Assembly (NCBI GenBank): GCA_028284635.1
Contig: JANQRJ010000011.1
Span: 1 to 64,000, forward strand
From: Pelagicoccus sp.
GTDB lineage: Bacteria > Verrucomicrobiota > Verrucomicrobiia > Opitutales > Opitutaceae
DNA: 64,000 bases
Direction: 5' to 3'
Made by a program: the position numbers and the translations under genes
In this document: positions 1-64,000 of the stretch, in pieces
Layout: every line of letters starts with the position of its first letter
Numbering within the stretch: position 1 is the first letter of the stretch
Notes under the pieces: model-generated
What the model saw: only the letters and a program-made list of their open reading frames with translations
What the model was told of the DNA's origin: nothing
Database searches by the model: none

Positions 1-58
1 AGCGGGCCGTGTTGCAGGATCCAATTCTCCACGGCCCGCTCGGCGATCGGGCCCTACC
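1..58. repeat. Family-1 palindromic repeat, cut by window edge
   Basis: The first bases form an inverted pair (agcgggccgt with acggcccgct) and continue into cggcgatcgggccctacctc. The same sequence with small changes recurs near 10988, 19745, 22752 and, in part, 55297. The loop (gttgcaggatcca) is also shared with the copy at 19745, so the relationship covers loop as well as stem. The left arm is probably truncated by the start of the window. The small ORF at 9-239 lies in these repeats and is not a credible gene. Apart from this repeat and the palindrome at 71-126 I see no gene in 1-396. Confidence 0.75.
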
Positions 59-70
59 TCAAATATCCTC

Positions 71-126
71 CCCTGACTTGTGCAGTATTCTTGGTCAGGT
101 GACCAAGAATACTGCACAAGTCAGGG
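71..126. repeat. Perfect 27-bp inverted repeat with 2-bp spacer
   Basis: Bases 71-97 (ccctgacttgtgcag...) are exactly reverse-complemented by 100-126, separated only by gg. Such a near-perfect palindrome can extrude as a cruciform or form a very strong hairpin in RNA. There is no T-tract after it, so a simple intrinsic terminator is not obvious. It sits about 270 bp before the TonB receptor gene and next to the family-1 repeat. It shares no sequence with the other repeat families in the window. Confidence 0.85.
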
Positions 127-396
127 TGCGGGGCACAGGCACTTCTTCCAAAGATGCAGCGGACTATACAAAAAATGCGCCAGCAACATCCCATCGGCTT
201 ACCAAAACACTTCTAACGCTTAGATTCCAAATCCATTGATAAGGGTCAACGCTAGTTCAACATCGCGCCTGCCGAACGAGTTCAGGCTATCGCTCTGAAA
301 GTTCGCCTATAAGTCCCCACCTCACGCGAAACGCGACCCGGCACCAAGATCCAGCCGCGATTCGAGTGTATCATAACACCAACTACAACGCTTAAA

Positions 397-3300
397 ATGA
401 ACCCCTACATCAAAAGACTCAGACTAGCCTTCGCCACCCCTATGGCGATGCTCTGCGTCGCCCCTGTGGCCTTCGCCCAGGACGACGAGAGCGACGACGG
501 AGAGGTTTTCACCCTTTCTCCCTTCACCGTAAACTCCACCGAGGACACAGGCTACCGAGCCACTAGCACTCTGGCTGGCTCACGCCTCAAGACCAACCTC
601 GGCGATGTGGCGAGCTCCATTTCCGTCGTCACCCAAGAATTCCTGGAAGACACAGGCGCGACCGACGCCGAGGACCTCCTGGTCTACACTGTCGGCACCG
701 AAGTCGTAGGCGCTGGCGGAAACTTCTCGGGAGGCATCGCCGCCAATCTTCGGTCCGTTGGCACCGGCAATCTCGACAACGCGCTCACCCAGACTCGCCT
801 CCGAGGCCTCGCCGCCGCCGACCGCACGCGAAACTACTTCGGCACCGTCATCGAATTCGACAGCTACAACACCGATCGCATCGCCATCAACCGCGGCGCC
901 AACGCCGCCCTCTTCGGCCTCGGCAGCCCGGCAGGCATCATCAATAACTCCCTGAAGCAAGCGGCCTTCGAAGACCTCAACGAAGTGCAGCTCCGCATCG
1001 GCAGCTTCGACTCCTATAGAGCCTCGGTAGACGTCAATCGAGCGATCATCGAAGACGAGCTGGCAGTGCGCTTCTCGGCCCTCCACCAGGACAAGGGATT
1101 CGATCAAGAAGAGGCCTTCAAGGAAGAGTCGCGCATTTACGGCACCGTCAACTACCAGAAGGATTTCTTCCCTGAAAACGACGCCTGGGGCCGGACCATA
1201 CTCTCGGCCAACTACGAAGGAGGCAGCGTCGACGAGAACCGCCCGCGCATCTTTCCTCTCAACGACGGCATCACCATGTGGTTCGATCCCTTCGACTCTT
1301 CGGACTTCGAAGGCGCCCTTTTCGACCCCAGCGCCAGCCAAGGCGCCATCAATGGCGTGAAACCCGAGTGGGACGGCTCCACTATGGGCACCGGTTCGAA
1401 CACCTCCGAATTCGGCGGGGGACGCCGCAGCCTTCTCTGGGTCAACAACCCCATCTACCGCAGCCCGATCGTCTTCTACGAAAACGAAGCCTCCGCCACG
1501 CCCAGCACGCCTATCGATGGCGTCATCGGCACCCAAGGAATCATCAGCGGCCTGCCCTCCGCGCCCGGTAGCGGCATCTTCAGCGCTCCCCAAAACCTGC
1601 AGAACGCCATGCGCTTCGTCGGCAACCCGGAGTGGCCCTTCTACGCCAACCCCGTCATCACCGACACCTCCATCTTCGACTACCGCAACCACCTGATCGA
1701 CGGGCCCACCAAAGGCGAGGAAAGCAGCTTCGACGCCTACAGCGCCTCGCTAGAGCAGCTTTTCTACGAAAACAAGCTCGGCTTCAAGGTGGAGTACGAC
1801 TTTCAAGCTTCCGACTTTCACGCCCAACGCCGCCTCGACGGCGGATCGGAGAGCAGCGAACTGCACATCGACACCAACCGCATCCTGATGGACGGCACGC
1901 CTAACGACAATTTCGGGCGAGCCTTCGTAGCCGACCAAGGCGTCGTCATCCAGCAGGAACGGGAACTCGAATCCTTCCGAGCCCAAGGATTCGCCCGCGT
2001 CGACTTCACGGACCTCGCCTCTGAATCATGGGCTAAGATCCTGGGCGACCACACCTTCACCGGGCTCTTCAGCACGCAAAAGAGCTACAGTTTCAACCGC
2101 AGGGACATTCCGCTCTCCGTTGACGATCCCTGGGCCGGCATCCACGGCAACACCGACAGCCGCATCGCCTCCAATGGACGCAAGGTCGTCACCGTGCACT
2201 ACCTCGGCGATTCCCTCGCAGGCGCCAGCAGCGCGGCAGGCGCCAACCTGCCGGCGATTCAAGCCAACCAAACGCCCACCCCCGCCACCATCAACGACAG
2301 TCTATTCCGGCTGAACGACTTCCGCGACGGCACTTTCAGCAACGTCGGCTTGAGCGCCGACGGCCAGCTCAGCGACGAAACCGTGATCGATACCGGGACG
2401 AGCATCACCGACATCGAATCGAAGGTCCTGATCTGGCAAAGCAATCTCATAGGCGACACCATTGCCGGCACCCTTTCCTGGCGCGAGGACGAGGTCGACT
2501 CCTTCCGCAGCGACAACCTCGAGGCCGCCGTCTTCGACGGGACCGTCAAGGACGACAGCGTCAGCTACGGCATCGTAGCTAAGTCGCCAGCTTGGCTTAC
2601 GGACAAGATCCCCTTCCTCGACCGCATCAGCCTGCGCTACAACACCTCCGAGAACTTCCAGCCCACCGCGCCACGCCGCACGATTCGGGGCGAGTCCATC
2701 GACAACCCCAAAGGCGAAACCGAGGACTACGGCTTCTCTCTCGACCTCTTCGAGAACAAGCTGTCCCTGGTCATGACTTGGTTCGAAACCAGCCAGAACA
2801 ACAACTTCTCAAGCGCCGTCGACAACGGCGAAATCATCGTCTTCGAGCACGGACGCGTCCTCAACTCCACCATCGCTGGAGCCAACGAGAACCTCGACGC
2901 CGACATCTTCCCGGAGATCGACACCGATAGCGACGGCACGCCCGACATCGAGTACGTGCCGCCTCCACAGGAGCTACTGGACCTCTTCGGCTTTTCCTTC
3001 GATCCCACCACCGGATCTCGGGTCGACGGCAACAGCAGCATCGCCAACACCACCGACAGCATCTCCGAGGGCGTCGAGGTCGAGATTCTCTACAATCCGA
3101 CCCCCAACTGGACCATCCTCATGAACGTCGCCAAGATCGAAGCCGTCGACGACAACACCGCTCGCAGTATCATCGAGTACCTGCAGGACGATACCATCAT
3201 GACGCTCGCCGACGGCACGCAGACCTCGATCCTCGACGCCTGGAGCGGCCCTCTCAGCGGATTCTTCAATACCGCCTCGCAATCGTCCAACCTCGCTCAG

Positions 3301-3744
3301 ATCGCCACCGAGATCCAAGCCGACATCAACTTCACCGAGTCGCAGGACGGCAAGCTCAAGCAAGAGATCCGCGAGTGGCGCTTCAACCTCGTCACCGACT
3401 ACGAGTTCACCGACGGAAGATTCAAGGGCTTCAACGTCGGCGGCGCCCTGCGCTGGCAGGACAAGCCCGCCATCGGCTTCGAGTTGACCACCATAGACGG
3501 CGACCCGGCATCCGACGTCGACAAGCCCATCTTCGGAGAAGAGAAGTCCAACCTCGACGCCTGGATCGGCTACCGGACCAAGATAGCCAACGACAAGGTA
3601 GACTGGAGCATCCAGCTCAACATCAAGAACCTCCTCAACGACGACGACCTGGTGCCCGTAGTCGCCCAGCCAAACGGAGACTTCGCCGTCTTCGCCATTC
3701 CCGAAGGCCTGACCTGGGAGCTGACCTCTACCTTCAAGTTCTAA
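397..3744 (+). CDS. Large TonB-dependent outer-membrane receptor
   Basis: A 1115-residue protein. Residues 1-27 look like a signal peptide (hydrophobic core, cleavage after AFA). A short motif, FTLSPFTV, follows at the position of the TonB box and is typical of Verrucomicrobia receptors. A plug domain comes next (about residues 50-190, with SSISVVTQEF and GSPAGIINN), then a long beta-barrel ending in the aromatic-terminated LTSTFKF expected for BamA recognition. The barrel is longer than in siderophore receptors (usually 700-800 residues), as is common for glycan or glycopeptide importers. The neighbouring symporter and sulfatases suggest that it brings oligosaccharides into the periplasm, but the substrate cannot be read from the sequence. 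The long opposite-strand ORF at 580-1692 is a codon-bias shadow. Confidence 0.93.
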   Translation: MNPYIKRLRLAFATPMAMLCVAPVAFAQDDESDDGEVFTLSPFTVNSTEDTGYRATSTLAGSRLKTNLGDVASSISVVTQEFLEDTGATDAEDLLVYTVGTEVVGAGGNFSGGIAANLRSVGTGNLDNALTQTRLRGLAAADRTRNYFGTVIEFDSYNTDRIAINRGANAALFGLGSPAGIINNSLKQAAFEDLNEVQLRIGSFDSYRASVDVNRAIIEDELAVRFSALHQDKGFDQEEAFKEESRIYGTVNYQKDFFPENDAWGRTILSANYEGGSVDENRPRIFPLNDGITMWFDPFDSSDFEGALFDPSASQGAINGVKPEWDGSTMGTGSNTSEFGGGRRSLLWVNNPIYRSPIVFYENEASATPSTPIDGVIGTQGIISGLPSAPGSGIFSAPQNLQNAMRFVGNPEWPFYANPVITDTSIFDYRNHLIDGPTKGEESSFDAYSASLEQLFYENKLGFKVEYDFQASDFHAQRRLDGGSESSELHIDTNRILMDGTPNDNFGRAFVADQGVVIQQERELESFRAQGFARVDFTDLASESWAKILGDHTFTGLFSTQKSYSFNRRDIPLSVDDPWAGIHGNTDSRIASNGRKVVTVHYLGDSLAGASSAAGANLPAIQANQTPTPATINDSLFRLNDFRDGTFSNVGLSADGQLSDETVIDTGTSITDIESKVLIWQSNLIGDTIAGTLSWREDEVDSFRSDNLEAAVFDGTVKDDSVSYGIVAKSPAWLTDKIPFLDRISLRYNTSENFQPTAPRRTIRGESIDNPKGETEDYGFSLDLFENKLSLVMTWFETSQNNNFSSAVDNGEIIVFEHGRVLNSTIAGANENLDADIFPEIDTDSDGTPDIEYVPPPQELLDLFGFSFDPTTGSRVDGNSSIANTTDSISEGVEVEILYNPTPNWTILMNVAKIEAVDDNTARSIIEYLQDDTIMTLADGTQTSILDAWSGPLSGFFNTASQSSNLAQIATEIQADINFTESQDGKLKQEIREWRFNLVTDYEFTDGRFKGFNVGGALRWQDKPAIGFELTTIDGDPASDVDKPIFGEEKSNLDAWIGYRTKIANDKVDWSIQLNIKNLLNDDDLVPVVAQPNGDFAVFAIPEGLTWELTSTFKF

Positions 3745-3783
3745 GCGCAACCCAGCCGAATTTCTCCCAAACAACACATACGA

Positions 3784-3815
3784 TCCGTCCGCCCCACGAA
3801 GGCGGACGGACTTTT
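3784..3815 (+). terminator. Rho-independent terminator after the TonB receptor
   Basis: Ten-base arms tccgtccgcc (3784-3793) and ggcggacgga (3801-3810) enclose a 7-base loop and are followed by ctttta. This GC-rich hairpin with a short T-run lies 40 bp after the receptor stop codon and fits an intrinsic terminator on the plus strand. Confidence 0.7.
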
Positions 3816-3816
3816 A

Positions 3817-3980
3817 GGGGGCGCTTTGAAAATTCTCCCCGAGCAACCGAAGTTTCATTTCCAGATCAAAAGGTGGCTTGCGAGTCGAGGTGAACCAAGA
3901 GGTTCATCGAGGCGAGTAAACGCATTTTGAGCGGAAATGAAACGAGATGGCGACTGGGATCGAATTTTTCAAAGCGCCCC
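3817..3980. repeat. Fold-back element with terminal inverted repeats
   Basis: The ends are inverted copies of each other: ggcgctttgaaaattc near 3819 against gaatttttcaaagcgcc near 3961, with one extra T. An inner pair (gtttcatttcc and ggaaatgaaac) and a central gaacc-aaga-ggttc hairpin make the roughly 160-bp segment foldable along much of its length. It could be a small non-autonomous element or a structured leader of the following gene. The ORF-track start at 3927 falls inside it, a reason to prefer the later start at 4002. Confidence 0.55.
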
Positions 3981-4001
3981 TATATCAACTCGACCACCAA
4001 T

Positions 4002-6428
4002 ATGATCCTTCGTGCTTTCTCCCTACTCGCCGCGTTCGCCTGCAGCTGCGCTGCCCTAAATGCCAACGAATCGCCGCAATACAACCAACTCTTCTGGAGC
4101 CCCCTATCCGAAAGCGCCCTGCCCCCCGAGCTCGAAGCGGCCTCTCTCGCCAGTTCGAACGGGCATCTGTTCGCCATCTCTCAAACCGGTATCTACGCCG
4201 CGAATACGAAGCGGCAAAGCGACTGGACGCGCATCGCAAGCCATTCGTCCTCCTCGCCCCTTTTCACCGCCACCCAAGACGAGAACATCTATACCGTCGG
4301 CATCGACAGCCCCACTTCCGTCTCTCGCCTGACCGCCGAAGCCGCCAGCGGCGAACTCGCTACCGAGCCGCTCGCTTCGCTCCCCATATCCCCCCTAGCC
4401 GGTTCCCTGGCCGTATACGCCGAAGCCCTCTATTTCGCGGTGCCCCACAACGGCGTCTGGAAGCTCGCGCTGGAAGACGATGCCTCTGAGTGGATCGATA
4501 TAAGCCCCGCCGACGCCGCCATCGAACAGCCTGTCCTGATCGCCCAGCGCGTCGACAACAAGGACCGCCTGCTCCTCTTCGATCCCGACTCAAGCGCCTC
4601 GTCCACCGAAGTCTGGCTCTACGACTCCCCTAGATCCCGATGGAGCAAAGCCCCGGATCGCGGAAACTCTCCCCCAGGCTCTTCTCTGCGCTACGTCGTC
4701 CCCATCGGATTCTCCCATACGCTGGCCCTCTACCAGGATGAATCGCAGGAAGCGGCCAGAATCTATAGCTACAATACGAAGACCAGTTCATGGAAAGAGT
4801 TCGACGTCGGCGAAACGCCCCTGGAGAAAGTCTCCAAGCTCTTCGACTCGGGTAGCAAGGACTACGCCCGCGCCCTCCTGGCAGGCGATGACGGCCCCGT
4901 CATTGGAGACATCCGTATCCAAACTTCCGGCACAGGCCTCAGCTTCCTGGACGGCACTGTCGTCATTGGCTATCTAGGCCTCATGGCCTGGGTCGGCTAC
5001 TTTTTCTCCAAGCGCAACAAAGGCATCCACGACTTCTTTCGCGGCGGCCAGCGCCTGCCGTTCTGGGCCTCCGGCATCAGCATCACCGCCACCAGCCTGA
5101 GCGCCCTGACCGTGATGGCAGTGCCAGCCAGAGCATACACCGAGAACTGGGAGTTCTACCTTTTCCAGACCAACAACGCCCTCACCGTACTCGTCGCGGG
5201 AATGATCCTCGTGCCCATCTTCTATCGACTGAATATCATGTCCATGCCCGAGTACATTGCCCAGAGACTCGGCAACGTGATTCGCATCCTAGGCGTCTCT
5301 TTGCAGCTATTCGTTCCCATCCTCACTTCAAGCGTCATAATCCTGCTGCCCTCCATGATGATCTCCGCCGTCACAGGCGTCGATCTCTACATAGCGATCG
5401 CCGTCATGGGCGTCGTCGCCACCGTCTATACCATCTGCGGCGGGCTCGAAGCCGTCATCTGGACGGACGTCGCCCAGCTGATCATCTTCGTCGGCGGCAC
5501 CGCCGTCGCGGTCGCCATAATAGCATTCGGCCTGGATATGGGACTCGGGCAAGGAACCACGCTTCTGTGGAACGACGGCAAGCTGTCGCTCGCCAACTTC
5601 GAGTTCAGCCTAAGCGAACTCACCCTCTGGACCATCCTGCTCACTTTGCCCAAAGGCATCATCGCCAACATGGACAACCAGGACATCATCCAGCGCTTCA
5701 TCAGCAACCCCAATCCCCAGGAAGCCAAACGCGCCGCCCGCTTTCAATTCCTCGTCGCCTGCAGCGTTCTGATCGTCTTCTACTCGTTCGGAAGTTTCCT
5801 CTATCTCTTCTATGTAGAGAATCCGGAAAAGATCATCATACCCATGAGCCGGCAGGAAGAGCTGGTTCCCTTCTTCATCGCCCGCGAAATACCCGCTGGG
5901 CTGTCCGGGCTCATGCTGGTATCCATCTTCGCCGCCACCATGTCCACCATAGACACGCGTATCCACGGAACCACGACTCTTATCATACGCAATCTCTACC
6001 AGCCCTTCTTCAAAGGAGCCACCGAACAGAAGGCCTTCAAGCTAGCTCGCGTCCTCGTCGCTATTTTCGGGGTAATCGTGACGCTCAGCGCGATGGTTTT
6101 CGCCAAGCACGCCCAGAGCTCCTTGCTTGACCTCGCATTCGACATCATCGCCATCATGAGCGGCGGAGGAGCGATCGCCTTGCTGGCCATGCTCACGAAG
6201 CGATTCAATCAGATCGGAGCCCTTGTCGCCTGGCCCTTCGCGATCGTCGTCAACATACTGTGCAAATTCATCTTCGGATTCCACTTCCTAATCATCGGCC
6301 TGATCTCATTCACCACTATATTCGTAATAGGCTACAGCGTAAGCCTGCTATTCCCCGAACGCGCGCCGCGAGCCGTCGAAGGAGGAACCCTCTGGAGGAG
6401 AGGCTCCAAACCGGAAGAGAATCCGTAG
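4002..6428 (+). CDS. Kelch-like periplasmic domain fused to sodium/solute symporter
   Basis: From the ATG at 4002 the protein has 808 residues and begins with a clear signal peptide (MILRAFSLLAAFACSCAALN). The ORF-track start at 3927 would add 25 residues in front of it. Residues about 25-300 lack membrane segments and carry spaced Trp/Tyr blade-like motifs, as in kelch or NanM-type propellers. From about residue 315 the protein becomes a multi-spanning SSS-family transporter (FFRGGQRLPFWASGISI, MSMPEYIAQRLGN). Comparable propeller-symporter fusions exist in Bacteroidetes and Planctomycetes, where the propeller is related to a sialic-acid mutarotase. The likely role is binding or epimerising a sugar in the periplasm and importing it with sodium. 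It follows the TonB receptor and probably handles the same substrate. The sugar is unknown. Confidence 0.85.
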   Translation: MILRAFSLLAAFACSCAALNANESPQYNQLFWSPLSESALPPELEAASLASSNGHLFAISQTGIYAANTKRQSDWTRIASHSSSSPLFTATQDENIYTVGIDSPTSVSRLTAEAASGELATEPLASLPISPLAGSLAVYAEALYFAVPHNGVWKLALEDDASEWIDISPADAAIEQPVLIAQRVDNKDRLLLFDPDSSASSTEVWLYDSPRSRWSKAPDRGNSPPGSSLRYVVPIGFSHTLALYQDESQEAARIYSYNTKTSSWKEFDVGETPLEKVSKLFDSGSKDYARALLAGDDGPVIGDIRIQTSGTGLSFLDGTVVIGYLGLMAWVGYFFSKRNKGIHDFFRGGQRLPFWASGISITATSLSALTVMAVPARAYTENWEFYLFQTNNALTVLVAGMILVPIFYRLNIMSMPEYIAQRLGNVIRILGVSLQLFVPILTSSVIILLPSMMISAVTGVDLYIAIAVMGVVATVYTICGGLEAVIWTDVAQLIIFVGGTAVAVAIIAFGLDMGLGQGTTLLWNDGKLSLANFEFSLSELTLWTILLTLPKGIIANMDNQDIIQRFISNPNPQEAKRAARFQFLVACSVLIVFYSFGSFLYLFYVENPEKIIIPMSRQEELVPFFIAREIPAGLSGLMLVSIFAATMSTIDTRIHGTTTLIIRNLYQPFFKGATEQKAFKLARVLVAIFGVIVTLSAMVFAKHAQSSLLDLAFDIIAIMSGGGAIALLAMLTKRFNQIGALVAWPFAIVVNILCKFIFGFHFLIIGLISFTTIFVIGYSVSLLFPERAPRAVEGGTLWRRGSKPEENP

Positions 6429-6488
6429 CGCGAAAGTACGCCCAAGCCTTCGATTCGCGCTTGCGGCTTGGCGCAAGCGCTACCCCTC

Positions 6489-7937
6489 CTAACACAACGG
6501 AGCCCAGCTCGTTTGGGCCGGAGGGTACTTCTCCAGTACGAACTGGAGGCGACGTCGATGCCACGCCACAATATCCTGCATCTCCGATTGGTCCGCCAGA
6601 TTGCATTGCTCTCCCGGATCCGCCTTCAAGTCGAAGAGCTTCTCGTTCGGAGCATCAGGGTCCTCGTTGTCCAAGATCTTCACGTACTTGTAGTCCTGCG
6701 ATACAATGCACTGCCAAAGGTCTCCGCACTCCGAGAAGGCATAGTCGCGAATCGTCTCCACGCCATCCTCGACCAGCGGCAATGCCGACCGGCACGGAAC
6801 GCGATCATTGTAAGCCGGCCAGTCTCGAGACAAAGCGGAGTTTGGATCCAAGCCGGCCACATCGAGAATGGTGGCCGTCAGGTCCGTAATCTCCAGCGGA
6901 GCATCGCACAGAGCGCCTCGCAAGTGGCGCGGGTGGCGAATCGCCGTCGGAACGTTTAGCGACTCCTTCCAGTATATCGATTTCTGCACCCGAAAATGAT
7001 CGCCCATGAGCTCGCCATGGTCCGACGAAAAGAGAATCACTGTATTCTCCAACAGCCCTTTCCTTTCAAGAGCGTCGAAAATGCGCCCAATCTGATCGTC
7101 GATCAAACGAATCGTCGCCTTGTACGCGCGACGAAGTCTCCAAAGCGTCTCCTTCAGTTCCTGCGACAGCTCACCAGCCTCGCCTGGCAGAAAATCGTCC
7201 ACTTTCTCCAAGGGAACCTGGTCAAGGTAGCGCTGCGGCGGGTCGAACGGTTTGTGCGGACTGCAAAACGAGCCCAATATATAAAAGGGCTTCCCGTCAG
7301 GGCTGTCCTCGATCGCTCTGAGGATCTGATTGCCCGTCGCCACATCGACATGGTCCTCCTCGTCGAACGGCCAAGCGAAACCGTCTTTCTCCAACTGCTC
7401 CTGCTCGGGCGTGAAACCGTTCGTCCCCCTAGAGCCTATCCAATCCCTAGCCTCGTCGAGAATTCCCTTCGACGCCAGCTGCTCGCACCAATCGCAATAG
7501 TTCTTGTGGGCCAGCTGCTTGCCCGAGCTTTCCCAAACGCGGTCGTAGCCCAGCTCTTGCATCTTCGGCTTGAGCTTTACCAAATCTACGCCCTCCCCTT
7601 TGCCCGCGCCCCACTTCCAGGTCTGCAGATAGTGAAATTTGCCGATTCCCGCAGTCCAATATCCAGCCTGCTGTAGGGCTTGCATGAAGGTCGGATGACG
7701 CCAATCGAGATCGCCCGACATCGATAGAGAGCCGACCTGGCGTGGATACTTGCCGGTAATCAGAGCCGTGCGGCAAGGCATGCAGAGAGGATTGACGGAC
7801 TGGCAATTCGTAAAGCCAACGCCCTCCGCAATGCGATCGATATTCGGCGTATCGACCACCGAACCAGGCACGAACCCAGTACAGTCCATGCGCAGCTGAT
7901 CCGTCATCAGAAATAGTATGTTCAACTTGTCGTTCAT
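6489..7937 (-). CDS. Type I (S1) sulfatase, no signal peptide
   Basis: A 482-residue alkaline-phosphatase-superfamily sulfatase. The N-terminus has the metal-binding MTDQ, and C52-M-P-C-R56 is the CxPxR motif whose cysteine would be converted to formylglycine by a maturase not found in this window. FSSDHGELMGDH supplies the second metal-binding site. The family hydrolyses sulfate esters, often on algal polysaccharides. No signal peptide or lipobox is visible, so the enzyme appears cytoplasmic and would act on imported sulfated sugars. It points toward the symporter gene end-on and lies downstream of a second sulfatase and an IclR regulator on the same strand, separated by a 284-bp repeat-bearing gap. 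Confidence 0.93.
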   Translation of the reverse strand: MNDKLNILFLMTDQLRMDCTGFVPGSVVDTPNIDRIAEGVGFTNCQSVNPLCMPCRTALITGKYPRQVGSLSMSGDLDWRHPTFMQALQQAGYWTAGIGKFHYLQTWKWGAGKGEGVDLVKLKPKMQELGYDRVWESSGKQLAHKNYCDWCEQLASKGILDEARDWIGSRGTNGFTPEQEQLEKDGFAWPFDEEDHVDVATGNQILRAIEDSPDGKPFYILGSFCSPHKPFDPPQRYLDQVPLEKVDDFLPGEAGELSQELKETLWRLRRAYKATIRLIDDQIGRIFDALERKGLLENTVILFSSDHGELMGDHFRVQKSIYWKESLNVPTAIRHPRHLRGALCDAPLEITDLTATILDVAGLDPNSALSRDWPAYNDRVPCRSALPLVEDGVETIRDYAFSECGDLWQCIVSQDYKYVKILDNEDPDAPNEKLFDLKADPGEQCNLADQSEMQDIVAWHRRRLQFVLEKYPPAQTSWAPLC

Positions 7938-7954
7938 ATTCAGCCTTTCCAGCC

Positions 7955-7981
7955 GTAGCGCGGAGCCTCAGCCCGCGCTAC
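7955..7981. repeat. Family-2 short palindrome
   Basis: The stretch gtagcgcggagcctcagccc... ending gcgctac is a compact version of the gtagcgcggagc family. Longer copies lie at 32654-33226 and 58298-58398. It lies just upstream of the sulfatase start codon. Confidence 0.6.
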
Positions 7982-8113
7982 GTCATTCTATCCTCCAGTT
8001 TCATAATTCATCGCATCTAATTTTGTAATCATTTCAATATCAGTTACTTGCACGACCAGAGACCAAATCCGATATCCTCATAGTTAGTTAGGATTGGAAA
8101 ACGGAGAATTTTT

Positions 8114-8194
8114 AACCGCGAATGGACGCGAATACACACGAATCAAAGCTTCAAATGAGAAATCATTCGTGTTTATTCGCGTCCATTAGCGGTT
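8114..8194. repeat. Family-3 inverted repeat (aaccgcgaatggacgcgaat)
   Basis: Thirty-base arms at 8114-8143 and 8165-8194 match with two mismatches. The arms themselves contain the degenerate direct unit cgcgaat/acgaat. Further copies lie at 18511-18589 and 57366-57444, and a split one at 22719-22900. Here it lies between the two sulfatase genes and may act as a transcript 3'-end or stability element. Confidence 0.8.
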
Positions 8195-8221
8195 ACTCTT
8201 ACTCTTGTGAAACATTAGGGT

Positions 8222-9709
8222 CTAGTAAGTCACCTTCCACATGTCCTGGGAATGCTCGTATTCCTCTGGATAGCGTTGCCTCAAAGCCGCTGCCGATTCC
8301 GCCCGCCCGGTGCCTTCCAGACGTTCGCAGAACTCCTTCAGCTTGCCGCGGGAATGAAAGGGACCTCCTTCCTTCATCACTGTCCAGAGCGGATCGTTAT
8401 CATAGGGCATGACTCGCATCTGTTCTTCCAGCCACTCCATCAAGTAGCGCAAGCCCTGAGCGCATACAGCCGGGTTCTCCTTCGCCATATCGAACTGTTC
8501 ATGCGGATCCTCCTCTACATTGAAGAGCATCTCCTCAGGAAAGTCGTTGTAGCCGCAGTGAATAGTGCGGATGTACATCCAAGGTCCGAAACGAACCCCC
8601 CGCTGGCAAACGTGGGCGCACTGGCTGACCACGAGATACTCCCGCCCATCCGCCTGCCCCTCAAGCGCCTCGGCAAAACTCTCGCCATCCCAAATCTTGG
8701 GAGACTCGAGGCCAAGCAATTCGGCCACAGTCGGCGCCATATCGACATTGTACTGCAAGCCCTTGTGTACAGAGCCCTGCCCTTTTCCAGGCCATTTTAT
8801 AATATAGGGAATACGAGTGGTGACGTTGTCAGCCGTGCCATGCTCGCCATAGATGCCAAGCTCGCCTTGGTTTTCTCCGTGATCCGCCGACACGATGATC
8901 GCCATATCGTCGTACAGTCCCCTTTCCTTCAGCATGGCGAACAGTTCGCTAAGCTGGTCGTCGACATAGCGAATCGCCGTATCGTAGCCGTCGAACCAGG
9001 CTTTCAGATCGTCAAGATTCTTCAACTCCCCCAGATCACGCGGGTAGAAGCAATTGATGCGATCGCTGAACATCCCCAGCTCGCGCGCCCCGTGAGGTCT
9101 GGGCAGGGAGCGGTGCTCAGCGAGTATCTCTTCGCTGATCCAAGGAGCAGCCGCTTCCTCCTCGAACGGGTTGGGATAGTCGGACGGCACGCGATACGGA
9201 GTGTGAGCATCCCAGTAGTTGAGATGCAGGAACCAGTTGTCCTTCTCCGCATTGTCTCGTATCCACTTTTTCACTAGCGGCGTGACCTCCTCCGCGCTTT
9301 CCTGTCCACCGCGGCCGGTATTGTGGATTTCGTTGAACCCCGCATAGAACTGGCGGGCAGCATGGCGCTGTCCAAACGGACTGATCTGGGCCGTGTGGTA
9401 GCCTGCCTTTTGCAGCTGCATGGGCAGGCAGTTCTCCTCGATGCGATCCTTGAAGGAACGCGTCGGGCCCTGAACTCGAATATCCGCTGCCGTGCCCCCA
9501 TGACCTACCACTCCAGAGTGGATGCCGAACATGCCGGTATACATAGCGGTCCTCGATGGCAGACAAGGAGCATCGGAGCAGTGGAAGTTGTCGAAACGCA
9601 CCCCTTCCTTCGCCAAGGCGTCGATAGTCGGAGAAGTGTTCCTGTGGTACCCATAGCAACCGAGATGATCGGGGCGAAGAGCGTCGATATCGATATATAG
9701 TATTCTCAT
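8222..9709 (-). CDS. Type I (S1) sulfatase, no signal peptide
   Basis: A 495-residue sulfatase starting MRILYIDIDALRPDHLG, with the two metal-ligand aspartates near the start, the formylglycine motif C49-L-P-S-R53, and VSADHGENQGE as the C-terminal metal motif. It belongs to a different subfamily from the preceding sulfatase. No export signal is visible. Its start codon overlaps the end of the IclR regulator gene by 4 bp, so the two are almost certainly translationally coupled. The regulator therefore probably responds to the sugar released by this enzyme pair. The exact sulfate linkage is unknown. Confidence 0.94.
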   Translation of the reverse strand: MRILYIDIDALRPDHLGCYGYHRNTSPTIDALAKEGVRFDNFHCSDAPCLPSRTAMYTGMFGIHSGVVGHGGTAADIRVQGPTRSFKDRIEENCLPMQLQKAGYHTAQISPFGQRHAARQFYAGFNEIHNTGRGGQESAEEVTPLVKKWIRDNAEKDNWFLHLNYWDAHTPYRVPSDYPNPFEEEAAAPWISEEILAEHRSLPRPHGARELGMFSDRINCFYPRDLGELKNLDDLKAWFDGYDTAIRYVDDQLSELFAMLKERGLYDDMAIIVSADHGENQGELGIYGEHGTADNVTTRIPYIIKWPGKGQGSVHKGLQYNVDMAPTVAELLGLESPKIWDGESFAEALEGQADGREYLVVSQCAHVCQRGVRFGPWMYIRTIHCGYNDFPEEMLFNVEEDPHEQFDMAKENPAVCAQGLRYLMEWLEEQMRVMPYDNDPLWTVMKEGGPFHSRGKLKEFCERLEGTGRAESAAALRQRYPEEYEHSQDMWKVTY

Positions 9710-10476
9710 TTTCGAATCTGATTTAAAGATCTAGCTGCCTCTAACAACAAAGGCTGCCGCTTGTCAGCAAAAGCGTCGGGCTGAAATCGATAGGCCTCCG
9801 CAAGGCTGAGCGCCCCGCGGAAACGGGCTTTGAAAAACACCGGAACCGCCATGCGGCGAACCGCGTGAGCGTTGTAGAACTCGTCGACCGCCAATCCATC
9901 GATCCTCGCCTCGTTCACAATTCTACGCGCCACGCCCACGGGGATCCGTTCCAGATTGCCATCCACCACGTAGCGACAAATGCCCGGCCTCACCTTGGGA
10001 GCGGACTTCCAGAAAGCGTATCCGATGGTCGACACCGCTTCCAACTCCTTCGACATGTCTCGCACGAAGCCCGGCTTGGCCCTCACTTGCAGCTCGCCGC
10101 GCCCCACCTGCTGCTTCGCCAGAAAAAGGTTCCCATCCTTCGCCTCGTACCACTCGGCCGTCGCATTCGCCTCAAGAGAAAGGGTCTCAAGCGTTTTCTC
10201 CAATCGAAGCATGAAATTCTCGTCCGGGTTTTCCGCAGAAACGAGACGCTTCAAGCTTCGAAAACGCCGATCACCTTGGCGTTCCACGCAGCCCAAAGAC
10301 TCCAGCTCCTTCAGAAGCCGATGGACCGTAGCCACCGGAATCGCAAGGCGATCCGCCAGAAAGGAAAGCGTACAGGGACCCTCCATATCAAGGCGCTCCA
10401 ACAGACGTATCCCTCGAGCTAGGGCCGGGGCAAGAGAGGCGGATTCGGTCTCATCGACTGAAGTCGGAAGATCCAT
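9706..10476 (-). CDS. IclR-family transcriptional regulator
   Basis: A 256-residue protein with an N-terminal winged helix (LAIPVATVHRLLKELESLGC, about residues 35-70) and a C-terminal IclR effector-binding domain (RVPVGVARRIVNEARIDGLA-like region). IclR proteins sense small aromatic or sugar-acid ligands and usually control adjacent catabolic genes and themselves. It is first in the unit and overlaps the sulfatase gene by 4 bp, which makes it the local regulator of sulfated-sugar use. The start at 10476 leaves a short, poorly conserved leader before the helix-turn-helix, which is normal for the family. Confidence 0.9.
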   Translation of the reverse strand: MDLPTSVDETESASLAPALARGIRLLERLDMEGPCTLSFLADRLAIPVATVHRLLKELESLGCVERQGDRRFRSLKRLVSAENPDENFMLRLEKTLETLSLEANATAEWYEAKDGNLFLAKQQVGRGELQVRAKPGFVRDMSKELEAVSTIGYAFWKSAPKVRPGICRYVVDGNLERIPVGVARRIVNEARIDGLAVDEFYNAHAVRRMAVPVFFKARFRGALSLAEAYRFQPDAFADKRQPLLLEAARSLNQIRK

Positions 10477-10580
10477 ATTTAGAAATGTTTCTGAATATGG
10501 AAATCCATGAGTTCAAGCCTGAAATCCGATCCATCGCGATCCGATCCCTTGCCGGGCGTCTCGTCATGCGTGAGACGACA

Positions 10581-10847
10581 CTACTTCGCCGGATACAGCA
10601 AATAGACGTCCTGGTTGATCTCCACTTTCGCTGACTCGATTTTCTGCCTGACCAGAGCCTCGTAGCGTTCGTCGATGTAGCGCGACTGGAGAATGGTACG
10701 CTGCTCCTCGAACGGAAGGAAGTCGCCCTTGACCTTCTCAATCACCTTGCCGACGAGGATGACGTTGGAAAACGAATACACGTCTGAAACCTCTCCTTCC
10801 GAAAGCAGAGCGAGATCCACATCCATCGGAGCATCTATCCTGCCCAC
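10581..10847 (-). pseudogene. 3' remnant of a parvulin-type peptidyl-prolyl isomerase
   Basis: The last 88 codons of the 131-residue ORF (from about VGRIDAP to LLYPAK) resemble the C-terminal part of SurA/PpiC-type isomerases: a LSEGEVSDVYSFSNVILVGK segment followed by a helical FEEQRTILQSRYIDERYEAL tail. The 43 residues before it are translated palindromic repeat (family 7) and have no protein character. The 5' two-thirds of the gene, including signal peptide and chaperone domain, is missing. I read this as a gene truncated by repeat insertion. A small independent gene is possible but less likely. Confidence 0.6.
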
Positions 10848-10853
10848 CTGTTT

Positions 10854-11075
10854 GCCGCAAGGCGCAAGCGCCAGCCCTACAAAACGTTGCAATGTAGGGT
10901 CGCCGCTTGCGGCGTACCGCAGCTGTTCAATTCGTGAACGTTTTGCAGACGCAGTCTCCCCTGAGAAACTATCCAAATAAGTCGCTCAAGGTAGGGACCG
11001 ATCGCCGAGCGGTCCGCGTCATGCAGATCAATTCTCCGACGGACGCGGTCCCGCTTTGCGGGATCTGCGCTACGG
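10854..11075. repeat. Composite of family-7 and half family-1/family-2 repeats
   Basis: At 10854-10915 the arms gcgcaagcgccagccctac and gtagggtcgccgcttgcggc face each other across a short spacer, related to the repeat at 22608-22691 but with the arms turned outside in. At 10988-11018 half of a family-1 unit (gtagggaccgatcgccgagc) follows. It then passes into half of another unit (ggacgcggtcccgctttgcg) ending gcgctac. The halves do not pair with each other, so this looks like a recombinant junction between families. It fills the space between the parvulin remnant and the dehydrogenase gene. Confidence 0.6.
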
Positions 11076-11085
11076 GGGCACAATT

Positions 11086-11916
11086 CTAGCTCGCCTCGAA
11101 AAACCGCCGGACCTTCTCGTTGAAGTGGACCTCGCTATTGTCCTGCGGCTGGTAGCCGATGACCTTTCGCGCATTCGCGATGCTCCAGAAGGCGTGGGAG
11201 TTGCCGCTAATGCCATAGAAGACTTGAAACGGTACGCCCTGCTCGTCCTCGATATTCTCCGTCTCTATGCTTCGCGTATAGAGCTGAACAAGATCGCGTT
11301 GGCTGATGTACGCTCCCAAGGCGCGCCGCATCCGGCGAAAATCTCCCGGCTTGACCTCATCCAAGTCAGTCTCGCGCGGGGCGCCGATGCGCATCTGCAC
11401 ATTGGAAAGCGGCCTGCCGTTCACCCGCCCCAGAGCGAAGACGAAACCAAGGTGCTCATAGCTGTCCTTCGCCCAGCCGTAGTAGCCGTAGGAACGATTT
11501 TGAGTCGTCTGATCGATATAGTCCATCTTCCCATCCAGCAGAAGCTCCTCGTAGTAGTCAGCCGCGTGATTCGAGCTCGTCATGATAACCCGCCGAACCC
11601 CCTCTTCCCACGCAGTTTGATAGACGTTGTATGCCATGCGGATATTCCCGTGCTCCGCTTCGAACCCCTCTCCCGCCGTATCCGTGGTTCCACTACCCAT
11701 GAATCCATTGTGGATGACCGTATCCACTCCTTGGAACAAATGGCGGTACGAATCGCGATCAGGGTCAGCCAGATCCGCAAGACGGAGGTCTTTCAGAGAA
11801 TCGCTCTCCTTGAAATCCGTCAGTCTCAAGTCGTAGCTCTTGCTCAGCTCGGGAATCAGCAGCGACGAAATAATCCCGCAAGCCCCAGTCATTAAAACGC
11901 GTCTCTTCTCGCTCAT
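11086..11916 (-). CDS. NAD-dependent epimerase/dehydratase family, uronate-dehydrogenase-like
   Basis: From the ATG at 11916 the protein has 276 residues. The ORF-track start at 12036 adds 40 residues without family character. A Rossmann start (VLMTGACGIISSLL) is followed by TSSNHAADYY, the YGWAK catalytic Tyr-x-x-x-Lys, a RIGAP segment and a C-terminal YGISGNSHAFWSIANARKV. SSNH and the GxSxN segment are hallmarks of bacterial uronate dehydrogenases, which oxidise glucuronate or galacturonate to the aldarolactone. The third glycine of the GxxGxxG motif is Ser here, so the cofactor site should be checked. The role fits uronate-rich polysaccharide breakdown with the nearby sulfatases. A different short-chain sugar epimerase is the main alternative. 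Confidence 0.75.
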   Translation of the reverse strand: MSEKRRVLMTGACGIISSLLIPELSKSYDLRLTDFKESDSLKDLRLADLADPDRDSYRHLFQGVDTVIHNGFMGSGTTDTAGEGFEAEHGNIRMAYNVYQTAWEEGVRRVIMTSSNHAADYYEELLLDGKMDYIDQTTQNRSYGYYGWAKDSYEHLGFVFALGRVNGRPLSNVQMRIGAPRETDLDEVKPGDFRRMRRALGAYISQRDLVQLYTRSIETENIEDEQGVPFQVFYGISGNSHAFWSIANARKVIGYQPQDNSEVHFNEKVRRFFEAS

Positions 11917-12032
11917 GATCGAAGCAATCTGAGCCATTCGCCAAAGAGCGGCAACCCTCAACCTCGACCGGAAAGCTCTTTCCCAAGATCCAAACCGGCA
12001 GAAACTCCACGTCCGAAGACCGCCCCAATTCG

Positions 12033-12066
12033 GCATTTCATTCTCTAACGTTAGAAACTAAAATGC
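12033..12066. promoter_or_regulatory. 34-bp palindrome with LacI-type CG-centred core
   Basis: The sequence gcatttcattctctaacg joined to ttagaaactaaaatgc is an interrupted palindrome centred on AACGTT. LacI-family operators have this kind of symmetrical core with a central CG. It lies between the dehydrogenase gene (minus strand) and the siderophore receptor (plus strand). A second 34-bp palindrome of the same design occurs at 39463-39496 between rsuA-like and fabG. It may be an operator or a short mobile palindrome. Confidence 0.4.
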
Positions 12067-12169
12067 ATCGGCAGGGCGTTCCAAAAAATCCCTCTCGGAG
12101 CTGCGAAAATCCCTCTCGGAGCAGAAAAGACGTCAACGGTTCGCTAAATATCTTGGCCTTCAAACCAAG

Positions 12170-14395
12170 ATGAAACAGACATACGCTTCGAACCAAGACA
12201 TGGACGCTGCCACCAAGACAGCGCCATTCACGATCACCAAGTGGACAGGCTCTCTCTCCCTCGCCGCTTCACTCCTAGCGAGCTTCTCCTCGGCCCAATC
12301 GTCCGTCGAAGAGGATCTCGACTTCGTCGAGCTGGAGCCCTTCGTTGCAGTCGGGCAGTACCTCTATTCGGATCAGATCAACGCCCTGAAAACGCCGACC
12401 CCGATCAACGAGGTCCCACAGAGCCTCTCCATTCTCACCGCCGACCAAATCGCTCTGCAAGGCGCCTCCAGCATCGGCCAGCTCATCGATTACACTCCGG
12501 GCGTAAATACCTCCCAGGGCGAAGGCCACCGCGATGCGGTCGTGTTCCGCGGCTCCCGCTCGACCGCCGACTTCTACATCGATGGCGTACGAGACGACGT
12601 GCAGTACTACCGCCCACTCTACAACCTCGAACAAGTGGAAATCCTGCGCGGCCCCAACGCCCTCTTCTTCGGCCGCGGTGGCACCGGAGGCATCCTCAAC
12701 CGCGTTACCAAAAAGCCCGTCTTCCACAACGCCTTCAATGCCTACCACAACAGCATCGATAGCGAGGGCGAATACAGCATCGCCATCGACAGCAATATCG
12801 CCGTCGACGAAAACTCGGCCTACCGCATCAACGCTTTCTTCGAAAGCCTGAGCAACCACCGCGACTTCTACGACGGTGAGCGCATCGGCATCAACCCGAC
12901 CGCGAAATTCGCCCTCTCGCCCGACAGCGTGCTCGACCTTTCCTACGAGTACATCGACCACCAGCGCTTCATCGATCGCGGCATCCCCACCGGGGCCGAC
13001 GGTAGCCCAGTGGAAGCCTTTCAGGACATCGTCTTCGGCGATCCCGAGCTCAACAACAGCGAGCTCGAAGCCCACTTGCTGAGAGCCTCCCTGCAGCAAA
13101 CCTTCTCAGAAAGCCTCAAGGGCAACTTCAGCGCCTTCTACGGAGACTACGACAAGCTCTACGAAAACTTCTACGCATCCGACTACAACCAAGCCGACAC
13201 GCCTGACCTTGTCACGCTCGATGGATACATCGACACCACGCGGAGAACGAACCTCGTGCTGTCCGCCAATCTGATCGGAGACTTCCAAAGCGACGCCATC
13301 AGCCACACCGTGATCGTCGGAGCCGAGTACATCGACACCTCCTCCGACCAGGACCGCTACAACGCCTTCTGGAACACCACCGAGGACGACAACGAGACCT
13401 TCTCCATCGCCCGCCCGCTCAACCTTGTCGGCGGCATCGGCGTCAACGCCGCAGGCGACCCAACGTCAAACGACTACACCGTCGACCTCAACGACGACAC
13501 CCGCGTAGGCATCGAAGTCCTCTCACTCTACGCCCAGGACGAGATCGCCCTCGCCGAGCAATGGGACCTCATCCTTGGCGCCCGCTTCGACAGCTTCGAC
13601 ATCGAGGTCGAGAGTTACGAGCTGGAAGACCCCAGCGATCCATCAAACCAAACACGTATTCTCGTCGATACCCGCAGCCGCAAGGACGAGGAAGTCTCGC
13701 CCCGCCTGGGCCTCGTCTACAAGCCTCAGAATGGCCTCTCCCTCTACGGAAGCTACAGCGAATCCTTCCTGCCCCGCAGCGGAGAGCAATTCGCCAACAT
13801 CAACGGCAACAACGACGCCCTCGACCCCAACACCTTCTCCAACCTCGAAGCAGGCTTGAAGTGGGAATTCGCTCCCAGCCTCAATCTCACCGCCTCCATC
13901 TTCGAGATCGAGCAAAGCTCTCCCCAAGTCGCGGACGACGATCCCTCCAGCCTCGTCGTCATCGACTCCCAAACAACCGGCTTCGAGCTCCAGCTCCAAG
14001 GACAAGTCACGGAAAACTGGTTCATCTCCGCCGGCTACAGCTACCTCGACGGCGAGCAAGTCGACCAATCCGGCCCCACCGGCCTACGTCCCCGTGAACT
14101 GCCGGAAAACATGCTCTCCGTCTGGAACACCTTCCGAGCCACCGAAAAGCTAGGGCTCGGCCTCGGCATCGCCTATCAGGACGAGAGCTTCATCAACAAC
14201 GGAAACAGCGCTATCCTGCCGAGCTACACCCGAGTCGATGCCGCTGTCTACTACGACGTATCCGAAAACCTGCGACTCCAGCTCAACGTGGAAAACCTCA
14301 CCGACAAGCTCTACTTCCCGCACGCCCACAGCACGCACCAAGCCTCCGTCGGCGCCCCCCTCAACGCCCAGTTCAGCGTCAGCGGACGCTTCTAG
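12170..14395 (+). CDS. TonB-dependent siderophore receptor
   Basis: A 741-residue protein of the FhuA/FecA-type siderophore receptor family. An N-terminal hydrophobic signal region (SLSLAASLLASFSSAQ) is followed by VELEPFVAVG at the TonB-box position. The plug domain (about residues 70-185) contains VPQSLSILTADQI, VFRGSRSTADFYIDGVRDD and EILRGPNALFFGRGGTGG. The 22-strand barrel has the family's typical SPRLGLVYKP and ends with a terminal Phe (FSVSGRF). The signal sequence begins some 25 residues in, so ATG 12200 is an alternative start. It is followed by a complete Fe(III) ABC importer on the same strand, so it very likely imports a ferric siderophore or other chelate. No siderophore biosynthesis genes are present. 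Confidence 0.92.
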   Translation: MKQTYASNQDMDAATKTAPFTITKWTGSLSLAASLLASFSSAQSSVEEDLDFVELEPFVAVGQYLYSDQINALKTPTPINEVPQSLSILTADQIALQGASSIGQLIDYTPGVNTSQGEGHRDAVVFRGSRSTADFYIDGVRDDVQYYRPLYNLEQVEILRGPNALFFGRGGTGGILNRVTKKPVFHNAFNAYHNSIDSEGEYSIAIDSNIAVDENSAYRINAFFESLSNHRDFYDGERIGINPTAKFALSPDSVLDLSYEYIDHQRFIDRGIPTGADGSPVEAFQDIVFGDPELNNSELEAHLLRASLQQTFSESLKGNFSAFYGDYDKLYENFYASDYNQADTPDLVTLDGYIDTTRRTNLVLSANLIGDFQSDAISHTVIVGAEYIDTSSDQDRYNAFWNTTEDDNETFSIARPLNLVGGIGVNAAGDPTSNDYTVDLNDDTRVGIEVLSLYAQDEIALAEQWDLILGARFDSFDIEVESYELEDPSDPSNQTRILVDTRSRKDEEVSPRLGLVYKPQNGLSLYGSYSESFLPRSGEQFANINGNNDALDPNTFSNLEAGLKWEFAPSLNLTASIFEIEQSSPQVADDDPSSLVVIDSQTTGFELQLQGQVTENWFISAGYSYLDGEQVDQSGPTGLRPRELPENMLSVWNTFRATEKLGLGLGIAYQDESFINNGNSAILPSYTRVDAAVYYDVSENLRLQLNVENLTDKLYFPHAHSTHQASVGAPLNAQFSVSGRF

Positions 14396-14400
14396 CCGCC

Positions 14401-14476
14401 GGAGGGCAATGCTCCGTCATTGCCGTAGAGCCTGCAGGGGAATAACCGACGCGGCAACGACGGAGCGTTGCCCTCC
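14401..14476. repeat. Family-5 inverted repeat (ggagggcaatgctccgtcat)
   Basis: The arms ggagggcaatgctccgtcat and the inverted cgacggagcgttgccctcc enclose a spacer that also holds a paired attgccg/cggcaac. It lies directly after the receptor stop codon. Near-identical copies occur inside the nested array at 32654-33226. Here it may serve as a 3'-end hairpin for the receptor transcript. Confidence 0.75.
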
Positions 14477-14550
14477 CCCTTTCTCTTTCGTATCCAAAGG
14501 TCTTGAACCTCCGGTCGCCAATCGATCGTCTCTTTCCAACCAAGCCTGAC

Positions 14551-15567
14551 ATGAAATCCAAAATCGCCTTGCTCATCAGCGCTCTCGCGACCTGCCTGGC
14601 AGCGAATGCCGCGGGAGACGCCATCACCCTCTACAGCCACCGCCACTACCAGTCCGACGAGCAGCTCTTCCAACGCTTCGCCGAAAAGACCGGCATCGAA
14701 GTCAAAGTCGTCAAGGCCAGCGCCGACGAGCTTATCGAGCGCCTCAAGGCCGAAGGAGAAAACTCCCCCGCCGACATCCTCATCGCCGCCGACGCCGGAC
14801 GCCTCCAGCGCGCCAAAGCCGCCGGACTCCTTCAGTCCGTCGATTCCGACACCCTCGCCAGCCGCATCCCCGCCACCTACCGCGACCCAGACGACACCTG
14901 GTTCGGCTTCACCCTTCGCTCCCGCATCTTCGCCTACGCCAGCGACCGCGTAGACGCCAGCGAACTCGGCTCCTACGAGGACCTCGCCGACGACAAATGG
15001 CGAGGCCGCCTCCTCATCCGCTCCTCGGCGAACATCTACAACCAATCCCTGCTCGCCTCTCTCATCGCCCATCACGGCGAGGCCGACGCCCAAAGCTGGG
15101 CAGCCGCCGTGCGCAAGAACATGGCCCGCCCCCCGCAAGGCAGCGACCGAGACCAGATGCGCGCCGTTGCCGCCGGACTCGGAGATCTAGCCGTCGTCAA
15201 CACCTACTACGTCGGTCTCCTCCTGCGCTCCGACAATCCCAAGGACCGCGAAGTCGCCCGCTCCCTCTCCATCCATTTCCCCAACCAAGAAGACCGCGGC
15301 GCCCACGTGAACGTGAGCGGAGCAGGCATGACCCGCCATTCCCCGAATCCCGAAGCCGCAATCAAGTTCCTCGAATTCCTCGCCTCCGACGAAGCCCAGG
15401 CCACCTTCCCCCAGACCACCTCCGAGTATCCAGTCGTTGAAGACGCTCCCTGGTCCGATCTCCAGCTAATCTGGGGGGAATTCAAGAGAGACTCACTCAA
15501 CCTCAACACCTTGGGCGATCTCAATACCCAAGCGGTGCAGACCTTCAACAAAGCCGGCTGGGAATAG
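14551..15567 (+). CDS. Fe(III) ABC transporter periplasmic binding protein
   Basis: A 338-residue protein of the FutA/FbpA type. The start at 14551 gives a proper signal peptide (MKSKIALLISALATCLAANA); the ORF-track start at 14503 does not. The mature protein opens with ITLYSHRHYQSDEQLF, the first-lobe motif of iron-binding family members, and later has VVNTYYVGLLLRS with the paired tyrosines that coordinate ferric iron. The permease gene begins 7 bp downstream and the ATPase overlaps the permease, forming a three-gene importer. It should receive iron released in the periplasm after uptake by the upstream receptor. Regulation by Fur is expected, but I found no convincing Fur box. Confidence 0.93.
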   Translation: MKSKIALLISALATCLAANAAGDAITLYSHRHYQSDEQLFQRFAEKTGIEVKVVKASADELIERLKAEGENSPADILIAADAGRLQRAKAAGLLQSVDSDTLASRIPATYRDPDDTWFGFTLRSRIFAYASDRVDASELGSYEDLADDKWRGRLLIRSSANIYNQSLLASLIAHHGEADAQSWAAAVRKNMARPPQGSDRDQMRAVAAGLGDLAVVNTYYVGLLLRSDNPKDREVARSLSIHFPNQEDRGAHVNVSGAGMTRHSPNPEAAIKFLEFLASDEAQATFPQTTSEYPVVEDAPWSDLQLIWGEFKRDSLNLNTLGDLNTQAVQTFNKAGWE

Positions 15568-15573
15568 ACTGCA

Positions 15574-17196
15574 TTGATTGGAGCCCTCCGTAAACGCTTC
15601 CGGCGAGACGCGGACCCATGGTCCGCATCATCCGCCCTACTTGCTCTCCTCCTGCTAGCCCCACTCGTCACCCTGACGCTGGGGCTGCTTCATGCAGGCC
15701 CCCAGTGGGACCATGTCGTCTCGACCGTACTCGCCAAATACGTATCCAATACCCTAATACTCATGGCAAGCGTCACCACGCTTGCCATTCTGCTTGCCGT
15801 GCCCGCCGCCTGGTGCGTCAGCGCCTTCGAATTTCCCGGCCGCCGCTTCTTCGACTGGGCGCTTGTATTGCCTTTAGCCATACCGACCTACGTCGCCGCC
15901 TTCGTCTACTACCAGGCGAACGAATCCGCGATCCCCCTCCTCATCGAAATCCGCAAAGCCTGCGGAATCGACGCCTTTCTCGCCGCGGAGAGCCTCATAC
16001 GCTACACCATCCTCTCCCTCGCGCTCGCCGCCGTCCTCTATCCCTACCTCTACCTCAGCGCCCGAGCCTCCTTTTCCCAGCAACGCAGCCAACTCATCGA
16101 GGCCGCCCAGTCCCTCGGACGAAATCCTTGGTCCGTCTTTCTCACCATCGCCCTCCCCCTCGCTCGGCCCGCCCTCGCCGCTGGCACCAGCCTAGTCGTT
16201 ATGGAGGTCATCAACGACTACGGAGCCGTGCACTTCTTCGGCGTGCCGACCCTGACCGAAGGCATCTTCCGCACCTGGTTCGGTCTGGGCGACCGCGATT
16301 CGGCCCTGCGCATCGCCAGCTTCGTCATGCTCGCCGTATTCGCCATTCTACTACTGGAGCAATTCCAGCGCGGGCGAGCCCGATTCGCCGACCCCTCCAA
16401 CCGCTCCCGTCCCATGCAGCCGCGCATCCTCCGTGGCAGACAAGCTGCCGCCGCGGTCCTCGCCTGCGCCCTTCCCCTCGTCCTCGGCTTTCTCTTTCCC
16501 CTCGTTCAGCTCTCCATCTGGGCGCTCCAAGCCTGGCAAGACGTCCTGCAGTCCGACTTCCTCTCCCATCTCCTGAACAGCGCCCTGCTCGCCGCCGCGA
16601 CCGCCGCAGTCCTCACCGCCATCGCTCTCCTCTTCGCCTACACGCGAAAGCTCCACCCAGTCAAATGGCTACGCAGCCTCATGCGCATGACCGCTCTCGG
16701 CTACGCCGCCCCCGGAGCCGTGGTGGCCGTCGGCATCCTAGTGACCCTCGGAGCCGCCGACCGTTTTCTAAGCAACCACACCTCGATCGTTCTCAGCGGC
16801 AGCCTCATCGCCATCAGCTTCGCCTATCTCGTGCGATTCCTCACCGTCTCCCTGCAGCCTGTCCGAGCAGGCATGAATCAGATCTGCGGTTCGCTCGACG
16901 AAGCCTCGCGCATGCTCGGCCACGGCAAGTTCTACACCCTGCGACGCATCAACCTCCCCCTTCTCCACGGCACCCTCTGGGCCGCCTTCACGCTCGTCTT
17001 TGTTGACATTCTCAAGGAGCTGCCCCTCACCATCATCCTCCGTCCGGCGGATTTCGAAACCATGGCCACCACCGCGTTCAGTCTCGCCAAAGAGGGCCGC
17101 ATCCACGAATGCGCCGTCCCCTCTCTAGTCCTGCTTCTCGCCGGCGGCATCGGCCTGGCCATCATTAACCGCCTGCTTCGCCCGATTCGCCAATGA
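15574..17196 (+). CDS. Fe(III) ABC transporter permease (two fused modules)
   Basis: A 540-residue inner-membrane protein with about 12 predicted membrane segments in two homologous halves, the FbpB/ThiP arrangement. Each half has an EAA loop that contacts the ATPase: EAAQSLGRNPWSVFLTIALP in the first and DEASRMLGHGKFYTLRRINL in the second. Translation appears to start at a TTG (15574), 7 bp after the binding-protein stop. No better ATG lies near the first membrane segment. The 3' end overlaps the ATPase start by 4 bp (ATGA). Confidence 0.92.
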   Translation: MIGALRKRFRRDADPWSASSALLALLLLAPLVTLTLGLLHAGPQWDHVVSTVLAKYVSNTLILMASVTTLAILLAVPAAWCVSAFEFPGRRFFDWALVLPLAIPTYVAAFVYYQANESAIPLLIEIRKACGIDAFLAAESLIRYTILSLALAAVLYPYLYLSARASFSQQRSQLIEAAQSLGRNPWSVFLTIALPLARPALAAGTSLVVMEVINDYGAVHFFGVPTLTEGIFRTWFGLGDRDSALRIASFVMLAVFAILLLEQFQRGRARFADPSNRSRPMQPRILRGRQAAAAVLACALPLVLGFLFPLVQLSIWALQAWQDVLQSDFLSHLLNSALLAAATAAVLTAIALLFAYTRKLHPVKWLRSLMRMTALGYAAPGAVVAVGILVTLGAADRFLSNHTSIVLSGSLIAISFAYLVRFLTVSLQPVRAGMNQICGSLDEASRMLGHGKFYTLRRINLPLLHGTLWAAFTLVFVDILKELPLTIILRPADFETMATTAFSLAKEGRIHECAVPSLVLLLAGGIGLAIINRLLRPIRQ

Positions 17197-18173
17197 GTGT
17201 CTCGCTTCAGTTCAAAGGCGTCAGCAAGCAGTACGCCCGCGCCGACCTTCCCGCTGTATCCGATATCGACCTACGCGTCGAGCAAGGCGAAACCCTCGCC
17301 CTCATAGGCGAGAGCGGCAGCGGCAAATCAACCCTCCTGCGCCTCGCCTCCGGACTCGAAGCGCCCGACTCCGGCGAAATCCTTCTCGGCAAGCAAACCG
17401 TAGCCAGCAACCAAGCCTGGACTCCTCCCGAGAAACGCAACGTCGGCCTCGTATTCCAGGACGGCGCCCTTTTTCCCCACCTCGACGTGGCAGCCAATCT
17501 CGCCTACGGCCTCGCTCGCCTTCCAAAAGCGGAGCAAAGAGCCACCGTAGCCAGCTACTTGGAACGCGCAGGTCTCGCCGGCAAGGAAAAGCGATTCCCC
17601 CACGAGCTCTCCGGCGGCGAGCGCCAGCGCCTCTCCGTCGCCCGAGCTCTCGCGCCCCAGCCGAGTCTCCTTCTCATGGACGAACCCTTCGGCAGCCTCG
17701 ACCCCGCGCTGCGCTGCTCCCTCCGCGACGAAATCCACACCCTCCTTCGCAGTGTCGGCGCCACGGTAGTCCTCGTAACGCACGACCCCGAGGACGCCCT
17801 CTCCGTCGCCGACAAGATCGCCATTCTAGGAAACGGCCGCATCGAGCAATTCGGTCCCCCCAGCCAAGTCTACAACGCCCCATCCTGCGCCTACTGCGCC
17901 CACATCTTCGGCCCCGCCAACGAAGTTGTCCAAGAAGATGGATCCAGATTGTGGATACGACCTGAACGCCTCGAACTGCGAGAAAGTCCAGAACCGAACG
18001 CCATCCAAGCCAAAGTCACCCGCATCAAAGACGTGTGGAAACACCAGGAAGTGCACCTAGAGCCCATCAGCCCCGGAACGGAAGCGGGGCAACCCCACTG
18101 GCTCGCCTACACCCAATCCCCGCTCCCCGTCCAGGAAGGCTCCACCGTTTGGGTGAAATTCCGCCAAACCTGA
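17193..18173 (+). CDS. Fe(III) ABC transporter ATP-binding protein
   Basis: A 326-residue ABC ATPase with Walker A GESGSGKST (about residues 38-46), a Q-loop in VGLVFQDGALFPHL, signature LSGGERQRLSVARAL, Walker B LLLMDEP and switch His in VLVTHDPEDAL. A C-terminal TOBE-like segment of about 80 residues, as in FbpC/PotA-type ATPases, follows. It is coupled to the permease by a 4-bp overlap. It powers import of ferric iron by the preceding two genes. Confidence 0.93.
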   Translation: MSVSLQFKGVSKQYARADLPAVSDIDLRVEQGETLALIGESGSGKSTLLRLASGLEAPDSGEILLGKQTVASNQAWTPPEKRNVGLVFQDGALFPHLDVAANLAYGLARLPKAEQRATVASYLERAGLAGKEKRFPHELSGGERQRLSVARALAPQPSLLLMDEPFGSLDPALRCSLRDEIHTLLRSVGATVVLVTHDPEDALSVADKIAILGNGRIEQFGPPSQVYNAPSCAYCAHIFGPANEVVQEDGSRLWIRPERLELRESPEPNAIQAKVTRIKDVWKHQEVHLEPISPGTEAGQPHWLAYTQSPLPVQEGSTVWVKFRQT

Positions 18174-18510
18174 ATTGTCCCAAACGTTTCATATGAATAG
18201 TTGCAAAAATCAAGGCTGCCAGCTTCCAATCATGGATAGTATTATTCTTCGAAGCAACGATTTTGCTTTCCCCACTTCTGTCCAAGATTAGACCACATAG
18301 CCTAGGTGAGATTCCGGCAAAATCATTTTGAGCAAAATCATTATTTTAAAAATTCCATCAGGACCCAGTTCCTCATCGATCCGAAAAAACGTGCGTCTAG
18401 CCATATTCTTTCAGGAAAAACGCGATGGATCCACTGCCTTAACTTATGGGAAAATTAATAATTCCTCTCCGGAAACGGTGAAGCGAACATTTCAAAAAAG
18501 AATGCTTTGG

Positions 18511-18589
18511 AACCGCGAATGAACGCGAATAGACGCGAATTTCCTACGACTTGAAGACCATTCGTGTGCATTAGCGTCTATTCGCGGTT
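18511..18589. repeat. Family-3 inverted repeat in a gene-poor stretch
   Basis: The left arm aaccgcgaatgaacgcgaat... and the right arm ending tctattcgcggtt pair over about 30 bases with a few mismatches. It is the main recognisable object in the 484-bp gap between the iron ATPase and the LamG gene (18174-18657). The rest of that gap is AT-richer and shows no credible gene. Confidence 0.75.
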
Positions 18590-18657
18590 CCTAGAACACT
18601 TATTTTGAAACGTTTGAGTTGACTCAGCGGATCGAGCGCCATCGTGGGAAAGACGCG

Positions 18658-19437
18658 CTATTTTTGGCAAAGAGCGTACAACTCTGCAGCGGTCAGGGCG
18701 CGACTGTATACGGCCAAGGCAGCTATGGAGCCGCAAAAGAAATTGCCCATCTCTCCCGATCGATCCACACCGCCTACCGTAAAATCGGATCCGGAAGGGC
18801 CAGAGTCATGCAGTCCTCCTGCCATGTAATAGGGATTCACTCCAGGACAGGCATCCAGCATGCCATTGAGCCAAGCATAACCTGCTTGGCCATCGTAGCT
18901 CATGGCGACCGTCGCCCACTGATCGTAAGGGACTGCCGTCGCTCCCATACAGCCATCAATACAATATTTGTAACCAGGCGTCGGTCCCCCAATATTGGAG
19001 AGGTGACCGAATACACGGTCGCTAGCGCCGAACACTTTGATATTCAGGAAGAGACCGTATTGACGCCCTCGATTGGTTTCGTTCCATTGTCCTGCAATGA
19101 ATTCGCATTGTTCAACCCGAGTCCTTTTTCTCTTGATCCAGGCAATGAGTGTCAAATGACCGTCTTTTCCGTGAATATCCAAGCCAGGACATTCATGCCG
19201 CGGTATCGAGAGCCACTGCCCCTCGCTCAATTGCAGAGCCGTTCCGCCGAAGCTGGCGCCGGAATCCTCAACGACCTCTAGGGGCCCAGATCCCGATTGC
19301 AGGCAATATGGCTCGCCTCGCTTGGAAGTGAATCTATCCCCTGACTCGTCGAAGGTCCAGAAGCTGACGAGTCCAGGAATGTCGCTCGGATCGAGCGAAA
19401 TCATAAAGCTTTTTTCCGGTAGCGGTACGTTATCCAT
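18658..19437 (-). CDS. LamG/concanavalin-like jelly-roll domain protein
   Basis: A 259-residue protein that is essentially one LamG/LamGL fold: GLVSFWTFDE at the start, GTALQLSEGQWLSIP, LTLIAWIKR, GQWNETNRGRQYGLFLN, WATVAMSYDGQAGYAWLNGM and the closing AALAVYSRALTAAELYAL helix. These domains bind carbohydrates or accompany glycoside hydrolases. There is no signal peptide, catalytic domain or anchor, which is unusual because LamG domains are normally extracellular. The gene stands alone between repeat-rich gaps, and its product could be cytoplasmic or exported by an unrecognised route. Confidence 0.85.
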   Translation of the reverse strand: MDNVPLPEKSFMISLDPSDIPGLVSFWTFDESGDRFTSKRGEPYCLQSGSGPLEVVEDSGASFGGTALQLSEGQWLSIPRHECPGLDIHGKDGHLTLIAWIKRKRTRVEQCEFIAGQWNETNRGRQYGLFLNIKVFGASDRVFGHLSNIGGPTPGYKYCIDGCMGATAVPYDQWATVAMSYDGQAGYAWLNGMLDACPGVNPYYMAGGLHDSGPSGSDFTVGGVDRSGEMGNFFCGSIAALAVYSRALTAAELYALCQK

Positions 19438-19744
19438 TGTTCTGCTTTCCTAAGTCGAGGCCAAGCATGCAACTTGCGCGTGTCCGCTATGGGTGCGTTG
19501 CATATAGGTTCATGAGCTTATATATGGAATGAAGAACCAGATCATGGCAACTGCGGAATCCGTGAATGGAGAAAGAAAAAGCAACAAAATTTAAAATGCG
19601 TTCCAGTAAGAATAAACCGCAGGGCTAACTGTCGAACCAATCGGTCGCTCCCGATTCAGATCGGGACCGACCCACCTATGTGCGAGTGAACAAACGAAAA
19701 ATGCTCTGAAAAGCGTACGATAAGTCGAAGATACTGCTTTTGAG

Positions 19745-19817
19745 GTAGGGACCGATCGCCGAGCGGTCCGTGTTGCAGGATCCATTCTCCGGGGACCGCT
19801 CGGCGATCGGTCCCTAC
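19745..19817. repeat. Family-1 repeat, perfect 25-bp arms
   Basis: The left arm gtagggaccgatcgccgagc... (19745-19769) is exactly reverse-complemented at 19793-19817. The loop gtgttgcaggatccattct is shared with the copy at the window start. It ends 18 bp beyond the stop codon of the glycolate oxidase operon and could cap that transcript. The other bases of the 398-bp gap 19438-19835 hold nothing I can identify. Confidence 0.88.
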
Positions 19818-19835
19818 CCTTTCCACATATTGGAT

Positions 19836-21131
19836 CTACCTATTTCGATACGCCCGAGCCAATATCGATACCGGGTGATGCACTATCGTATCCGACCCTT
19901 CGATACGCAGGCCGGTTTGCAGCTGAAGATGGCAGCCAGGATTCGCCGTGGCCACATTCGGGGCAGCGGTTTGCAGTATATTGGCTACCTTTCGCTTCTG
20001 CAGTTTTCCGGCCTGCTCCGGTTGCGTTATGTTGTACACGCCCGCGCTGCCGCAGCACCAACTGGACTCGGCCAACGGCTTAAGGGTCAGATTGGGCACC
20101 GCCTTGAGCAGATCGCGAGGCTGGCGACTGACTCCCTGTCCGTGGCAGAGGTGGCAGGAATCGTGGTAGGTCACCGTCATCGGCTCGGGCAGAGCAGGCG
20201 GCGGGGCTAGGCCGATTTCGTCGAGCCACTCATGAATATCCTTGAGCTTGCTGTCCCAGATGGCCGCCTTGGCCGCGTAGTCGGGATCATTTTTCAGAAG
20301 CCGCCCGTAGTGCTTAAGGTGACTGCCGCAACCGCCGGCATTGCTGATGATCGCATCCACTTCGTCGAGATCGAACTGGTCGATCGCCCGACGAGCCAGC
20401 TCCTCGGCGAGAGCCGTTTCTCCATTGTGCCCATGCAGCGACCCGCAGCAGGCCTGGCAACGCGGCGTGACGACCGAACAGCCGTTGGCCAGCAACACGT
20501 CGACCGTATCGCGGTTGACGTCGCTAAAGGCCAAGTCCTGCACACAACCGGTAAGCATGCCGACTCTGAAACGCGGCGGCTCGGCTGGGACTTCCTCTCG
20601 AGCGATAAGGCCGTCGGAAAAGGAGCGTTGGATACGGGGAGCCATAGGCTCGAGCTCTCGAAGGTTCCTGGGCAACAGACGGAAGGCTCCAATGCGGCGC
20701 AAGAGAGCTTGCAGACCTGAGCTTTGGTATAGCCACATGACGCGGCCAATCGCCCGCAACAGACGCGGACGCATGAAGATCGTCTTGACCGCGAGCCATC
20801 TCCAGAAGCGCCGCTCCTTCGTATCCAAAATTTGGGCATCCTCGATATCCGCCCGAGCGTTTTCGAAAAGATCCGCGTAGTCGACTCCAGCAGGACAGGC
20901 CGTCGTGCAGGCCAGACAGCCGAGACAGTAATACATCTCTTCGCCGAATGCGGGCGTGAGCTCGAGTTGGCCATCCGCGATGGCCCGCATGAGAGAGATG
21001 CGGCCGCGCGGGCTGTTGCGTTCCAGGCCCGTCTCGTCGTAGGTAGGACAGGTAGGCAGGCACATGCCGCAGTGCATGCATTGCTGCAGTATCGAGTAGT
21101 CGAGAGTTTCGAGGCGCTTGGCTTCAGGCAT
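19836..21131 (-). CDS. glcF: Glycolate oxidase iron-sulfur subunit
   Basis: From the ATG at 21131 the protein has 431 residues. The ORF-track start at 21323 runs back through glcD in another frame. Two 4Fe-4S ferredoxin motifs are present: CMHCGMCLPTCP and CLGCLACTTACPAGVDY. Two CCG-type cysteine-rich domains follow (CCGSLHGHNG and SSWCCGSAGVYN with HDSCHLCHGQGV). This is the standard GlcF layout, and the protein passes electrons from the flavin subunit to the quinone pool. The start codon overlaps the glcD stop by 8 bp (ATGCCTGA), so the pair is coupled. D-lactate dehydrogenase with the same architecture is a possible alternative. Confidence 0.93.
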   Translation of the reverse strand: MPEAKRLETLDYSILQQCMHCGMCLPTCPTYDETGLERNSPRGRISLMRAIADGQLELTPAFGEEMYYCLGCLACTTACPAGVDYADLFENARADIEDAQILDTKERRFWRWLAVKTIFMRPRLLRAIGRVMWLYQSSGLQALLRRIGAFRLLPRNLRELEPMAPRIQRSFSDGLIAREEVPAEPPRFRVGMLTGCVQDLAFSDVNRDTVDVLLANGCSVVTPRCQACCGSLHGHNGETALAEELARRAIDQFDLDEVDAIISNAGGCGSHLKHYGRLLKNDPDYAAKAAIWDSKLKDIHEWLDEIGLAPPPALPEPMTVTYHDSCHLCHGQGVSRQPRDLLKAVPNLTLKPLAESSWCCGSAGVYNITQPEQAGKLQKRKVANILQTAAPNVATANPGCHLQLQTGLRIEGSDTIVHHPVSILARAYRNR

Positions 21132-22545
21132 CGTTTTGCAGTTGTTCATTCGATACAGAGGCAGCTTGGAGATCGAAGATCTTGCCTGGATTGAACAGGT
21201 TCTTCGGATCAAGCGCGCCTTTGATCCGCTTGAGCAGCGGGTAGCTCGCATCGCGAAACTGCGCAGGCAAGTGCTTCTTTTTCGCCAGGCCCACGCCATG
21301 CTCGCCCGTAATGGTGCCGCCAAGCTCGATGGTGAAGTCGAAGATCTCGTCCATGGCGAGCTCGACGCGATGCATTTCTTCGGGATCCTTTTCGTTGGTC
21401 AGGAAGGTAGGATGCAGGTTGCCATCTCCCATATGGCCGAAGTTCGCCACCTTCACCTTGTGGCGGGCGGCAGCGTCCTCCACAAAACGGACCATCTCGG
21501 CCAAGCGGCTGCGCGGCACGGTCACGTCTTCCAAAATAGTGGTCGGCCTCACCCTAGCCAAAGCGCTGAAGGCGGAACGTCGGGCCGTGGCCAACTCGGC
21601 TGCTTCCAATCCATCGCGAGCGACTCGCACTTCGATAGCCCCGTGGCGGCGAGCGATCGCTTCCATTTTGGCCGCCTCTTCGGCAACCACCGCAGAATGG
21701 CCATCCGTTTCCATAAGCAGCAGAGAGGTCGCCTCCGTCGGCAGGCCGATCTTGGCAAACTCCTCCACGCATCGCAGGGTGGTCTGGTCGAGGAACTCCA
21801 GCGTGCAGGGAATGATCTTTTCCGCGATGATGGACGAAACAGTCTCGGCCCCAGCCTCCAGAGTGCTGTAGGTCGCGAGCAAGGTCCGACGTGCGGGCGG
21901 CAACGGAACGAGCTTGAGCAGGACTTTCGTAATGATGCCCAAAGTGCCTTCGCTACCCACAAACAGGTCCTTCAGCGAATAGCCAGCGACATCCTTGACA
22001 CACTTGTTGCCCAGCCAGGCGATTTCGCCGTCGGGTAAAACGACCTCCATCCCCATGACATAGTCGCGAGTCACGCCGTATTTGAGGCCGCGCAGGCCGC
22101 CAGAGTTGTTGGCCACGTTGCCGCCGATAGTAGAGACCTTCAGCGAGCTGGGATCCGGCGGATAGAAAAGCCCTTCAGCGAGGGCTCCGTCTTCGATGGA
22201 CTTGGTGATCGTCCCCGTTTCGGCGAGCAAGGTGAGGTTGTCCGTATCGACTTCCAGGATACGGTTCATACGCAGGAGACACAATACGATACAGTCCGAG
22301 ATCGGCACGCTCCCGCCGCTAAGCCCCGTGCCCGAACCGCGCGTCACGATCGGCACATCATCGGCGTTCGCCAACTCGACGACGGCCGAGACCTCCTGCG
22401 TATCGACGGGAAAAACGACGCAGGCGGGAAGCTGCTGCAAAACCGCCGTGCCATCGAAGCCGTAGGGAATCAGATCCTCCTTGCTCGTAAGGACGCGGGC
22501 TGGCGCCAACAGGGATCGCAAACGTTCTATAGTTTCGGGTTTCAT
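21124..22545 (-). CDS. glcD: Glycolate oxidase FAD subunit
   Basis: A 473-residue FAD-linked oxidase. The PCMH-type FAD-binding domain (residues about 40-220) includes TRGSGTGLSGGSVP and NVANNSGGLRGLKYG. The C-terminal FAD-oxidase domain has FGHMGDGNLHPTF and TGEHGVGLAKK. It oxidises glycolate (or D-lactate) to the 2-oxoacid. A GntR/FCD regulator lies upstream on the same strand, across a 376-bp gap filled with repeats. Glycolate is abundant in algal exudates, which suits a marine life style. Confidence 0.94.
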   Translation of the reverse strand: MKPETIERLRSLLAPARVLTSKEDLIPYGFDGTAVLQQLPACVVFPVDTQEVSAVVELANADDVPIVTRGSGTGLSGGSVPISDCIVLCLLRMNRILEVDTDNLTLLAETGTITKSIEDGALAEGLFYPPDPSSLKVSTIGGNVANNSGGLRGLKYGVTRDYVMGMEVVLPDGEIAWLGNKCVKDVAGYSLKDLFVGSEGTLGIITKVLLKLVPLPPARRTLLATYSTLEAGAETVSSIIAEKIIPCTLEFLDQTTLRCVEEFAKIGLPTEATSLLLMETDGHSAVVAEEAAKMEAIARRHGAIEVRVARDGLEAAELATARRSAFSALARVRPTTILEDVTVPRSRLAEMVRFVEDAAARHKVKVANFGHMGDGNLHPTFLTNEKDPEEMHRVELAMDEIFDFTIELGGTITGEHGVGLAKKKHLPAQFRDASYPLLKRIKGALDPKNLFNPGKIFDLQAASVSNEQLQNDA

Positions 22546-22607
22546 GGAATTCTTTTTAGGGGGTTCTTTTATTCCTACTTTGTTAGATAATTGAAATGGC
22601 CGAAAAT

Positions 22608-22691
22608 GTAGGGCCGGCGCAGACCTTGAGCCTGTCGAAAGGCAGAGAATAGATCAAACCAACGCGGTGCGGCGGCAAGCGCCGACCCTAC
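22608..22691. repeat. Family-7 inverted repeat (gtagggccggcgc...)
   Basis: The outer arms gtagggccggcgc and gcgccgaccctac enclose a spacer containing gcctgtcgaaaggcagagaa. The same spacer motif appears in reverse inside the family-2 element at 58298-58398. Modules are therefore shared between families. Confidence 0.7.
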
Positions 22692-22718
22692 AAGCATAAT
22701 CTAACAAAGTGAACTTAT

Positions 22719-22900
22719 ACCGCCAATGGCCGCGAATAGCTGCCTGAAGAGGTAGGGACCGATCGCCGAGCGGTCCGCGTTGGTTTGGTTTCTTCAAGGC
22801 TCTGCGGACCGCCCGCCGATCGGTCCCTACCTTGAGTGACTTACTAGACACTCTCTTAGGAATTATATAATATTCGCGATCATCGGCGGTCACTAGCGGT
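22719..22900. repeat. Family-3 repeat split by a nested family-1 repeat
   Basis: The outer arms accgccaatggccgcgaat (from 22719) and the matching inverse ending cactagcggt (to 22900) are family 3. Between them, 22752-22830 is a complete family-1 element with gtagggaccgatcgccgagc and cgatcggtccctac arms. One repeat has inserted into another, which shows that family 1 moved after family 3. With the preceding element it fills the 376-bp gap between glcD and the GntR gene. Confidence 0.75.
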
Positions 22901-22921
22901 GAAGATATATACATTTCGAAA

Positions 22922-23575
22922 TCAAGCGGATCCCGGGGCTTGCAGATGGAGAAGCATCGCCTGGCGAGCGACTTCGGGATCGCCCTGCTCTACCGCTTCG
23001 AGGATGGCTTGGTGATGGGCCCGGGCAGCATCGATGCCGACTTTGGCGAGCGTCATGCGGCGGTTCTCTTCCTCCAGATCGCCCACTGAGCGGAGCGTGA
23101 GGGCGAGAACCCGGTTGCCCGCCATATCCGCCAGCTGGTGGTGAAACTGCAGATCGAGTCCCACCAGTTCGTCGTAGTCGGCGGCAGCGGCAAAGTCCTC
23201 ATGGATCACACGCAATTGCCTGAGATCCGACTTGGCCGCCCTGCGCGCGGCCTGGGCCGCCAGGTTCGGCTCCGTCCACAGGCGAAGCTCTTGAAACTGC
23301 CGCCTTCGCTCGGCCGCATCGGGCAGCTCGCGCTCCAGCGAGACTCGTATGGGCTGCCAAAGACGCCGTACCACTTTCACTCCCACCCCGTGCCGCACCT
23401 CCAACATGCCTTGCATCTCCAGGCGTTTCACCGCTTCGCGCACCACCGTACGGCTCACGCCTAGCTCCTCGGACAACCGGCGCTCTGCAGGCAGCCAATC
23501 CACATCTCGGTAGTCGTTGAGCAACGCGTTGCTCGCCTCTTCGACCAACGGAGGGCGCTTCGCTATTTTGGGCAT
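22922..23575 (-). CDS. GntR-family (FadR/FCD) transcriptional regulator
   Basis: A 217-residue protein. The winged helix at residues about 15-75 contains LPAERRLSEELGVSRTVVRE and a wing ending RHGVGVKVV. The C-terminal all-helical FCD ligand domain has the D/H metal-binding positions seen in GlcC/LldR-type regulators (LDLQFHHQLADMAGN). It lies upstream of glcDF in the same orientation, so glycolate or lactate is the likely effector. The intervening gap holds palindromic repeats, so glcDF may also have its own promoter. Confidence 0.88.
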   Translation of the reverse strand: MPKIAKRPPLVEEASNALLNDYRDVDWLPAERRLSEELGVSRTVVREAVKRLEMQGMLEVRHGVGVKVVRRLWQPIRVSLERELPDAAERRRQFQELRLWTEPNLAAQAARRAAKSDLRQLRVIHEDFAAAADYDELVGLDLQFHHQLADMAGNRVLALTLRSVGDLEEENRRMTLAKVGIDAARAHHQAILEAVEQGDPEVARQAMLLHLQAPGSA

Positions 23576-23743
23576 CGATTCTTTTAGGTTCAGTCGGAAT
23601 GCCGCATTGACTGCCGACCAGTGCTATGAGGTCATACCACTGACAGATTTCAAACAAAAAATGGTCGACAGCGAGGAGTGGCAAGGCCTTAGATTCCCAC
23701 TCCGACTCGCTAATCGCGAAACGTAGTTCGAACAAGCGGTTGC

Positions 23744-24937
23744 ATGGAAAAAGACGTTTCCCAAGACACCAAGCCCAACTTCCTCGAAGCAATTGGAGAG
23801 CTGCTTCCGGCGAGCATTTTCGCCAAGGGAGCGGACGGCAAATACGCCTACTACAATTCCGTCTTCGCCAATTCGGTCGGCATCAACAACCCGTACGAGG
23901 GCTTGAACAAAACCGCCAGAGAAGTCCTCGAACCAGAGCGAGCCCACAATGCCGAGAAGGAAGACCACCTCGTCCTGAAGGAAGGCAAGAGCATCATCAA
24001 CCGGGAGAACTTCGACAAGCGCATCGGCAGGGAAGACCGCTGGTCGCTTGTATCCAAAGTTCCTGTCAAAAACGAAAGCGGCGAAATCGTCGGACTGGTC
24101 GGCATGGCGCTCGACATCCATGCCCGCAAGATGGCCGAAGAAAAGCTGCACGCCCTAGCCCACGAGCTGGAACGGCGAAACGAGAAGCTGGAAGCCGACC
24201 TGACCCTGGCCCGCACTATCCAAAGAGCGATGCTCCCAAACCAGGAGGAAGGAGATGAAGACGCGTCGGGATTGAGCATCGCTTATCGAGTCAATCACTC
24301 GGAGAGACTCGGTGGCGACTTCGTCAACATCACCGAACCTCAACCAGGAACTCGGCTAGTGCTCATCTGCGACGTAATGGGACATGGGATACAAGCCGCC
24401 CTCATAGCTTTTCTGCTCAACGGGCTGATCGATAGCCTGAGCCGAGAAGTAGCCGATCCAGGACACTTTCTCACGGCGCTCAACGAGCGATTCTGCGCCA
24501 TAACCGGCAACACTTCCGAGCTGACTTTCGCGACCGCGCTTTGCGTATCCATAGACGCCCTATCCCAGACCTGTTCCTATGCTAGCGCCGGCCATCCTCT
24601 ACCCCTGGTCGCCCATCCCGGAGGAGCGTGGCAAGAGCCCGGCAAAGGCTCGGAGGAACAGGGACAATGCGCCCTGGGAATCGTGCAGGACGCAGTCTAC
24701 GAGACGGATTCCTTCCCATTCGAAAAAGAAGCCACGCTCGCCCTCTTCACAGACGGGATCATCGAAAGCCTTGCCGAATCGGGCGAGGAAATCGGTCAGC
24801 GAGGGCTCGTCGAAGCCCTCAGAGGCTCAGCAGGCCGCTCTCCGCAAAGCATACTGGAAACCGTACAGCAGAACATCGCGAAGGCCCACATCGCGTCGCA
24901 GGACGACGTAACTCTGCTCATCGCGAAAAACCAGTAG
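23744..24937 (+). CDS. PAS domain-PP2C (RsbU/SpoIIE) serine phosphatase
   Basis: A 397-residue cytoplasmic signalling protein. Residues about 10-130 form a PAS domain (LPASIFAKGADGKYAYYNSV to GLVGMALDIHARK). A coiled-coil linker (LAHELERRNEKLEADL) then leads to LARTIQRAMLPNQ, the standard entry to the RsbU-type PP2C domain. Metal-binding aspartates are in VLICDVMGHG, ALFTDG and SQDDVTLLI, so the enzyme should be active. Such proteins dephosphorylate anti-sigma-factor antagonists in partner-switching pathways. No partner kinase or STAS protein lies nearby, so the target is unknown. It diverges from the GntR gene across 168 bp. Confidence 0.9.
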   Translation: MEKDVSQDTKPNFLEAIGELLPASIFAKGADGKYAYYNSVFANSVGINNPYEGLNKTAREVLEPERAHNAEKEDHLVLKEGKSIINRENFDKRIGREDRWSLVSKVPVKNESGEIVGLVGMALDIHARKMAEEKLHALAHELERRNEKLEADLTLARTIQRAMLPNQEEGDEDASGLSIAYRVNHSERLGGDFVNITEPQPGTRLVLICDVMGHGIQAALIAFLLNGLIDSLSREVADPGHFLTALNERFCAITGNTSELTFATALCVSIDALSQTCSYASAGHPLPLVAHPGGAWQEPGKGSEEQGQCALGIVQDAVYETDSFPFEKEATLALFTDGIIESLAESGEEIGQRGLVEALRGSAGRSPQSILETVQQNIAKAHIASQDDVTLLIAKNQ

Positions 24938-25022
24938 CGCGGCGCGAGAGCATCACAGAAATCCGCTCGAAGGACGAGCTAGGAAAGACTTCCCCCTAGC
25001 CGCTTTCCTCCGCAGCCGCCTC

Positions 25023-27567
25023 TCACAACTCGGCTACCACCGCGTTCGCATCCTCCTTCAAATCGGATGGCGCGATCACGAAAACGCGACGCCCGCTAAA
25101 CGGATCTACCGTCTGACTTGCCACCGGAAAGCCGTTCAGAGCGAGGGATTTCAAACCCGCTTCACGGCCTTGCGCATTCAGAATCTCGATACGAATCGGC
25201 TTGCCCAGATACTCCACGAAGACCTCCGTCCGGTCGAAAGAGCACGGCAGGCAGGGATCGATGACCAAGCCGTTCATGCTAGGCCGGATCCCGAGCATCC
25301 ATTCGTAAGCCATGCGCAAACCGTAGGCAGTGGAGCCGGTCAGGAACACATCCTTACCGCGATTCTTGAACCGGGGGATGTTCTCCCAGACGTTGACCAC
25401 TCCGTAAGGCGGCGTACGCGAGTCGCCAACCGGATGCTTCTCCTGGTCGTAGGGAAGCAGGCTCTTGAGCGCGTCGTAAAGCAGATCCCCCTTCCCTGCC
25501 ACCGACATAGCTCGCCCCAGAAAGCCATGGCTGCCGTGGTTGTAGGGGTTGGCGTGCTCGGAGCGGCCAGAGGGTGAATCCCCTGAGGCCTGGCGGCCCA
25601 CATTCGGTATCCGCTTTTTGGTGAAGCCTGGCCAGTTCAACTGGTAGCCGGCCTCGCAGCGCAGGAAATCCACCACCTGCAAGCAAGCATCGAGATGCTC
25701 GGGAACGGCCACCCCCGAGATGATCGCCCAGTAGCTTGCCGGTCCGTAGACTCGTCGCTCGCCGTCCGGATCCTTCGGAGAGAACAGCCAATGACCGTCG
25801 TCGTTGAAGAAGCCGTTGAAATAGCCCTCCTCGTTGAGGGCATGCTTGAGTAACGAATCCTTGAATACGGACTTCGCTTCCGCGTAGCGGTTTAGCAAGC
25901 CCTCAGCCACGGCTGGCTCAACGCGGTTCAGCGCCTTCAGCTTGCGGACGATTTCCGAAACGAGTTCCAGAGCGTAGACGACTTGGCAAGTAACCATCAC
26001 GCCTTCGCCGCGACCTTTCACGCCTGCTTGATTCAAGGAGTCGAGCCAGCCGCCCTCGCGGATTTTGACCAGCCCATGCTCGCCGATATTCTCGGGATCG
26101 AGATAGAAGTCCAAGATGCGCGTAAGGTGGACGACAAACGGCTCCTGCCGCTCGGCAGGCTCGTCGAGCCAAGGAAGCCATTCGTCGAATAGCGAAAAAT
26201 CCTGAGTGTATCCAAGATACGAATGCACCATCTCGACGACAACCGCTCCAGCGTCGATTGGATACCGACGATCCCTCTCTGGCCCAGCGTGGCCTTGGGC
26301 CGAAAAATGGCGCGGCACGAATCCGTCGTCGCGCTGGCAGGAAAGCTCGGTCAGGATCAGCTCCCTGGTAAACGCTGGATCGTAGGGAGCCAAAGCGGCA
26401 AAGTCGTTGGCCGCATCCCGGCCTCCACGCATGCCAGTCGGCCATCCTCGGTCCAAGGAGCATACCCAGTCGAGCTGCAAGGGCAGCCACTCGTTGACGT
26501 ACTGGTTTAGAGCCGTATCGGGAGTTTCGATACTGCGCGCTTCCGTATAGCAGTCGAACTTCGCGGCAAGCTTTTCCAGCTCGGCATCCATCGCCTCGTG
26601 CTCCAGCAAGCGGGCTTCCACTCGAGCGCGATCCAGGTCCGGCAGCAGACCTTCCTCGCTGTTCGGAATCCAGGAAAAGCTCTGTCGGAAGCTTTTGGTT
26701 TCGCCAGGAACCAGGCGGTACGCGTACTGCAAGGCGCAGATCTGCGGGTAGGCGAAGAGGTGGTTCTTCGGGCCATACTCGCCCCACTCCCCCGCATCTT
26801 CGAGCGGAACTTCCAGTTGGCCGGAAAATACCGCCGCCGGGTTCTCGAAGGAGCCGTCGCCTACGAACTTGTCGTAGCTGAACTCCGCGCCCACCACATC
26901 TTCCGGACTCGACCAAAAAACCGCAGAACGGCGTTTCGAGATATCGCAAGTGGGGCTGGTGACCAAGGTCGAGAATCCGAGCGGCCCTGCGGGATCCCGG
27001 AAAAAAGCGGTCTTGGTATACCACTCCGGCTTGTCCCAGGCCGCCGCGCTGCCCCAGCGGCACGCATGCCGCAACACTGGCGTAGCGGACAGCTCGAGCG
27101 GGTCGTCCCTCAAATTGGTAAGCGTGACCCTTTGGCAAACCGAGGGACCTTCCGCCGGCACGAATATCTCCGTCACGCAGCGCAAGCCCTCGTACTCGAT
27201 CTCGTAGGTCGCCTTCGAAGGAGCATAGGTGATGCGGACTCGGTCGGGCTCCGCAGAGGGATCGATCACGCCCATGGCGGGCCGAAAAAAAATTCGTGAA
27301 CGGACCACTCTCGAACTGGGGAGAGTTCAGCCAAGTCATCCATGAAGCGCTCTGCTGGTAGCGATCCCGAGCGAACATCACGATATCCTTCGGCGGATAG
27401 GCTTGCGCGTAGGAGATGCCGCGTTGGTCGACCCGCAAAAGCATCTCACGGTTCTGATATATATAGTCCCAGACCGCCGGAAGGTTCAGCGTGCCGATAA
27501 CGAAGGTCGCCTTGCGGCCCGCGTCGAAGCGCCCCAGGCCATTGAGGTCGATTTCAGAGAGTTTCAT
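25023..27567 (-). pseudogene. GH94-like glycoside phosphorylase/hydrolase with one-base frameshift
   Basis: Two overlapping ORFs form one gene. The start at 27567 encodes MKLSEIDLNGLGRFDAGRKA and stays in family character up to GPFTNFF. The 761-residue ORF then resumes with RPAMGVIDPSAEPDRVRI to the end. They meet at a run of eight A on the plus strand (27285-27292); seven would give an unbroken protein of about 847 residues. The repaired protein resembles GH94 cellobiose/chitobiose-phosphorylase relatives: a beta-sandwich first half, then an alpha/alpha barrel with TGMRGGRDAANDFAALAPYD and a C-terminal sugar-binding part. It is divergent from a LacI regulator 75 bp away, the usual pairing for a sugar-use gene. 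A sequencing error, phase variation by slippage, or a real pseudogene are all possible. Confidence 0.75.
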
Positions 27568-27642
27568 AGGGCGAAAGAAAAACGGCAGGCTGTAGACAGC
27601 TAGGTCTCGCCACAATCGCTTCGCAGCGCATATCCTTGCGTA

Positions 27643-28671
27643 ATGAGGAAGCAACGGGCGGTGAAAATGAGCGACATCGCCGAACGAGCCAGCGTCTCGC
27701 AGTCAACCGTATCGCGAGCGCTGAGGAACGATCCCACAATCAGCTCGCAGACCCGACGGCGCGTTCAACGAATAGCGGCCGAGCAAGGCTATCGACCCAA
27801 TCCCCTAGTCGCTACGCTCATGGCTCAGCTGCGCTCCGACCGAGTCGAGGAGGGCAGCGCGGCGATCGCCTTCGTCACCTCTCGTCCGATTAGCGAGGAA
27901 ATCGCGACCCTGCGAGGCTACTACCAAGGAGCCGCCGAACGGGCCCGCCTTCTTGGCTACTCGCCAGTCGAGTTCTGCCTGAACGCAGAAGGAATGACCG
28001 ACCAGAGGCTCGACCGCATCCTGCGGGCTCGCGCCATTTCAGGAGTCCTGCTCATGCCTCGCTCCGAAAACGACAAAGCCTCCCTCGAACTGGACTGGGA
28101 TCGCTACGCTCTCTCGACGATCGGCTTCAGCCGAGAACAGCCAAAGGTTCACCGAGCCAGCGTCAACCACTACGCGGATATGGAACTAGTGATGCGAAAG
28201 CTGCGCGATCAAATCGAGGTTCGTCGAGTCGGGCTGGCCCTGCCTAGATCTTTGAGCGAACGCATCCGTCACATCTGGCTGGCCGCCTTTCTCGCCTGTC
28301 AGGCTACGGATCCTTGCCTCACCCCTGACGTACCAATCTGCCTGTTCCCAGACGGAAGCGCCAAGGAGATCAAAGCCTGGCTGCTAACCCACCAGCCCGA
28401 CATTCTCATCACCTGCCACAACGAAGCGCGGAGAGCCCTCGCCGAGCTGGAAACCAAGATTCCACTCGTCCACCTAGACTGCGGCACGCAAAAGGACTCT
28501 CCGCCAGGCATCCGGCAAAACTGGGAGATGGTGGGAGCGGCGGCGATCGATCAGATCGTCGGGCAAATCCACCGCAACGAGAGAGGGCTGCCCAGCCATC
28601 CGCAAACCACCTCTATCGCCAGCGATTGGATCGAAGGCTCGAGCGACAGACGAGAAGCGCTCTCCAGCTAA
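27643..28671 (+). CDS. LacI-family transcriptional regulator
   Basis: A 342-residue repressor. The N-terminal helix-turn-helix and hinge (VKMSDIAERASVSQSTVSRA to AEQGYRPNPLV) are canonical, and a periplasmic-binding-protein-like effector domain covers residues about 65-325. It is transcribed away from the GH94-like gene with 75 bp between start codons, which makes it the probable sugar-responsive regulator of that gene. No clear operator palindrome is visible in the 75 bp. The CG-centred palindromes at 12033 and 39463 are of LacI type but are distant. Confidence 0.92.
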   Translation: MRKQRAVKMSDIAERASVSQSTVSRALRNDPTISSQTRRRVQRIAAEQGYRPNPLVATLMAQLRSDRVEEGSAAIAFVTSRPISEEIATLRGYYQGAAERARLLGYSPVEFCLNAEGMTDQRLDRILRARAISGVLLMPRSENDKASLELDWDRYALSTIGFSREQPKVHRASVNHYADMELVMRKLRDQIEVRRVGLALPRSLSERIRHIWLAAFLACQATDPCLTPDVPICLFPDGSAKEIKAWLLTHQPDILITCHNEARRALAELETKIPLVHLDCGTQKDSPPGIRQNWEMVGAAAIDQIVGQIHRNERGLPSHPQTTSIASDWIEGSSDRREALSS

Positions 28672-28927
28672 CGACCGGAGCCCGCGGATTGCGGACGGCG
28701 CTCAGCCAAAGCCAGATCTTTGCTAGAGCGATCTACTCAGCCAAGGAATCGGATTTCCACAAAAGTCGCGAAAAAGGAGCTCCGTGCCGCTTCGGCGCTT
28801 TTGCCCAAATCGATTAGGCCGATTCATACGTGCCAAGCCTAATTTCATGCGGATCCCACACCACCGCGTGATGAGTAGAAAAGACCCTCCGCCACACTGC
28901 GGATCAACCGAAGACAAAATCAAAACC

Positions 28928-30172
28928 ATGACCTCGAAAGCGCCACCTCCCACAGAGAAGACTACCTCGAACTTCAACGTCCTTCTCATCGACGACGACA
29001 TCCAGCACTTCCGCCTCCTATCCGTCCTCATAAACACTCAGGCGACCAACAAGTACGAGCTCAGCTGGGCACGCAATCAGAGCGATGCGCTCGGCCATCT
29101 GCAAAAAGGCGACATCGATATCGTGGCCGTGGACTACAACCTCGGACTGGAGTTCGGCTCCGACGTGATCTCCCACCTCTCCCGCCAATACCCCAACCAA
29201 GCCTTTCTCCTAGTCACCGGCAATCAAGACCCTGAAGTCTACCGCAAAGGCATCGACGCCGGAGCCATCGGCTTCGTGCAGAAAGGCAAGAACTGCGGAA
29301 AGATCTTCGACCAAGCCGCCCAGTACGCCCTGGAACGCAAACGCCTGGAAAACGGGCTCGCCATCGCAAACGCCTCCAAGGACTGGCTGATGTCGCTCCT
29401 AGCCAAAGACCTCGGCAATCCGCTCTTCGCCCTCAACAAGATGCTCGCCGAAACCGCCCAAGAGGCCGAAAACATGCCCCGCGAGATGCTCGTCGAGCTC
29501 ATCGAGACCGCTTACCAGAGCTCTTGCGCCGCACTCAAGGCCACCGCCGAAATGATAGAGTGGGGACAAAGCGTGCGCGGCCCCATGCAGCCGACCATGG
29601 AGATGGTCGAAGTCGAGGAATGCTTGCAGGCGGCAATCCGCCTCTTCACCGCAAACGCCGACGAGAAGGCCATCTACATAGCCAAGAACGGCAAGTTCGA
29701 TACCCACGCCTACTGCGATCGCCACATGCTCAACACCGTCGCCCGCAACCTTCTCGGCGGCCTCATCCAATTCTGCGACGAAGGCAAATCCATCCTCATC
29801 AATGGACGCGTTGACAGGCACGCTCTCCATATCTCTTTGAAAGCGAGGCGCAGCGAAGGCCAAACCAGCCTTTCCAGTCTGATAAACGAAGAGAACCCCG
29901 AGAAAAAAGTCTCCCGGTCTCAAAAGGAACGCGAGGCGGTCTCGTCCATCACGGTCGGCAGCCACCTGCTCGACGCCATGGGCAGCAATCTGCATATCGA
30001 AGACGGACAAGGCGAAGAAATCGTCCTCGCCTTCAAGCTGCCGCTTTCCGCGCCGGAATACACATTCCTAGAGCCACCGTTGAACCGGAGGCGCACGATA
30101 GCCACCCACCTGTCCGAGCCCGAGAAGATCGACCTCTCGCCCGAGCAAAACGGTTGTCGCAGAACGAGATGA
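28928..30172 (+). CDS. Response-regulator receiver fused to degenerate histidine-kinase-like domain
   Basis: From the ATG at 28928 the protein has 414 residues (upstream starts at 28784 and 28871 add sequence without homology). The receiver is intact: acidic IDDD (21-24), phospho-acceptor D69 in IVAVDYNL, a conserved Thr in VTGN, and Lys in FVQKG. The transmitter is not. The H-box reads LLAKDLGNPLFALN with Lys160 where the phospho-histidine should be. The N-box equivalent (ARNLLGGLIQFCDEG) has Gly in place of the key Asn, and no G1/G2 boxes are seen. It may act as a phospho-sink or scaffold for the active receiver-kinase encoded next downstream (196 bp away). It is a protein-level oddity, not a frameshift. 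Confidence 0.8.
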   Translation: MTSKAPPPTEKTTSNFNVLLIDDDIQHFRLLSVLINTQATNKYELSWARNQSDALGHLQKGDIDIVAVDYNLGLEFGSDVISHLSRQYPNQAFLLVTGNQDPEVYRKGIDAGAIGFVQKGKNCGKIFDQAAQYALERKRLENGLAIANASKDWLMSLLAKDLGNPLFALNKMLAETAQEAENMPREMLVELIETAYQSSCAALKATAEMIEWGQSVRGPMQPTMEMVEVEECLQAAIRLFTANADEKAIYIAKNGKFDTHAYCDRHMLNTVARNLLGGLIQFCDEGKSILINGRVDRHALHISLKARRSEGQTSLSSLINEENPEKKVSRSQKEREAVSSITVGSHLLDAMGSNLHIEDGQGEEIVLAFKLPLSAPEYTFLEPPLNRRRTIATHLSEPEKIDLSPEQNGCRRTR

Positions 30173-30367
30173 AGAACTGGGACTAGAAGGAAAAGTGGAC
30201 GAAGAGCAGCGGCAGAATCAGAAGCAGTTCTACTTGCCGCTCCAAAGAGCCCAACCCGCTTGCAGGCTTGCGAGACCCAGACCATGGTCAATATCTGGAA
30301 TCATTCGTAAAATGCCGGACAGCAGTTTGAGCAAGTTCAAGCAGGGCTTTAGTTAACCTTCCACGAC

Positions 30368-31459
30368 ATGAAGAACCTTCGTCCCGTAAAGCTCCTTCTA
30401 ATTGAAGACGCCCGGCCCCATGCCGTCTTCTTCAGGGCAGCTTTAAACCGGGCGCTGAAGATCGAGTTTCACATAGACGTCGTCGACAACCTCACCGACG
30501 GCTTCGACATACTGAAGGAGAGCAGCTACGATCTCATAGCCCTCGACCTCGGGCTTCCCGAAAGCAGAGGCATCGATACCCTTCATACCTTCATCGAAGA
30601 GGTGGGCGATCAACACCCGCTGATAGTGCTCACCTCGATGGAGGACCCTGAAGTCGGCGAGGAAGCCCTCCGCCTCGGCGCCCTCGACTTCCTCACGAAG
30701 GACGAATTCGGACCCGATCAGCTAGCCCGCACCGTACGCTATGCCCTGGAGCGATCGCGACAGCGCAAAGAGCTGGCTACCGCCGAAACCTACCTGAAAA
30801 GCTTCGCCCACAGCGCCGCCCACGATATCAAGTCGCCCATCACCTCCATCATATCCTACGCCAAGGTCGTAAACGAAATCCTGAGCGACGAGGTAGAGGA
30901 CACCGAGGCCGGAGCCTACCTCGAACTTATCGTCGATTTCGCCGAACAAGCCGAGCATCTCGTCGATGGACTGCTGAAGTTCAGCGTACTCGGCCAAAAG
31001 TCCGTCAAACTCGAAACCGTCGATCTCTCCAGAGTAGCTCAGCAAGCCGTCAAGAATCTCACTGCGGTCATAAAGCAGTCCGATGCTCGAGTCACAATTT
31101 CCCGCCTCCCCAAAGGCAAGGCCGATCCCGACCTGCTCGTGCACGTCTTTCAGAACCTCATCGCCAACGGAGTGAAGTACCAGAACGGATCCACTCCAGA
31201 GATTCTCGTCTCCGGCACCCAGGAAGGATCCGAAGTCACCATCTCCGTGCGTGACAACGGCTGCGGAATAGACGAAGAGCACACCGCTCGAATCTTCGAA
31301 CCCTTCAAGCGAATCACCGACGACAAGGAATCCGAAGGCTGCGGCCTCGGACTCGCTATCAGCAAGAGCCTGGTCAACGCCCACGAAGGCAAAATCTGGG
31401 TCGAATCGACCAAAGGCGACGGATCGAATTTCAGGTTCACCCTGCCTGCCGCAAGCTAG
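30368..31459 (+). CDS. Receiver-histidine kinase protein
   Basis: A 363-residue cytoplasmic protein. The receiver (residues 7-125) has D60 in LIALDLGLP and a Lys in FLTKDE. A HisKA domain has phospho-acceptor H152 in AAHDIKSPITSI. An HATPase domain has an N-box FQNLIANGVKYQ, G1 DNGCGIDEEH, an F-box RIFEPFKRI and G2 GCGLGLAIS. All catalytic motifs are present, unlike in the preceding gene. The layout matches kinases that sense through an upstream phosphorelay partner and not through a membrane domain. Its output regulator is not obvious in the window. Confidence 0.92.
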   Translation: MKNLRPVKLLLIEDARPHAVFFRAALNRALKIEFHIDVVDNLTDGFDILKESSYDLIALDLGLPESRGIDTLHTFIEEVGDQHPLIVLTSMEDPEVGEEALRLGALDFLTKDEFGPDQLARTVRYALERSRQRKELATAETYLKSFAHSAAHDIKSPITSIISYAKVVNEILSDEVEDTEAGAYLELIVDFAEQAEHLVDGLLKFSVLGQKSVKLETVDLSRVAQQAVKNLTAVIKQSDARVTISRLPKGKADPDLLVHVFQNLIANGVKYQNGSTPEILVSGTQEGSEVTISVRDNGCGIDEEHTARIFEPFKRITDDKESEGCGLGLAISKSLVNAHEGKIWVESTKGDGSNFRFTLPAAS

Positions 31460-31491
31460 CTGCCAAGCTGCCTCCGCGACCGTACCGGTCT

Positions 31492-31550
31492 GTAGCCGAA
31501 GTCGAGAGACTTCGGTCCCCCTTCAACCAAAGTCTTTCGACTTCGGCCAC
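31492..31550. repeat. Family-4 inverted repeat (gtagccgaagtcg...)
   Basis: The arms gtagccgaagtcgagagact and agtctttcgacttcggccac pair with few mismatches. Sister copies are at 37695-37794 and 53418-53480. The rest of the 385-bp gap to the next gene (31460-31844) becomes strongly AT-rich from about 31675 to 31790, which may hold the promoter of the TLDc gene. Confidence 0.75.
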
Positions 31551-31844
31551 AATCCTGCATTGCGGACCCGGGCTAAGGCTCTGCGTCACGAAAGAGATTT
31601 CCGGGCAAGCAATAGCGCCCAAGGGAAAATACTCGAAGCCCACTCCCCTAGTAGAAAACCACCCCAACTCCATTATTTTCGTATCAGTTTTTCCCCTACA
31701 AATACATAATATCGAATATTATATCATACGAAATCGACGTTTTTTACGTCACCAATCTTTCAATACCATGTTAAAACGAGTACGATATATAAAAAGGAAT
31801 ACCGCCCGAAACTCGTCGGCGCTATATTGCTTCTCGAAAACAGG

Positions 31845-32618
31845 ATGTCTCCCAAACGACAGACTTCAAAAAGACTCTCTGCCACGCTTCTCTGCTGCGT
31901 CTTGCTCGCCGCAGCCTGGCCCGGCTTGGCCAAGCCGGAGCAAAAAGGCTTGGAATCGCAACTGCTCGCCTGGCTTCCCGACAGCCAGGCTCGACTCAAC
32001 CTCGCCTTCGCCTACAGGCCCGGTAACGCAGAGGAAAGCAAGAGCTCCAAGGACCTCCGCAAAGCGACGGACCGCCTGCGAGCCACTCTGACCCTGCTAA
32101 CCATCCGTACCAGCCCCGGAGCCGAGCCGCGCGTCATCGGCGGCTACAACCCCCTCCCCTGGAAGTCGCGTTTCGGTCGCTACCAACGCAACCCCGGACT
32201 CTACATATTCGACCTCACCAGCGAAGAACGCTGGTACCGGCAGACCAAGCCCGCTGGATTTACCTTCAAGCGACCCAGCGAATTCGCCCTCTCGTTTGGC
32301 CGAGGCGATCTAGCGATTCTCTCCGATCTCAAGACCGGCGCAGCCCGCGACTTCGACTTCGCCCCGCCTTCCGACAAGTCCATCCTGCTCGGCAAGGCCG
32401 GAACCTTCACCATCGAGGCCATAGAGGTCTACGAAGTCATTCGCCACGAGCCGCCGCCCCTTTCCAATACGCTCTTCGCCGCCCAAAACTCCAGGATATC
32501 GCCCTCTGGCGGTTCGCCCCATTCCGTACCCGACAGCGGAAGCCTCCCACTCGAACTGCTAGCGATCGCCGCTCTCGCGGCAGCCGCCAGACGTATCGTC
32601 CGCAAAAAAGCCAGCTAG
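31845..32618 (+). CDS. Secreted TLDc-domain protein with VPDSG-type sorting tail
   Basis: From the ATG at 31845 the protein has 257 residues. A signal peptide covers about residues 1-30 (LSATLLCCVLLAAAWPGLA). The central part, RVIGGYNPLPWKSRFGRYQ through FALSFGRGDLAIL to a late IEAIEVYEV strand, has the GGY...PW and FG.GDL pattern of TLDc domains, best known from eukaryotic oxidation-resistance proteins. The C-terminus VPDSGSLPLELLAIAALAAA followed by RRIVRKK is the VPDSG form of the PEP-CTERM signal: motif, membrane helix, basic cluster. It is recognised by an exosortase that is not in this window. The product is therefore probably processed and anchored or released at the cell surface. The TLDc assignment rests on motif reading. 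Confidence 0.75.
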   Translation: MSPKRQTSKRLSATLLCCVLLAAAWPGLAKPEQKGLESQLLAWLPDSQARLNLAFAYRPGNAEESKSSKDLRKATDRLRATLTLLTIRTSPGAEPRVIGGYNPLPWKSRFGRYQRNPGLYIFDLTSEERWYRQTKPAGFTFKRPSEFALSFGRGDLAILSDLKTGAARDFDFAPPSDKSILLGKAGTFTIEAIEVYEVIRHEPPPLSNTLFAAQNSRISPSGGSPHSVPDSGSLPLELLAIAALAAAARRIVRKKAS

Positions 32619-32653
32619 TGTAGTTTCTAGTCATTGATGCAATGCGGCGAGGA

Positions 32654-33226
32654 GTAGCGCGGAGCTTTAGCCCGCGACCACAGAGAATAGAGTCTGCAAT
32701 GCGGACGCGGTCCCGCAGGGCGCATATGCATCAACTTAAGCCTAAAAGCGTTGCGCTGGAGGGCAATGCTCCGTCATTGCCGCGGAGCCTACAGGAGGAA
32801 TAACCGGTGCGGCAACGACAAGCGTTGTCCTCCTAAATGAGGCTTCTTCCGTTAAGGTGACGCCTATGCGCAGAGCGGGACCGCGTCCCCGTCGTTTCTT
32901 ATCCTCATCGTCTTCTTTATCCTCATCTTCATCCTGGCTGGGATGAGGATGAAGATGACGAGGGGGATGATGGGGGCTAATTGCGGACGCGGTCCCGCTC
33001 TGCGCATAGGCGTCAACTTAAGCCGAAAGGCGGTGGGCTGGAGGGCAATGCTCCATCATTGCCGCGGAGCCTACAGAGGGAACAACCGGTGCGGCAACGA
33101 CGGAGCGTTGCCCTCCAAAGGATGCTTCTCACGTTAAGTTGACGCATATGCGCAGGGCGGGACCGCGTCCGCGTTGCGGGCTCTATTCTCTGCGGATGCG
33201 GTCCCGCCCTGCGGGATCCGCGCTAC
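32654..33226. repeat. Nested palindromic repeat array, about 570 bp
   Basis: Units sit inside each other around a centre near 32940. Outermost are gtagcgcggagc... and ...ccgcgctac. Within these come agagaatag/ctattctct with ggacgcggtcccgc arms. Then come two family-5 elements (ggagggcaatgctccgtcat) in the same orientation, at about 32759-32835 and 33041-33118. Innermost, ctatgcgcagagcgggaccg pairs with cggtcccgctctgcgcatag around a cctcatc/gatgagg hairpin. The whole segment from TLDc stop to ATPase stop (32619-33305) shows no gene. A transcript could fold into a multi-branched structure. I infer successive insertions of repeat units into repeat units. Confidence 0.75.
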
Positions 33227-33305
33227 GTCTCATGCATGACAGTACGCTAGCCATGATGGGAGGTTGGCTACCTTAACTCTTTCACAGCACATGCTTTAGT
33301 GAGCT

Positions 33306-34436
33306 TTAGTCGAGAGTTGAAAGCCAGATCTTGTAGAAGGGGTTTTCTATCGTCCAGTTCCTGTTTCGCTTTCTGATTATATCCATTTTCACGAGCTGAT
33401 TGGCTGCTCTAGTTATAGTGCCGGTGACTTTGAGTCCTGTTCTTTCCTGAAAATCGATACCGTAGATTGAAGCTCCTCCGAGGGTGGCAATGCCTCGAGC
33501 TAACTTGAGTTGTGTTGGCGAAAGGGATTCGGAAATCTTCTCGAAGGATCCTTTTTCGGTCTTTATTATATCTTCGATTGCCGCGATTGCTTGACGATCG
33601 TCGACTTTCCGTTCGCCGACGGCACGCGTTGCGTTCCAGGCGTAGTTACATATCTGCTGAATGTCGCCTGGTGTCGTTATTCCCATGTCGGAGGCAGTCT
33701 TGCTAAAGCTGTCCAGCATTTGGAGCCTTCCTCGTTTGAAGAGTGAGGCCATGAAGCGCCAGAAATCCTTTTGGTCAATGGGGTCTACGGATATCGCTTG
33801 GGCTGACTTGTAGAAAGGGGACTCTGGAGAGGTGAATATTTCTATCATATCGCGCCGATCGCTTCCTGAAAAGATATAGGGAATTTCGGAGTGGAACTGA
33901 ATGGCGCTCCTCATGGCGGCGATCGTCTTTGCGGAAGGGGCGGCCTTCTTCACCGCTTGGAATTCGTCGAATAGAACGACGATCTTTCGTTTTTTGGATA
34001 GTTGTTCTATGCCTTCGAGAGCTATTTCTATGCTGGTACAGTCTCTGCTTTTCGCAGAATCCAGGGAGAGCGAGAAGGTGGGATTCCCCGTGGCTGGGTC
34101 ATAGGACATGGTGGGTCTGAGTCGGGATAGAGCCTTTAGCGCGGAATCTATAAAAGCTCCCTTGCTCGCTGCTTTGAGGGTAGCCTTTCCAATAGCGTTT
34201 GCGATCTCGGCGGAATCCGAGCAGAGCAGGAAGTCCGCGAAAATGAGGTGGCGACCTTTGAGATTGGAACAGACGTTGTAAACGAGCGATGTCTTTCCTA
34301 CTCGTCGCTCTCCTTGTATAGCAGTGTTTTGGCCCGATCTTATGTTGTCCGACAGCTTCGACTCCAGGTCTTGCCTGGGAAGGTAGCTCTCGCCGGAAAC
34401 CACTTGCCCGTATACGAATGGGTTCTTTTTTCCCAT
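33306..34436 (-). CDS. AAA/STAND-type ATPase with C-terminal winged helix
   Basis: A 376-residue protein. The P-loop is GERRVGKTS (about residues 42-50), and Walker B is KIVVLFDEFQ. A sensor-like serine follows in FSGSDRRDM, and a winged-helix-like C-terminus (LKLARGIATLGGASIYGI ... NQLVKMDIIRKRN) closes the protein. This is the layout of the archaeal-type ATPase family (often called ATPase_2 or AAA_35), frequent in mobile and defence-like loci but of unknown biochemical role. The gene is AT-richer than its neighbours and lies alone between the nested repeat array and proC, which suggests acquisition. No partner nuclease or effector is adjacent. Confidence 0.82.
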   Translation of the reverse strand: MGKKNPFVYGQVVSGESYLPRQDLESKLSDNIRSGQNTAIQGERRVGKTSLVYNVCSNLKGRHLIFADFLLCSDSAEIANAIGKATLKAASKGAFIDSALKALSRLRPTMSYDPATGNPTFSLSLDSAKSRDCTSIEIALEGIEQLSKKRKIVVLFDEFQAVKKAAPSAKTIAAMRSAIQFHSEIPYIFSGSDRRDMIEIFTSPESPFYKSAQAISVDPIDQKDFWRFMASLFKRGRLQMLDSFSKTASDMGITTPGDIQQICNYAWNATRAVGERKVDDRQAIAAIEDIIKTEKGSFEKISESLSPTQLKLARGIATLGGASIYGIDFQERTGLKVTGTITRAANQLVKMDIIRKRNRNWTIENPFYKIWLSTLD

Positions 34437-34658
34437 CCGGAAATATTCAGAATGACGCTAAATAGCGTCAAGCTAAATAGCGTCATGCCTTCTGGCGGGT
34501 GTGTTGGGATTCTTGGGGGGTACTCGTTGAAGAGCCTGAGCTTGCCGGAAGGGCGTCTCGCAGATCGTCTTGGGCAGCCTGTCCCGCATGAGCCAGGCGA
34601 ATCGGGATCACGCCTACGACATTTCGCTTGTAGATCAATGATCTTGGATATCCCGTCA

Positions 34659-35462
34659 CTATGCGTTCCGGGCGAGCTCGTCTGAGCGTTTGAGGGCGTC
34701 CTGGGTAGCTGTATCCAAAATTTGGGGAAGAGCGTTGCGGTCTAGACTTGCGAGCAGAGCGTGGGTGACGCCGTTGGGGGACACGACTTCGTCAATGAGG
34801 TCTTGGGGATCGCGTTGGCTTTGCCGAAGGAGCTGGAGGGAGCCGATACCGGTCTGGGTAGCGAGCTTGATGGCGAGTTCGGAGTCGAGGTCATATTTGG
34901 CGGCGATCTGGCCGAGGAGTTGGATGATGCGGAAGTAGAAGGCGGGTCCGCAGCCGTTGATGACGGTGGCGATGGGGAGCTGATCCTCGCGCACTTGGTA
35001 GGCGGCGCCGAGAGAGCCGAGGATGTCGGCTACGATCTGGGACTGGCTTTCGCTGGGCGCATTGAGAAAGCAGTAGGTGGAGACGCCTTGGCCGATTTGG
35101 GCCGGCGTGTTGGGCATGACCCGCACGTGGTTGGCGGCTTGGGGGATAGCTTGGCTGAGCGAGTCGAGGTCACGGCCGGCGAGCACGGAGATGACGAGCT
35201 TTCCGGTGGCGGCTTGGGCTTCGGCCAGAGTGATGGTTTCGAGGTGCTGGGGCTTGAAGGCGAGGACGAGGATGTCGCTTTCGGCGATTAGCTGCTGCTT
35301 GCTTGTGGCGATGCGGGCTCCGGTCTTCTGAGCCATGAGCTTGGCGCCTTGGCCGGTGGCGCTGATACAAGTGAGGTCTTCGCCACGGACTTGGCCTTTG
35401 GAGACGAGGCCGCTGGCGATGGCCCGGGCCATGTTGCCGGCTCCGATGAAGCCGATCTTCAT
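34659..35462 (-). CDS. proC: Pyrroline-5-carboxylate reductase
   Basis: A 267-residue enzyme of normal family length. The N-terminal Rossmann motif is FIGAGNMARAIASGL. VRVMPNTPAQIGQG and the C-terminal VVSPNGVTHALLASL (equivalent of the P5CR signature with GGTT-like segment) support the call. It catalyses the NAD(P)H-dependent last step of proline synthesis. Its start overlaps the receiver-kinase gene by 4 bp, and folD lies before that, so proC is the third gene of a minus-strand operon. Confidence 0.92.
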   Translation of the reverse strand: MKIGFIGAGNMARAIASGLVSKGQVRGEDLTCISATGQGAKLMAQKTGARIATSKQQLIAESDILVLAFKPQHLETITLAEAQAATGKLVISVLAGRDLDSLSQAIPQAANHVRVMPNTPAQIGQGVSTYCFLNAPSESQSQIVADILGSLGAAYQVREDQLPIATVINGCGPAFYFRIIQLLGQIAAKYDLDSELAIKLATQTGIGSLQLLRQSQRDPQDLIDEVVSPNGVTHALLASLDRNALPQILDTATQDALKRSDELARNA

Positions 35463-36589
35463 TCGGAGTGGACGGCTTCCTCCCGGTTGATGGGATGGGA
35501 GAATTCTACGGTGACGCCGGGTCCGTCTTCGTTGTTTAGGATCTGTATTTCGCCGCCGAGGGTGCGGATGGCGTGGCGGGCTACGGTGAGCCCCATGCCG
35601 ACGCCGACGGTGTTCTTGGTACTGATGAAGGGTTCGAACATGTTCTCCTCGATCTCGGGATCGAGGCCGCGGCCTTGGTCGACGAGCTTGAAGACGAGCT
35701 CCTCGCTGCGCTGGAGGATGGAGAGTTGGATGGGCCGGTTGCCGTTGTGGTCCGGTCCGTAGCTTTCCCAGGCGTTGATGATGAGTTTGGAGAGAGCGTC
35801 TTCGAAGGCTTCGATATTGGTCTTGATAGCGGTCGCGTCGACGGCCTTCTCGATGTCGACTTGGTAGTCGCGTCGACTGTCTTCGCTGGCTCGTCGGAGG
35901 CTGCCGGAGATGAGACGGTCGAGGCTCATTTCGTGAAGGGGCAGGCGGGTGGTGAAGGCGACGGTACTGAGCTGCTTGATGATGCCGACGATGCGATTGG
36001 CGGCGGACTCTACGCGGGCGATGTTCTTGAGGACCTTGTCGGGGTCCTTGTAGTTGACCTTGGCCAGCTCGAGGTAGCCCATGACGACGCCGAGGAGGTT
36101 GTTGAGGTTGTGGGCGATGCCTTGGGTGAGGGCGCCGATGGCGGCGGAGCGCCGGGATTCGCCGAGGCGGCGGGTGAGCTCGATGTTAGCCTTGTTGATC
36201 TCGAGGTAGTTGAGCTGGGTGCGCACGCGGGCGATGGTCTCGTCGAGGTCGATAGGCTTGGTTATGTAGTCGACGGCTCCGGCTTCGAGGCCCTCGAGCT
36301 TGCCTTTCTTGGAATTGTGGGCGGTGACGAAGATGACGGGTATGGCTTTGGTGCGCTTGTCTTCGCGAAGCTTCTGGCAAACGGCGAAGCCGTCCATGCC
36401 GGGCATCATGACGTCCAGGAGGATGAGGTCCGGTTTGCGCTCCTTGGCGACTTCGAGGCACTCCTCGCCGTTGTCGGCGGTGAGTACGTCTATACCGTCC
36501 CATTCCAGCTTTCGCTGCAGGAGCTGGATGTTGATCGGTTCGTCGTCTACGACGAGAACGGTTCTGGTGAGCTCAGGGATCTCGGGCAT
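35459..36589 (-). CDS. Receiver-histidine kinase protein between folD and proC
   Basis: A 376-residue protein. The receiver (residues 10-125) has DD at 15-16, D59 in LILLDVMMP and K111 in YITKPID. A coiled linker leads to H160 in GIAHNLNNLLGVV, the HisKA variant of NtrB-like kinases. The HATPase domain has LIINAWESYG as N-box, DQGRGLDPEI as G1 and VGVGMGLTVARHA as G2. All motifs look functional. It has no membrane segment and so presumably responds to an upstream phosphodonor. It is translationally coupled to proC and 34 bp downstream of folD, an odd place for a sensor protein. Confidence 0.92.
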   Translation of the reverse strand: MPEIPELTRTVLVVDDEPINIQLLQRKLEWDGIDVLTADNGEECLEVAKERKPDLILLDVMMPGMDGFAVCQKLREDKRTKAIPVIFVTAHNSKKGKLEGLEAGAVDYITKPIDLDETIARVRTQLNYLEINKANIELTRRLGESRRSAAIGALTQGIAHNLNNLLGVVMGYLELAKVNYKDPDKVLKNIARVESAANRIVGIIKQLSTVAFTTRLPLHEMSLDRLISGSLRRASEDSRRDYQVDIEKAVDATAIKTNIEAFEDALSKLIINAWESYGPDHNGNRPIQLSILQRSEELVFKLVDQGRGLDPEIEENMFEPFISTKNTVGVGMGLTVARHAIRTLGGEIQILNNEDGPGVTVEFSHPINREEAVHSE

Positions 36590-36623
36590 CGGGTTGGATC
36601 GGGATGGCTTGCCTACGGAGTGG

Positions 36624-37499
36624 CTAGGACGTTGCCTGAAGTTTATAGGCTTTGAAAGTGTTTTTCATGAGCATGGCAACGGTCATGGGACCGACTCCGC
36701 CGGGTACTGGAGTGATGCGGGAGGCTAGGGGGGCGACGGCTTGAAAGTCGACGTCGCCGACGATGCGGTAGCCTCTTTTGGCGCTGGGGTTCTCGACTCG
36801 GTTGATGCCGACGTCGATGACCACGGCTCCTTCGCGGACCATGTCGGGGGTAACGAAGCCGGGGCGGCCGATGGCGGCGACGATGACGTCGGCAGTGCGA
36901 GCGATTTCGGGGAGATTGCGGGTGCGGGAGTGGCAGACGGTGACCGTGGCGTTCGCTTGGGGCCCTTTCTGCATGGCGAGCAGGGCGAAGGTCTTGCCTA
37001 CGATAAGGCTGCGGCCGATGACGACGACGTGCTTGCCTTCGAGGGAGATGCCCTCGCGGTGGCAGATCTCGAGAATGCCGGCAGGGGTGCAGGATACGAA
37101 GCCGTCGGGGTCTTCCTGGACAAGGCGTCCGGCGTTGCTGGTGTGAAAGCCGTCGACGTCCTTTTCGACTGAGATGCGGTTGAAAGCGGTCTGCTCGTCG
37201 AGGTGCGAGGGTAGGGGGGATTGTATCAGGATTCCGTTTACGGCTGGGTCGGCGTTGAGCTTGTCGACTTGGGCAAAGAGTTCCTCTTGGGTTACGGTGT
37301 CGGGCAGTTCGATGAGCAGAGGGGTGATGCCGATGGTCTCGGCTGTACGGTTCTTGCTGCGTACGTACGAAACGGATGCGGGGTCTTCTCCCACGCGGAT
37401 GAAGGCGATACTCGGCTTGGGCCCCTCTAGGCGGGCGATCTCGGAGGCGAGCTCGGCGACGACGTCCTGGGCGATGCGTTTTCCGTCAATCAGATTCAT
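36624..37499 (-). CDS. folD: Methylenetetrahydrofolate dehydrogenase/cyclohydrolase
   Basis: A 291-residue bifunctional enzyme. [20 protein letters not shown] contains the catalytic Tyr and Lys spacing (YVxxK). [14 protein letters not shown] and the CTPAGILEI segment are signatures, as are [20 protein letters not shown] for NADP binding and a C-terminal [20 protein letters not shown]. It interconverts methylene-, methenyl- and formyl-tetrahydrofolate. It is the first gene of the folD-kinase-proC unit. Confidence 0.96.
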
Positions 37500-37694
37500 C
37501 AGGGCCTTGTATGAACGCTATCGTGACGGAGGAAAACAAATTGTGTCGAGATCGGTCACTTTACGTAAGGCGAGAGTGGATTGCGTGGAGGGCAACCGAA
37601 GTCGTCAAGCCCGATCGCTTCTGGCCACTGAGGGGCTTGGAGCGTGGCTTGTGAAGTGTGGGACAGATGGGACTTCGGAGGTTGCTTGTGCCTG

Positions 37695-37794
37695 GTAGCC
37701 GAACTCGCGAGAGTTTGGTCCTGTGCCCGTCATCCAAACTCTTGTGCCTCGCGATGTCGCTTCGCTCGATACGAGTTCGGCTACTGAGAGCTGC
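37695..37794. repeat. Family-4 inverted repeat, divergent copy
   Basis: gtagccgaactcgcgagagt and the inverse ending acgagttcggctac form the outer arms. An inner pair (gagtttgg and ccaaactc) and a cgcgatgtcgcttcg hairpin fill the spacer. It is the only recognisable structure in the 358-bp gap 37500-37857 between folD and the secreted-protein gene. Confidence 0.65.
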
Positions 37795-37857
37795 AATCCC
37801 ATCATTTTCGACCGCGCCTTGCGGCGAGGAGGCGAGTGGAGTGCTTTTGGTGGCCTT

Positions 37858-38580
37858 CTAGTTGGCCTTTCGCAGGCTCTTGGCATGCAGGACGAGGGTT
37901 CCGGTTTCGTCTTGCTGGAGCGTTCCGGAGATCTGGACTGGCTGGCCGAGGTATTCGCCGATCCGGATACGCTCTGGGAGGGCGCTGTGGTCGAGGAGGG
38001 CTAGCTGCTTGCCTGCCCGGTCGGTGAGTTTGTAGCTCATGCCGGTGCGGGTCTTGGCTATGGGGCCGGTCTTTTGCAGCAGGCCTTCGAGTTCTCGGGC
38101 GATCGGCTGCGTAGTGGCGACAGGAGCTTGGGTGGGCTGGCTTGGGAGATTGGCGTCAAGGTCGGGAGCGGAGCTGGCTGTGGCGTTTCTAGGGATGTAG
38201 CCGACTATGATGGTTTCGAGCTGCATCTTGCAGAACCAGGTATCCACTTTCAGGATATCGGCTTTGTCTTTCGCTGTGGCGACGGCGAGCTTGGGGGCGT
38301 CTGAGGCCGGCTCGAGGTAGTAGATGCTGCCGGGCTTGGGGGAAAGGTCCTTGGTGATGTCGTTGTTGTCTAGATACACCTCGAAAACCCCTCGGTAGTA
38401 GATAGGGCTCCACTCGTCGCTTGGTTCGACTTGGTCTGGCCATTCGGCCTGCACGGCTAGCGAAAGGGCTTCGAGCTCGCCAATCTTGGGGGAGTCTGCA
38501 GCGGGGCTGAGGTGGACGGGTATGCCTGCGTAGGCGAGGGCGCAGCAGGCTAGGGCGAGGGTGGCGGCGAGTATCTTCAT
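37858..38580 (-). CDS. Secreted protein of unknown function
   Basis: A 240-residue protein with a clear signal peptide (MKILAATLALACCALAYA). The first half of the mature part contains YYRGVFEVYLDNNDITKDLS and SIYYLEP, which look like an SH3-like or beta-rich fold. A Pro/Thr/Ala-rich linker (SQPTQAPVATTQP) leads to a second small domain with GMSYKLTDRAGKQLALLDHS and PVQISGTLQQDETGTLVLHA, reminiscent of OB-fold-like periplasmic proteins. I do not recognise a family. The gene follows the pseudouridine synthase by 16 bp and is probably cotranscribed with it. Confidence 0.8.
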   Translation of the reverse strand: MKILAATLALACCALAYAGIPVHLSPAADSPKIGELEALSLAVQAEWPDQVEPSDEWSPIYYRGVFEVYLDNNDITKDLSPKPGSIYYLEPASDAPKLAVATAKDKADILKVDTWFCKMQLETIIVGYIPRNATASSAPDLDANLPSQPTQAPVATTQPIARELEGLLQKTGPIAKTRTGMSYKLTDRAGKQLALLDHSALPERIRIGEYLGQPVQISGTLQQDETGTLVLHAKSLRKAN

Positions 38581-38596
38581 GTTCGTGAGCGGTTGG

Positions 38597-39358
38597 CTAG
38601 CTGTTTGTCGAGGAGCTGGCGTCTTTTTTGAAAAGCAGTTCGATGTCCTTGGGGGTCAGGGCGAGACCGGATCCCTTGGGCACCCCTTTGATGCTGTACT
38701 TGCCGATCTGATACCGTTTGAGTTTCTTCACGTCGTAGCGGAGCGCCTGAAAGAGGCGGCGGATCTCGCGCTTCTTGCCATGGTGCAGGACCACGTCGAT
38801 CTCTGTGGATGCCGACTTTCCCTTGTCTCCGATGAAGACAGCTTTCTCGACCTTGAGTTTCTCGCCTTCGACGCTGACGCCGCGGATGAGGCGCGGCATC
38901 TTTTCCTTGGGGAAGGGTTGCTTGAGGGAAACGTGGTAGCGTTTGGTGACGAGGCTGGAGGGGTGCATGATCCGGTTGGCCAGATCGCCGTCGTTGGTGA
39001 GGATGAGCAGGCCCTCGCTGTCCTTGTCGAGCCGGCCGGCGCAGAAGAGACGTTGGTCGGCGAATTCGCGGGGGAGAAGCTCGAAGACGGTGCGCTCGTT
39101 GTGCGGGTCGTCGTTGCTGCAGATAAAGCCTTTGGGTTTGTTGAGGGCGATGACGAGCTGGCGATGTTTGACTGCTCGAACGCGGCGGCCATTGAGCCGC
39201 ACGTCGTCCAGCTTGGGATCCACCTTGGCGCCCAGCTCTGCGGTTTTGCCGTTGATGGTGACCTCTCCGTTTTTGATGTACTCCTCGGCTACGCGACGAG
39301 AGCAGAGTCCGGCGTCGGCGAGGAGCTTTTGGGTGCGAATCAGCGTGGAGTCGGTCAT
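38597..39358 (-). CDS. Ribosomal large/small subunit pseudouridine synthase, RsuA/RluB family
   Basis: A 253-residue protein. An N-terminal S4 RNA-binding domain (KLLADAGLCSRRVAEEYIKN) precedes the RsuA-type catalytic domain with LDKDSEGLLILTNDGDLANR. The first Asp of GRLDKDSEG is the catalytic nucleophile. HHGKKREIRRLFQALRY is the C-terminal signature. It isomerises a specific uridine in rRNA; the exact site (RluB, RluE, RluF or RsuA type) cannot be fixed by eye. Confidence 0.93.
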   Translation of the reverse strand: MTDSTLIRTQKLLADAGLCSRRVAEEYIKNGEVTINGKTAELGAKVDPKLDDVRLNGRRVRAVKHRQLVIALNKPKGFICSNDDPHNERTVFELLPREFADQRLFCAGRLDKDSEGLLILTNDGDLANRIMHPSSLVTKRYHVSLKQPFPKEKMPRLIRGVSVEGEKLKVEKAVFIGDKGKSASTEIDVVLHHGKKREIRRLFQALRYDVKKLKRYQIGKYSIKGVPKGSGLALTPKDIELLFKKDASSSTNS

Positions 39359-39462
39359 TTCGAAAACCGCAGCATGGTGCAGGCAAGCGCGTGTCTGGCA
39401 ACGGTTTCTTTGCGAGGGGCAACCTTCCCGTCCTTGCTTAGCTGCAGTTGCTCTGGGCCGGG

Positions 39463-39496
39463 CGCTTAACTTTCCAACGCTGGAAACTAAAGCGCG
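39463..39496. promoter_or_regulatory. Second 34-bp palindrome of the LacI-like type
   Basis: gcgcttaactttccaacg joined to ctggaaactaaagcgc has the same length, symmetry and tgaaact/gaaacta features as the palindrome at 12033-12066, with a different outer sequence. Both lie between divergent genes. Here they are the pseudouridine synthase and the fabG-acpP-fabF cluster. It may be an operator or a member of a short palindrome family. Confidence 0.4.
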
Positions 39497-39615
39497 CGAG
39501 GAAGGAAGAATGGGCGAAAACGAGCGTTGCCATGTTGCTGCCTGCCTGTACTGCTTTCTCCCCTCTTGGTCCGGCCGGGTATCGGACCGGCTGAAAAATC
39601 GAACATCTCCATCCT

Positions 39616-40362
39616 ATGAATCTCACTTTCGAAAACCGAGTCGCCCTCGTTACAGGCGCTGGTCGCGGCATTGGCCGAGCTATTGCGGAGTCCCTTGCCA
39701 AGGAAGGGGTCACTGTCATTTGCGTTTCGCGCAGCGCGTCTTCCTGTGGAGAGGCTGCGGATGCGATATGCGCGGCTGGCGGCAAGGCGGTCGCCAAGGC
39801 GGTCGATGTGGCTAACGGTCCCGAAGTCGCCAAAGCCTGCGAGGAACTGCTCGCGGAATACGGCAATATCGATATCCTGGTGAACAACGCTGGCATCACC
39901 AAGGATAACCTGCTCTTTCGCATGACGGAGGACGACTGGCAAAGCGTCATCGATACCAATCTCAACAGCGTCTTCCATTGGGTCAAAGGCTTGGCCCGTC
40001 CCATGACTCGCAAGCGCAGGGGTCGCGTCATCAATATCACTTCGGTTTCCGGCATCATGGGCAACGCTGGGCAGACCAACTACTCTTCCGCGAAGGCCGG
40101 CATGATCGGCTTCACCAAGAGCCTGGCTCGCGAGCTCGCCTCTCGCAGCATCACCGTCAACGCCGTTGCCCCGGGATTCATCAAAACGGATATGACTTCC
40201 GCTCTTGCCGATAACGCCCTGGACATGATTCTCCCCCAGATCCCCCTCAAACGCATGGGAGAAGCGAGCGACATCGCCAACATGGTTACCTACCTCGCGT
40301 CCGACCAAGCCAATTATATCACGGGCCAGGTTTTTACCGTTGACGGCGGCATGGCGATGTGA
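39616..40362 (+). CDS. fabG: 3-oxoacyl-ACP reductase
   Basis: A 248-residue short-chain dehydrogenase. [11 protein letters not shown] binds [21 protein letters not shown] is a FabG-type segment, and the catalytic Ser-Tyr-Lys lie in [21 protein letters not shown]. It ends [15 protein letters not shown], typical for FabG. It performs the first reduction step of fatty-acid elongation. acpP and fabF follow on the same strand, the classic order. Confidence 0.96.
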
Positions 40363-40400
40363 TCCCTCGACTCTTTATTCCACACTATCATAGACCTAAA

Positions 40401-40661
40401 ATGGCTGACGAAAAAACAATCGAACAACGAGTCTCTGAGATCATCGTAAACCAGCTCAATGTGAACGAGGAGCAGATCACCCCCGGTGCATCCTTCCTCG
40501 ACGATTTGGGCGCGGATTCCCTCGACACCGTCGAGCTCATCATGGCCTTCGAGGAGGAGTTCAAGGATGAGATTGACGGAGAGATTCCCGAGTCGGATGC
40601 CGAGAAGCTTCAGACCGTTGGCGACGTCATCAACTACATCAAGGGCAAGGCCGGCGCCTAA
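40401..40661 (+). CDS. acpP: Acyl carrier protein
   Basis: An 86-residue acidic protein. The ATG at 40401 gives the usual start [16 protein letters not shown]; the ORF-track start at 40359 adds 14 unlikely residues. The phosphopantetheine attachment serine is in [11 protein letters not shown]. It lies 38 bp after fabG and carries growing acyl chains for the neighbouring enzymes. Confidence 0.96.
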
Positions 40662-40691
40662 CGCAGCGCAAGCCCACAGATTTTCGACTGA

Positions 40692-40726
40692 AGTCGCTTG
40701 GAAGGTAAGCCCTCAAGCGGCTTTTT
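40692..40726 (+). terminator. Hairpin with T-run between acpP and fabF
   Basis: The arms agtcgcttg (40692-40700) and caagcggct (40714-40722) pair with one G-U, and are followed by ttttt. This resembles an intrinsic terminator. Because fabF starts 23 bp later, it may act as a partial terminator that makes acpP more abundant than fabF mRNA. Confidence 0.55.
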
Positions 40727-40748
40727 CGTACGAGGAGAACAAGAGCAA

Positions 40749-41999
40749 ATGAGCGAACTTCCGGACAAGCAACGCGTCGTCGTCACCGGCCTCGGCGCCG
40801 TCACCCCAATAGGCCTGGATACCGAATCCTTTTTCGAAGGACTCCTGGCCGGCCGAAGCGGCATCAGCCTCGTAGACGCCTTCGACACCGAAAAATTCAC
40901 CTGCAAGATCGGCGGCCAGATCCGCGACTTCGATCCCGCCTCTGTGATGGATCCCAAGGAGGCTCGTCGCAACGACCGCTTCGTGCAGTTCGCCTTCGCC
41001 GCCGCCAAGGAGGCTGTGGCTCAGTCTGGCCTGGACATGAGCCAGGAAGATCCCGAGCGGGTCGGCATCTTCGTGGGATCCGGTATCGGAGGCATGGATA
41101 CCATGGAGCAAAACTGCCGCAAGCTCATCGCAGGCGGCCCGCGCAAGGTATCCCCCTTTCTCATCCCCGCCCTTATCTCCAACATGGCCTCCGGCGCGCT
41201 CGGCATCGAGCTCGGCGCCATGGGTCCCAACTTCTCCATCGTCAGCGCCTGCGCCACCGGCAACCACTCCATCGGCGAGTCCATGAAGACGCTCCGCCTC
41301 GGCGAAGCGGACGTCATGATCGCCGGCGGCAGCGAAGCCACCATCACCCAGCTCAGCTACGCCGGCTTCTGTTCGATGAAGGCCATGTCCACCCGCAACG
41401 ACGATCCCGCCACCGCATCCCGTCCGTTCGACGCGGACCGCGACGGCTTCGTCATGGGCGAAGGATCCGGTATCCTCGTCTTGGAGACGCTCGAGCACGC
41501 CAAGAAGCGCGGCGCGGACATCATCTGCGAACTCGTAGGCTACGGAGCCTCCTGCGACGCTCACCACATCACCATGCCGCATCCCGAAGGCAAGGGCCTC
41601 ATCTCCGCTATGAAGCGTTCGCTCGCCATGGCCGGACTCAATCCCGAGGACGTCGACTATATCAACGCCCACGGCACTTCGACCCCCTACAACGACCGTT
41701 TCGAGACGATGGCCGTCAAGTCGCTCTTCGGCGACCACGCCCGCAAGCTCTGCATGAGCTCCACCAAGTCCATGACTGGACACCTGCTCGGTGCCGCGGG
41801 CGGCATAGAGTCCGTCGCCAGCATCAAGATGCTGCAGGAAGGCAAGCTCGCCCCCACCATCAACATCCAGACGCCGGACCCCGACTGCGATCTCGACTAC
41901 GTGGCCAACGAGGCCCGCGATGCGCAGCTCTCCACCGTCATGAGCAACGGACTCGGCTTCGGCGGTCAGAACGCCACGCTGGTCTTCCGCAAGCTGTAA
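40749..41999 (+). CDS. fabF: 3-oxoacyl-ACP synthase II
   Basis: From the ATG at 40749, preceded by gaggag, the protein has 416 residues. The catalytic triad is visible: Cys in SIVSACATGNHS, His in NAHGTSTPYND and His in MTGHLLGAAGG. It condenses malonyl-ACP with acyl-ACP during elongation. The long opposite ORF at 40713-41783 is a shadow. ndk follows 48 bp downstream. Confidence 0.96.
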   Translation: MSELPDKQRVVVTGLGAVTPIGLDTESFFEGLLAGRSGISLVDAFDTEKFTCKIGGQIRDFDPASVMDPKEARRNDRFVQFAFAAAKEAVAQSGLDMSQEDPERVGIFVGSGIGGMDTMEQNCRKLIAGGPRKVSPFLIPALISNMASGALGIELGAMGPNFSIVSACATGNHSIGESMKTLRLGEADVMIAGGSEATITQLSYAGFCSMKAMSTRNDDPATASRPFDADRDGFVMGEGSGILVLETLEHAKKRGADIICELVGYGASCDAHHITMPHPEGKGLISAMKRSLAMAGLNPEDVDYINAHGTSTPYNDRFETMAVKSLFGDHARKLCMSSTKSMTGHLLGAAGGIESVASIKMLQEGKLAPTINIQTPDPDCDLDYVANEARDAQLSTVMSNGLGFGGQNATLVFRKL

Positions 42000-42047
42000 G
42001 CGAAGGTCGGATACAAGATTCCCTCTTTTTTAGAACTAGATACGAAA

Positions 42048-42464
42048 ATGGAAAAGACGTTCATCATCCTCAAGCCCGACTGCATGGAGAAGGGCCTAGC
42101 CGGGCAAGTGCTCCAGCGCTTCGAAAAGGAAGGCTTCCAGCTCGTTGCCGCCAAGATGGCCAAGCTCGAGTCCGCCATCCTGCGCGAGCACTACGCCCAT
42201 GTGGCAGACAAGCCCTTCTTCCCCGAGATCGAGGCCTTCATGAGCTCTCGCCCCGTGATCATGGCCGCCCTGCAAGGCGAAAACGTCATCGCTCGCGTGC
42301 GCGACCTGCTCGGTCCCACGGACTCCACCAAGGCGCCTGCCGGCACGATCCGCGGGGACTTCGGTACCGACATGATGCGCAACATGATTCATGCCTCCGA
42401 CGGCCCCGATACCGCGTCCGCCGAGTTGAAGCGTTTCTTCCAGGACGGCGAGATCTTCGCTTAA
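42048..42464 (+). CDS. ndk: Nucleoside diphosphate kinase
   Basis: A 138-residue enzyme of typical length. It opens EKTFIILKPDCMEKG and has the active-site histidine in NMIHASDGPDTA with upstream GTIRGDFG. It balances nucleoside triphosphate pools through a phospho-histidine intermediate. The gene follows fabF closely and may share its transcript. Confidence 0.96.
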   Translation: MEKTFIILKPDCMEKGLAGQVLQRFEKEGFQLVAAKMAKLESAILREHYAHVADKPFFPEIEAFMSSRPVIMAALQGENVIARVRDLLGPTDSTKAPAGTIRGDFGTDMMRNMIHASDGPDTASAELKRFFQDGEIFA

Positions 42465-42559
42465 AGCAGCGCGGGTCTTCAGCCCTTGTCTAGAAGACAT
42501 TCCATCTGTTCGCCTCCCGCTTCTACCTTCTTCGTTCTTACTTCTGCCTTTAGCCGACC

Positions 42560-42799
42560 GTGGCGACGCCAAGCGAAAAGAATTTCGAAGACTACAAACG
42601 GGCCGAGACCAAGGCTCTCGAGCTCCTCGCCGAGATGAAGTCCGTCTCGGCGAAGAAGACCGACATCGAGCTAGCCCTGCTGGTGGCGGTTTTCGAGCTG
42701 CACAAACGAGACCTCGCTCCCGCCCATATCGCCAAGATCGTGCAAGGCCACCTCAACGAACTCGTCCCCTTCTACAGCCGTGGAACGGAGGACAACTAA
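42560..42799 (+). CDS. Small helical protein of unknown function
   Basis: A 79-residue ORF starting at GTG. The protein is charged and helical (YKRAETKALELLAEMKSV then IELALLVAVFELHKRDL), with no membrane segment or metal motif. It lies 95 bp after ndk on the same strand and has third-position GC like its neighbours, which supports it being a real gene. I do not recognise the family. Confidence 0.6.
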   Translation: MATPSEKNFEDYKRAETKALELLAEMKSVSAKKTDIELALLVAVFELHKRDLAPAHIAKIVQGHLNELVPFYSRGTEDN

Positions 42800-42971
42800 G
42801 GCCTAGTCTGGCAAAGCCAGAGGTCAATAGACTGAGGGCTGAAGGCCGAAGGCCGCTAGATCCACCTTCAGCCTAAATCCCTTCAGCCTTTCACGCGAAA
42901 GCCGACACAAAACAAACATGATCGTTTGCGAGAACTGAGACACTAAAGCATATCGTGTAACTCCCCTGCCC

Positions 42972-43712
42972 ATGCGCAACTGCCCAAACTGCCAACGAAA
43001 GCCGATCACGTTCTATTCCTGGGGCCAGGGATTCAATGCCTTCAGGACTCGCTGTCAGCACTGCGAGACGCATCTGAGCGCGACGGCGACCACTTACGTC
43101 TTTGCATCCGCCAGTCTAGCCTGCCTTGTGGTTGGAGGCCTTATGGCTCTGCCCTTCGCCGAACAGTTCGACGCTGGGGAACCTAGGCTGCTGATCGCTA
43201 TTCCAGTGGCTGTAGGCATTCTCTTGGCTGCTGTGTCGTATTGGTTCTGCGGTTACAAGGAAAAGTCCGATGAGGTAAACCCGTTTGCCGAGCAGTTCGA
43301 TACGCGAGAGGAGAGAGCGAACCGAAACCTTCGCAAGACGAAACTTGGATATATCGCTCTCGCTCTGATCTTCCTCGGCGCTATGGTGTACGCAGGCGTG
43401 TTTTTCAGAGGAGTGAATGAGGCAAAGCAGAAAGCCGCCCTTGGCGAGCTTCTCGGCTCGGAGGTTCCTGAATCCTTCGTCGTGAAAACCTGGGAACTGG
43501 AAGACAAGCGTCTGACGAAAATGGAGTTCGCGGCGCCTCTGCCCGAATTCGAAGCCTATCTCCTGGCCATCGGCGTCCCGCCAAAGGAAGAAGGAGCCAG
43601 CTCGCTAGTACCCAGGACTGTGAGGAAGGACGGTTGCTCGATACGCATCGAGCTAGAGGAACCGGGAGAAGAGGCAGTAACGACGTTTTCAATCAGCTAC
43701 GAAGCAAGGTAG
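42972..43712 (+). CDS. Zinc-ribbon membrane protein, unknown function
   Basis: A 246-residue protein. The first 35 residues hold a CPNC...CQHC four-cysteine zinc ribbon. Three hydrophobic segments follow: ASASLACLVVGGLMALPF, LLIAIPVAVGILLAAVSYWF and YIALALIFLGAMVYAGVFF. NPFAEQFD repeats an earlier PFAEQFD, a small internal duplication. The remaining 100 residues form a soluble C-terminal domain. Cytoplasmic zinc-ribbon plus membrane-helix proteins of this type are common and uncharacterised. No operon partner is evident. Confidence 0.75.
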   Translation: MRNCPNCQRKPITFYSWGQGFNAFRTRCQHCETHLSATATTYVFASASLACLVVGGLMALPFAEQFDAGEPRLLIAIPVAVGILLAAVSYWFCGYKEKSDEVNPFAEQFDTREERANRNLRKTKLGYIALALIFLGAMVYAGVFFRGVNEAKQKAALGELLGSEVPESFVVKTWELEDKRLTKMEFAAPLPEFEAYLLAIGVPPKEEGASSLVPRTVRKDGCSIRIELEEPGEEAVTTFSISYEAR

Positions 43713-43899
43713 GTTGTGGCCGGCGCGGGTTTGGCGAAACCTTTGTCGAGAACCAGGGTGTTTATGGGTGTAGGGGCAAATCTCGACTTCCTTGATTATC
43801 AACGCTTACATAGAAAAGCAGCCCCAAGGCGCTGCTTGAGAGAGACGCCGTATGGCTTCCAATCCATGAGGATCGGTCTCGGTAGTTTTGAGACAGTCC

Positions 43900-44697
43900 C
43901 TATGGGTAGATGTAGGCGCCTCGATCAGCCTGGAACGATACTGGATTGCCAGATACAGTGACACTGTCAGCCATGACAAAGGCAAATTCGATGGCGTGGT
44001 ACCCAATTACCCCGTTGTTCAAAGAGTGAGAGTTGTTGACGATTACTGAAGAGCCTCTCGCGCTCATGTAGCCGCTTCCACCATTGTTGCTGCTTGTTGA
44101 ATAGTGTGCCTCGATAGTTGAGTTGTTAGTGGCATAGAAGCCATGGCTAGAGTTACTGGTACTAGAAGCGAATAGGCAACCAATGCTAGAGTTGTCTGCT
44201 GCCATTATGCCGATATTGAAGTCTTGAACGATTATTTCAGGTCCGCATATCAATCCGGACCCATGATTTACGTAAATTCCGTGTATTGGATTGGATCCAC
44301 CAACGAGCGTAAAACCGTTGAAGAGCTTTAGTCTTGCTCCTCCCGTTACTCTCATGCCAAATGCGGAATCCTTGAAATTTAAAACGACTTGCGTTGCATC
44401 TGATGTATTGCCGAGGAGTTGGATTCTATCCGCGTTTGGATGATTTATGGAGATGGTTTCTTGCGCGTTGTAGGTTCCGTTTGCGACTTGAATCGTCACT
44501 GTTGCATCGGATTTGATCGATTTTCCGGAAAGAGAGTCGATTGCTTCCTGTATGCTCATGTAGCTTGATGGAACAGAGAGGGTAATGTCTTCGATGACTA
44601 CGCCCCCCTCGATAGCGGTTAGTTTTGCTGTTGCTGAAGCTGGGATGGCTGCGATAGAAGCGGAGATTATTACAAGATTTAGGAAACCTTTTTTCAT
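43900..44697 (-). CDS. Secreted right-handed beta-helix (pectin-lyase-like) protein
   Basis: A 265-residue protein with a signal peptide ending near IPASATA. SYMSIQEAIDSLSG and VTIQVANGTYNAQETISI match the start of pectin-lyase-like proteins. Repeated short beta turns rich in Asn/Ser/Gly (GIYVNHGSGLICG, GFYATNNSTIEAHYSTSSNN) follow, as in the parallel beta-helix fold. No catalytic residues can be assigned, and the protein may be a binding or structural homologue. The gene and its flanks are clearly AT-richer than the surrounding genes, which points to recent acquisition. Confidence 0.78.
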   Translation of the reverse strand: MKKGFLNLVIISASIAAIPASATAKLTAIEGGVVIEDITLSVPSSYMSIQEAIDSLSGKSIKSDATVTIQVANGTYNAQETISINHPNADRIQLLGNTSDATQVVLNFKDSAFGMRVTGGARLKLFNGFTLVGGSNPIHGIYVNHGSGLICGPEIIVQDFNIGIMAADNSSIGCLFASSTSNSSHGFYATNNSTIEAHYSTSSNNGGSGYMSARGSSVIVNNSHSLNNGVIGYHAIEFAFVMADSVTVSGNPVSFQADRGAYIYP

Positions 44698-44972
44698 TTT
44701 CTATTTGGTTGTTATTTAGATTTGAGATTTGATATTAACTGAGAAGTTACTTGAGTCAAGTTGTTGCTGGTTCCGACGTTGCCTTCATAAGTGAGGTTCC
44801 TTGTTACTCGATGTCTTGCTGAAGGAAGCTGCAGAGGGAGAAGTGCCTGAACTCAGGCAGCCTGTCTGAGAAAATTACTGCTTTAGACTGGTGAGGTCTC
44901 GTATATAAATTTGTATTTTATAATGGACCTAACGTAGGTTAGGGGTGAGATATATGAAATCTTTTGCGTTTA

Positions 44973-45462
44973 TCAGCTCCTGTTCTTCGTGTCTCCGTGG
45001 TTAGCAATAGAGCTTCGAAGAGCGATTCCGGCGCAGTCTGCGCACTGGGTTACGCTGCTTTCGTAACTGTAGAGGCAAATGGGGCAGTAGCGATCTCCTT
45101 CGGGGTTTTGTGGGGCATCGAGCCAGGTTTGGTGGTCGATTTGATCGTTTAGCAGAAGGGCCTCCAAGGTGGCCGGTTTGATTGCCGACTTTTCCTGATA
45201 GTGGGCTTCTCGCCAGGATCGCTGCAGTATAGCGAGAGCTGCTGGGTTTTCGCAATTGGCGCTGAGGGTGGCGAATGGACTCCAGCTTTGCGTAGAGTTC
45301 GTCGCTGCAACGCATGGCGTGCCAAGGCAGGATCGCGGTGTAGGGGGTGAGCTTGATGCAGTCGGCCCGGTTTTTTGGAAGAAGCCTTCGATGCAGGTGA
45401 TTAAAACGTGCCTGTCTCGGGACGGTAAGCGTAATCCGGTCGAATAGGTTGAAGCCCTTCAT
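44973..45462 (-). pseudogene. Frameshifted zinc-ribbon protein gene
   Basis: Reading from ATG 45462, MKGFNLFDRITLTVPRQARF continues to ELYAKLES near 45280. After that the same protein style continues only in another frame: ATLSANCENPAALAILQRSW, then EALLLNDQIDHQTWLDAP and a CPIC...CADC zinc ribbon, to the stop at 44973. A single-base deletion (or a read error) near 45280-45290 explains this. The family is unknown. The 275-bp gap between this gene and the beta-helix gene holds nothing I can identify. Confidence 0.55.
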
Positions 45463-45899
45463 GATATAGGTGGCCTTTTGCCGCCGCAATACTCTGGAAT
45501 CTGACTCGTGTTGGCGTATAGCGAACGATGCGGAAATCCGCTCCTACATCCGACAGACCAAACATATAAATACCGTATTTGCTCAAAAATTCGAAATTCG
45601 CCGAACTCACTATTCTCCGTTTGACTATTTCCCTATGTGCAGGATTTCACATATTCCAGAAGTTTATTTTTTATATAATTCTACCCGAATGAAGAGAAAT
45701 TAAGTCCTGTAAAATGAATTCACCTATGGATTTCGCAAATATTTTTAAGGATCTGAACCATCGACCTCGCAGCTGTTTTTCACTAGTCTAGATCGATGCG
45801 AACCGCCAAACGAAAGCTCAAAGCGCATAATCCGATCTACTGAGGTATCGCCGCTCCCCACGAACGTAGCCTCTACCGTCAACCCGCTCTCGCAAACGT
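45463..45899. other. AT-rich gap without a recognisable gene
   Basis: This 437-bp stretch is clearly AT-richer than its flanks (for example ttattttttatataattcta near 45663). It contains the track ORF at 45470-45703, whose composition does not resemble a protein. It probably holds the promoter of the sulfatase gene that starts at 45900. No repeat family of the window occurs in it. Confidence 0.5.
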
Positions 45900-47342
45900 A
45901 TGACCGCAACTTCCCCCAGCGAACCCGCCCACATTCTACTCATCACCATGGATGAGCTGCGACGCGATGCCCTGAGCTGCTATGGAGGCCAGGCCATTCG
46001 AACGCCCCATATGGATCGCATCGCTGCAACCGGCTATCGCTTCGACCGAGCCTACTGCAATAGCCCCTGTTGTCTGCCCAGCCGATGCTCGATCCTGACC
46101 GGCCAATACCCCCACAACAACCAAGCCTATAGCAATTTTCGTCCTAGTATCCTAACCCCGGATACGCCCAATCTATACAACCTTCTACGCAACGCGGGCT
46201 ACACCACTAGCCACATCGGCAAATGCCACTACAGCCCCGCTCCCTATGACAAAGCCTCGAAAACCGAAACCCTAGACATCGACAACCCCAAAGCCTTCTA
46301 CGAATCGCTTGGCATCGACTACCTGATCCTGCAAAACGGAAAAAACGACTCGATTCGCTTCTGGAACGACTACAGCCGCGAACTACAAGCCGCAGGGTAT
46401 CTCGACACGTATCGAACGAAAAACTACGATCCCGAAAACGCCATGGTCTATCCCTGGCCCGGTCCCAACGAGTGGCACCCCGACGCCTGGGTAGGACGCA
46501 AAGCCCAGGAACGCATCGCGGCGCTCTCCCCGGAAAGTCCCTCATTTACCTGGGTGTCTTTCAGTGGTCCGCATTACCCCTTCGACGCCCCGGAGTCCTA
46601 CTATTCCTGCGTCGACGAACAAAGCCTCGACGATATCGTCTTTTCCGAAAACGACTTGGCTCCAGATAAAATCCAGCACGCCGCCTTCCACGGGGGAATC
46701 GGCAAATTGGCAGAAGGGCGCAACCTCGCTCCCGACCGTTCCTGCAAGAACTACACGCGAGACTACTGGCGACGCCTTAGACGCGCCTACTTCGCCAACA
46801 TCGCGCAAATCGACGACTGCATCGGCGCCGTAATGCAAACCGCAGAAGAGCGATTTGGCAAAAACCTGCTTGTCATCATCACCACCGACCATGGCGAAAT
46901 GGCAGGCAACCATGGCCTATGGGGCAAAAACAACTGCGGCTACGAAGACGTGCTTAACGTACCGCTCCTAGTTCGTTTTCCTCGTCAAGAGAGCGTCCAA
47001 TCTTCCGATGCCAAAGTCATGCTAGTCGATCTGCTTCCCACCTGCTTAAGCGTCGCCGATATTCCACTACCCGAAGTCGACGGTCGCGACTTAAGACAGC
47101 ACCTAGACACCGAAGGCTATCCTTACATACTCGCTGAAGCCGAGCAGTTTTACACTATCTCCGACGGACGCTACAAACTCGTACGCGCCAAGCCGGCCAA
47201 AGAAGTGAAGCAAGAATTCTACGATCTCCATGAGGATCCGCACGAGTTCCACAACAAGATCTGCGACCCGGACAAGCAGACCCATATCAACCGCTTGCAA
47301 TCCGCGTTGCTAGACAAGCTGATAGACCAACTCTTGCAGTAG
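45900..47342 (+). CDS. Type I (S1) sulfatase, no signal peptide
   Basis: A 480-residue sulfatase. The metal-binding start is HILLITMDELRRDAL, the formylglycine motif is C58-L-P-S-R62 in CCLPSRCSILTGQYPH, and TTDHGEMAGNHGLWGK is the C-terminal metal motif. It differs from the two sulfatases near the window start. Again no signal peptide or lipobox is visible. It stands alone, so its substrate and regulator are not indicated by operon structure. It presumably desulfates an imported algal saccharide. Confidence 0.93.
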   Translation: MTATSPSEPAHILLITMDELRRDALSCYGGQAIRTPHMDRIAATGYRFDRAYCNSPCCLPSRCSILTGQYPHNNQAYSNFRPSILTPDTPNLYNLLRNAGYTTSHIGKCHYSPAPYDKASKTETLDIDNPKAFYESLGIDYLILQNGKNDSIRFWNDYSRELQAAGYLDTYRTKNYDPENAMVYPWPGPNEWHPDAWVGRKAQERIAALSPESPSFTWVSFSGPHYPFDAPESYYSCVDEQSLDDIVFSENDLAPDKIQHAAFHGGIGKLAEGRNLAPDRSCKNYTRDYWRRLRRAYFANIAQIDDCIGAVMQTAEERFGKNLLVIITTDHGEMAGNHGLWGKNNCGYEDVLNVPLLVRFPRQESVQSSDAKVMLVDLLPTCLSVADIPLPEVDGRDLRQHLDTEGYPYILAEAEQFYTISDGRYKLVRAKPAKEVKQEFYDLHEDPHEFHNKICDPDKQTHINRLQSALLDKLIDQLLQ

Positions 47343-47481
47343 GTGGCCAACTCCCTGCAGAGGAGCGTGCCCGCCTTCGCCGCCGCCCGCCGGGCCGTCC
47401 GCAGTGCAAGATCAAGCTTCGCCGGAAGGCTTCCCGACTTGCCGAGATTCCTACCTTTTTGCATACCCCGCTCCTCGGAGT

Positions 47482-47605
47482 GTGTTGAAAAAGTCGATGG
47501 AGCCCTGGCGATATCGTAGCCGCGTTCGGGAGAACGCGGATCTCCCGAACCGATTCCGCGTTCTCCCGAACGCGGCTACACTAGAAAGCCGGACTTTTTC
47601 AACAC
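47482..47605. repeat. Family-6 double inverted repeat
   Basis: The outer arms gtgttgaaaaagtc and gactttttcaacac (14 bp) enclose an inner perfect 25-bp pair beginning gtagccgcgttcgggagaac (47516-47540 and 47555-47579). A single outer-type arm recurs at 59590. It takes up much of the 467-bp gap 47343-47809; the remainder is the comM-end copy and unremarkable sequence. Confidence 0.85.
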
Positions 47606-47725
47606 GCCCCTCGGGGCGGGGAAATTTATTGAAATAGATAATAGAGGGTCCAGTTTGGTTGGGAATCCAGTATTCGTTAAAGTTATATGGATAGAGCTTG
47701 AATAGATAACTAGCTATTCGGCTTC

Positions 47726-47790
47726 TATATATTCTCGGAGCAGTCGAGGCTGCGGAACTGGATGGCTTCGAGCAGGTGCTGGCTTTGGAT
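47726..47790 (-). repeat. Extra copy of the comM 3' end (65 bp)
   Basis: This segment matches 48997-49061, the last codons of comM, at 63 of 65 positions and in the same orientation. Read on the minus strand it would encode [13 protein letters not shown] and end in SENI plus stop, as comM does. It lies 19 bp downstream of the stop codon of the agarase-like gene, so that gene is bracketed by two copies of the comM end, 1271 bp apart. I read it as the second boundary of an inserted cassette. Confidence 0.85.
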
Positions 47791-47809
47791 GGTTTCGGAG
47801 TCCGTCGGT

Positions 47810-48973
47810 TCAGTCTTGAGGTTTCGACTCGTTGTCATCTTCGCCCATGGCTTTGGCGAGGGCCTTTTTATTGGCTTCGGCGACGCGATCCACGATTTCG
47901 TAGGGAGTGCCGTCCATGCGTAGCAGTCCCTGCTTTTGGGTGTCTGGTCGGTTGGCTCTAGGAATGCTTTGGAACTGGCAACGAGTGTATCCAATGAGGC
48001 GCGGGTGGGACAGGGCGGCCGTCACGAAGGTTTCGTAGTAGTCGACGTATTCCTCGGGCGTGTCGTGCGTCCATCTCGATATCGTTTTGGGGTACTCGGG
48101 CGTGCTGAAGCCTCCGACGTGATCGGAGATGTATATGGGTTTTCCGTAGCGATTGTAGAGCTCGTGATAGAAGGTCGGATCGAATTCGCGGGTGGTGGGC
48201 TGGAGGCTGATGATGTCGATATAGGGCAGGGCGGCGCGAATGACGGCTTCGGGCATGTCGCTCTCCCTGTATCTGTCGCCTAGGATGAGTCGCTGCGGAT
48301 CGTGCTTCTTGAAAGAGCGGTAGGCGGTGGCGTACAGCGTTTTGGCGATCTCGCCTAGAAAATCGTCTTCGGGAGCGTTCGGATTCTCGCTCCGCCATGC
48401 CTGCCATGCTTGGCGACCGGGAGCGTCTTGCGGTAGAGACTGGAAGAACTCGATCCAGCTTGGTTGATCGCGCTTGCGCCTGGCCCAGATGGGATAGTCG
48501 GTCCAGTAGTAGCCGATCAGGTGCGGCCAAGAACGGTACTCCAGGCAGATGGCTTTGATCTTCTCTTCGGTCTTCTTTTGGAATTCCGGGTCGAACACGT
48601 CTTCGTAGTAGAAGCTTTTTCCTTGTCTATAGCTGGAGGTCTGCAGCAGGTTGACGGCTTGGGGATGGGGAAAGACTTCCATCAGCCAGTCTGGATTGTA
48701 GGAGCCGCCAGCGTTGAATCCCCAGTTTCGCAATTGTTGAATGATATCATCGGGTTTGCCCGTAGCGGATCCCAGATGATTTATGCCGAGAGAGCGAAAT
48801 CGCTCGCCGTTTGGTTTTATCAAGTAGTTGCGTCCGTCTATTTCGGCGAGTTGGAAGACTTTTTCTGGGGCGGGAGCGGCTGTCTTTTCGTTTTGATCCT
48901 CTGCCAGCGCTGGGATTGGCAATAGTCCGAGCGAAATCAGGACTGGGGTGGCGATTGAGAACGTTGTCTTCAT
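47810..48973 (-). CDS. Secreted agarase-like TIM-barrel protein, catalytic residues doubtful
   Basis: A 387-residue protein with a signal peptide (MKTTFSIATPVLISLGLLPI...ALA). The rest looks like a glycoside-hydrolase TIM barrel of the beta-agarase-related type: FRSLGINHLG, a strand ending GYYWTDYPIW, ILGDRYRESDMPE and KPIYISDHVGGFSTPEYP. In active relatives the fourth and seventh strands end in catalytic glutamates. At the corresponding places here I see TDYP and SDHV, without Glu. It may be a non-catalytic or differently acting member. The gene lies 22 bp after comM on the same strand and is bracketed by comM-end copies, as in an inserted single-gene cassette. Confidence 0.7.
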   Translation of the reverse strand: MKTTFSIATPVLISLGLLPIPALAEDQNEKTAAPAPEKVFQLAEIDGRNYLIKPNGERFRSLGINHLGSATGKPDDIIQQLRNWGFNAGGSYNPDWLMEVFPHPQAVNLLQTSSYRQGKSFYYEDVFDPEFQKKTEEKIKAICLEYRSWPHLIGYYWTDYPIWARRKRDQPSWIEFFQSLPQDAPGRQAWQAWRSENPNAPEDDFLGEIAKTLYATAYRSFKKHDPQRLILGDRYRESDMPEAVIRAALPYIDIISLQPTTREFDPTFYHELYNRYGKPIYISDHVGGFSTPEYPKTISRWTHDTPEEYVDYYETFVTAALSHPRLIGYTRCQFQSIPRANRPDTQKQGLLRMDGTPYEIVDRVAEANKKALAKAMGEDDNESKPQD

Positions 48974-48995
48974 GGCTCGTTTAGTTTTATGGTCT

Positions 48996-50531
48996 TTATA
49001 TATTCTCTGAGCGGTCGAGGCTGCGGAACTGGATGGCTTCGAGCAGGTGCTGGCTTTGGATATTCTCCGAGTGGTCGAGGTCGGCTATGGTGCGGCTGAC
49101 TTTCAGGATGCGGTCGTAGGCCCGGGCGGATAGTTTGAGTTGCTCCATGGCGCGCTGGAGGAGGTCGCCGAGATCGGGGCCGATGGGACAGTGCTCGCGG
49201 ATGGCCTTGTGGTTCATATCCGCGTTGGAGCGGATGTTCGTATTGGAAAATCGGGTACGCTGGATGTTGCGGGACGCTTCCACGCGTTCGCGGATGGCGG
49301 CGGAGCTTTCGCCGGGCTTGGCTTCGCGAAGCTCAGCGATGCTGAGGGCGGGGGCTTCGATGTGCAAGTCGATGCGGTCGAGCAATGGCCCGCTGACGCG
49401 CTGGCGGTACTTTCGGACTTGGTGGGGCGAGCAGCAGCATTCCTTTTGCTGGGAGCCGAGGTATCCGCAAGGGCAGGGGTTGAGGGCTGCTACGAGCATG
49501 AAGTTGCAGGGGAGGGTGACTTTGCCGGCCGATCTGGAGATGGTCACGCTGCCGTCCTCCAGCGGCTGGCGCATGACTTCGAGAGCGGAGCGCTTGAACT
49601 CGGGCAGCTCGTCCATGAAGAGCACGCCGTTGTGTGCGAGGGAGATTTCGCCTGGGCCAGGGATGCTGCCGCCGCCGAGCAGGCCGACGTCGCTGATGGT
49701 GTGGTGCGGGGCGCGGTAGGGGCGGCGTTTCTGGAGGCGAGTGGCTTGGGTGGTCACGCCGGCGGCTGACTCGATTTGCAGGATCTCGAGAAACTCGTCG
49801 TGGCTGGGCTCCGGCATGATGCCGGGAATGCGCTTGGCGATCATGGACTTGCCGGAGCCGGGCGGGCCGATCATGAGGAGATTGTGTCCGCCGGCGACCG
49901 CTATCTCGACGGCTCGCTTGACGGTGGACTGCCCTTTGACTTCGGCGAAGTCCATCTCGGCTTTGTCGGGATTGGGGTCGAAGGCGGTCTTGCCGGCGAG
50001 GTTCGGCAGCTCGAGTCCGCCCTCGATGAAGCGCATGGCCTGGTGGAGGGATTCGACTCCGTAGACTTCGATGCCTGAGACGAGGCTGGCTTCGCGGGCC
50101 GAGGCGAGGGGCAAGAGCACTCCACGTTTTCCGCTGGCTCGGGCTTGCATGGCAAAGGCGAGACCGCCGCGGATGGGACGAGTGGCTCCGGATAGACTCA
50201 GCTCTCCGGCGACGAGGTAGTCGCGCAGTCGTTGTCCGCCCTCGAGCTGGTTGGTGGCGGCAAGGATTCCCAGAGCGATCGGAAGGTCGTAGATGGGTCC
50301 CTCCTTGCGGAGGTCGCCTGGGGCGAGGTTGATGGTGGTGCGGGTCTGCGGCTTGCGGTAGCCAGAGTTGGCTAGGGCGGAGAAGACGCGATCGTCGGAC
50401 TCCTTGACCGCCGCGTCGGGCAGGCCGACCATGATGAGGCGGGGATCGCCGCTTTCTCCGGAGTTGACCTCGACCATGACTGGGGCTGCCTGGATTCCTT
50501 GCAAGGCGGCGGAGGAAACGGTGGCGAGCAT
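48996..50531 (-). CDS. comM: YifB/ComM family Mg-chelatase-like AAA ATPase
   Basis: A 511-residue protein. The N-terminal ChlI-type domain begins [20 protein letters not shown] and includes [19 protein letters not shown]. Walker A is [11 protein letters not shown], Walker B is in [11 protein letters not shown], and [10 protein letters not shown] with downstream cysteines is a family feature. The C-terminal AAA lid has [20 protein letters not shown]. ComM homologues are hexameric helicases that aid branch migration during natural transformation. The last residues ([14 protein letters not shown]...LDRSENI) contain a small self-duplication matching the repeats described separately. It is transcribed away from coaE. 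Confidence 0.94.
48997..49061 (-). repeat. comM 3'-end segment repeated downstream
   Basis: This is the comM-internal partner of the copy at 47726-47790. A shorter echo of its first 20 bases (tattctctgagcggtcgagg) recurs 60 bp further into comM at 49061-49080 (tattctccgagtggtcgagg). The gene end thus carries its own partial tandem duplication. Confidence 0.85.
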
Positions 50532-50732
50532 GGGGGACGAATTGCGGGGTTGGGAGAGGAGGATTCAAAACGCTCTCCGACCTAAGGGATTTTGCAAGGG
50601 TATTTGTGCGGAGATATACGAGTCGTGATGCGGTACCAAACTCTATCGAGTTCGGTAAGCCCAGGCGACACTTTACCCACTCCAATGGTGAGGTGGGTTG
50701 TTTTCGAGCTAGACGCTTGTTTCGCGACGGCT

Positions 50733-51323
50733 ATGCCTTCGGGGGTGCGAATCGGTCTGACAGGCGGAATGGGCTGCGGGAAGTCGACGGTTGCCGGACT
50801 TTTCCGGGAGCGGGGCTTTGGCGTCTTGGACAGCGACGCGATCGTGCACGACTTGCTGGCGGAGGATTCGGAGACGATAGAAGCGGTCCGGCGAAGTTTT
50901 GGGTCGGAAGTGATCCTGCCGTCGGGAGGCGTGGATCGAAAGGCTCTTGGCCGGATCGTTTTTGGGTCCCCTGAGAAGCTGGAGTTGCTCGAAGGCATCT
51001 TGCATCCAAAAGTACGTGAACGCTGGCAAGGGGTGTCTTCGGATGGGGGAAATTGGGTGATCGAGATCCCGCTTCTCTTCGAAAAAAACCTTCAGAAAAA
51101 CGTTGATGTCACCGTTTGCGTGTTCTGTGATCCGCAAAAGCAAGCCAGTCGTCTGGAGTCGCGAGGTCTAGATCGGTCTCAGGCAGCGGCTCGCATCAGG
51201 CGGCAAATGCCCTTGTCCGAAAAAGCCTCTCTTGCGGACTACGTGCTGCTAAACGATGGCTCCTTGGAATTCCTTTCCGAGCAGCTGGACCGTTTGATCT
51301 CCCAAACAAAAACCCTTCTTTAG
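50733..51323 (+). CDS. coaE: Dephospho-CoA kinase
   Basis: From the ATG at 50733 the enzyme has 196 residues, the normal size. The ORF-track start at 50592 adds 47 residues outside the family. RIGLTGGMGCGKSTVAGLF is the P-loop, and VLDSDAIVHDLL the CoA-substrate segment. HPKVRERW and SRGLDRSQAAARIRRQMP follow in the usual order. It phosphorylates dephospho-CoA in the last step of CoA synthesis. rho begins 89 bp downstream, an order seen in several Verrucomicrobia. Confidence 0.94.
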   Translation: MPSGVRIGLTGGMGCGKSTVAGLFRERGFGVLDSDAIVHDLLAEDSETIEAVRRSFGSEVILPSGGVDRKALGRIVFGSPEKLELLEGILHPKVRERWQGVSSDGGNWVIEIPLLFEKNLQKNVDVTVCVFCDPQKQASRLESRGLDRSQAAARIRRQMPLSEKASLADYVLLNDGSLEFLSEQLDRLISQTKTLL

Positions 51324-51411
51324 AAAAGTTCTGACGTAACAATGCGCGACTGTTGTGGTCGGCATTTCGCAAAGCGCCCGGCGCCGCGCTCTCTCCCCCC
51401 ACAAACCTGAT

Positions 51412-53352
51412 ATGTCTACCGATATAGAATCAAGCGAAGGTTCGAATTTGCCTCTGGATTACGGCTCTTCCGACGCTCCAGTGAAGAAGACGGCCCGCAA
51501 GGCCGCGAAGAAGGCTGCCAAGAAAGCGGCTCGCAAAACCGTCGCCAAGAAGACTGCTTCCAAGGCTGCGACGACAGAGCCTGCCCAGGTTTCCGAGGCT
51601 CCGGCCGAGGTTCCGGCTCCCAAGAAGGATGGCGAGTTCCGTCCATCGGACTTTGGCGGTCGCGGCTCGCATGCCGATGAGGCGCTCCCAGAGCCTGCAG
51701 TGGCGGAAAACAGGGAAACTCCCTCGGCGAACGGCAAGGAGGAGCCGAGCTATCGGCAAGAGTCCCCTGAGACGGCTCGCTTGAAGCGCCACGGGGACGA
51801 GGATGATGACCAGCAGAAGCGAGCTCAGGGCAAGCAAAACCACCAGCAGGGTCAGAATCAGAATCCCAACCGCAAGAAGGGCAAGAAACAGCCTTTTCAG
51901 AAAGGCGGCAAGCACCAGCACAAGCAAGGCAAGCACAACCAGCAAGGCGGAAAGGGCCAGCAGGGCGGTTGGCGCCAACCGCCCCCTCCCAGCGAACGCG
52001 ACTACCTGGAGGGCGAACTGCCTGCAGCGGCCAGCCTTGCCAAGAAGGCCGATTGCGACTCCCAGTTGGCCGAGCTGGACAGTTCCAATCCCATAGTCCT
52101 GGCCGAACTCTACGAGCTAAAGGTCGATCCACTGATTGCCGCAGTCAAGGAACTCGGAGTTGCCTTCGAGGACAAGCCGGGTCGCAAGCAGGCTCTCGAA
52201 GGGCTTTTCAAGTTCGCCCGCGAGGGCAAGCGCGTCTTCAAGGACGAGGGCTTTCTCGACCTGACCGATGCTGGCCACGGATTCGTGGTGCATCCAGCCA
52301 GCAACTACCAACTCAAGCCGGAAAGCGTCTTCGTCCCTGCGTCATTGATAAAGGAGTACGGACTCCAGCGCGGTCACCGTCTCGAGGTCCTGGCCAAGGC
52401 GCCTGAGGAAGGCGAACGTTGCCCTGCTGCTCTCCGCATCGCCAGCGCCATGGGCCAGCCGCCGGAGGAGATGGAGAAGGTCACGCCCTTCGAGGACCTC
52501 ATACCGTATTACCCGACGGAGCGTCTCGTGCTCGAGACGCCGATGCCGAGCAACAACAAGAAGGATGTTTCCATGCGGGCTTTCGACTTGCTCACGCCCA
52601 TCGGCTTTGGCCAGCGAGGGCTCATCGTCGCTCCGCCACGCACCGGCAAGACGGTTCTGCTGCAGGGTCTGGCCAATTCCATTCAGGAAAACTGGCCGGA
52701 TGCCCATCTCATCGTGCTGCTCATCGACGAGCGTCCGGAGGAGGTCACCGACTTCAAGCGCCGGGTCAAGGGAGAGGTCGTCAGCTCCACCTTCGATGAG
52801 ACTGCCACGAGCCATGTGCATGCTGCCGAGATGGTGGTTGAAAAAGCCCGGCGCATGGTAGAGCAGGGCGAGAAGGTCGTCATCCTGCTCGACTCGATCA
52901 CTCGTCTGGCCCGGGCCTACAATACGCTGGCGAGCAATAGCGGCAAGATCATGTCCGGCGGTATCGAGGCCACCGCTCTGCAGAAACCCAAGCGCTTCTT
53001 CGGCTCCGCTCGCAACATCGAGGACGGCGGCAGCCTCACGATCATGGGTACTGCTCTAGTGGATACGGGCAGCAAGATGGACGAGGTGATCTACGAGGAA
53101 TTCAAAGGCACCGGCAACATGGAGACCCATCTCGACCGCGACCTGATCAACAAGCGCATCTTTCCCGCCATCAACTTCGAGCGCAGCGGCACCCGCAAGG
53201 AAGAGCTGCTCTATCACCCGCAGGAGATGGAGAAGGTGCACAGCCTGCGCCGCGTCATGCAAGGCGTGCCGGGCATGGAGGCTATGGAGATGCTGATCAA
53301 GCGGCTCAAGGTCACCAGCAATAACGTCGAGTTTCTCATGTCCCTCAAATAG
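51412..53352 (+). CDS. rho: Transcription termination factor Rho with long disordered N-terminus
   Basis: From the ATG at 51412 the protein has 646 residues, against about 420 in E. coli. Residues about 20-60 are Lys/Ala-rich ([18 protein letters not shown]). Residues 120-215 are rich in Gln, Asn, Lys and Gly ([20 protein letters not shown]), a disordered, RNA-binding-like insertion. The folded part follows: the cold-shock primary site ([20 protein letters not shown]), Walker A APPRTGKT, Walker [17 protein letters not shown], and Q/R-loop region [17 protein letters not shown]. The core looks fully functional. Long low-complexity Rho insertions occur in Bacteroidetes and Actinobacteria. Confidence 0.96.
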
Positions 53353-53417
53353 GCGACTGAGTACCGAGTGGTCCGACTGAAAAGATGGAGAATCCGCAAA
53401 TGCATCGTTTCTCGCCT

Positions 53418-53480
53418 GTAGCCGAAGTCGATAGACTTTGGATGATAGGCGGAGGTCCAAAGTCTATCGACTTCGGCTAC
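53418..53480 (+). repeat. Family-4 repeat with perfect 25-bp arms after rho
   Basis: The arms beginning gtagccgaagtcgatagact (53418-53442) and their exact reverse complement (53456-53480) enclose a 13-base loop. No T-run follows, so it is a strong hairpin that could protect or end the rho mRNA and not a textbook terminator. The other family-4 copies lie at 31492 and 37695. Confidence 0.85.
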
Positions 53481-53531
53481 GGATCGATCAGGCGATTTTA
53501 GCCAGACTCCGTCTCGAACTCTTCCTGAATC

Positions 53532-55253
53532 ATGGCTGACGCGTCGCTCATTCTCCAAGTGGTCGAGCAGCGCGGGCTCGTTTCGCGCGATCAGCTGCAG
53601 GAGGTCCGTTCCACCTTGGCCATCGGTTCAGACGAAGCCGTGGTCGAGGCCCTCTCCAGCAAGGGCTACCTCGATCAGGCGACAATCCTGGATGCCGTTG
53701 CCCGGGAGTTTGCCATCGAGTCGATGCGGCTTTCCGCCGAGAACTGGCCGGAGGATCCCAAAGCCCTGCTCAGCGAGGAGCAGGCCCGTCGGTTCCGAGC
53801 GTTCCCCATCGCGGGTCAGAGAGATTGGTTGAAGGTCGCGGTAGCCGATCCGCTGGTGGACTTGGACACGCTCTCCCATTTGCTCGGCAAGCAGATCGAA
53901 CCCGTCCTCACCACCGAAGACGAGTTGCGAAAGGCCTTAGACACTGCCTACCTGGAGTCTTCCGACGGAGGAGGCGCTGCCGCCCGGCTAAGTCGAGAGG
54001 AAGGGCAACTGGCGGACGAAGTCTCTTTGGCCGATTCTCGAGTGGAGATAGACACCACCCTCTCGGGCGAAGACGATGCCCCGATCATTCGGCTGGTGCA
54101 GGTGATCATTGCCGATGCCATCCGCCTGCGGGCTTCCGACATACATCTGGAACCGCTGGAAACGCGCTTTCGCGTTCGCTACCGCGTCGACGGGACCTTG
54201 CAGGAGATCCCGAATCCCCCGCCACGCCATCTCCAGCTCCCCATCATCTCGCGCGTCAAGGTCATGGGAAAGATGAGCATAGCGGAAAAGCGTCTTCCGC
54301 AGGACGGTCGCATCCAGGTCAAGGTGCATGGGGTGGAGTACGACTTGCGCGTGTCGTCATTGCCGACTGGATACGGGGAGAGCATCGTCATGCGCATCCT
54401 CGACAAGTCCAGCCTGATGCTCGGCCTCCCTGAGCTTGGCTTCTTGCCGGACGACCAAGAGCAGTACGAGCGCCTGATCACCATGCCCGACGGCATGCTG
54501 CTCGTCACCGGACCGACCGGTTCCGGCAAGACCACCACGCTCTACAGCTGCCTGCATTTCATCAACAAGCCGGACCGCAAGATCATCACGGTCGAAGATC
54601 CCATCGAGTACCAGATGCCCGGCATCAACCAGGTGCCGGTCAAGAAATCCATCGGCATGAGTTTCGCGGCGGCCCTCAAAGCCATCCTGCGTCAGGCTCC
54701 CAACATTATCATGGTAGGCGAGATCCGCGACCACGAGACGGCCGAGATCGCCATCAACGCCTCGCTCACCGGGCACATGGTTTTCAGCACGCTGCACACC
54801 AACGACGCCCCGTCTGCCGTGACCCGCCTCGTAGACATCGGAGTGAAACCCTATCTGGTGGCAACCTCGCTCAAGGCGGCGCTCGCCCAGCGTCTCGTCC
54901 GTCGCAATTGTCGGGCCTGTCGCGAGCAATATGAACCCACCATGCGCCAGTTGCATGCCATAGGGCTCGATCCCACGACCGCTCGCGGCGCCACCTTCAT
55001 GCGAGGAACCGGCTGCCCCGAGTGTCATGAACTTGGTTTCAAAGGACGTTTCGGCGTGTTCGAGCTCTTCAAGACCAATGAGGACATAGAACGCCTCATC
55101 TATACCAACGGCACGACCTCCCAGCTCCGCTCCCTCGCTCGCCAAGTCGGCATGCGTACCATGCGCGAGGACGGCGTGCGCAAGGCCATGGCCGGTCTCA
55201 CCACCATCGAAGAGGTGCTCTCCACCACCGTGGCCGAGCCCATGGCGTATTGA
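53532..55253 (+). CDS. pilB: Type IV pilus assembly / type II secretion ATPase (PilB/GspE)
   Basis: A 573-residue protein. An N-terminal GspE-N domain (LILQVVEQRGLVSRDQLQEV) and second small domain lead to the ATPase core. The core has RASDIHLEPLETRFRVRYRV, Walker A GPTGSGKTTTLYS, the Asp box ITVEDPIEYQMPGINQ, Walker B IIMVGEIRDHETAEIAINAS and a CRACREQY ... CPECHELG zinc tetrad. It drives pilus extension or pseudopilus assembly. pilT follows downstream, which favours the pilus role. GspE remains possible because the families overlap. Confidence 0.92.
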   Translation: MADASLILQVVEQRGLVSRDQLQEVRSTLAIGSDEAVVEALSSKGYLDQATILDAVAREFAIESMRLSAENWPEDPKALLSEEQARRFRAFPIAGQRDWLKVAVADPLVDLDTLSHLLGKQIEPVLTTEDELRKALDTAYLESSDGGGAAARLSREEGQLADEVSLADSRVEIDTTLSGEDDAPIIRLVQVIIADAIRLRASDIHLEPLETRFRVRYRVDGTLQEIPNPPPRHLQLPIISRVKVMGKMSIAEKRLPQDGRIQVKVHGVEYDLRVSSLPTGYGESIVMRILDKSSLMLGLPELGFLPDDQEQYERLITMPDGMLLVTGPTGSGKTTTLYSCLHFINKPDRKIITVEDPIEYQMPGINQVPVKKSIGMSFAAALKAILRQAPNIIMVGEIRDHETAEIAINASLTGHMVFSTLHTNDAPSAVTRLVDIGVKPYLVATSLKAALAQRLVRRNCRACREQYEPTMRQLHAIGLDPTTARGATFMRGTGCPECHELGFKGRFGVFELFKTNEDIERLIYTNGTTSQLRSLARQVGMRTMREDGVRKAMAGLTTIEEVLSTTVAEPMAY

Positions 55254-55425
55254 AGGAAGGCTGAATTAGGAAGGTAGAATGAAGAAGTCGTTCCGAGGTA
55301 GGGCCCGATCGGCATGTAGCTTTCTGGATTCCCATCGCGTTAGACCGCGTTCACTCTTCCCTCTAGGGAGCAACTTCTTAGCTCTGCATTCTTACTTCTT
55401 CGCTTAAACCGCCGATAGTGTGCCT

Positions 55426-56508
55426 ATGAGTTACGAGATGAACGATTTGCTCGAGCTGGTCTTCGATCAGGGAGCCTCGGACCTGCATCTGCAAGTAGGG
55501 CGGCCTCCCACGCTTCGCTTGAGCGGCGAAATGGTGTCGGTCGATGGCCCGGACCTCACCTCCTCGGATACGGAGAAGCTCATGCAGTCGATCACTCCAG
55601 ACTCGATGATCCAAGCCACCAAGACTGAAGGCGGAGCCGACTTCGGCTTTGCCTATCGTGATCTGGCCCGCTTTCGCGTGAGCGTGCTGCGGGCGAAAGG
55701 AAACTACGGCATGGTCCTGCGACAGATCCCGAAGGAGTTCATTCCCTTGGACAAGATCGGCATCCCCGACAAGATCCGCGACCTTCTCTACCGTCCGCGC
55801 GGCTTGATTCTCGTGACCGGACCCACCGGCTCTGGCAAGAGCACGACGCTCGCCTCGATGATCAACTACATCAACGAGCGCCGCAGCGGCCATATCATCA
55901 CTATCGAAGACCCTATCGAGTACTTCCACGAGCACAACAAGTGTATCGTGACGCAGCGAGAAGTCGGGGTCGACGTAACCACCTTCTCCGAAGCCATCCG
56001 CCGAGCGCTCCGCCAGGATCCCGACGTCATCCTCGTAGGAGAAATGCGCGACCTGGAAACCATCGAAGCCGCCATCAGCGCTGCGGAGACGGGCCACTTG
56101 GTATTCGGCACCTTGCACACCAACAGTGCCGCCAAGACCGTCGACCGTATTGTGGACGCCTTCCCCGCGAACATGAAGGAGATGATCCGCACCCAGCTGG
56201 CCTCTTCCATCGTGGGCGTCATCTCCCAAGTGCTCTGCAAGAAGAAGGGTGGAGGCCGGATCGCCGGTCTGGAGATCATGGTGACGACCACTTCCATCAG
56301 CGCCCTGATTCGCGACAACAAGACCTACCGCATCAATTCCGACATCCAAACGGGAGCCGCCCTTGGTATGATAACCATGGATACGCACTTGCTCAGCTTG
56401 TACAATCGCGGCCTCATCACCTCCCGCGAGGCCTTCGAAAAGGCGCAGTCCCCCGAGGATATGCTCAAGCGCCTAGAAGAGCTCGGCGCGACGGTGGAAG
56501 AGTCGTAG
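55426..56508 (+). CDS. pilT: Twitching motility retraction ATPase
   Basis: From the ATG at 55426 the protein has 360 residues. [18 protein letters not shown] is the N-terminal domain, [14 protein letters not shown] is Walker A and [16 protein letters not shown] is the Asp box. [20 protein letters not shown] is the Walker B region, and a C-terminal [12 protein letters not shown] region is typical. It powers pilus retraction and DNA uptake. It is coded 172 bp after pilB, on the same strand; the gap holds a partial family-1 repeat (55297-55312). Confidence 0.95.
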
Positions 56509-56522
56509 CGGAGGGTTGTTTT

Positions 56523-56597
56523 TTTGCCCGCTACCGAGGGATGAAATGACTACTTCGTAGTGACGTGTCGTCATTTCATCCCTCGGTAGCGGGCAAA
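56523..56597. repeat. Perfect 28-bp inverted repeat between convergent genes
   Basis: Bases 56523-56550 (tttgcccgctaccgagggat...) are exactly reverse-complemented at 56570-56597. The 19-base loop holds a small tacttcgta hairpin. The right arm is the coding end of the methyltransferase gene: its last residues FARYRGMK come from the repeat. The left arm lies 15 bp after pilT. It may act as a two-way terminator; no long T-run is present except tttttt at 56520-56525. Confidence 0.88.
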
Positions 56598-57323
56598 CTC
56601 CTCTTTCTCCTGCCGTATATAGATGCTGGTGAACCGTGCCACAATTCTCGCTACCCAAGAAACTGGAGGCAGTGGCGGCGGTGGAATGAGTTTCGCTTTC
56701 AGTCCCGAGTTTTCGGATATTCGAAGGCATTCGTCGATGCTCCGGAAATGGCATAGCTGCTCGATATAGCGATCGAACTCGCCGACGAATCGGTTTAAGT
56801 CGTATTTTCGTTCCCTGCGGTATCTCCGGTACTTGCCGATTCCTAACCTGCTAAAGAAAGCCAGTCCTCTTCTGCGGGCACGAGAATCCATTCTGTGGGC
56901 GAAAGGAACTCCCGAATGCGGATCGATCAAGATCTCGATCGTCGGAAAATAGTGCAGGGCGGAACCCTCTGGCTTGAGGACGCGCTGGATTTCCGAAAAC
57001 AGATGAGAGAGGTCTTCGACGTGTTCCAAAGTCTGGATCGAGACGACTATATCGATGCTGGCGCTCTCGAAAGGAAGCGGGTCTCCGCTGTGCATCCATT
57101 TGTACTTCTCAAGCGGGATGGTGGCCTCTTTGAGCCTCTTTTCCACGCGACTATATCGGTCTTGGCTGTTGCCCGCGTGCTCGTGTATATCACATCCGAA
57201 TACATCCCAGTTCGTGTGTCTAGCCAAGTACGTCAGGAACTCTCCTTCGCCCGAGCCGATTTCGAGAATCGTGCCGGTCTTATTGCCGAGCAATTTCGTT
57301 ACCGTGGAATAGTAGGATTTCAC
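56571..57323 (-). CDS. Class I SAM-dependent methyltransferase
   Basis: A 250-residue protein. ILEIGSGEGEFLTYLARHT is motif I and VFGCDIHEH the acidic ribose-binding strand. GDPLPFESASIDIVVSIQTL followed by EHVEDLSHLFSEIQRVLKPE is the methyltransferase type-11 pattern. The substrate is unknown. The last eight residues are encoded inside a 28-bp inverted repeat, so the native C-terminus may have been replaced when the repeat was acquired. It lies next to a sulfotransferase gene on the same strand across a repeat-bearing gap. Confidence 0.85.
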   Translation of the reverse strand: MKSYYSTVTKLLGNKTGTILEIGSGEGEFLTYLARHTNWDVFGCDIHEHAGNSQDRYSRVEKRLKEATIPLEKYKWMHSGDPLPFESASIDIVVSIQTLEHVEDLSHLFSEIQRVLKPEGSALHYFPTIEILIDPHSGVPFAHRMDSRARRRGLAFFSRLGIGKYRRYRRERKYDLNRFVGEFDRYIEQLCHFRSIDECLRISENSGLKAKLIPPPPLPPVSWVARIVARFTSIYIRQEKEEFARYRGMK

Positions 57324-57365
57324 TTCTCTATTTCTCTAAACGTTTCATTGACCAGCGTTTCGAGG

Positions 57366-57444
57366 AACCGCTAATGGACGCAAATGCACACGAATTTGAT
57401 AGATGAAATAGGCCATTCGCATCTATTCGTGTCCATTCGCGGTT
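57366..57444. repeat. Family-3 inverted repeat
   Basis: aaccgctaatggacgcaaat and the inverse ending tgtccattcgcggtt form arms of about 30 bases with several mismatches. It lies in the gap between the methyltransferase and the sulfotransferase genes (57324-57538). Confidence 0.72.
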
Positions 57445-57538
57445 TCAAAAAAACAGTCGATCCTTAACAACGCCTTCAGTTATGATCGATTTCGATACTT
57501 TATGAAACTGTGAGGCTTTCTTGCTCGCGATGCAAAAG

Positions 57539-58201
57539 TTACATCGGCAAGTTGAGCTTGTGATGCTCGTTGACTCGTTCGACCTCCGAAGAGATTCGAG
57601 ATCGCAAGCCGCGTATCTGCTCCTCGTCGTAAAACTTGAAACTCGAATAGTCGCGTCGCTCCGAGATGTCCTTCCATGAAAATATGGTCTCGGCTTTCGC
57701 GCGGTCTATCTCCTTGAGAAGGAAGGCGTTTTCCAGAATCCTTAGAAGCTCGCCCAAAGGATCCGCCAGGAAGTTCTCATAGCTGACGGCCGTCATGTTG
57801 GAGCTCAGCTGGCTGGGCAGCCATTTTTTGAAGAACGCTTTTCGGTAGTCGATCGCCTGAGGAGCATAGGAGTCCCATTCCTGTCTTGTTCCTGGACGTT
57901 TCAATTCCTTCTTCTCGAGCAGTTCGAAATCCGACATCGCGCTGCGAATCGGATCTCGTACCATGACGAGGTAGGACAGACCGCTCTTCTTGGGAAATTC
58001 GCGAAGCCATTTTAGCGGCCGCTTCTTCCGCAATCCGAAGTCATGGGTCTTCACCAAATCGTATTGGTCGAGCTCGCCTATATTCATCCCTCTGGCATCC
58101 TCGCAATAGCGCAAAGGAGAGTCCGCGAAATAGCTGTTCAGACATTCGACCAGCATATGATGCCCGGCGCGGGGAATCGAAACCGAGATGACAGGAGGCA
58201 T
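57539..58201 (-). CDS. Sulfotransferase-family protein
   Basis: A 220-residue protein. VSIPRAGHHMLVECLNSYF near the start is a variant of the 5'-phosphosulfate-binding loop. LVMVRDPIRSAMSDFE is the 3'-phosphate motif with Arg and Ser. A C-terminal helical part (DISERRDYSSFKFYDEEQI) resembles the substrate-binding end of sulfotransferases acting on carbohydrates. It would transfer sulfate from PAPS to a sugar or lipid. The adjacent methyltransferase suggests modification of a surface glycan, which is inference. Confidence 0.78.
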   Translation of the reverse strand: MPPVISVSIPRAGHHMLVECLNSYFADSPLRYCEDARGMNIGELDQYDLVKTHDFGLRKKRPLKWLREFPKKSGLSYLVMVRDPIRSAMSDFELLEKKELKRPGTRQEWDSYAPQAIDYRKAFFKKWLPSQLSSNMTAVSYENFLADPLGELLRILENAFLLKEIDRAKAETIFSWKDISERRDYSSFKFYDEEQIRGLRSRISSEVERVNEHHKLNLPM

Positions 58202-58297
58202 GAGTCGAGGAAAAAGGGTATTCCGCCATCCCCAAGCAAAAACTGCTCGCGCTTCGGACGCCAGCTATCCTTCCTAGTTTGCTGTCGTGCTTGCAAC

Positions 58298-58398
58298 GTA
58301 GCGCGGAGCTTCAGCCCGCGTCCGCATTGGAGGCTCTATTCTCTGCCCTTCGACAGGCTCAGGGTCTGCAACGGACGCGGGCTGAAGCTCCGCGCTAC
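58298..58398. repeat. Family-2 repeat with nested module
   Basis: The outer arms gtagcgcggagcttcagccc and gggctgaagctccgcgctac enclose gcgtccgcat/tgcaacggacgc. They also enclose a tctattctctgcccttcgac module that occurs inverted in the family-7 element at 22608-22691. It lies between the sulfotransferase and the mannonate-dehydratase-like gene. Confidence 0.78.
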
Positions 58399-58428
58399 TC
58401 TTTGCGAAAGCGCATCCATGACACGACA

Positions 58429-59541
58429 CTAGCCCTCGCTTTCGACGGCGTGGATGAGCGCGTTGAAATAGCCGAATGCGAATGCTCGGCCTTCCAGAAT
58501 CGCTCCGGGAGCGTCGTGCTTGGGTACATGGTCGGGCATCAGCATGCCTTGGAAACCGACTTCCTTCAGAGTCCTGACGATCTCCAGAAAATCCATGTCT
58601 CCATTGTCAGGATACACTTCCTGGAAGTGTCCCCATCCGCCTTTTATGTTGCGGAGATGGATGTTGAAGATCTGGTCGCGAGCTCCGACCCATCTGATGA
58701 TGTCGAGAATCTCGGTTTTCGGGTCTTTCAAGCCTTCGGCAGCGGAGCCCAAGCAAAGGTTGAACCCATGGGAGGGGCTGTCGTAGAGCTTGGCGAAGCG
58801 CTTGATGCCTTCGAATACGTCGGGGCTGTTCCAGCGAGTGATGCCTCCAAAGCCAACGGGCAGTGGGGGATCGGCGATGTGGTTGCCCAGCTTCACCTTG
58901 TACTCTTCGGCCACGGGCAATATGCGATCGAGCAGATAGGTGATGCGCTCGTAGACCTCGTCGATGGAAACCTCCCCGGCGCTGGTCAGCTTTTTGTCCA
59001 TTCCCATCTGCACGGCCTTCTCGTAGTCCCAGGTGCTGTAGCGAGCGTTGCCGCGCGCCGGGTCCACCGTTTGGCCGGTGCGCAGGACTTTGTGAATCGT
59101 GGTGTTGTAGAGCAGCAGATGTACGCCAGTCTTGCCTGCGACTTCGATCATCTGCTGGATCATCTCGATCTCGCGATCGCGTTCCGGGCTCTTGCCCAGC
59201 ATGATGTTCGGCAGGGGCACTCTATCGATCCCGGCGGAACTCAGAGGCAAGTGGTAGGCGTCAAGGCTGATGCCGTACTTCTCGCAGGCCTCTCTTTTCG
59301 CTAGCGAGTCATCCAGATCCCAGCCGACTCCTTCGATGAATTTCGGCGCGTCTCCATCCATATGGAAGACCCCGTGGCGGGCGAGGAACTCGAGGTTGCT
59401 CGTGCCCGTACCGCCTCTTTGGCAGCCGACGTGTATGCCGCTTCGTTTTTCCTCAGTTGCTGCGAGCAGGTTGCTCTTTGCGGCCAGAGCTCCTATCGAG
59501 CCGGCTCCGACAGCCTTAATAAAGCGTCTTCTTCGCATCAT
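58429..59541 (-). CDS. Tat-exported mannonate-dehydratase-like TIM-barrel protein
   Basis: From the ATG at 59541 (preceded by ggagg at 10 bp) the protein has 370 residues. It opens with RRRRFIKAVGAGSIGALAA, a twin-arginine signal of the RRxFIK type. The barrel carries UxuA-like marks: FNLCLGSAAEG with the metal-ligand Cys, HLRNIKGGWGHFQEVYPDNG and LMPDHVP. Classical UxuA is cytoplasmic and dehydrates mannonate in glucuronate catabolism. This exported version may act on another sugar acid or may be a relative with a different activity. The ORF-track start at 59607 would put 22 residues before the Tat motif. Confidence 0.8.
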   Translation of the reverse strand: MMRRRRFIKAVGAGSIGALAAKSNLLAATEEKRSGIHVGCQRGGTGTSNLEFLARHGVFHMDGDAPKFIEGVGWDLDDSLAKREACEKYGISLDAYHLPLSSAGIDRVPLPNIMLGKSPERDREIEMIQQMIEVAGKTGVHLLLYNTTIHKVLRTGQTVDPARGNARYSTWDYEKAVQMGMDKKLTSAGEVSIDEVYERITYLLDRILPVAEEYKVKLGNHIADPPLPVGFGGITRWNSPDVFEGIKRFAKLYDSPSHGFNLCLGSAAEGLKDPKTEILDIIRWVGARDQIFNIHLRNIKGGWGHFQEVYPDNGDMDFLEIVRTLKEVGFQGMLMPDHVPKHDAPGAILEGRAFAFGYFNALIHAVESEG

Positions 59542-59589
59542 AGTGTTTCGTCCTCCGGGGTTGGGGTTTAGGGTAGGTACCTCTAAGAG

Positions 59590-59720
59590 CGTGTTGAAAA
59601 AGTCCATTTCTTCGCTGATTCGTCAGCTTCGAGTTCAAAATTCGTTTCCTCATCTCGAAATACCCTCCGGGTATTCCTCGACTCTAAAGCCGAATTTTGA
59701 TTCTCAAATCTGATTTCAGC
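59590..59720. repeat. Family-6-related single arm and hairpin
   Basis: gtgttgaaaaagtc at 59590 is one outer arm of the family-6 element at 47482. Its partner is absent here. Downstream, aataccctccgggtatt forms a small hairpin. These, with the terminator at 59923-59952, are the recognisable features of the 373-bp gap 59608-59980. The track ORF at 59806-60033 is not convincing. Confidence 0.5.
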
Positions 59721-59922
59721 AGCTCGAAAGCGACTTATTCAAATGCTCTAAGAACGTTTCTGGACCCTCTGGTGTCAAGGGAGAGCCGTCTTCAGTGGAG
59801 GCAGGATGCAACCGGAATCAATGCAACTCGTTGTGCTACCTGGAAGTAGTAGAAGCTATGCCGGTCAAGAGTACGTTTCCACATGGTTGTTTTCCGATCC
59901 ATGGAATTTGGGCATTGGGTCG

Positions 59923-59952
59923 AAAAAAGCCGAGGCCTGTAGAGGCCTCGGC
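59923..59952 (-). terminator. Intrinsic terminator for the VPDGA-tailed protein gene
   Basis: The ten-base arms gccgaggcct (59929-59938) and aggcctcggc (59943-59952) have a 4-base loop. On the minus strand they are followed by six T (aaaaaa at 59923-59928 on the plus strand). This is a textbook terminator, 28 bp after the stop codon of the gene at 59981-60871. Confidence 0.88.
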
Positions 59953-59980
59953 GTGAGAAAAGGATGTTGCGTTCTGCTTG

Positions 59981-60871
59981 CTAGCGCTTTCTTCGGACCA
60001 GCGAACGAGCGAAGAGAACGGCAAGGAGGCTGAGCATCCCTATGGCTCCTGGCGCCCCATCTGGGACTGGGGTTATAATCAGACGGATGTCGGCACGTCT
60101 TCTGATATCGAAAGCCACGTCGCTGAAGCTAGATCCGTCATCTAGGGTGCCGGAGATCAGTCCGCTCGACTGCGCTATATCCCCTGGGCCGACCGGCGTG
60201 CCATCGATGCTGAACTCGGAGCCCCGAAGGACAATCAGGCTGCGGTTGGTAGCTCTTAGAGAAGATCCGAGCGATCCGCCGCTGATATCGATAATCCCGT
60301 CGTCGAATGCTTCGATATCTTCGCCGATCGAGCCGCCGAATATCTCGATCAAGCTTCCCCCGAAAGCTTCCACGTCATCGGTAATCGATCCACCGAATAT
60401 TTCGATTAAACTTATTCCGGTAGCGATTACGTCATCGCCAATCGTGCCGTCGAATATCTCGATAAAGCTCGCTCCGAATGCTTCCACGTCGTCCGCAATA
60501 GATCCGCCGAAAACGGAAATGGTGGAGAGGAAAAACGCTTGAAGGTCGTCGCCAAGCGTGCCGTCGAATATCTCGATCGTGGCGAAGCCGTCCGAGACCA
60601 CGTCCTCAGCAAAGGTTCCATCGTTGATGGTGGCTGATGAGAAGTCGCTGACGTAAAGGGAATCGTCTTCGGAATCAGAGCCTGTTATATTTGTCCCTGT
60701 GTTGAAGGTGACGTGTGTAGGGTCACCTGCAGGAAACGAGTCGAACACATAGACGAAGTCGTTTATTTCCGAGTCGATAACGTGGCTCGAGCCATCTTCA
60801 AATATGACGACAGCGTTTGCTTGAGTGGCAACAGCTATCGGTAGGAGGAAATAGCGGGTCAGTTTCTTCAT
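59981..60871 (-). CDS. Surface protein with 19-residue repeats and VPDGA sorting tail
   Basis: A 296-residue protein with a signal peptide ending near TQANA. Residues about 105-215 are five or so 19-residue repeats of the form IFGGSITDDVEAFGGSLIE, which should fold as a beta-solenoid of short strands and turns. They are encoded by 57-bp repeats visible in the DNA. The end PVPDGAPGAIGMLSLLAVLF plus ARSLVRRKR has the motif, membrane helix and Arg cluster of PEP-CTERM/VPDSG-type exosortase substrates. The product is probably a surface or matrix protein whose repeat number can vary. A terminator follows at once, so the gene is monocistronic. Confidence 0.85.
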   Translation of the reverse strand: MKKLTRYFLLPIAVATQANAVVIFEDGSSHVIDSEINDFVYVFDSFPAGDPTHVTFNTGTNITGSDSEDDSLYVSDFSSATINDGTFAEDVVSDGFATIEIFDGTLGDDLQAFFLSTISVFGGSIADDVEAFGASFIEIFDGTIGDDVIATGISLIEIFGGSITDDVEAFGGSLIEIFGGSIGEDIEAFDDGIIDISGGSLGSSLRATNRSLIVLRGSEFSIDGTPVGPGDIAQSSGLISGTLDDGSSFSDVAFDIRRRADIRLIITPVPDGAPGAIGMLSLLAVLFARSLVRRKR

Positions 60872-61159
60872 GTTAAGCTTTTCAGTGGGAAGCGGCTGGC
60901 GTCACGGTTGACGGCCTTGCTTCGCGCTGGCGTTTGCAGGAACTGGACCAAACTTGTGTCCCGTGTCTCGCTGGACGGGCGACTGCTCCGCAGGCGACTC
61001 TCTTGCAGCATCTTAGCCGATTTCGGATTTTGCGAAAAATCGAGACTGGCAATCGTCACGTGTAAGGGAATCCCGACAGATTTCGGGTAGTCTTACAGAC
61101 ATTCTGTTTCCCGGCATGGAAGCCTTCGCTCCTGTTTCTTCGCGAATCGCCGAGTCCTC

Positions 61160-62551
61160 TTACTCGGAGGCGGAAGAAATCAATCCGCCGACAATGTCCG
61201 CCAAGGCGTTCGCGTCTCCCACGTTGCCTGGAAACACCACGAAACGCATCCCGGGGAAATGGCTTTCAGCTCCGAGCTCCCACACCGGAACCCCTGGGAG
61301 GATCTGCCCTTTCACCATTGCACGGGTAACGCCAAGGGCCTCCGTCGCCATGTCGCTCGACGTGATTCCCCCTTTCGCGATGAAATAGGAAGGTCTTTCT
61401 TTCAGGCCTCGAACGATCTGCGCCAAGGCAGACGATACGATCTTGCCGACCGACAGGTCTCCCGCTTTGACCAAGTCGCGGCCAGTGTAGAGCATCGCGT
61501 GTTTCCCCGAGGAGATTGCTTGATTCAGTTCGCGGCTGAAATGCTGCTCGGTTTTCGCTCTGCTTTCAGCGTCGAGCAGTTCTGCGACAGGGACCTCCAG
61601 CCCAACAACCCCGGGTAGCGCGAGCGCCTTTCGAAGCTGCTCAGTCGTCTTCTGAACATAGGACCCGACCACGGTGACGCCGCCAAGGCCCGCCGAGGCG
61701 TTTCGCAATTCCCCGAAAGCGAGCAGCGGCTTGGAGGGAATCCCAGCCAGCACGCGGGCCAGTGAGGCCGCCGTTCGATACACCCAGTTCTTGCCGGCCC
61801 GCAGCGTGTCGAAAACGCCAGAGGCGACGATCATCAAGTCTTCGTAGCTAACCGCGTCGACGGCAATTACCCTGTCATCGGCGCAATCCAATAGAATCTG
61901 CCTAACGCGATCGCTCCCGCCCTCGCGAATGTCGCTCAACTTGATGCATACCACTTCGCTGGCCGCAATTCTCCCTCGGCTTTTCTCCTCGACCCATTTC
62001 GCGAGCTCGGAAGATTTAAAGGAAAACGTCGAATCGCGGGCGAATTCAGTTTCCGCCACGGGGGACAGGCTATCGCCCTGATCGACGTAGTGAATAGTGT
62101 CGATGGTCAGACGCCCGCCCTCGATGAATGCCGGGGCGAGAATGGTGCCATCAACCTTCCGGGACAGTCCCGCGACCAAGGAATCCACCTCGGTCGGAAA
62201 ATGCCCGCGCAGCGTGGAATCGCCCCTGCTGACTACCGACACGGAGAGGTCGCCGCTCGCTTCGCTCAAATTTTCTCCGATCTCTTTGGCCAGACGCATG
62301 GCGTCGGCCTCGGGCAAGGCTCGCGAGTTCGTCAGGATATAGAATGCTCGAGAGCCTCGATGAAACTCCTGTCGCAGCGATTCCACATCCCAACGGGTCA
62401 AGACAGGGACGTCGTGAACGGTCTGCGTCCCAGTCGGATCGTCGTCAAGCACCACCCAATGTTCGCCCAGGCCCAGTGCCTTTTCATAAAATGCCTCTAC
62501 ATCCAGGGTGGGTTGTTGCGGGAGCGAACCAATAGCGAAATCCTTATCCAT
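61160..62551 (-). CDS. Four-carbon acid sugar kinase (DUF1537 family)
   Basis: A 463-residue protein. VLDDDPTGTQTVHDVPVLT is the family's DD.TG sugar-binding motif. SVVSRGDSTLRGHFPTEV is the second signature, and the C-terminal nucleotide-binding domain has VVGSYVQKTTEQL and GVPVWELGAESHFPGMRFVV. Family members phosphorylate threonate, erythronate or related acids for later dehydrogenation and decarboxylation. It is divergent from a GntR regulator and a racemase-family gene, 72 bp away, and these are likely to form one sugar-acid locus continuing past the window. The exact substrate is not readable. Confidence 0.9.
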   Translation of the reverse strand: MDKDFAIGSLPQQPTLDVEAFYEKALGLGEHWVVLDDDPTGTQTVHDVPVLTRWDVESLRQEFHRGSRAFYILTNSRALPEADAMRLAKEIGENLSEASGDLSVSVVSRGDSTLRGHFPTEVDSLVAGLSRKVDGTILAPAFIEGGRLTIDTIHYVDQGDSLSPVAETEFARDSTFSFKSSELAKWVEEKSRGRIAASEVVCIKLSDIREGGSDRVRQILLDCADDRVIAVDAVSYEDLMIVASGVFDTLRAGKNWVYRTAASLARVLAGIPSKPLLAFGELRNASAGLGGVTVVGSYVQKTTEQLRKALALPGVVGLEVPVAELLDAESRAKTEQHFSRELNQAISSGKHAMLYTGRDLVKAGDLSVGKIVSSALAQIVRGLKERPSYFIAKGGITSSDMATEALGVTRAMVKGQILPGVPVWELGAESHFPGMRFVVFPGNVGDANALADIVGGLISSASE

Positions 62552-62576
62552 GCCGAGCTCTTGCCAATCAAATGGG

Positions 62577-62610
62577 TTGACAGGACCGTTATCAACTGGT
62601 CATACAAGTG
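62577..62610 (+). promoter_or_regulatory. Candidate promoter overlapped by a GntR-type operator
   Basis: TTGACA at 62577-62582 and CATACA at 62601-62606 are spaced 18 bp, a plausible sigma-70-type promoter. AACTGGTCATACAAGTG (62594-62610) overlaps the -10 and is an imperfect palindrome of the kind bound by FadR-type GntR proteins. It sits 14 bp before the GntR start codon, within the 72-bp divergent region, so autoregulation and control of the kinase are plausible. Confidence 0.4.
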
Positions 62611-62623
62611 CAATAAGTAAATT

Positions 62624-63331
62624 ATGTTGATCGAGAGAAAATCGACCCCGGAATCAATCGTAGCCTACGTCATCGAAATGATCGAAATCGGCCGCTTCCC
62701 GCCCGGCTCGATGCTTCCGAGCGAGCGGGACTTGCAAGCCCAGCTGGGCGTCAGTCGCCTGGTTCTTCGCGAGGCCTTGGCGCGTCTCTCGGCCTTGGGG
62801 ATCGTCAAGAGCCGTCAGGGAAAAGGTTCCTTCGTATGCGACGCCCCAAGCCCGCTGGCCATCCAGCAGACCCTGATCCCGCTCGCCCATCCGGTGGACT
62901 TCGACAAGTTCGATCACCTGATCGAGGCGCGCGCCGCGATCGAGGGGGAAATCGCTTTTCTGGCGGCGGAAAACGCAACGGAGCATCAGATCCAGCAGCT
63001 GGAAGAGATTTTGCATTACCGAAAAACCGATCTGCGGGAAAGCGACATTTTTTCTCGGCTGGATTTTTCCTTCCATCTCAAGCTGGCTGACATCGCGGGC
63101 AACAGCTACCTCAAATTGATGTTCGAGGCTTTCGAGCCGCACATCCGAGAGTTTCTGGTCTACTCGTCGAGATCCGTTTCGGATCGAGTCGAAGCGATGG
63201 AGCGCCATCGCCCAATCGCCCAGGCCATCGCGAGTCGCAATTCGAATCAGGCGCGCGACCTGGCGAGGCTGCACATGGATGCCTGCCGCGACAGATTGAA
63301 CCAATATATTGAACAGCTGAACAATGAGTAA
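62624..63331 (+). CDS. GntR-family (FadR/FCD) transcriptional regulator
   Basis: A 235-residue protein with winged helix LPSERDLQAQLGVSRLVLRE and a RQGKGSFV wing, followed by an FCD ligand domain containing LDFSFHLKLADIAGNSYL. It is divergent from the DUF1537 kinase and its stop overlaps the next gene by 8 bp (ATGAGTAA), so it is coupled to the racemase-family gene. It probably responds to a sugar acid such as threonate or a derivative. Confidence 0.9.
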   Translation: MLIERKSTPESIVAYVIEMIEIGRFPPGSMLPSERDLQAQLGVSRLVLREALARLSALGIVKSRQGKGSFVCDAPSPLAIQQTLIPLAHPVDFDKFDHLIEARAAIEGEIAFLAAENATEHQIQQLEEILHYRKTDLRESDIFSRLDFSFHLKLADIAGNSYLKLMFEAFEPHIREFLVYSSRSVSDRVEAMERHRPIAQAIASRNSNQARDLARLHMDACRDRLNQYIEQLNNE

Positions 63332-63995
63332 ACGCTTAGCCCTTATCCACACGAGCCTGGTTTTCATCACTAAAGAAACGCTGATGAGCGATCTCTTTGC
63401 GGAGATCATGCCTGAGGTAAACCTGATCAACATCGTCGACGACTCGCTCCTTCCCGAAACGATGACGGCCGGGAGAGTGACCGACAATTGCGTCGAACGC
63501 ATGCGAGCCTATGCCCAGGCAGCGGAAACCGCGGGAGCCGATGCCATCCTTTCGCTGTGCTCCTCGCTGGGTCCCGCAATCGATGAAGCTCGGAAACACG
63601 CCAAGATCCCGATCGCGAAAATCGACGACGCCATGACGGAAGCCGCGGTGAAAGCGGCCTCAAGTATCGCCGTTATGGCTACCGTGCCTACCACGCTCGA
63701 TCCCACTTGCGATCTGGTGCGCGAAAAGGCGGGAAAAGCCGGCAAGGCCGTTGACATCAAACCGACGCTCGTTGCGGGAGCTTTCGAGAAACTGATGGCC
63801 GGCGAAACCGAAGCTCACGATCAAATGGTAGGCGACGCGGCAGCCGAAATCAAAGACTCGGTAGAGTTGATCGTCTTCGCTCAAGCCTCCATGACGCGGC
63901 TCGCGAAACCCATCTCCGAGCGCATCGGAATCCCGATTCTGACCAGCCCTCGCTTGGGAATCGAGGCGGCGCGCCAGCTCATCGATTCTCTATAA
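63324..63995 (+). CDS. Asp/Glu/hydantoin racemase-family protein, second Cys absent
   Basis: A 223-residue protein of the family's normal length. ADAILSLCSSLGPA holds the first catalytic-type cysteine. The place of the second one, usually in an LGCAHM-type motif, reads VFAQASMTRLA without Cys. A simple two-base racemase mechanism is therefore unlikely, and it may be an isomerase or decarboxylase-like relative. It overlaps the GntR gene by 8 bp. Its stop codon lies 5 bp before the window end. The sugar-acid kinase nearby suggests a role in the same pathway. Confidence 0.82.
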   Translation: MSKRLALIHTSLVFITKETLMSDLFAEIMPEVNLINIVDDSLLPETMTAGRVTDNCVERMRAYAQAAETAGADAILSLCSSLGPAIDEARKHAKIPIAKIDDAMTEAAVKAASSIAVMATVPTTLDPTCDLVREKAGKAGKAVDIKPTLVAGAFEKLMAGETEAHDQMVGDAAAEIKDSVELIVFAQASMTRLAKPISERIGIPILTSPRLGIEAARQLIDSL

Positions 63996-64000
63996 ATAAT

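Follow-up and report, generated by a model that had tools for sequence, protein, structure and literature searches.

A nested palindromic array in a Pelagicoccus genome, very probably composed of REP/REPIN hairpins and IS4-type MITEs inserted at hairpin tips

The array and its REP/REPIN layers

The array lies in a marine Pelagicoccus genome (4.57 Mb assembly, 104 contigs, 96% complete), in a 64,000-nt stretch of contig C87 that is referred to here as the window. It occupies positions 32654-33226, where two genes converge, 31827-32618 (+) on one side and 33306-34436 (−) on the other, the latter of the AAA/ATPase_2 type. Nothing connects the ATPase gene, whose adjacency the original prediction pointed out, with the array. 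The arms named in that prediction are all present, with GTAGCGC/GCGCTAC outermost at 32654 and 33226, and inverted arms at 32672-32739/33134-33201 (68 nt, 85%), 32852-32888/32985-33021 (97%) and 33151-33172/33192-33213 (95%). The proposed check of DNA folding also bears the prediction out: as single-stranded DNA, a 601-nt region folds at −225.5 kcal/mol, where shuffled versions average −116 (z = −24). Nesting around a common centre was predicted as well, and here one correction applies: the two 146-bp elements (Table 1), the family-5 elements of the prediction, are direct rather than inverted repeats (87-89% alike, spacing 282 nt) on either side of a palindromic REPIN, which makes the layout in part more like a composite transposon than a concentric nest.

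We propose that the array is very probably made of two kinds of mobile DNA nested within each other, REP/REPIN hairpins and IS4-family-derived MITEs in the tips of hairpins. As read from the sequence, there are three layers: outer GTAG-headed REP/REPIN elements, two 146-bp MITEs, and a MITE-REPIN-MITE unit at the tip of a ~36-bp hairpin.

Table 1. Features of the array (window coordinates)
Feature	Position	Strand	Basis
REP1 (GTAG head) GTAGCGCGGAGCTTTAGCCCGCG, leftmost outer element	32654..32676	+	Genome-wide matches; same REP flanks RAYT gene
Host hairpin, left arm, pairs with 33157-33192	32681..32716	+	Fold of joined empty site
Left 9-bp flank CGCAGGGCG, putative outer target duplication (loop AGG + 3 bp of stem per side)	32714..32722	.	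Identical to 33151-33159
MITE copy 1, 146 bp, IS231-like ends CATATGCATCAACTTAA / CATAGGCGTCACCTTAA	32723..32868	+	End consensus of PMC2266710
Palindromic core repeat GGAGGGCAATGCTCCGTCATTGCCGC... within MITE 1	32757..32834	+	Genome-wide pattern count
Inner REPIN interior, 136 bp: CGCAGAGCGGGACCGCGTCC ... hairpin TTATCCTCATC... ... GGACGCGGTCCCGCTCTGCG	32869..33004	.	MITE-free relative in L089
MITE copy 2, 146 bp, orientation as copy 1	33005..33150	+	
Palindromic core repeat within MITE 2	33039..33117	+	
Right 9-bp flank CGCAGGGCG, putative outer target duplication	33151..33159	.	
Host hairpin, right arm	33157..33192	+	Fold of joined empty site
REP2, inverted, CTAC foot; tip TCCCGC-CCT-GCGGGA, vacant and of the type in which MITEs sit	33193..33226	−	

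The outer layers have the features of REPIN/RAYT systems, namely a GTAG head with a hairpin, high copy number, inverted pairs and a RAYT gene flanked by REPs. The REP1 pattern GTAGCGCGGAGCTTYAGCCCGCG has 306 matches genome-wide (≤2 mismatches; reversed-pattern control, 0), with many close inverted pairs, and REP1 stands in inverted orientation on both sides of a RAYT gene (L001 1387-2220, −) that scores over the cut-off of NCBIfam REP_Tyr_transpos NF047646. REP2 has the form GTAGCGCGGATCCCGC-loop-GCGGGA..., and perfect empty tips of its type, TCCCGC-N3-5-GCGGGA, number 99 in the genome against 3 for the reversed control; their loops (AGA, AAA, AGG, GACT, GACG, CGACC and complements) are those found in occupied tips. 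Presumably, RAYT enzymes spread these GTAG-headed palindromes and thereby supplied GC-rich hairpins with loops of 3-5 nt. A transposase of the RAYT/Y1 type, as the original prediction expected, is therefore present with its flanking REPs, but it explains only the REP layers, since the tip-inserted layer has IS4-family (DDE) ends.

Several further repeats were noted. A second RAYT-type gene (L002 1339-1824, −) has one REP1 alongside and an NF047646 score just under the cut-off. A second GTAG palindrome family, GTAGGG(A/C)CCGATCGCCGAGCGG(T/G)CC, occurs at 24-58, 10988-11074, 19742-19818 and 22749-22831 of the window, and elsewhere in the genome it also hosts tip-inserted MITEs. A third GTAG hairpin family, GTAGCCGAAGTCGAGAGACTTCGG, occurs at 31490-31515, 37693-37718 and 53416-53441 of the window and at about 7900 in L081. 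At window 58298-58398, the loop region of a REP1 REPIN contains CCTTCGACAGGCTCAGGG, which may be a further case of palindrome nesting, and repeats of 57-bp period at 60261-60625 (five copies, 63-83% alike) are probably a repetitive coding region.

MITE ends and insertion at hairpin tips

The end of the 146-bp element, CATNGGCGTCAACTTAA, agrees at every specified position with CAT-------AA--TAA---, the end consensus published for the IS231 subgroup (IS4 family), whose direct repeats are 10-12 bp long (PMC2266710). Genome-wide, the inverted ends have 169 matches and the palindromic core GGAGGGCAATGCTCCGTCATTGCCG has 164 (reversed controls, 0 in both cases), and a core copy without MITE ends stands alone at window 14401-14476. 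Complete elements measure 113-362 bp, mostly 145-147 bp, and have non-coding palindromic cores. Unrelated cores are found between the same ends (versions of 113, 123, 154, 342 and 362 bp), as expected of MITEs. The 154-bp version has a TCCCGC-GACT-GCGGGA tip in its core, and locus L049 has the look of a MITE that entered a tip of this kind and was later rearranged. In L081, the 362-bp version contains a REPIN-like GTAGCCGAACTC repeat pair; a pair GTAGCCGAACTCGAAAGAGTTTGG, related to the GTAGCCGAAGTCGAGAGACTTCGG hairpin family, lies inside this MITE, so REPs also sit within MITEs. The four counts of REP1, empty tips, ends and cores answer the call in the original prediction for a genome-wide census: the modules are abundant as independent copies and are not confined to a single composite.

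Terminal inverted repeats common to the family, duplications of about a helix turn, a short non-coding body and autonomous elements with such ends all characterise this element as a MITE. Within the overall explanation, it is highly likely to be a non-autonomous relative of the IS4 family with IS231-like ends, a likeness drawn from the ends. Dozens of contigs have a terminus within the MITE, ~60-134 nt in from its end (e.g., C3:85-104, C4:64-83, C12:87-106, C54:80-99); the repeat probably breaks short-read assembly, and the true copy number is likely to exceed what can be read whole.

All 34 complete copies examined have tip flanks of the form CCCGC-loop-GCGG on both sides, where the left and right tests, each with one mismatch allowed, are passed at ~10% and ~8% of random window positions, respectively. 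Perfect direct duplications spanning the loop occur in 20 of the 34 (15 of 9 bp, 4 of 10 bp and 1 of 11 bp); among the others, two have duplications with one mismatch, three have inverted flanks and nine have unmatched flanks. The repeated bases include AGA/AGA, TCT/TCT, GACT/GACT, AAAT/AAAT, GACG/GACG and CGACC/CGACC, and the occupied host stems are of several unrelated kinds (GTAGCGCGGATCCCGC, GCGGACGCGGTCCCGC, GGTAGGGCCCGATCGTCCCGC and GCAGATCCTGATCCCGC). Because GCG is present in both host stem and element, four choices of boundary are possible. Ends of GCGCAT with a 3-5 bp duplication were considered and, after comparison with the IS231-subgroup consensus (PMC2266710), given up for CAT, the boundary that the consensus picks; the duplication is then CGC-loop-GCG, 9-11 bp. 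With this boundary, the MITE would enter the tip of a hairpin and duplicate the 9-11 bp between its TCC and GGA arms, that is, the loop and 3 bp of stem on each side. The occupied tips, the perfect duplications and the empty tips with the same loops support the original prediction of repeated insertion into hairpin tips. The 12 copies that lack a direct duplication require, we infer, later recombination between near-identical copies.

An IS4-type transposase might recognise the hairpin itself, as a cruciform or a single-strand fold, and not sequence alone, such as the symmetric TCC/GGA arms. We consider this rather unlikely, jointly with its corollary that the stem would set the cut positions and so give duplications of 9, 10 and 11 bp for loops of 3, 4 and 5 nt. 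Were it true, REPIN families would be renewable landing pads, and nests could keep growing, since each inserted element may add tips of its own (TCCCGC-GACT-GCGGGA is present in some MITE cores).

Autonomous relatives and the same end in other genomes

Two autonomous elements with related ends were found. L260, in an Ignavibacteria genome, is 1458 bp long, has the same 17-bp end as the MITE and encodes a 449-aa transposase with a YREK motif that matches the NCBIfam IS4 family NF033592 (E 4.6e-59); its duplication CGACAAGTCG lies at the centre of CCCGACAAGTCGGG. L270, the single relative found when 273 genomes from the window genome's own order were searched, is 1574 bp long, with ends CATATGCGTCAACCTAAGG related to the MITE end and a 443-aa open frame that has the YREK motif and is 37% identical to that of L260; its duplication CGCTGAGCG is at a GTCCCGC-TGA-GCGG tip. 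These relatives, with such ends and such targets, make it highly probable, within the overall explanation, that a DDE (IS4-type) transposase, and not a RAYT, drove the tip-inserted layer.

Searches with PF01609 and L260 found no transposase of the L260/L270 type with such ends in the window genome or the seven congeners searched. The window genome has no L260 homologue and a single DDE_Tnp_1 match, C50:43780, without such ends, a gene that we take to resemble IS1182; the DDE_Tnp_1 (PF01609) matches of the congeners are likewise without such ends. That no autonomous partner is found in the same assembly limits the case for present mobility of the MITE; a MITE does not require one there, and the transposase now absent from the assembly would have been supplied in the past. 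Two other candidates were discarded: L040, considered as a solo end of a large element, is only a decayed end before a sulfatase-like gene, and the open frames within the brackets L195 and L207 do not encode transposases.

A scan of GTDB genomes found the MITE end in Bacteroidota, Ignavibacteria, KSB1, Opitutales, gammaproteobacteria and other taxa, frequently adjoining CCCG-N-CGGG hairpins; in viral contigs, four exact end matches were seen but no recognisable element. In P. mobilis, MITEs with these ends, of which some share the core, sit at palindromes of other sequence (GTCGCCTC-GCT-GAGGCGAC; TGC-ATT-GCA); their duplications are mostly of 9 bp, some of them imperfect. MITEs with this end were also noted in genomes labelled Cloacimonadota, Bacteroidetes, BMS3Abin03, Chitinophagaceae and Methylacidiphilum (L178, L179, L171, L175, L246), where the targets are CC|CG-N6-CG|GG, with 10-bp duplications at hairpin tips. 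In Geosporobacter subterraneus (L183, L219, L236, L244, L245, L264), 194-bp MITEs with the same 17-bp end have 10-bp duplications, mostly AT-N6-AT, without a hairpin. Hairpin targeting is thus not universal for this end, and these MITEs offer a natural contrast for target choice.

Origin of the array and comparison with known systems

Could one system, or none, account for the whole array? RAYT genes are present, and the 146-bp element is quasi-palindromic as a whole and palindromic in its core, so that it might be a REPIN-like palindrome mobilised by RAYT, all layers having been spread by Y1 transposases. However, it has target duplications of 9-11 bp, where a REPIN/RAYT element should have none and where, to our knowledge, IS200/IS605-type enzymes make none of this length; its ends are of the IS231 type and bracket unrelated cores of 113-362 bp, and the autonomous elements bearing ends of this type code for a DDE transposase. 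We consider a single REP/REPIN system very improbable, and are equally sceptical that the array is a selected functional structure, such as a bidirectional terminator or a structured RNA. Its position between convergent genes and its terminator-like stems (4 versus 0.8 in shuffles) would suit such a role, but no Rfam family matches at gathering score, and modules dispersed genome-wide with mobile-element junctions make selection unnecessary as an explanation. The sub-threshold Rfam models on the array are nearly all eukaryotic miRNA and were taken as chance matches to hairpins.

The last step is less settled than the two-system reading as a whole. MITE 1 is flanked by CGCAGGGCG and CGCAGAGCG, and MITE 2 by CGCTCTGCG and CGCAGGGCG; the outer flanks are thus identical, and the inner ones are the two tips of one REPIN, which is found elsewhere without flanking MITEs (e.g., L089 14554-14686, 88%). 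When the composite and one flank are removed in silico, the empty site so rejoined forms one ~36-bp stem, capped by the loop AGG. We infer that two MITEs entered the two tips of one REPIN (CGCAGAGCG...CGCTCTGCG), giving a composite MITE-REPIN-MITE (32723-33150) that, using its outer ends, would then have moved as a unit to a third hairpin and entered the tip there, with CGCAGGGCG duplicated on both sides. This composite step is drawn from one locus, and, with recurrent loops like AGG, the identical outer flanks could be due to chance or recombination. Homologous recombination, through integration of a circle of one MITE plus the REPIN or through unequal exchange, has a chance only somewhat short of even of having produced the layout; it bears on this last step only. 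The two MITE copies are direct repeats, the mismatched flanks of 12 of the 34 copies genome-wide are a mark of exchange between copies, and circle integration would likewise leave identical outer flanks. Recombination needs, however, a prior single insertion at the CGCAGGGCG tip and a second event, whereas composite movement would give the same junctions in one step.

Both ingredients of the array are of known kinds. The MITE resembles the IS231 subgroup of the IS4 family and its MIC231/MITE derivatives in its CAT ends, AA at 11-12 and TAA at 15-17 (PMC2266710, PMC3913671), and, with the subgroup, shares duplications of about one helix turn and relatives (L260, L270) with a YREK motif and IS4-family similarity. 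It differs in its Verrucomicrobiota host, a review having placed the subgroup almost only in Firmicutes (PMC2266710), in its duplications of 9-12 bp and in its REP or hairpin-tip target. Specific insertion into REP palindromes is known for IS1397, ISKpn1, ISPsy8 (IS3), ISPpu9/10 (IS110) and ISRm22 (IS4) (PMC1525189); here, in contrast, the inserted units are non-coding MITEs that occur about a hundred times, have their own palindromic cores and also nest as a composite. REPINs and RAYTs have been described (PMC2817692, PMC3116915), the second account also mentioning the small dispersed repeats of Nostoc, and GTAG repeats are reported from the verrucomicrobial species Opitutus terrae (PMC3733652). 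The GTAG head, the paired inverted REPs in hairpins and the RAYT gene with inverted REP flanks agree with these systems, whereas here the REPs are also sites at which a second mobile family lands. Like the modules of the array, the Nostoc repeats are short, palindromic and mobile and nest within each other; we know of no target duplication or IS4-type ends in them. In the open-access literature searched, neither IS4-type MITEs in REP tips nor their self-nesting nor a MITE-REPIN-MITE composite had been described before, and these three are what is new here. Two unrelated mobile systems would thus be stacked, REP/RAYT repeats of the single-strand type providing the sites that a DDE-type MITE targets, which is a concrete route to complex nested palindromes in bacterial genomes. 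Furthermore, with loops of 3-5 nt, several stem families and several phyla, these insertions form a natural data set on whether a DDE transposase can read hairpin structure.
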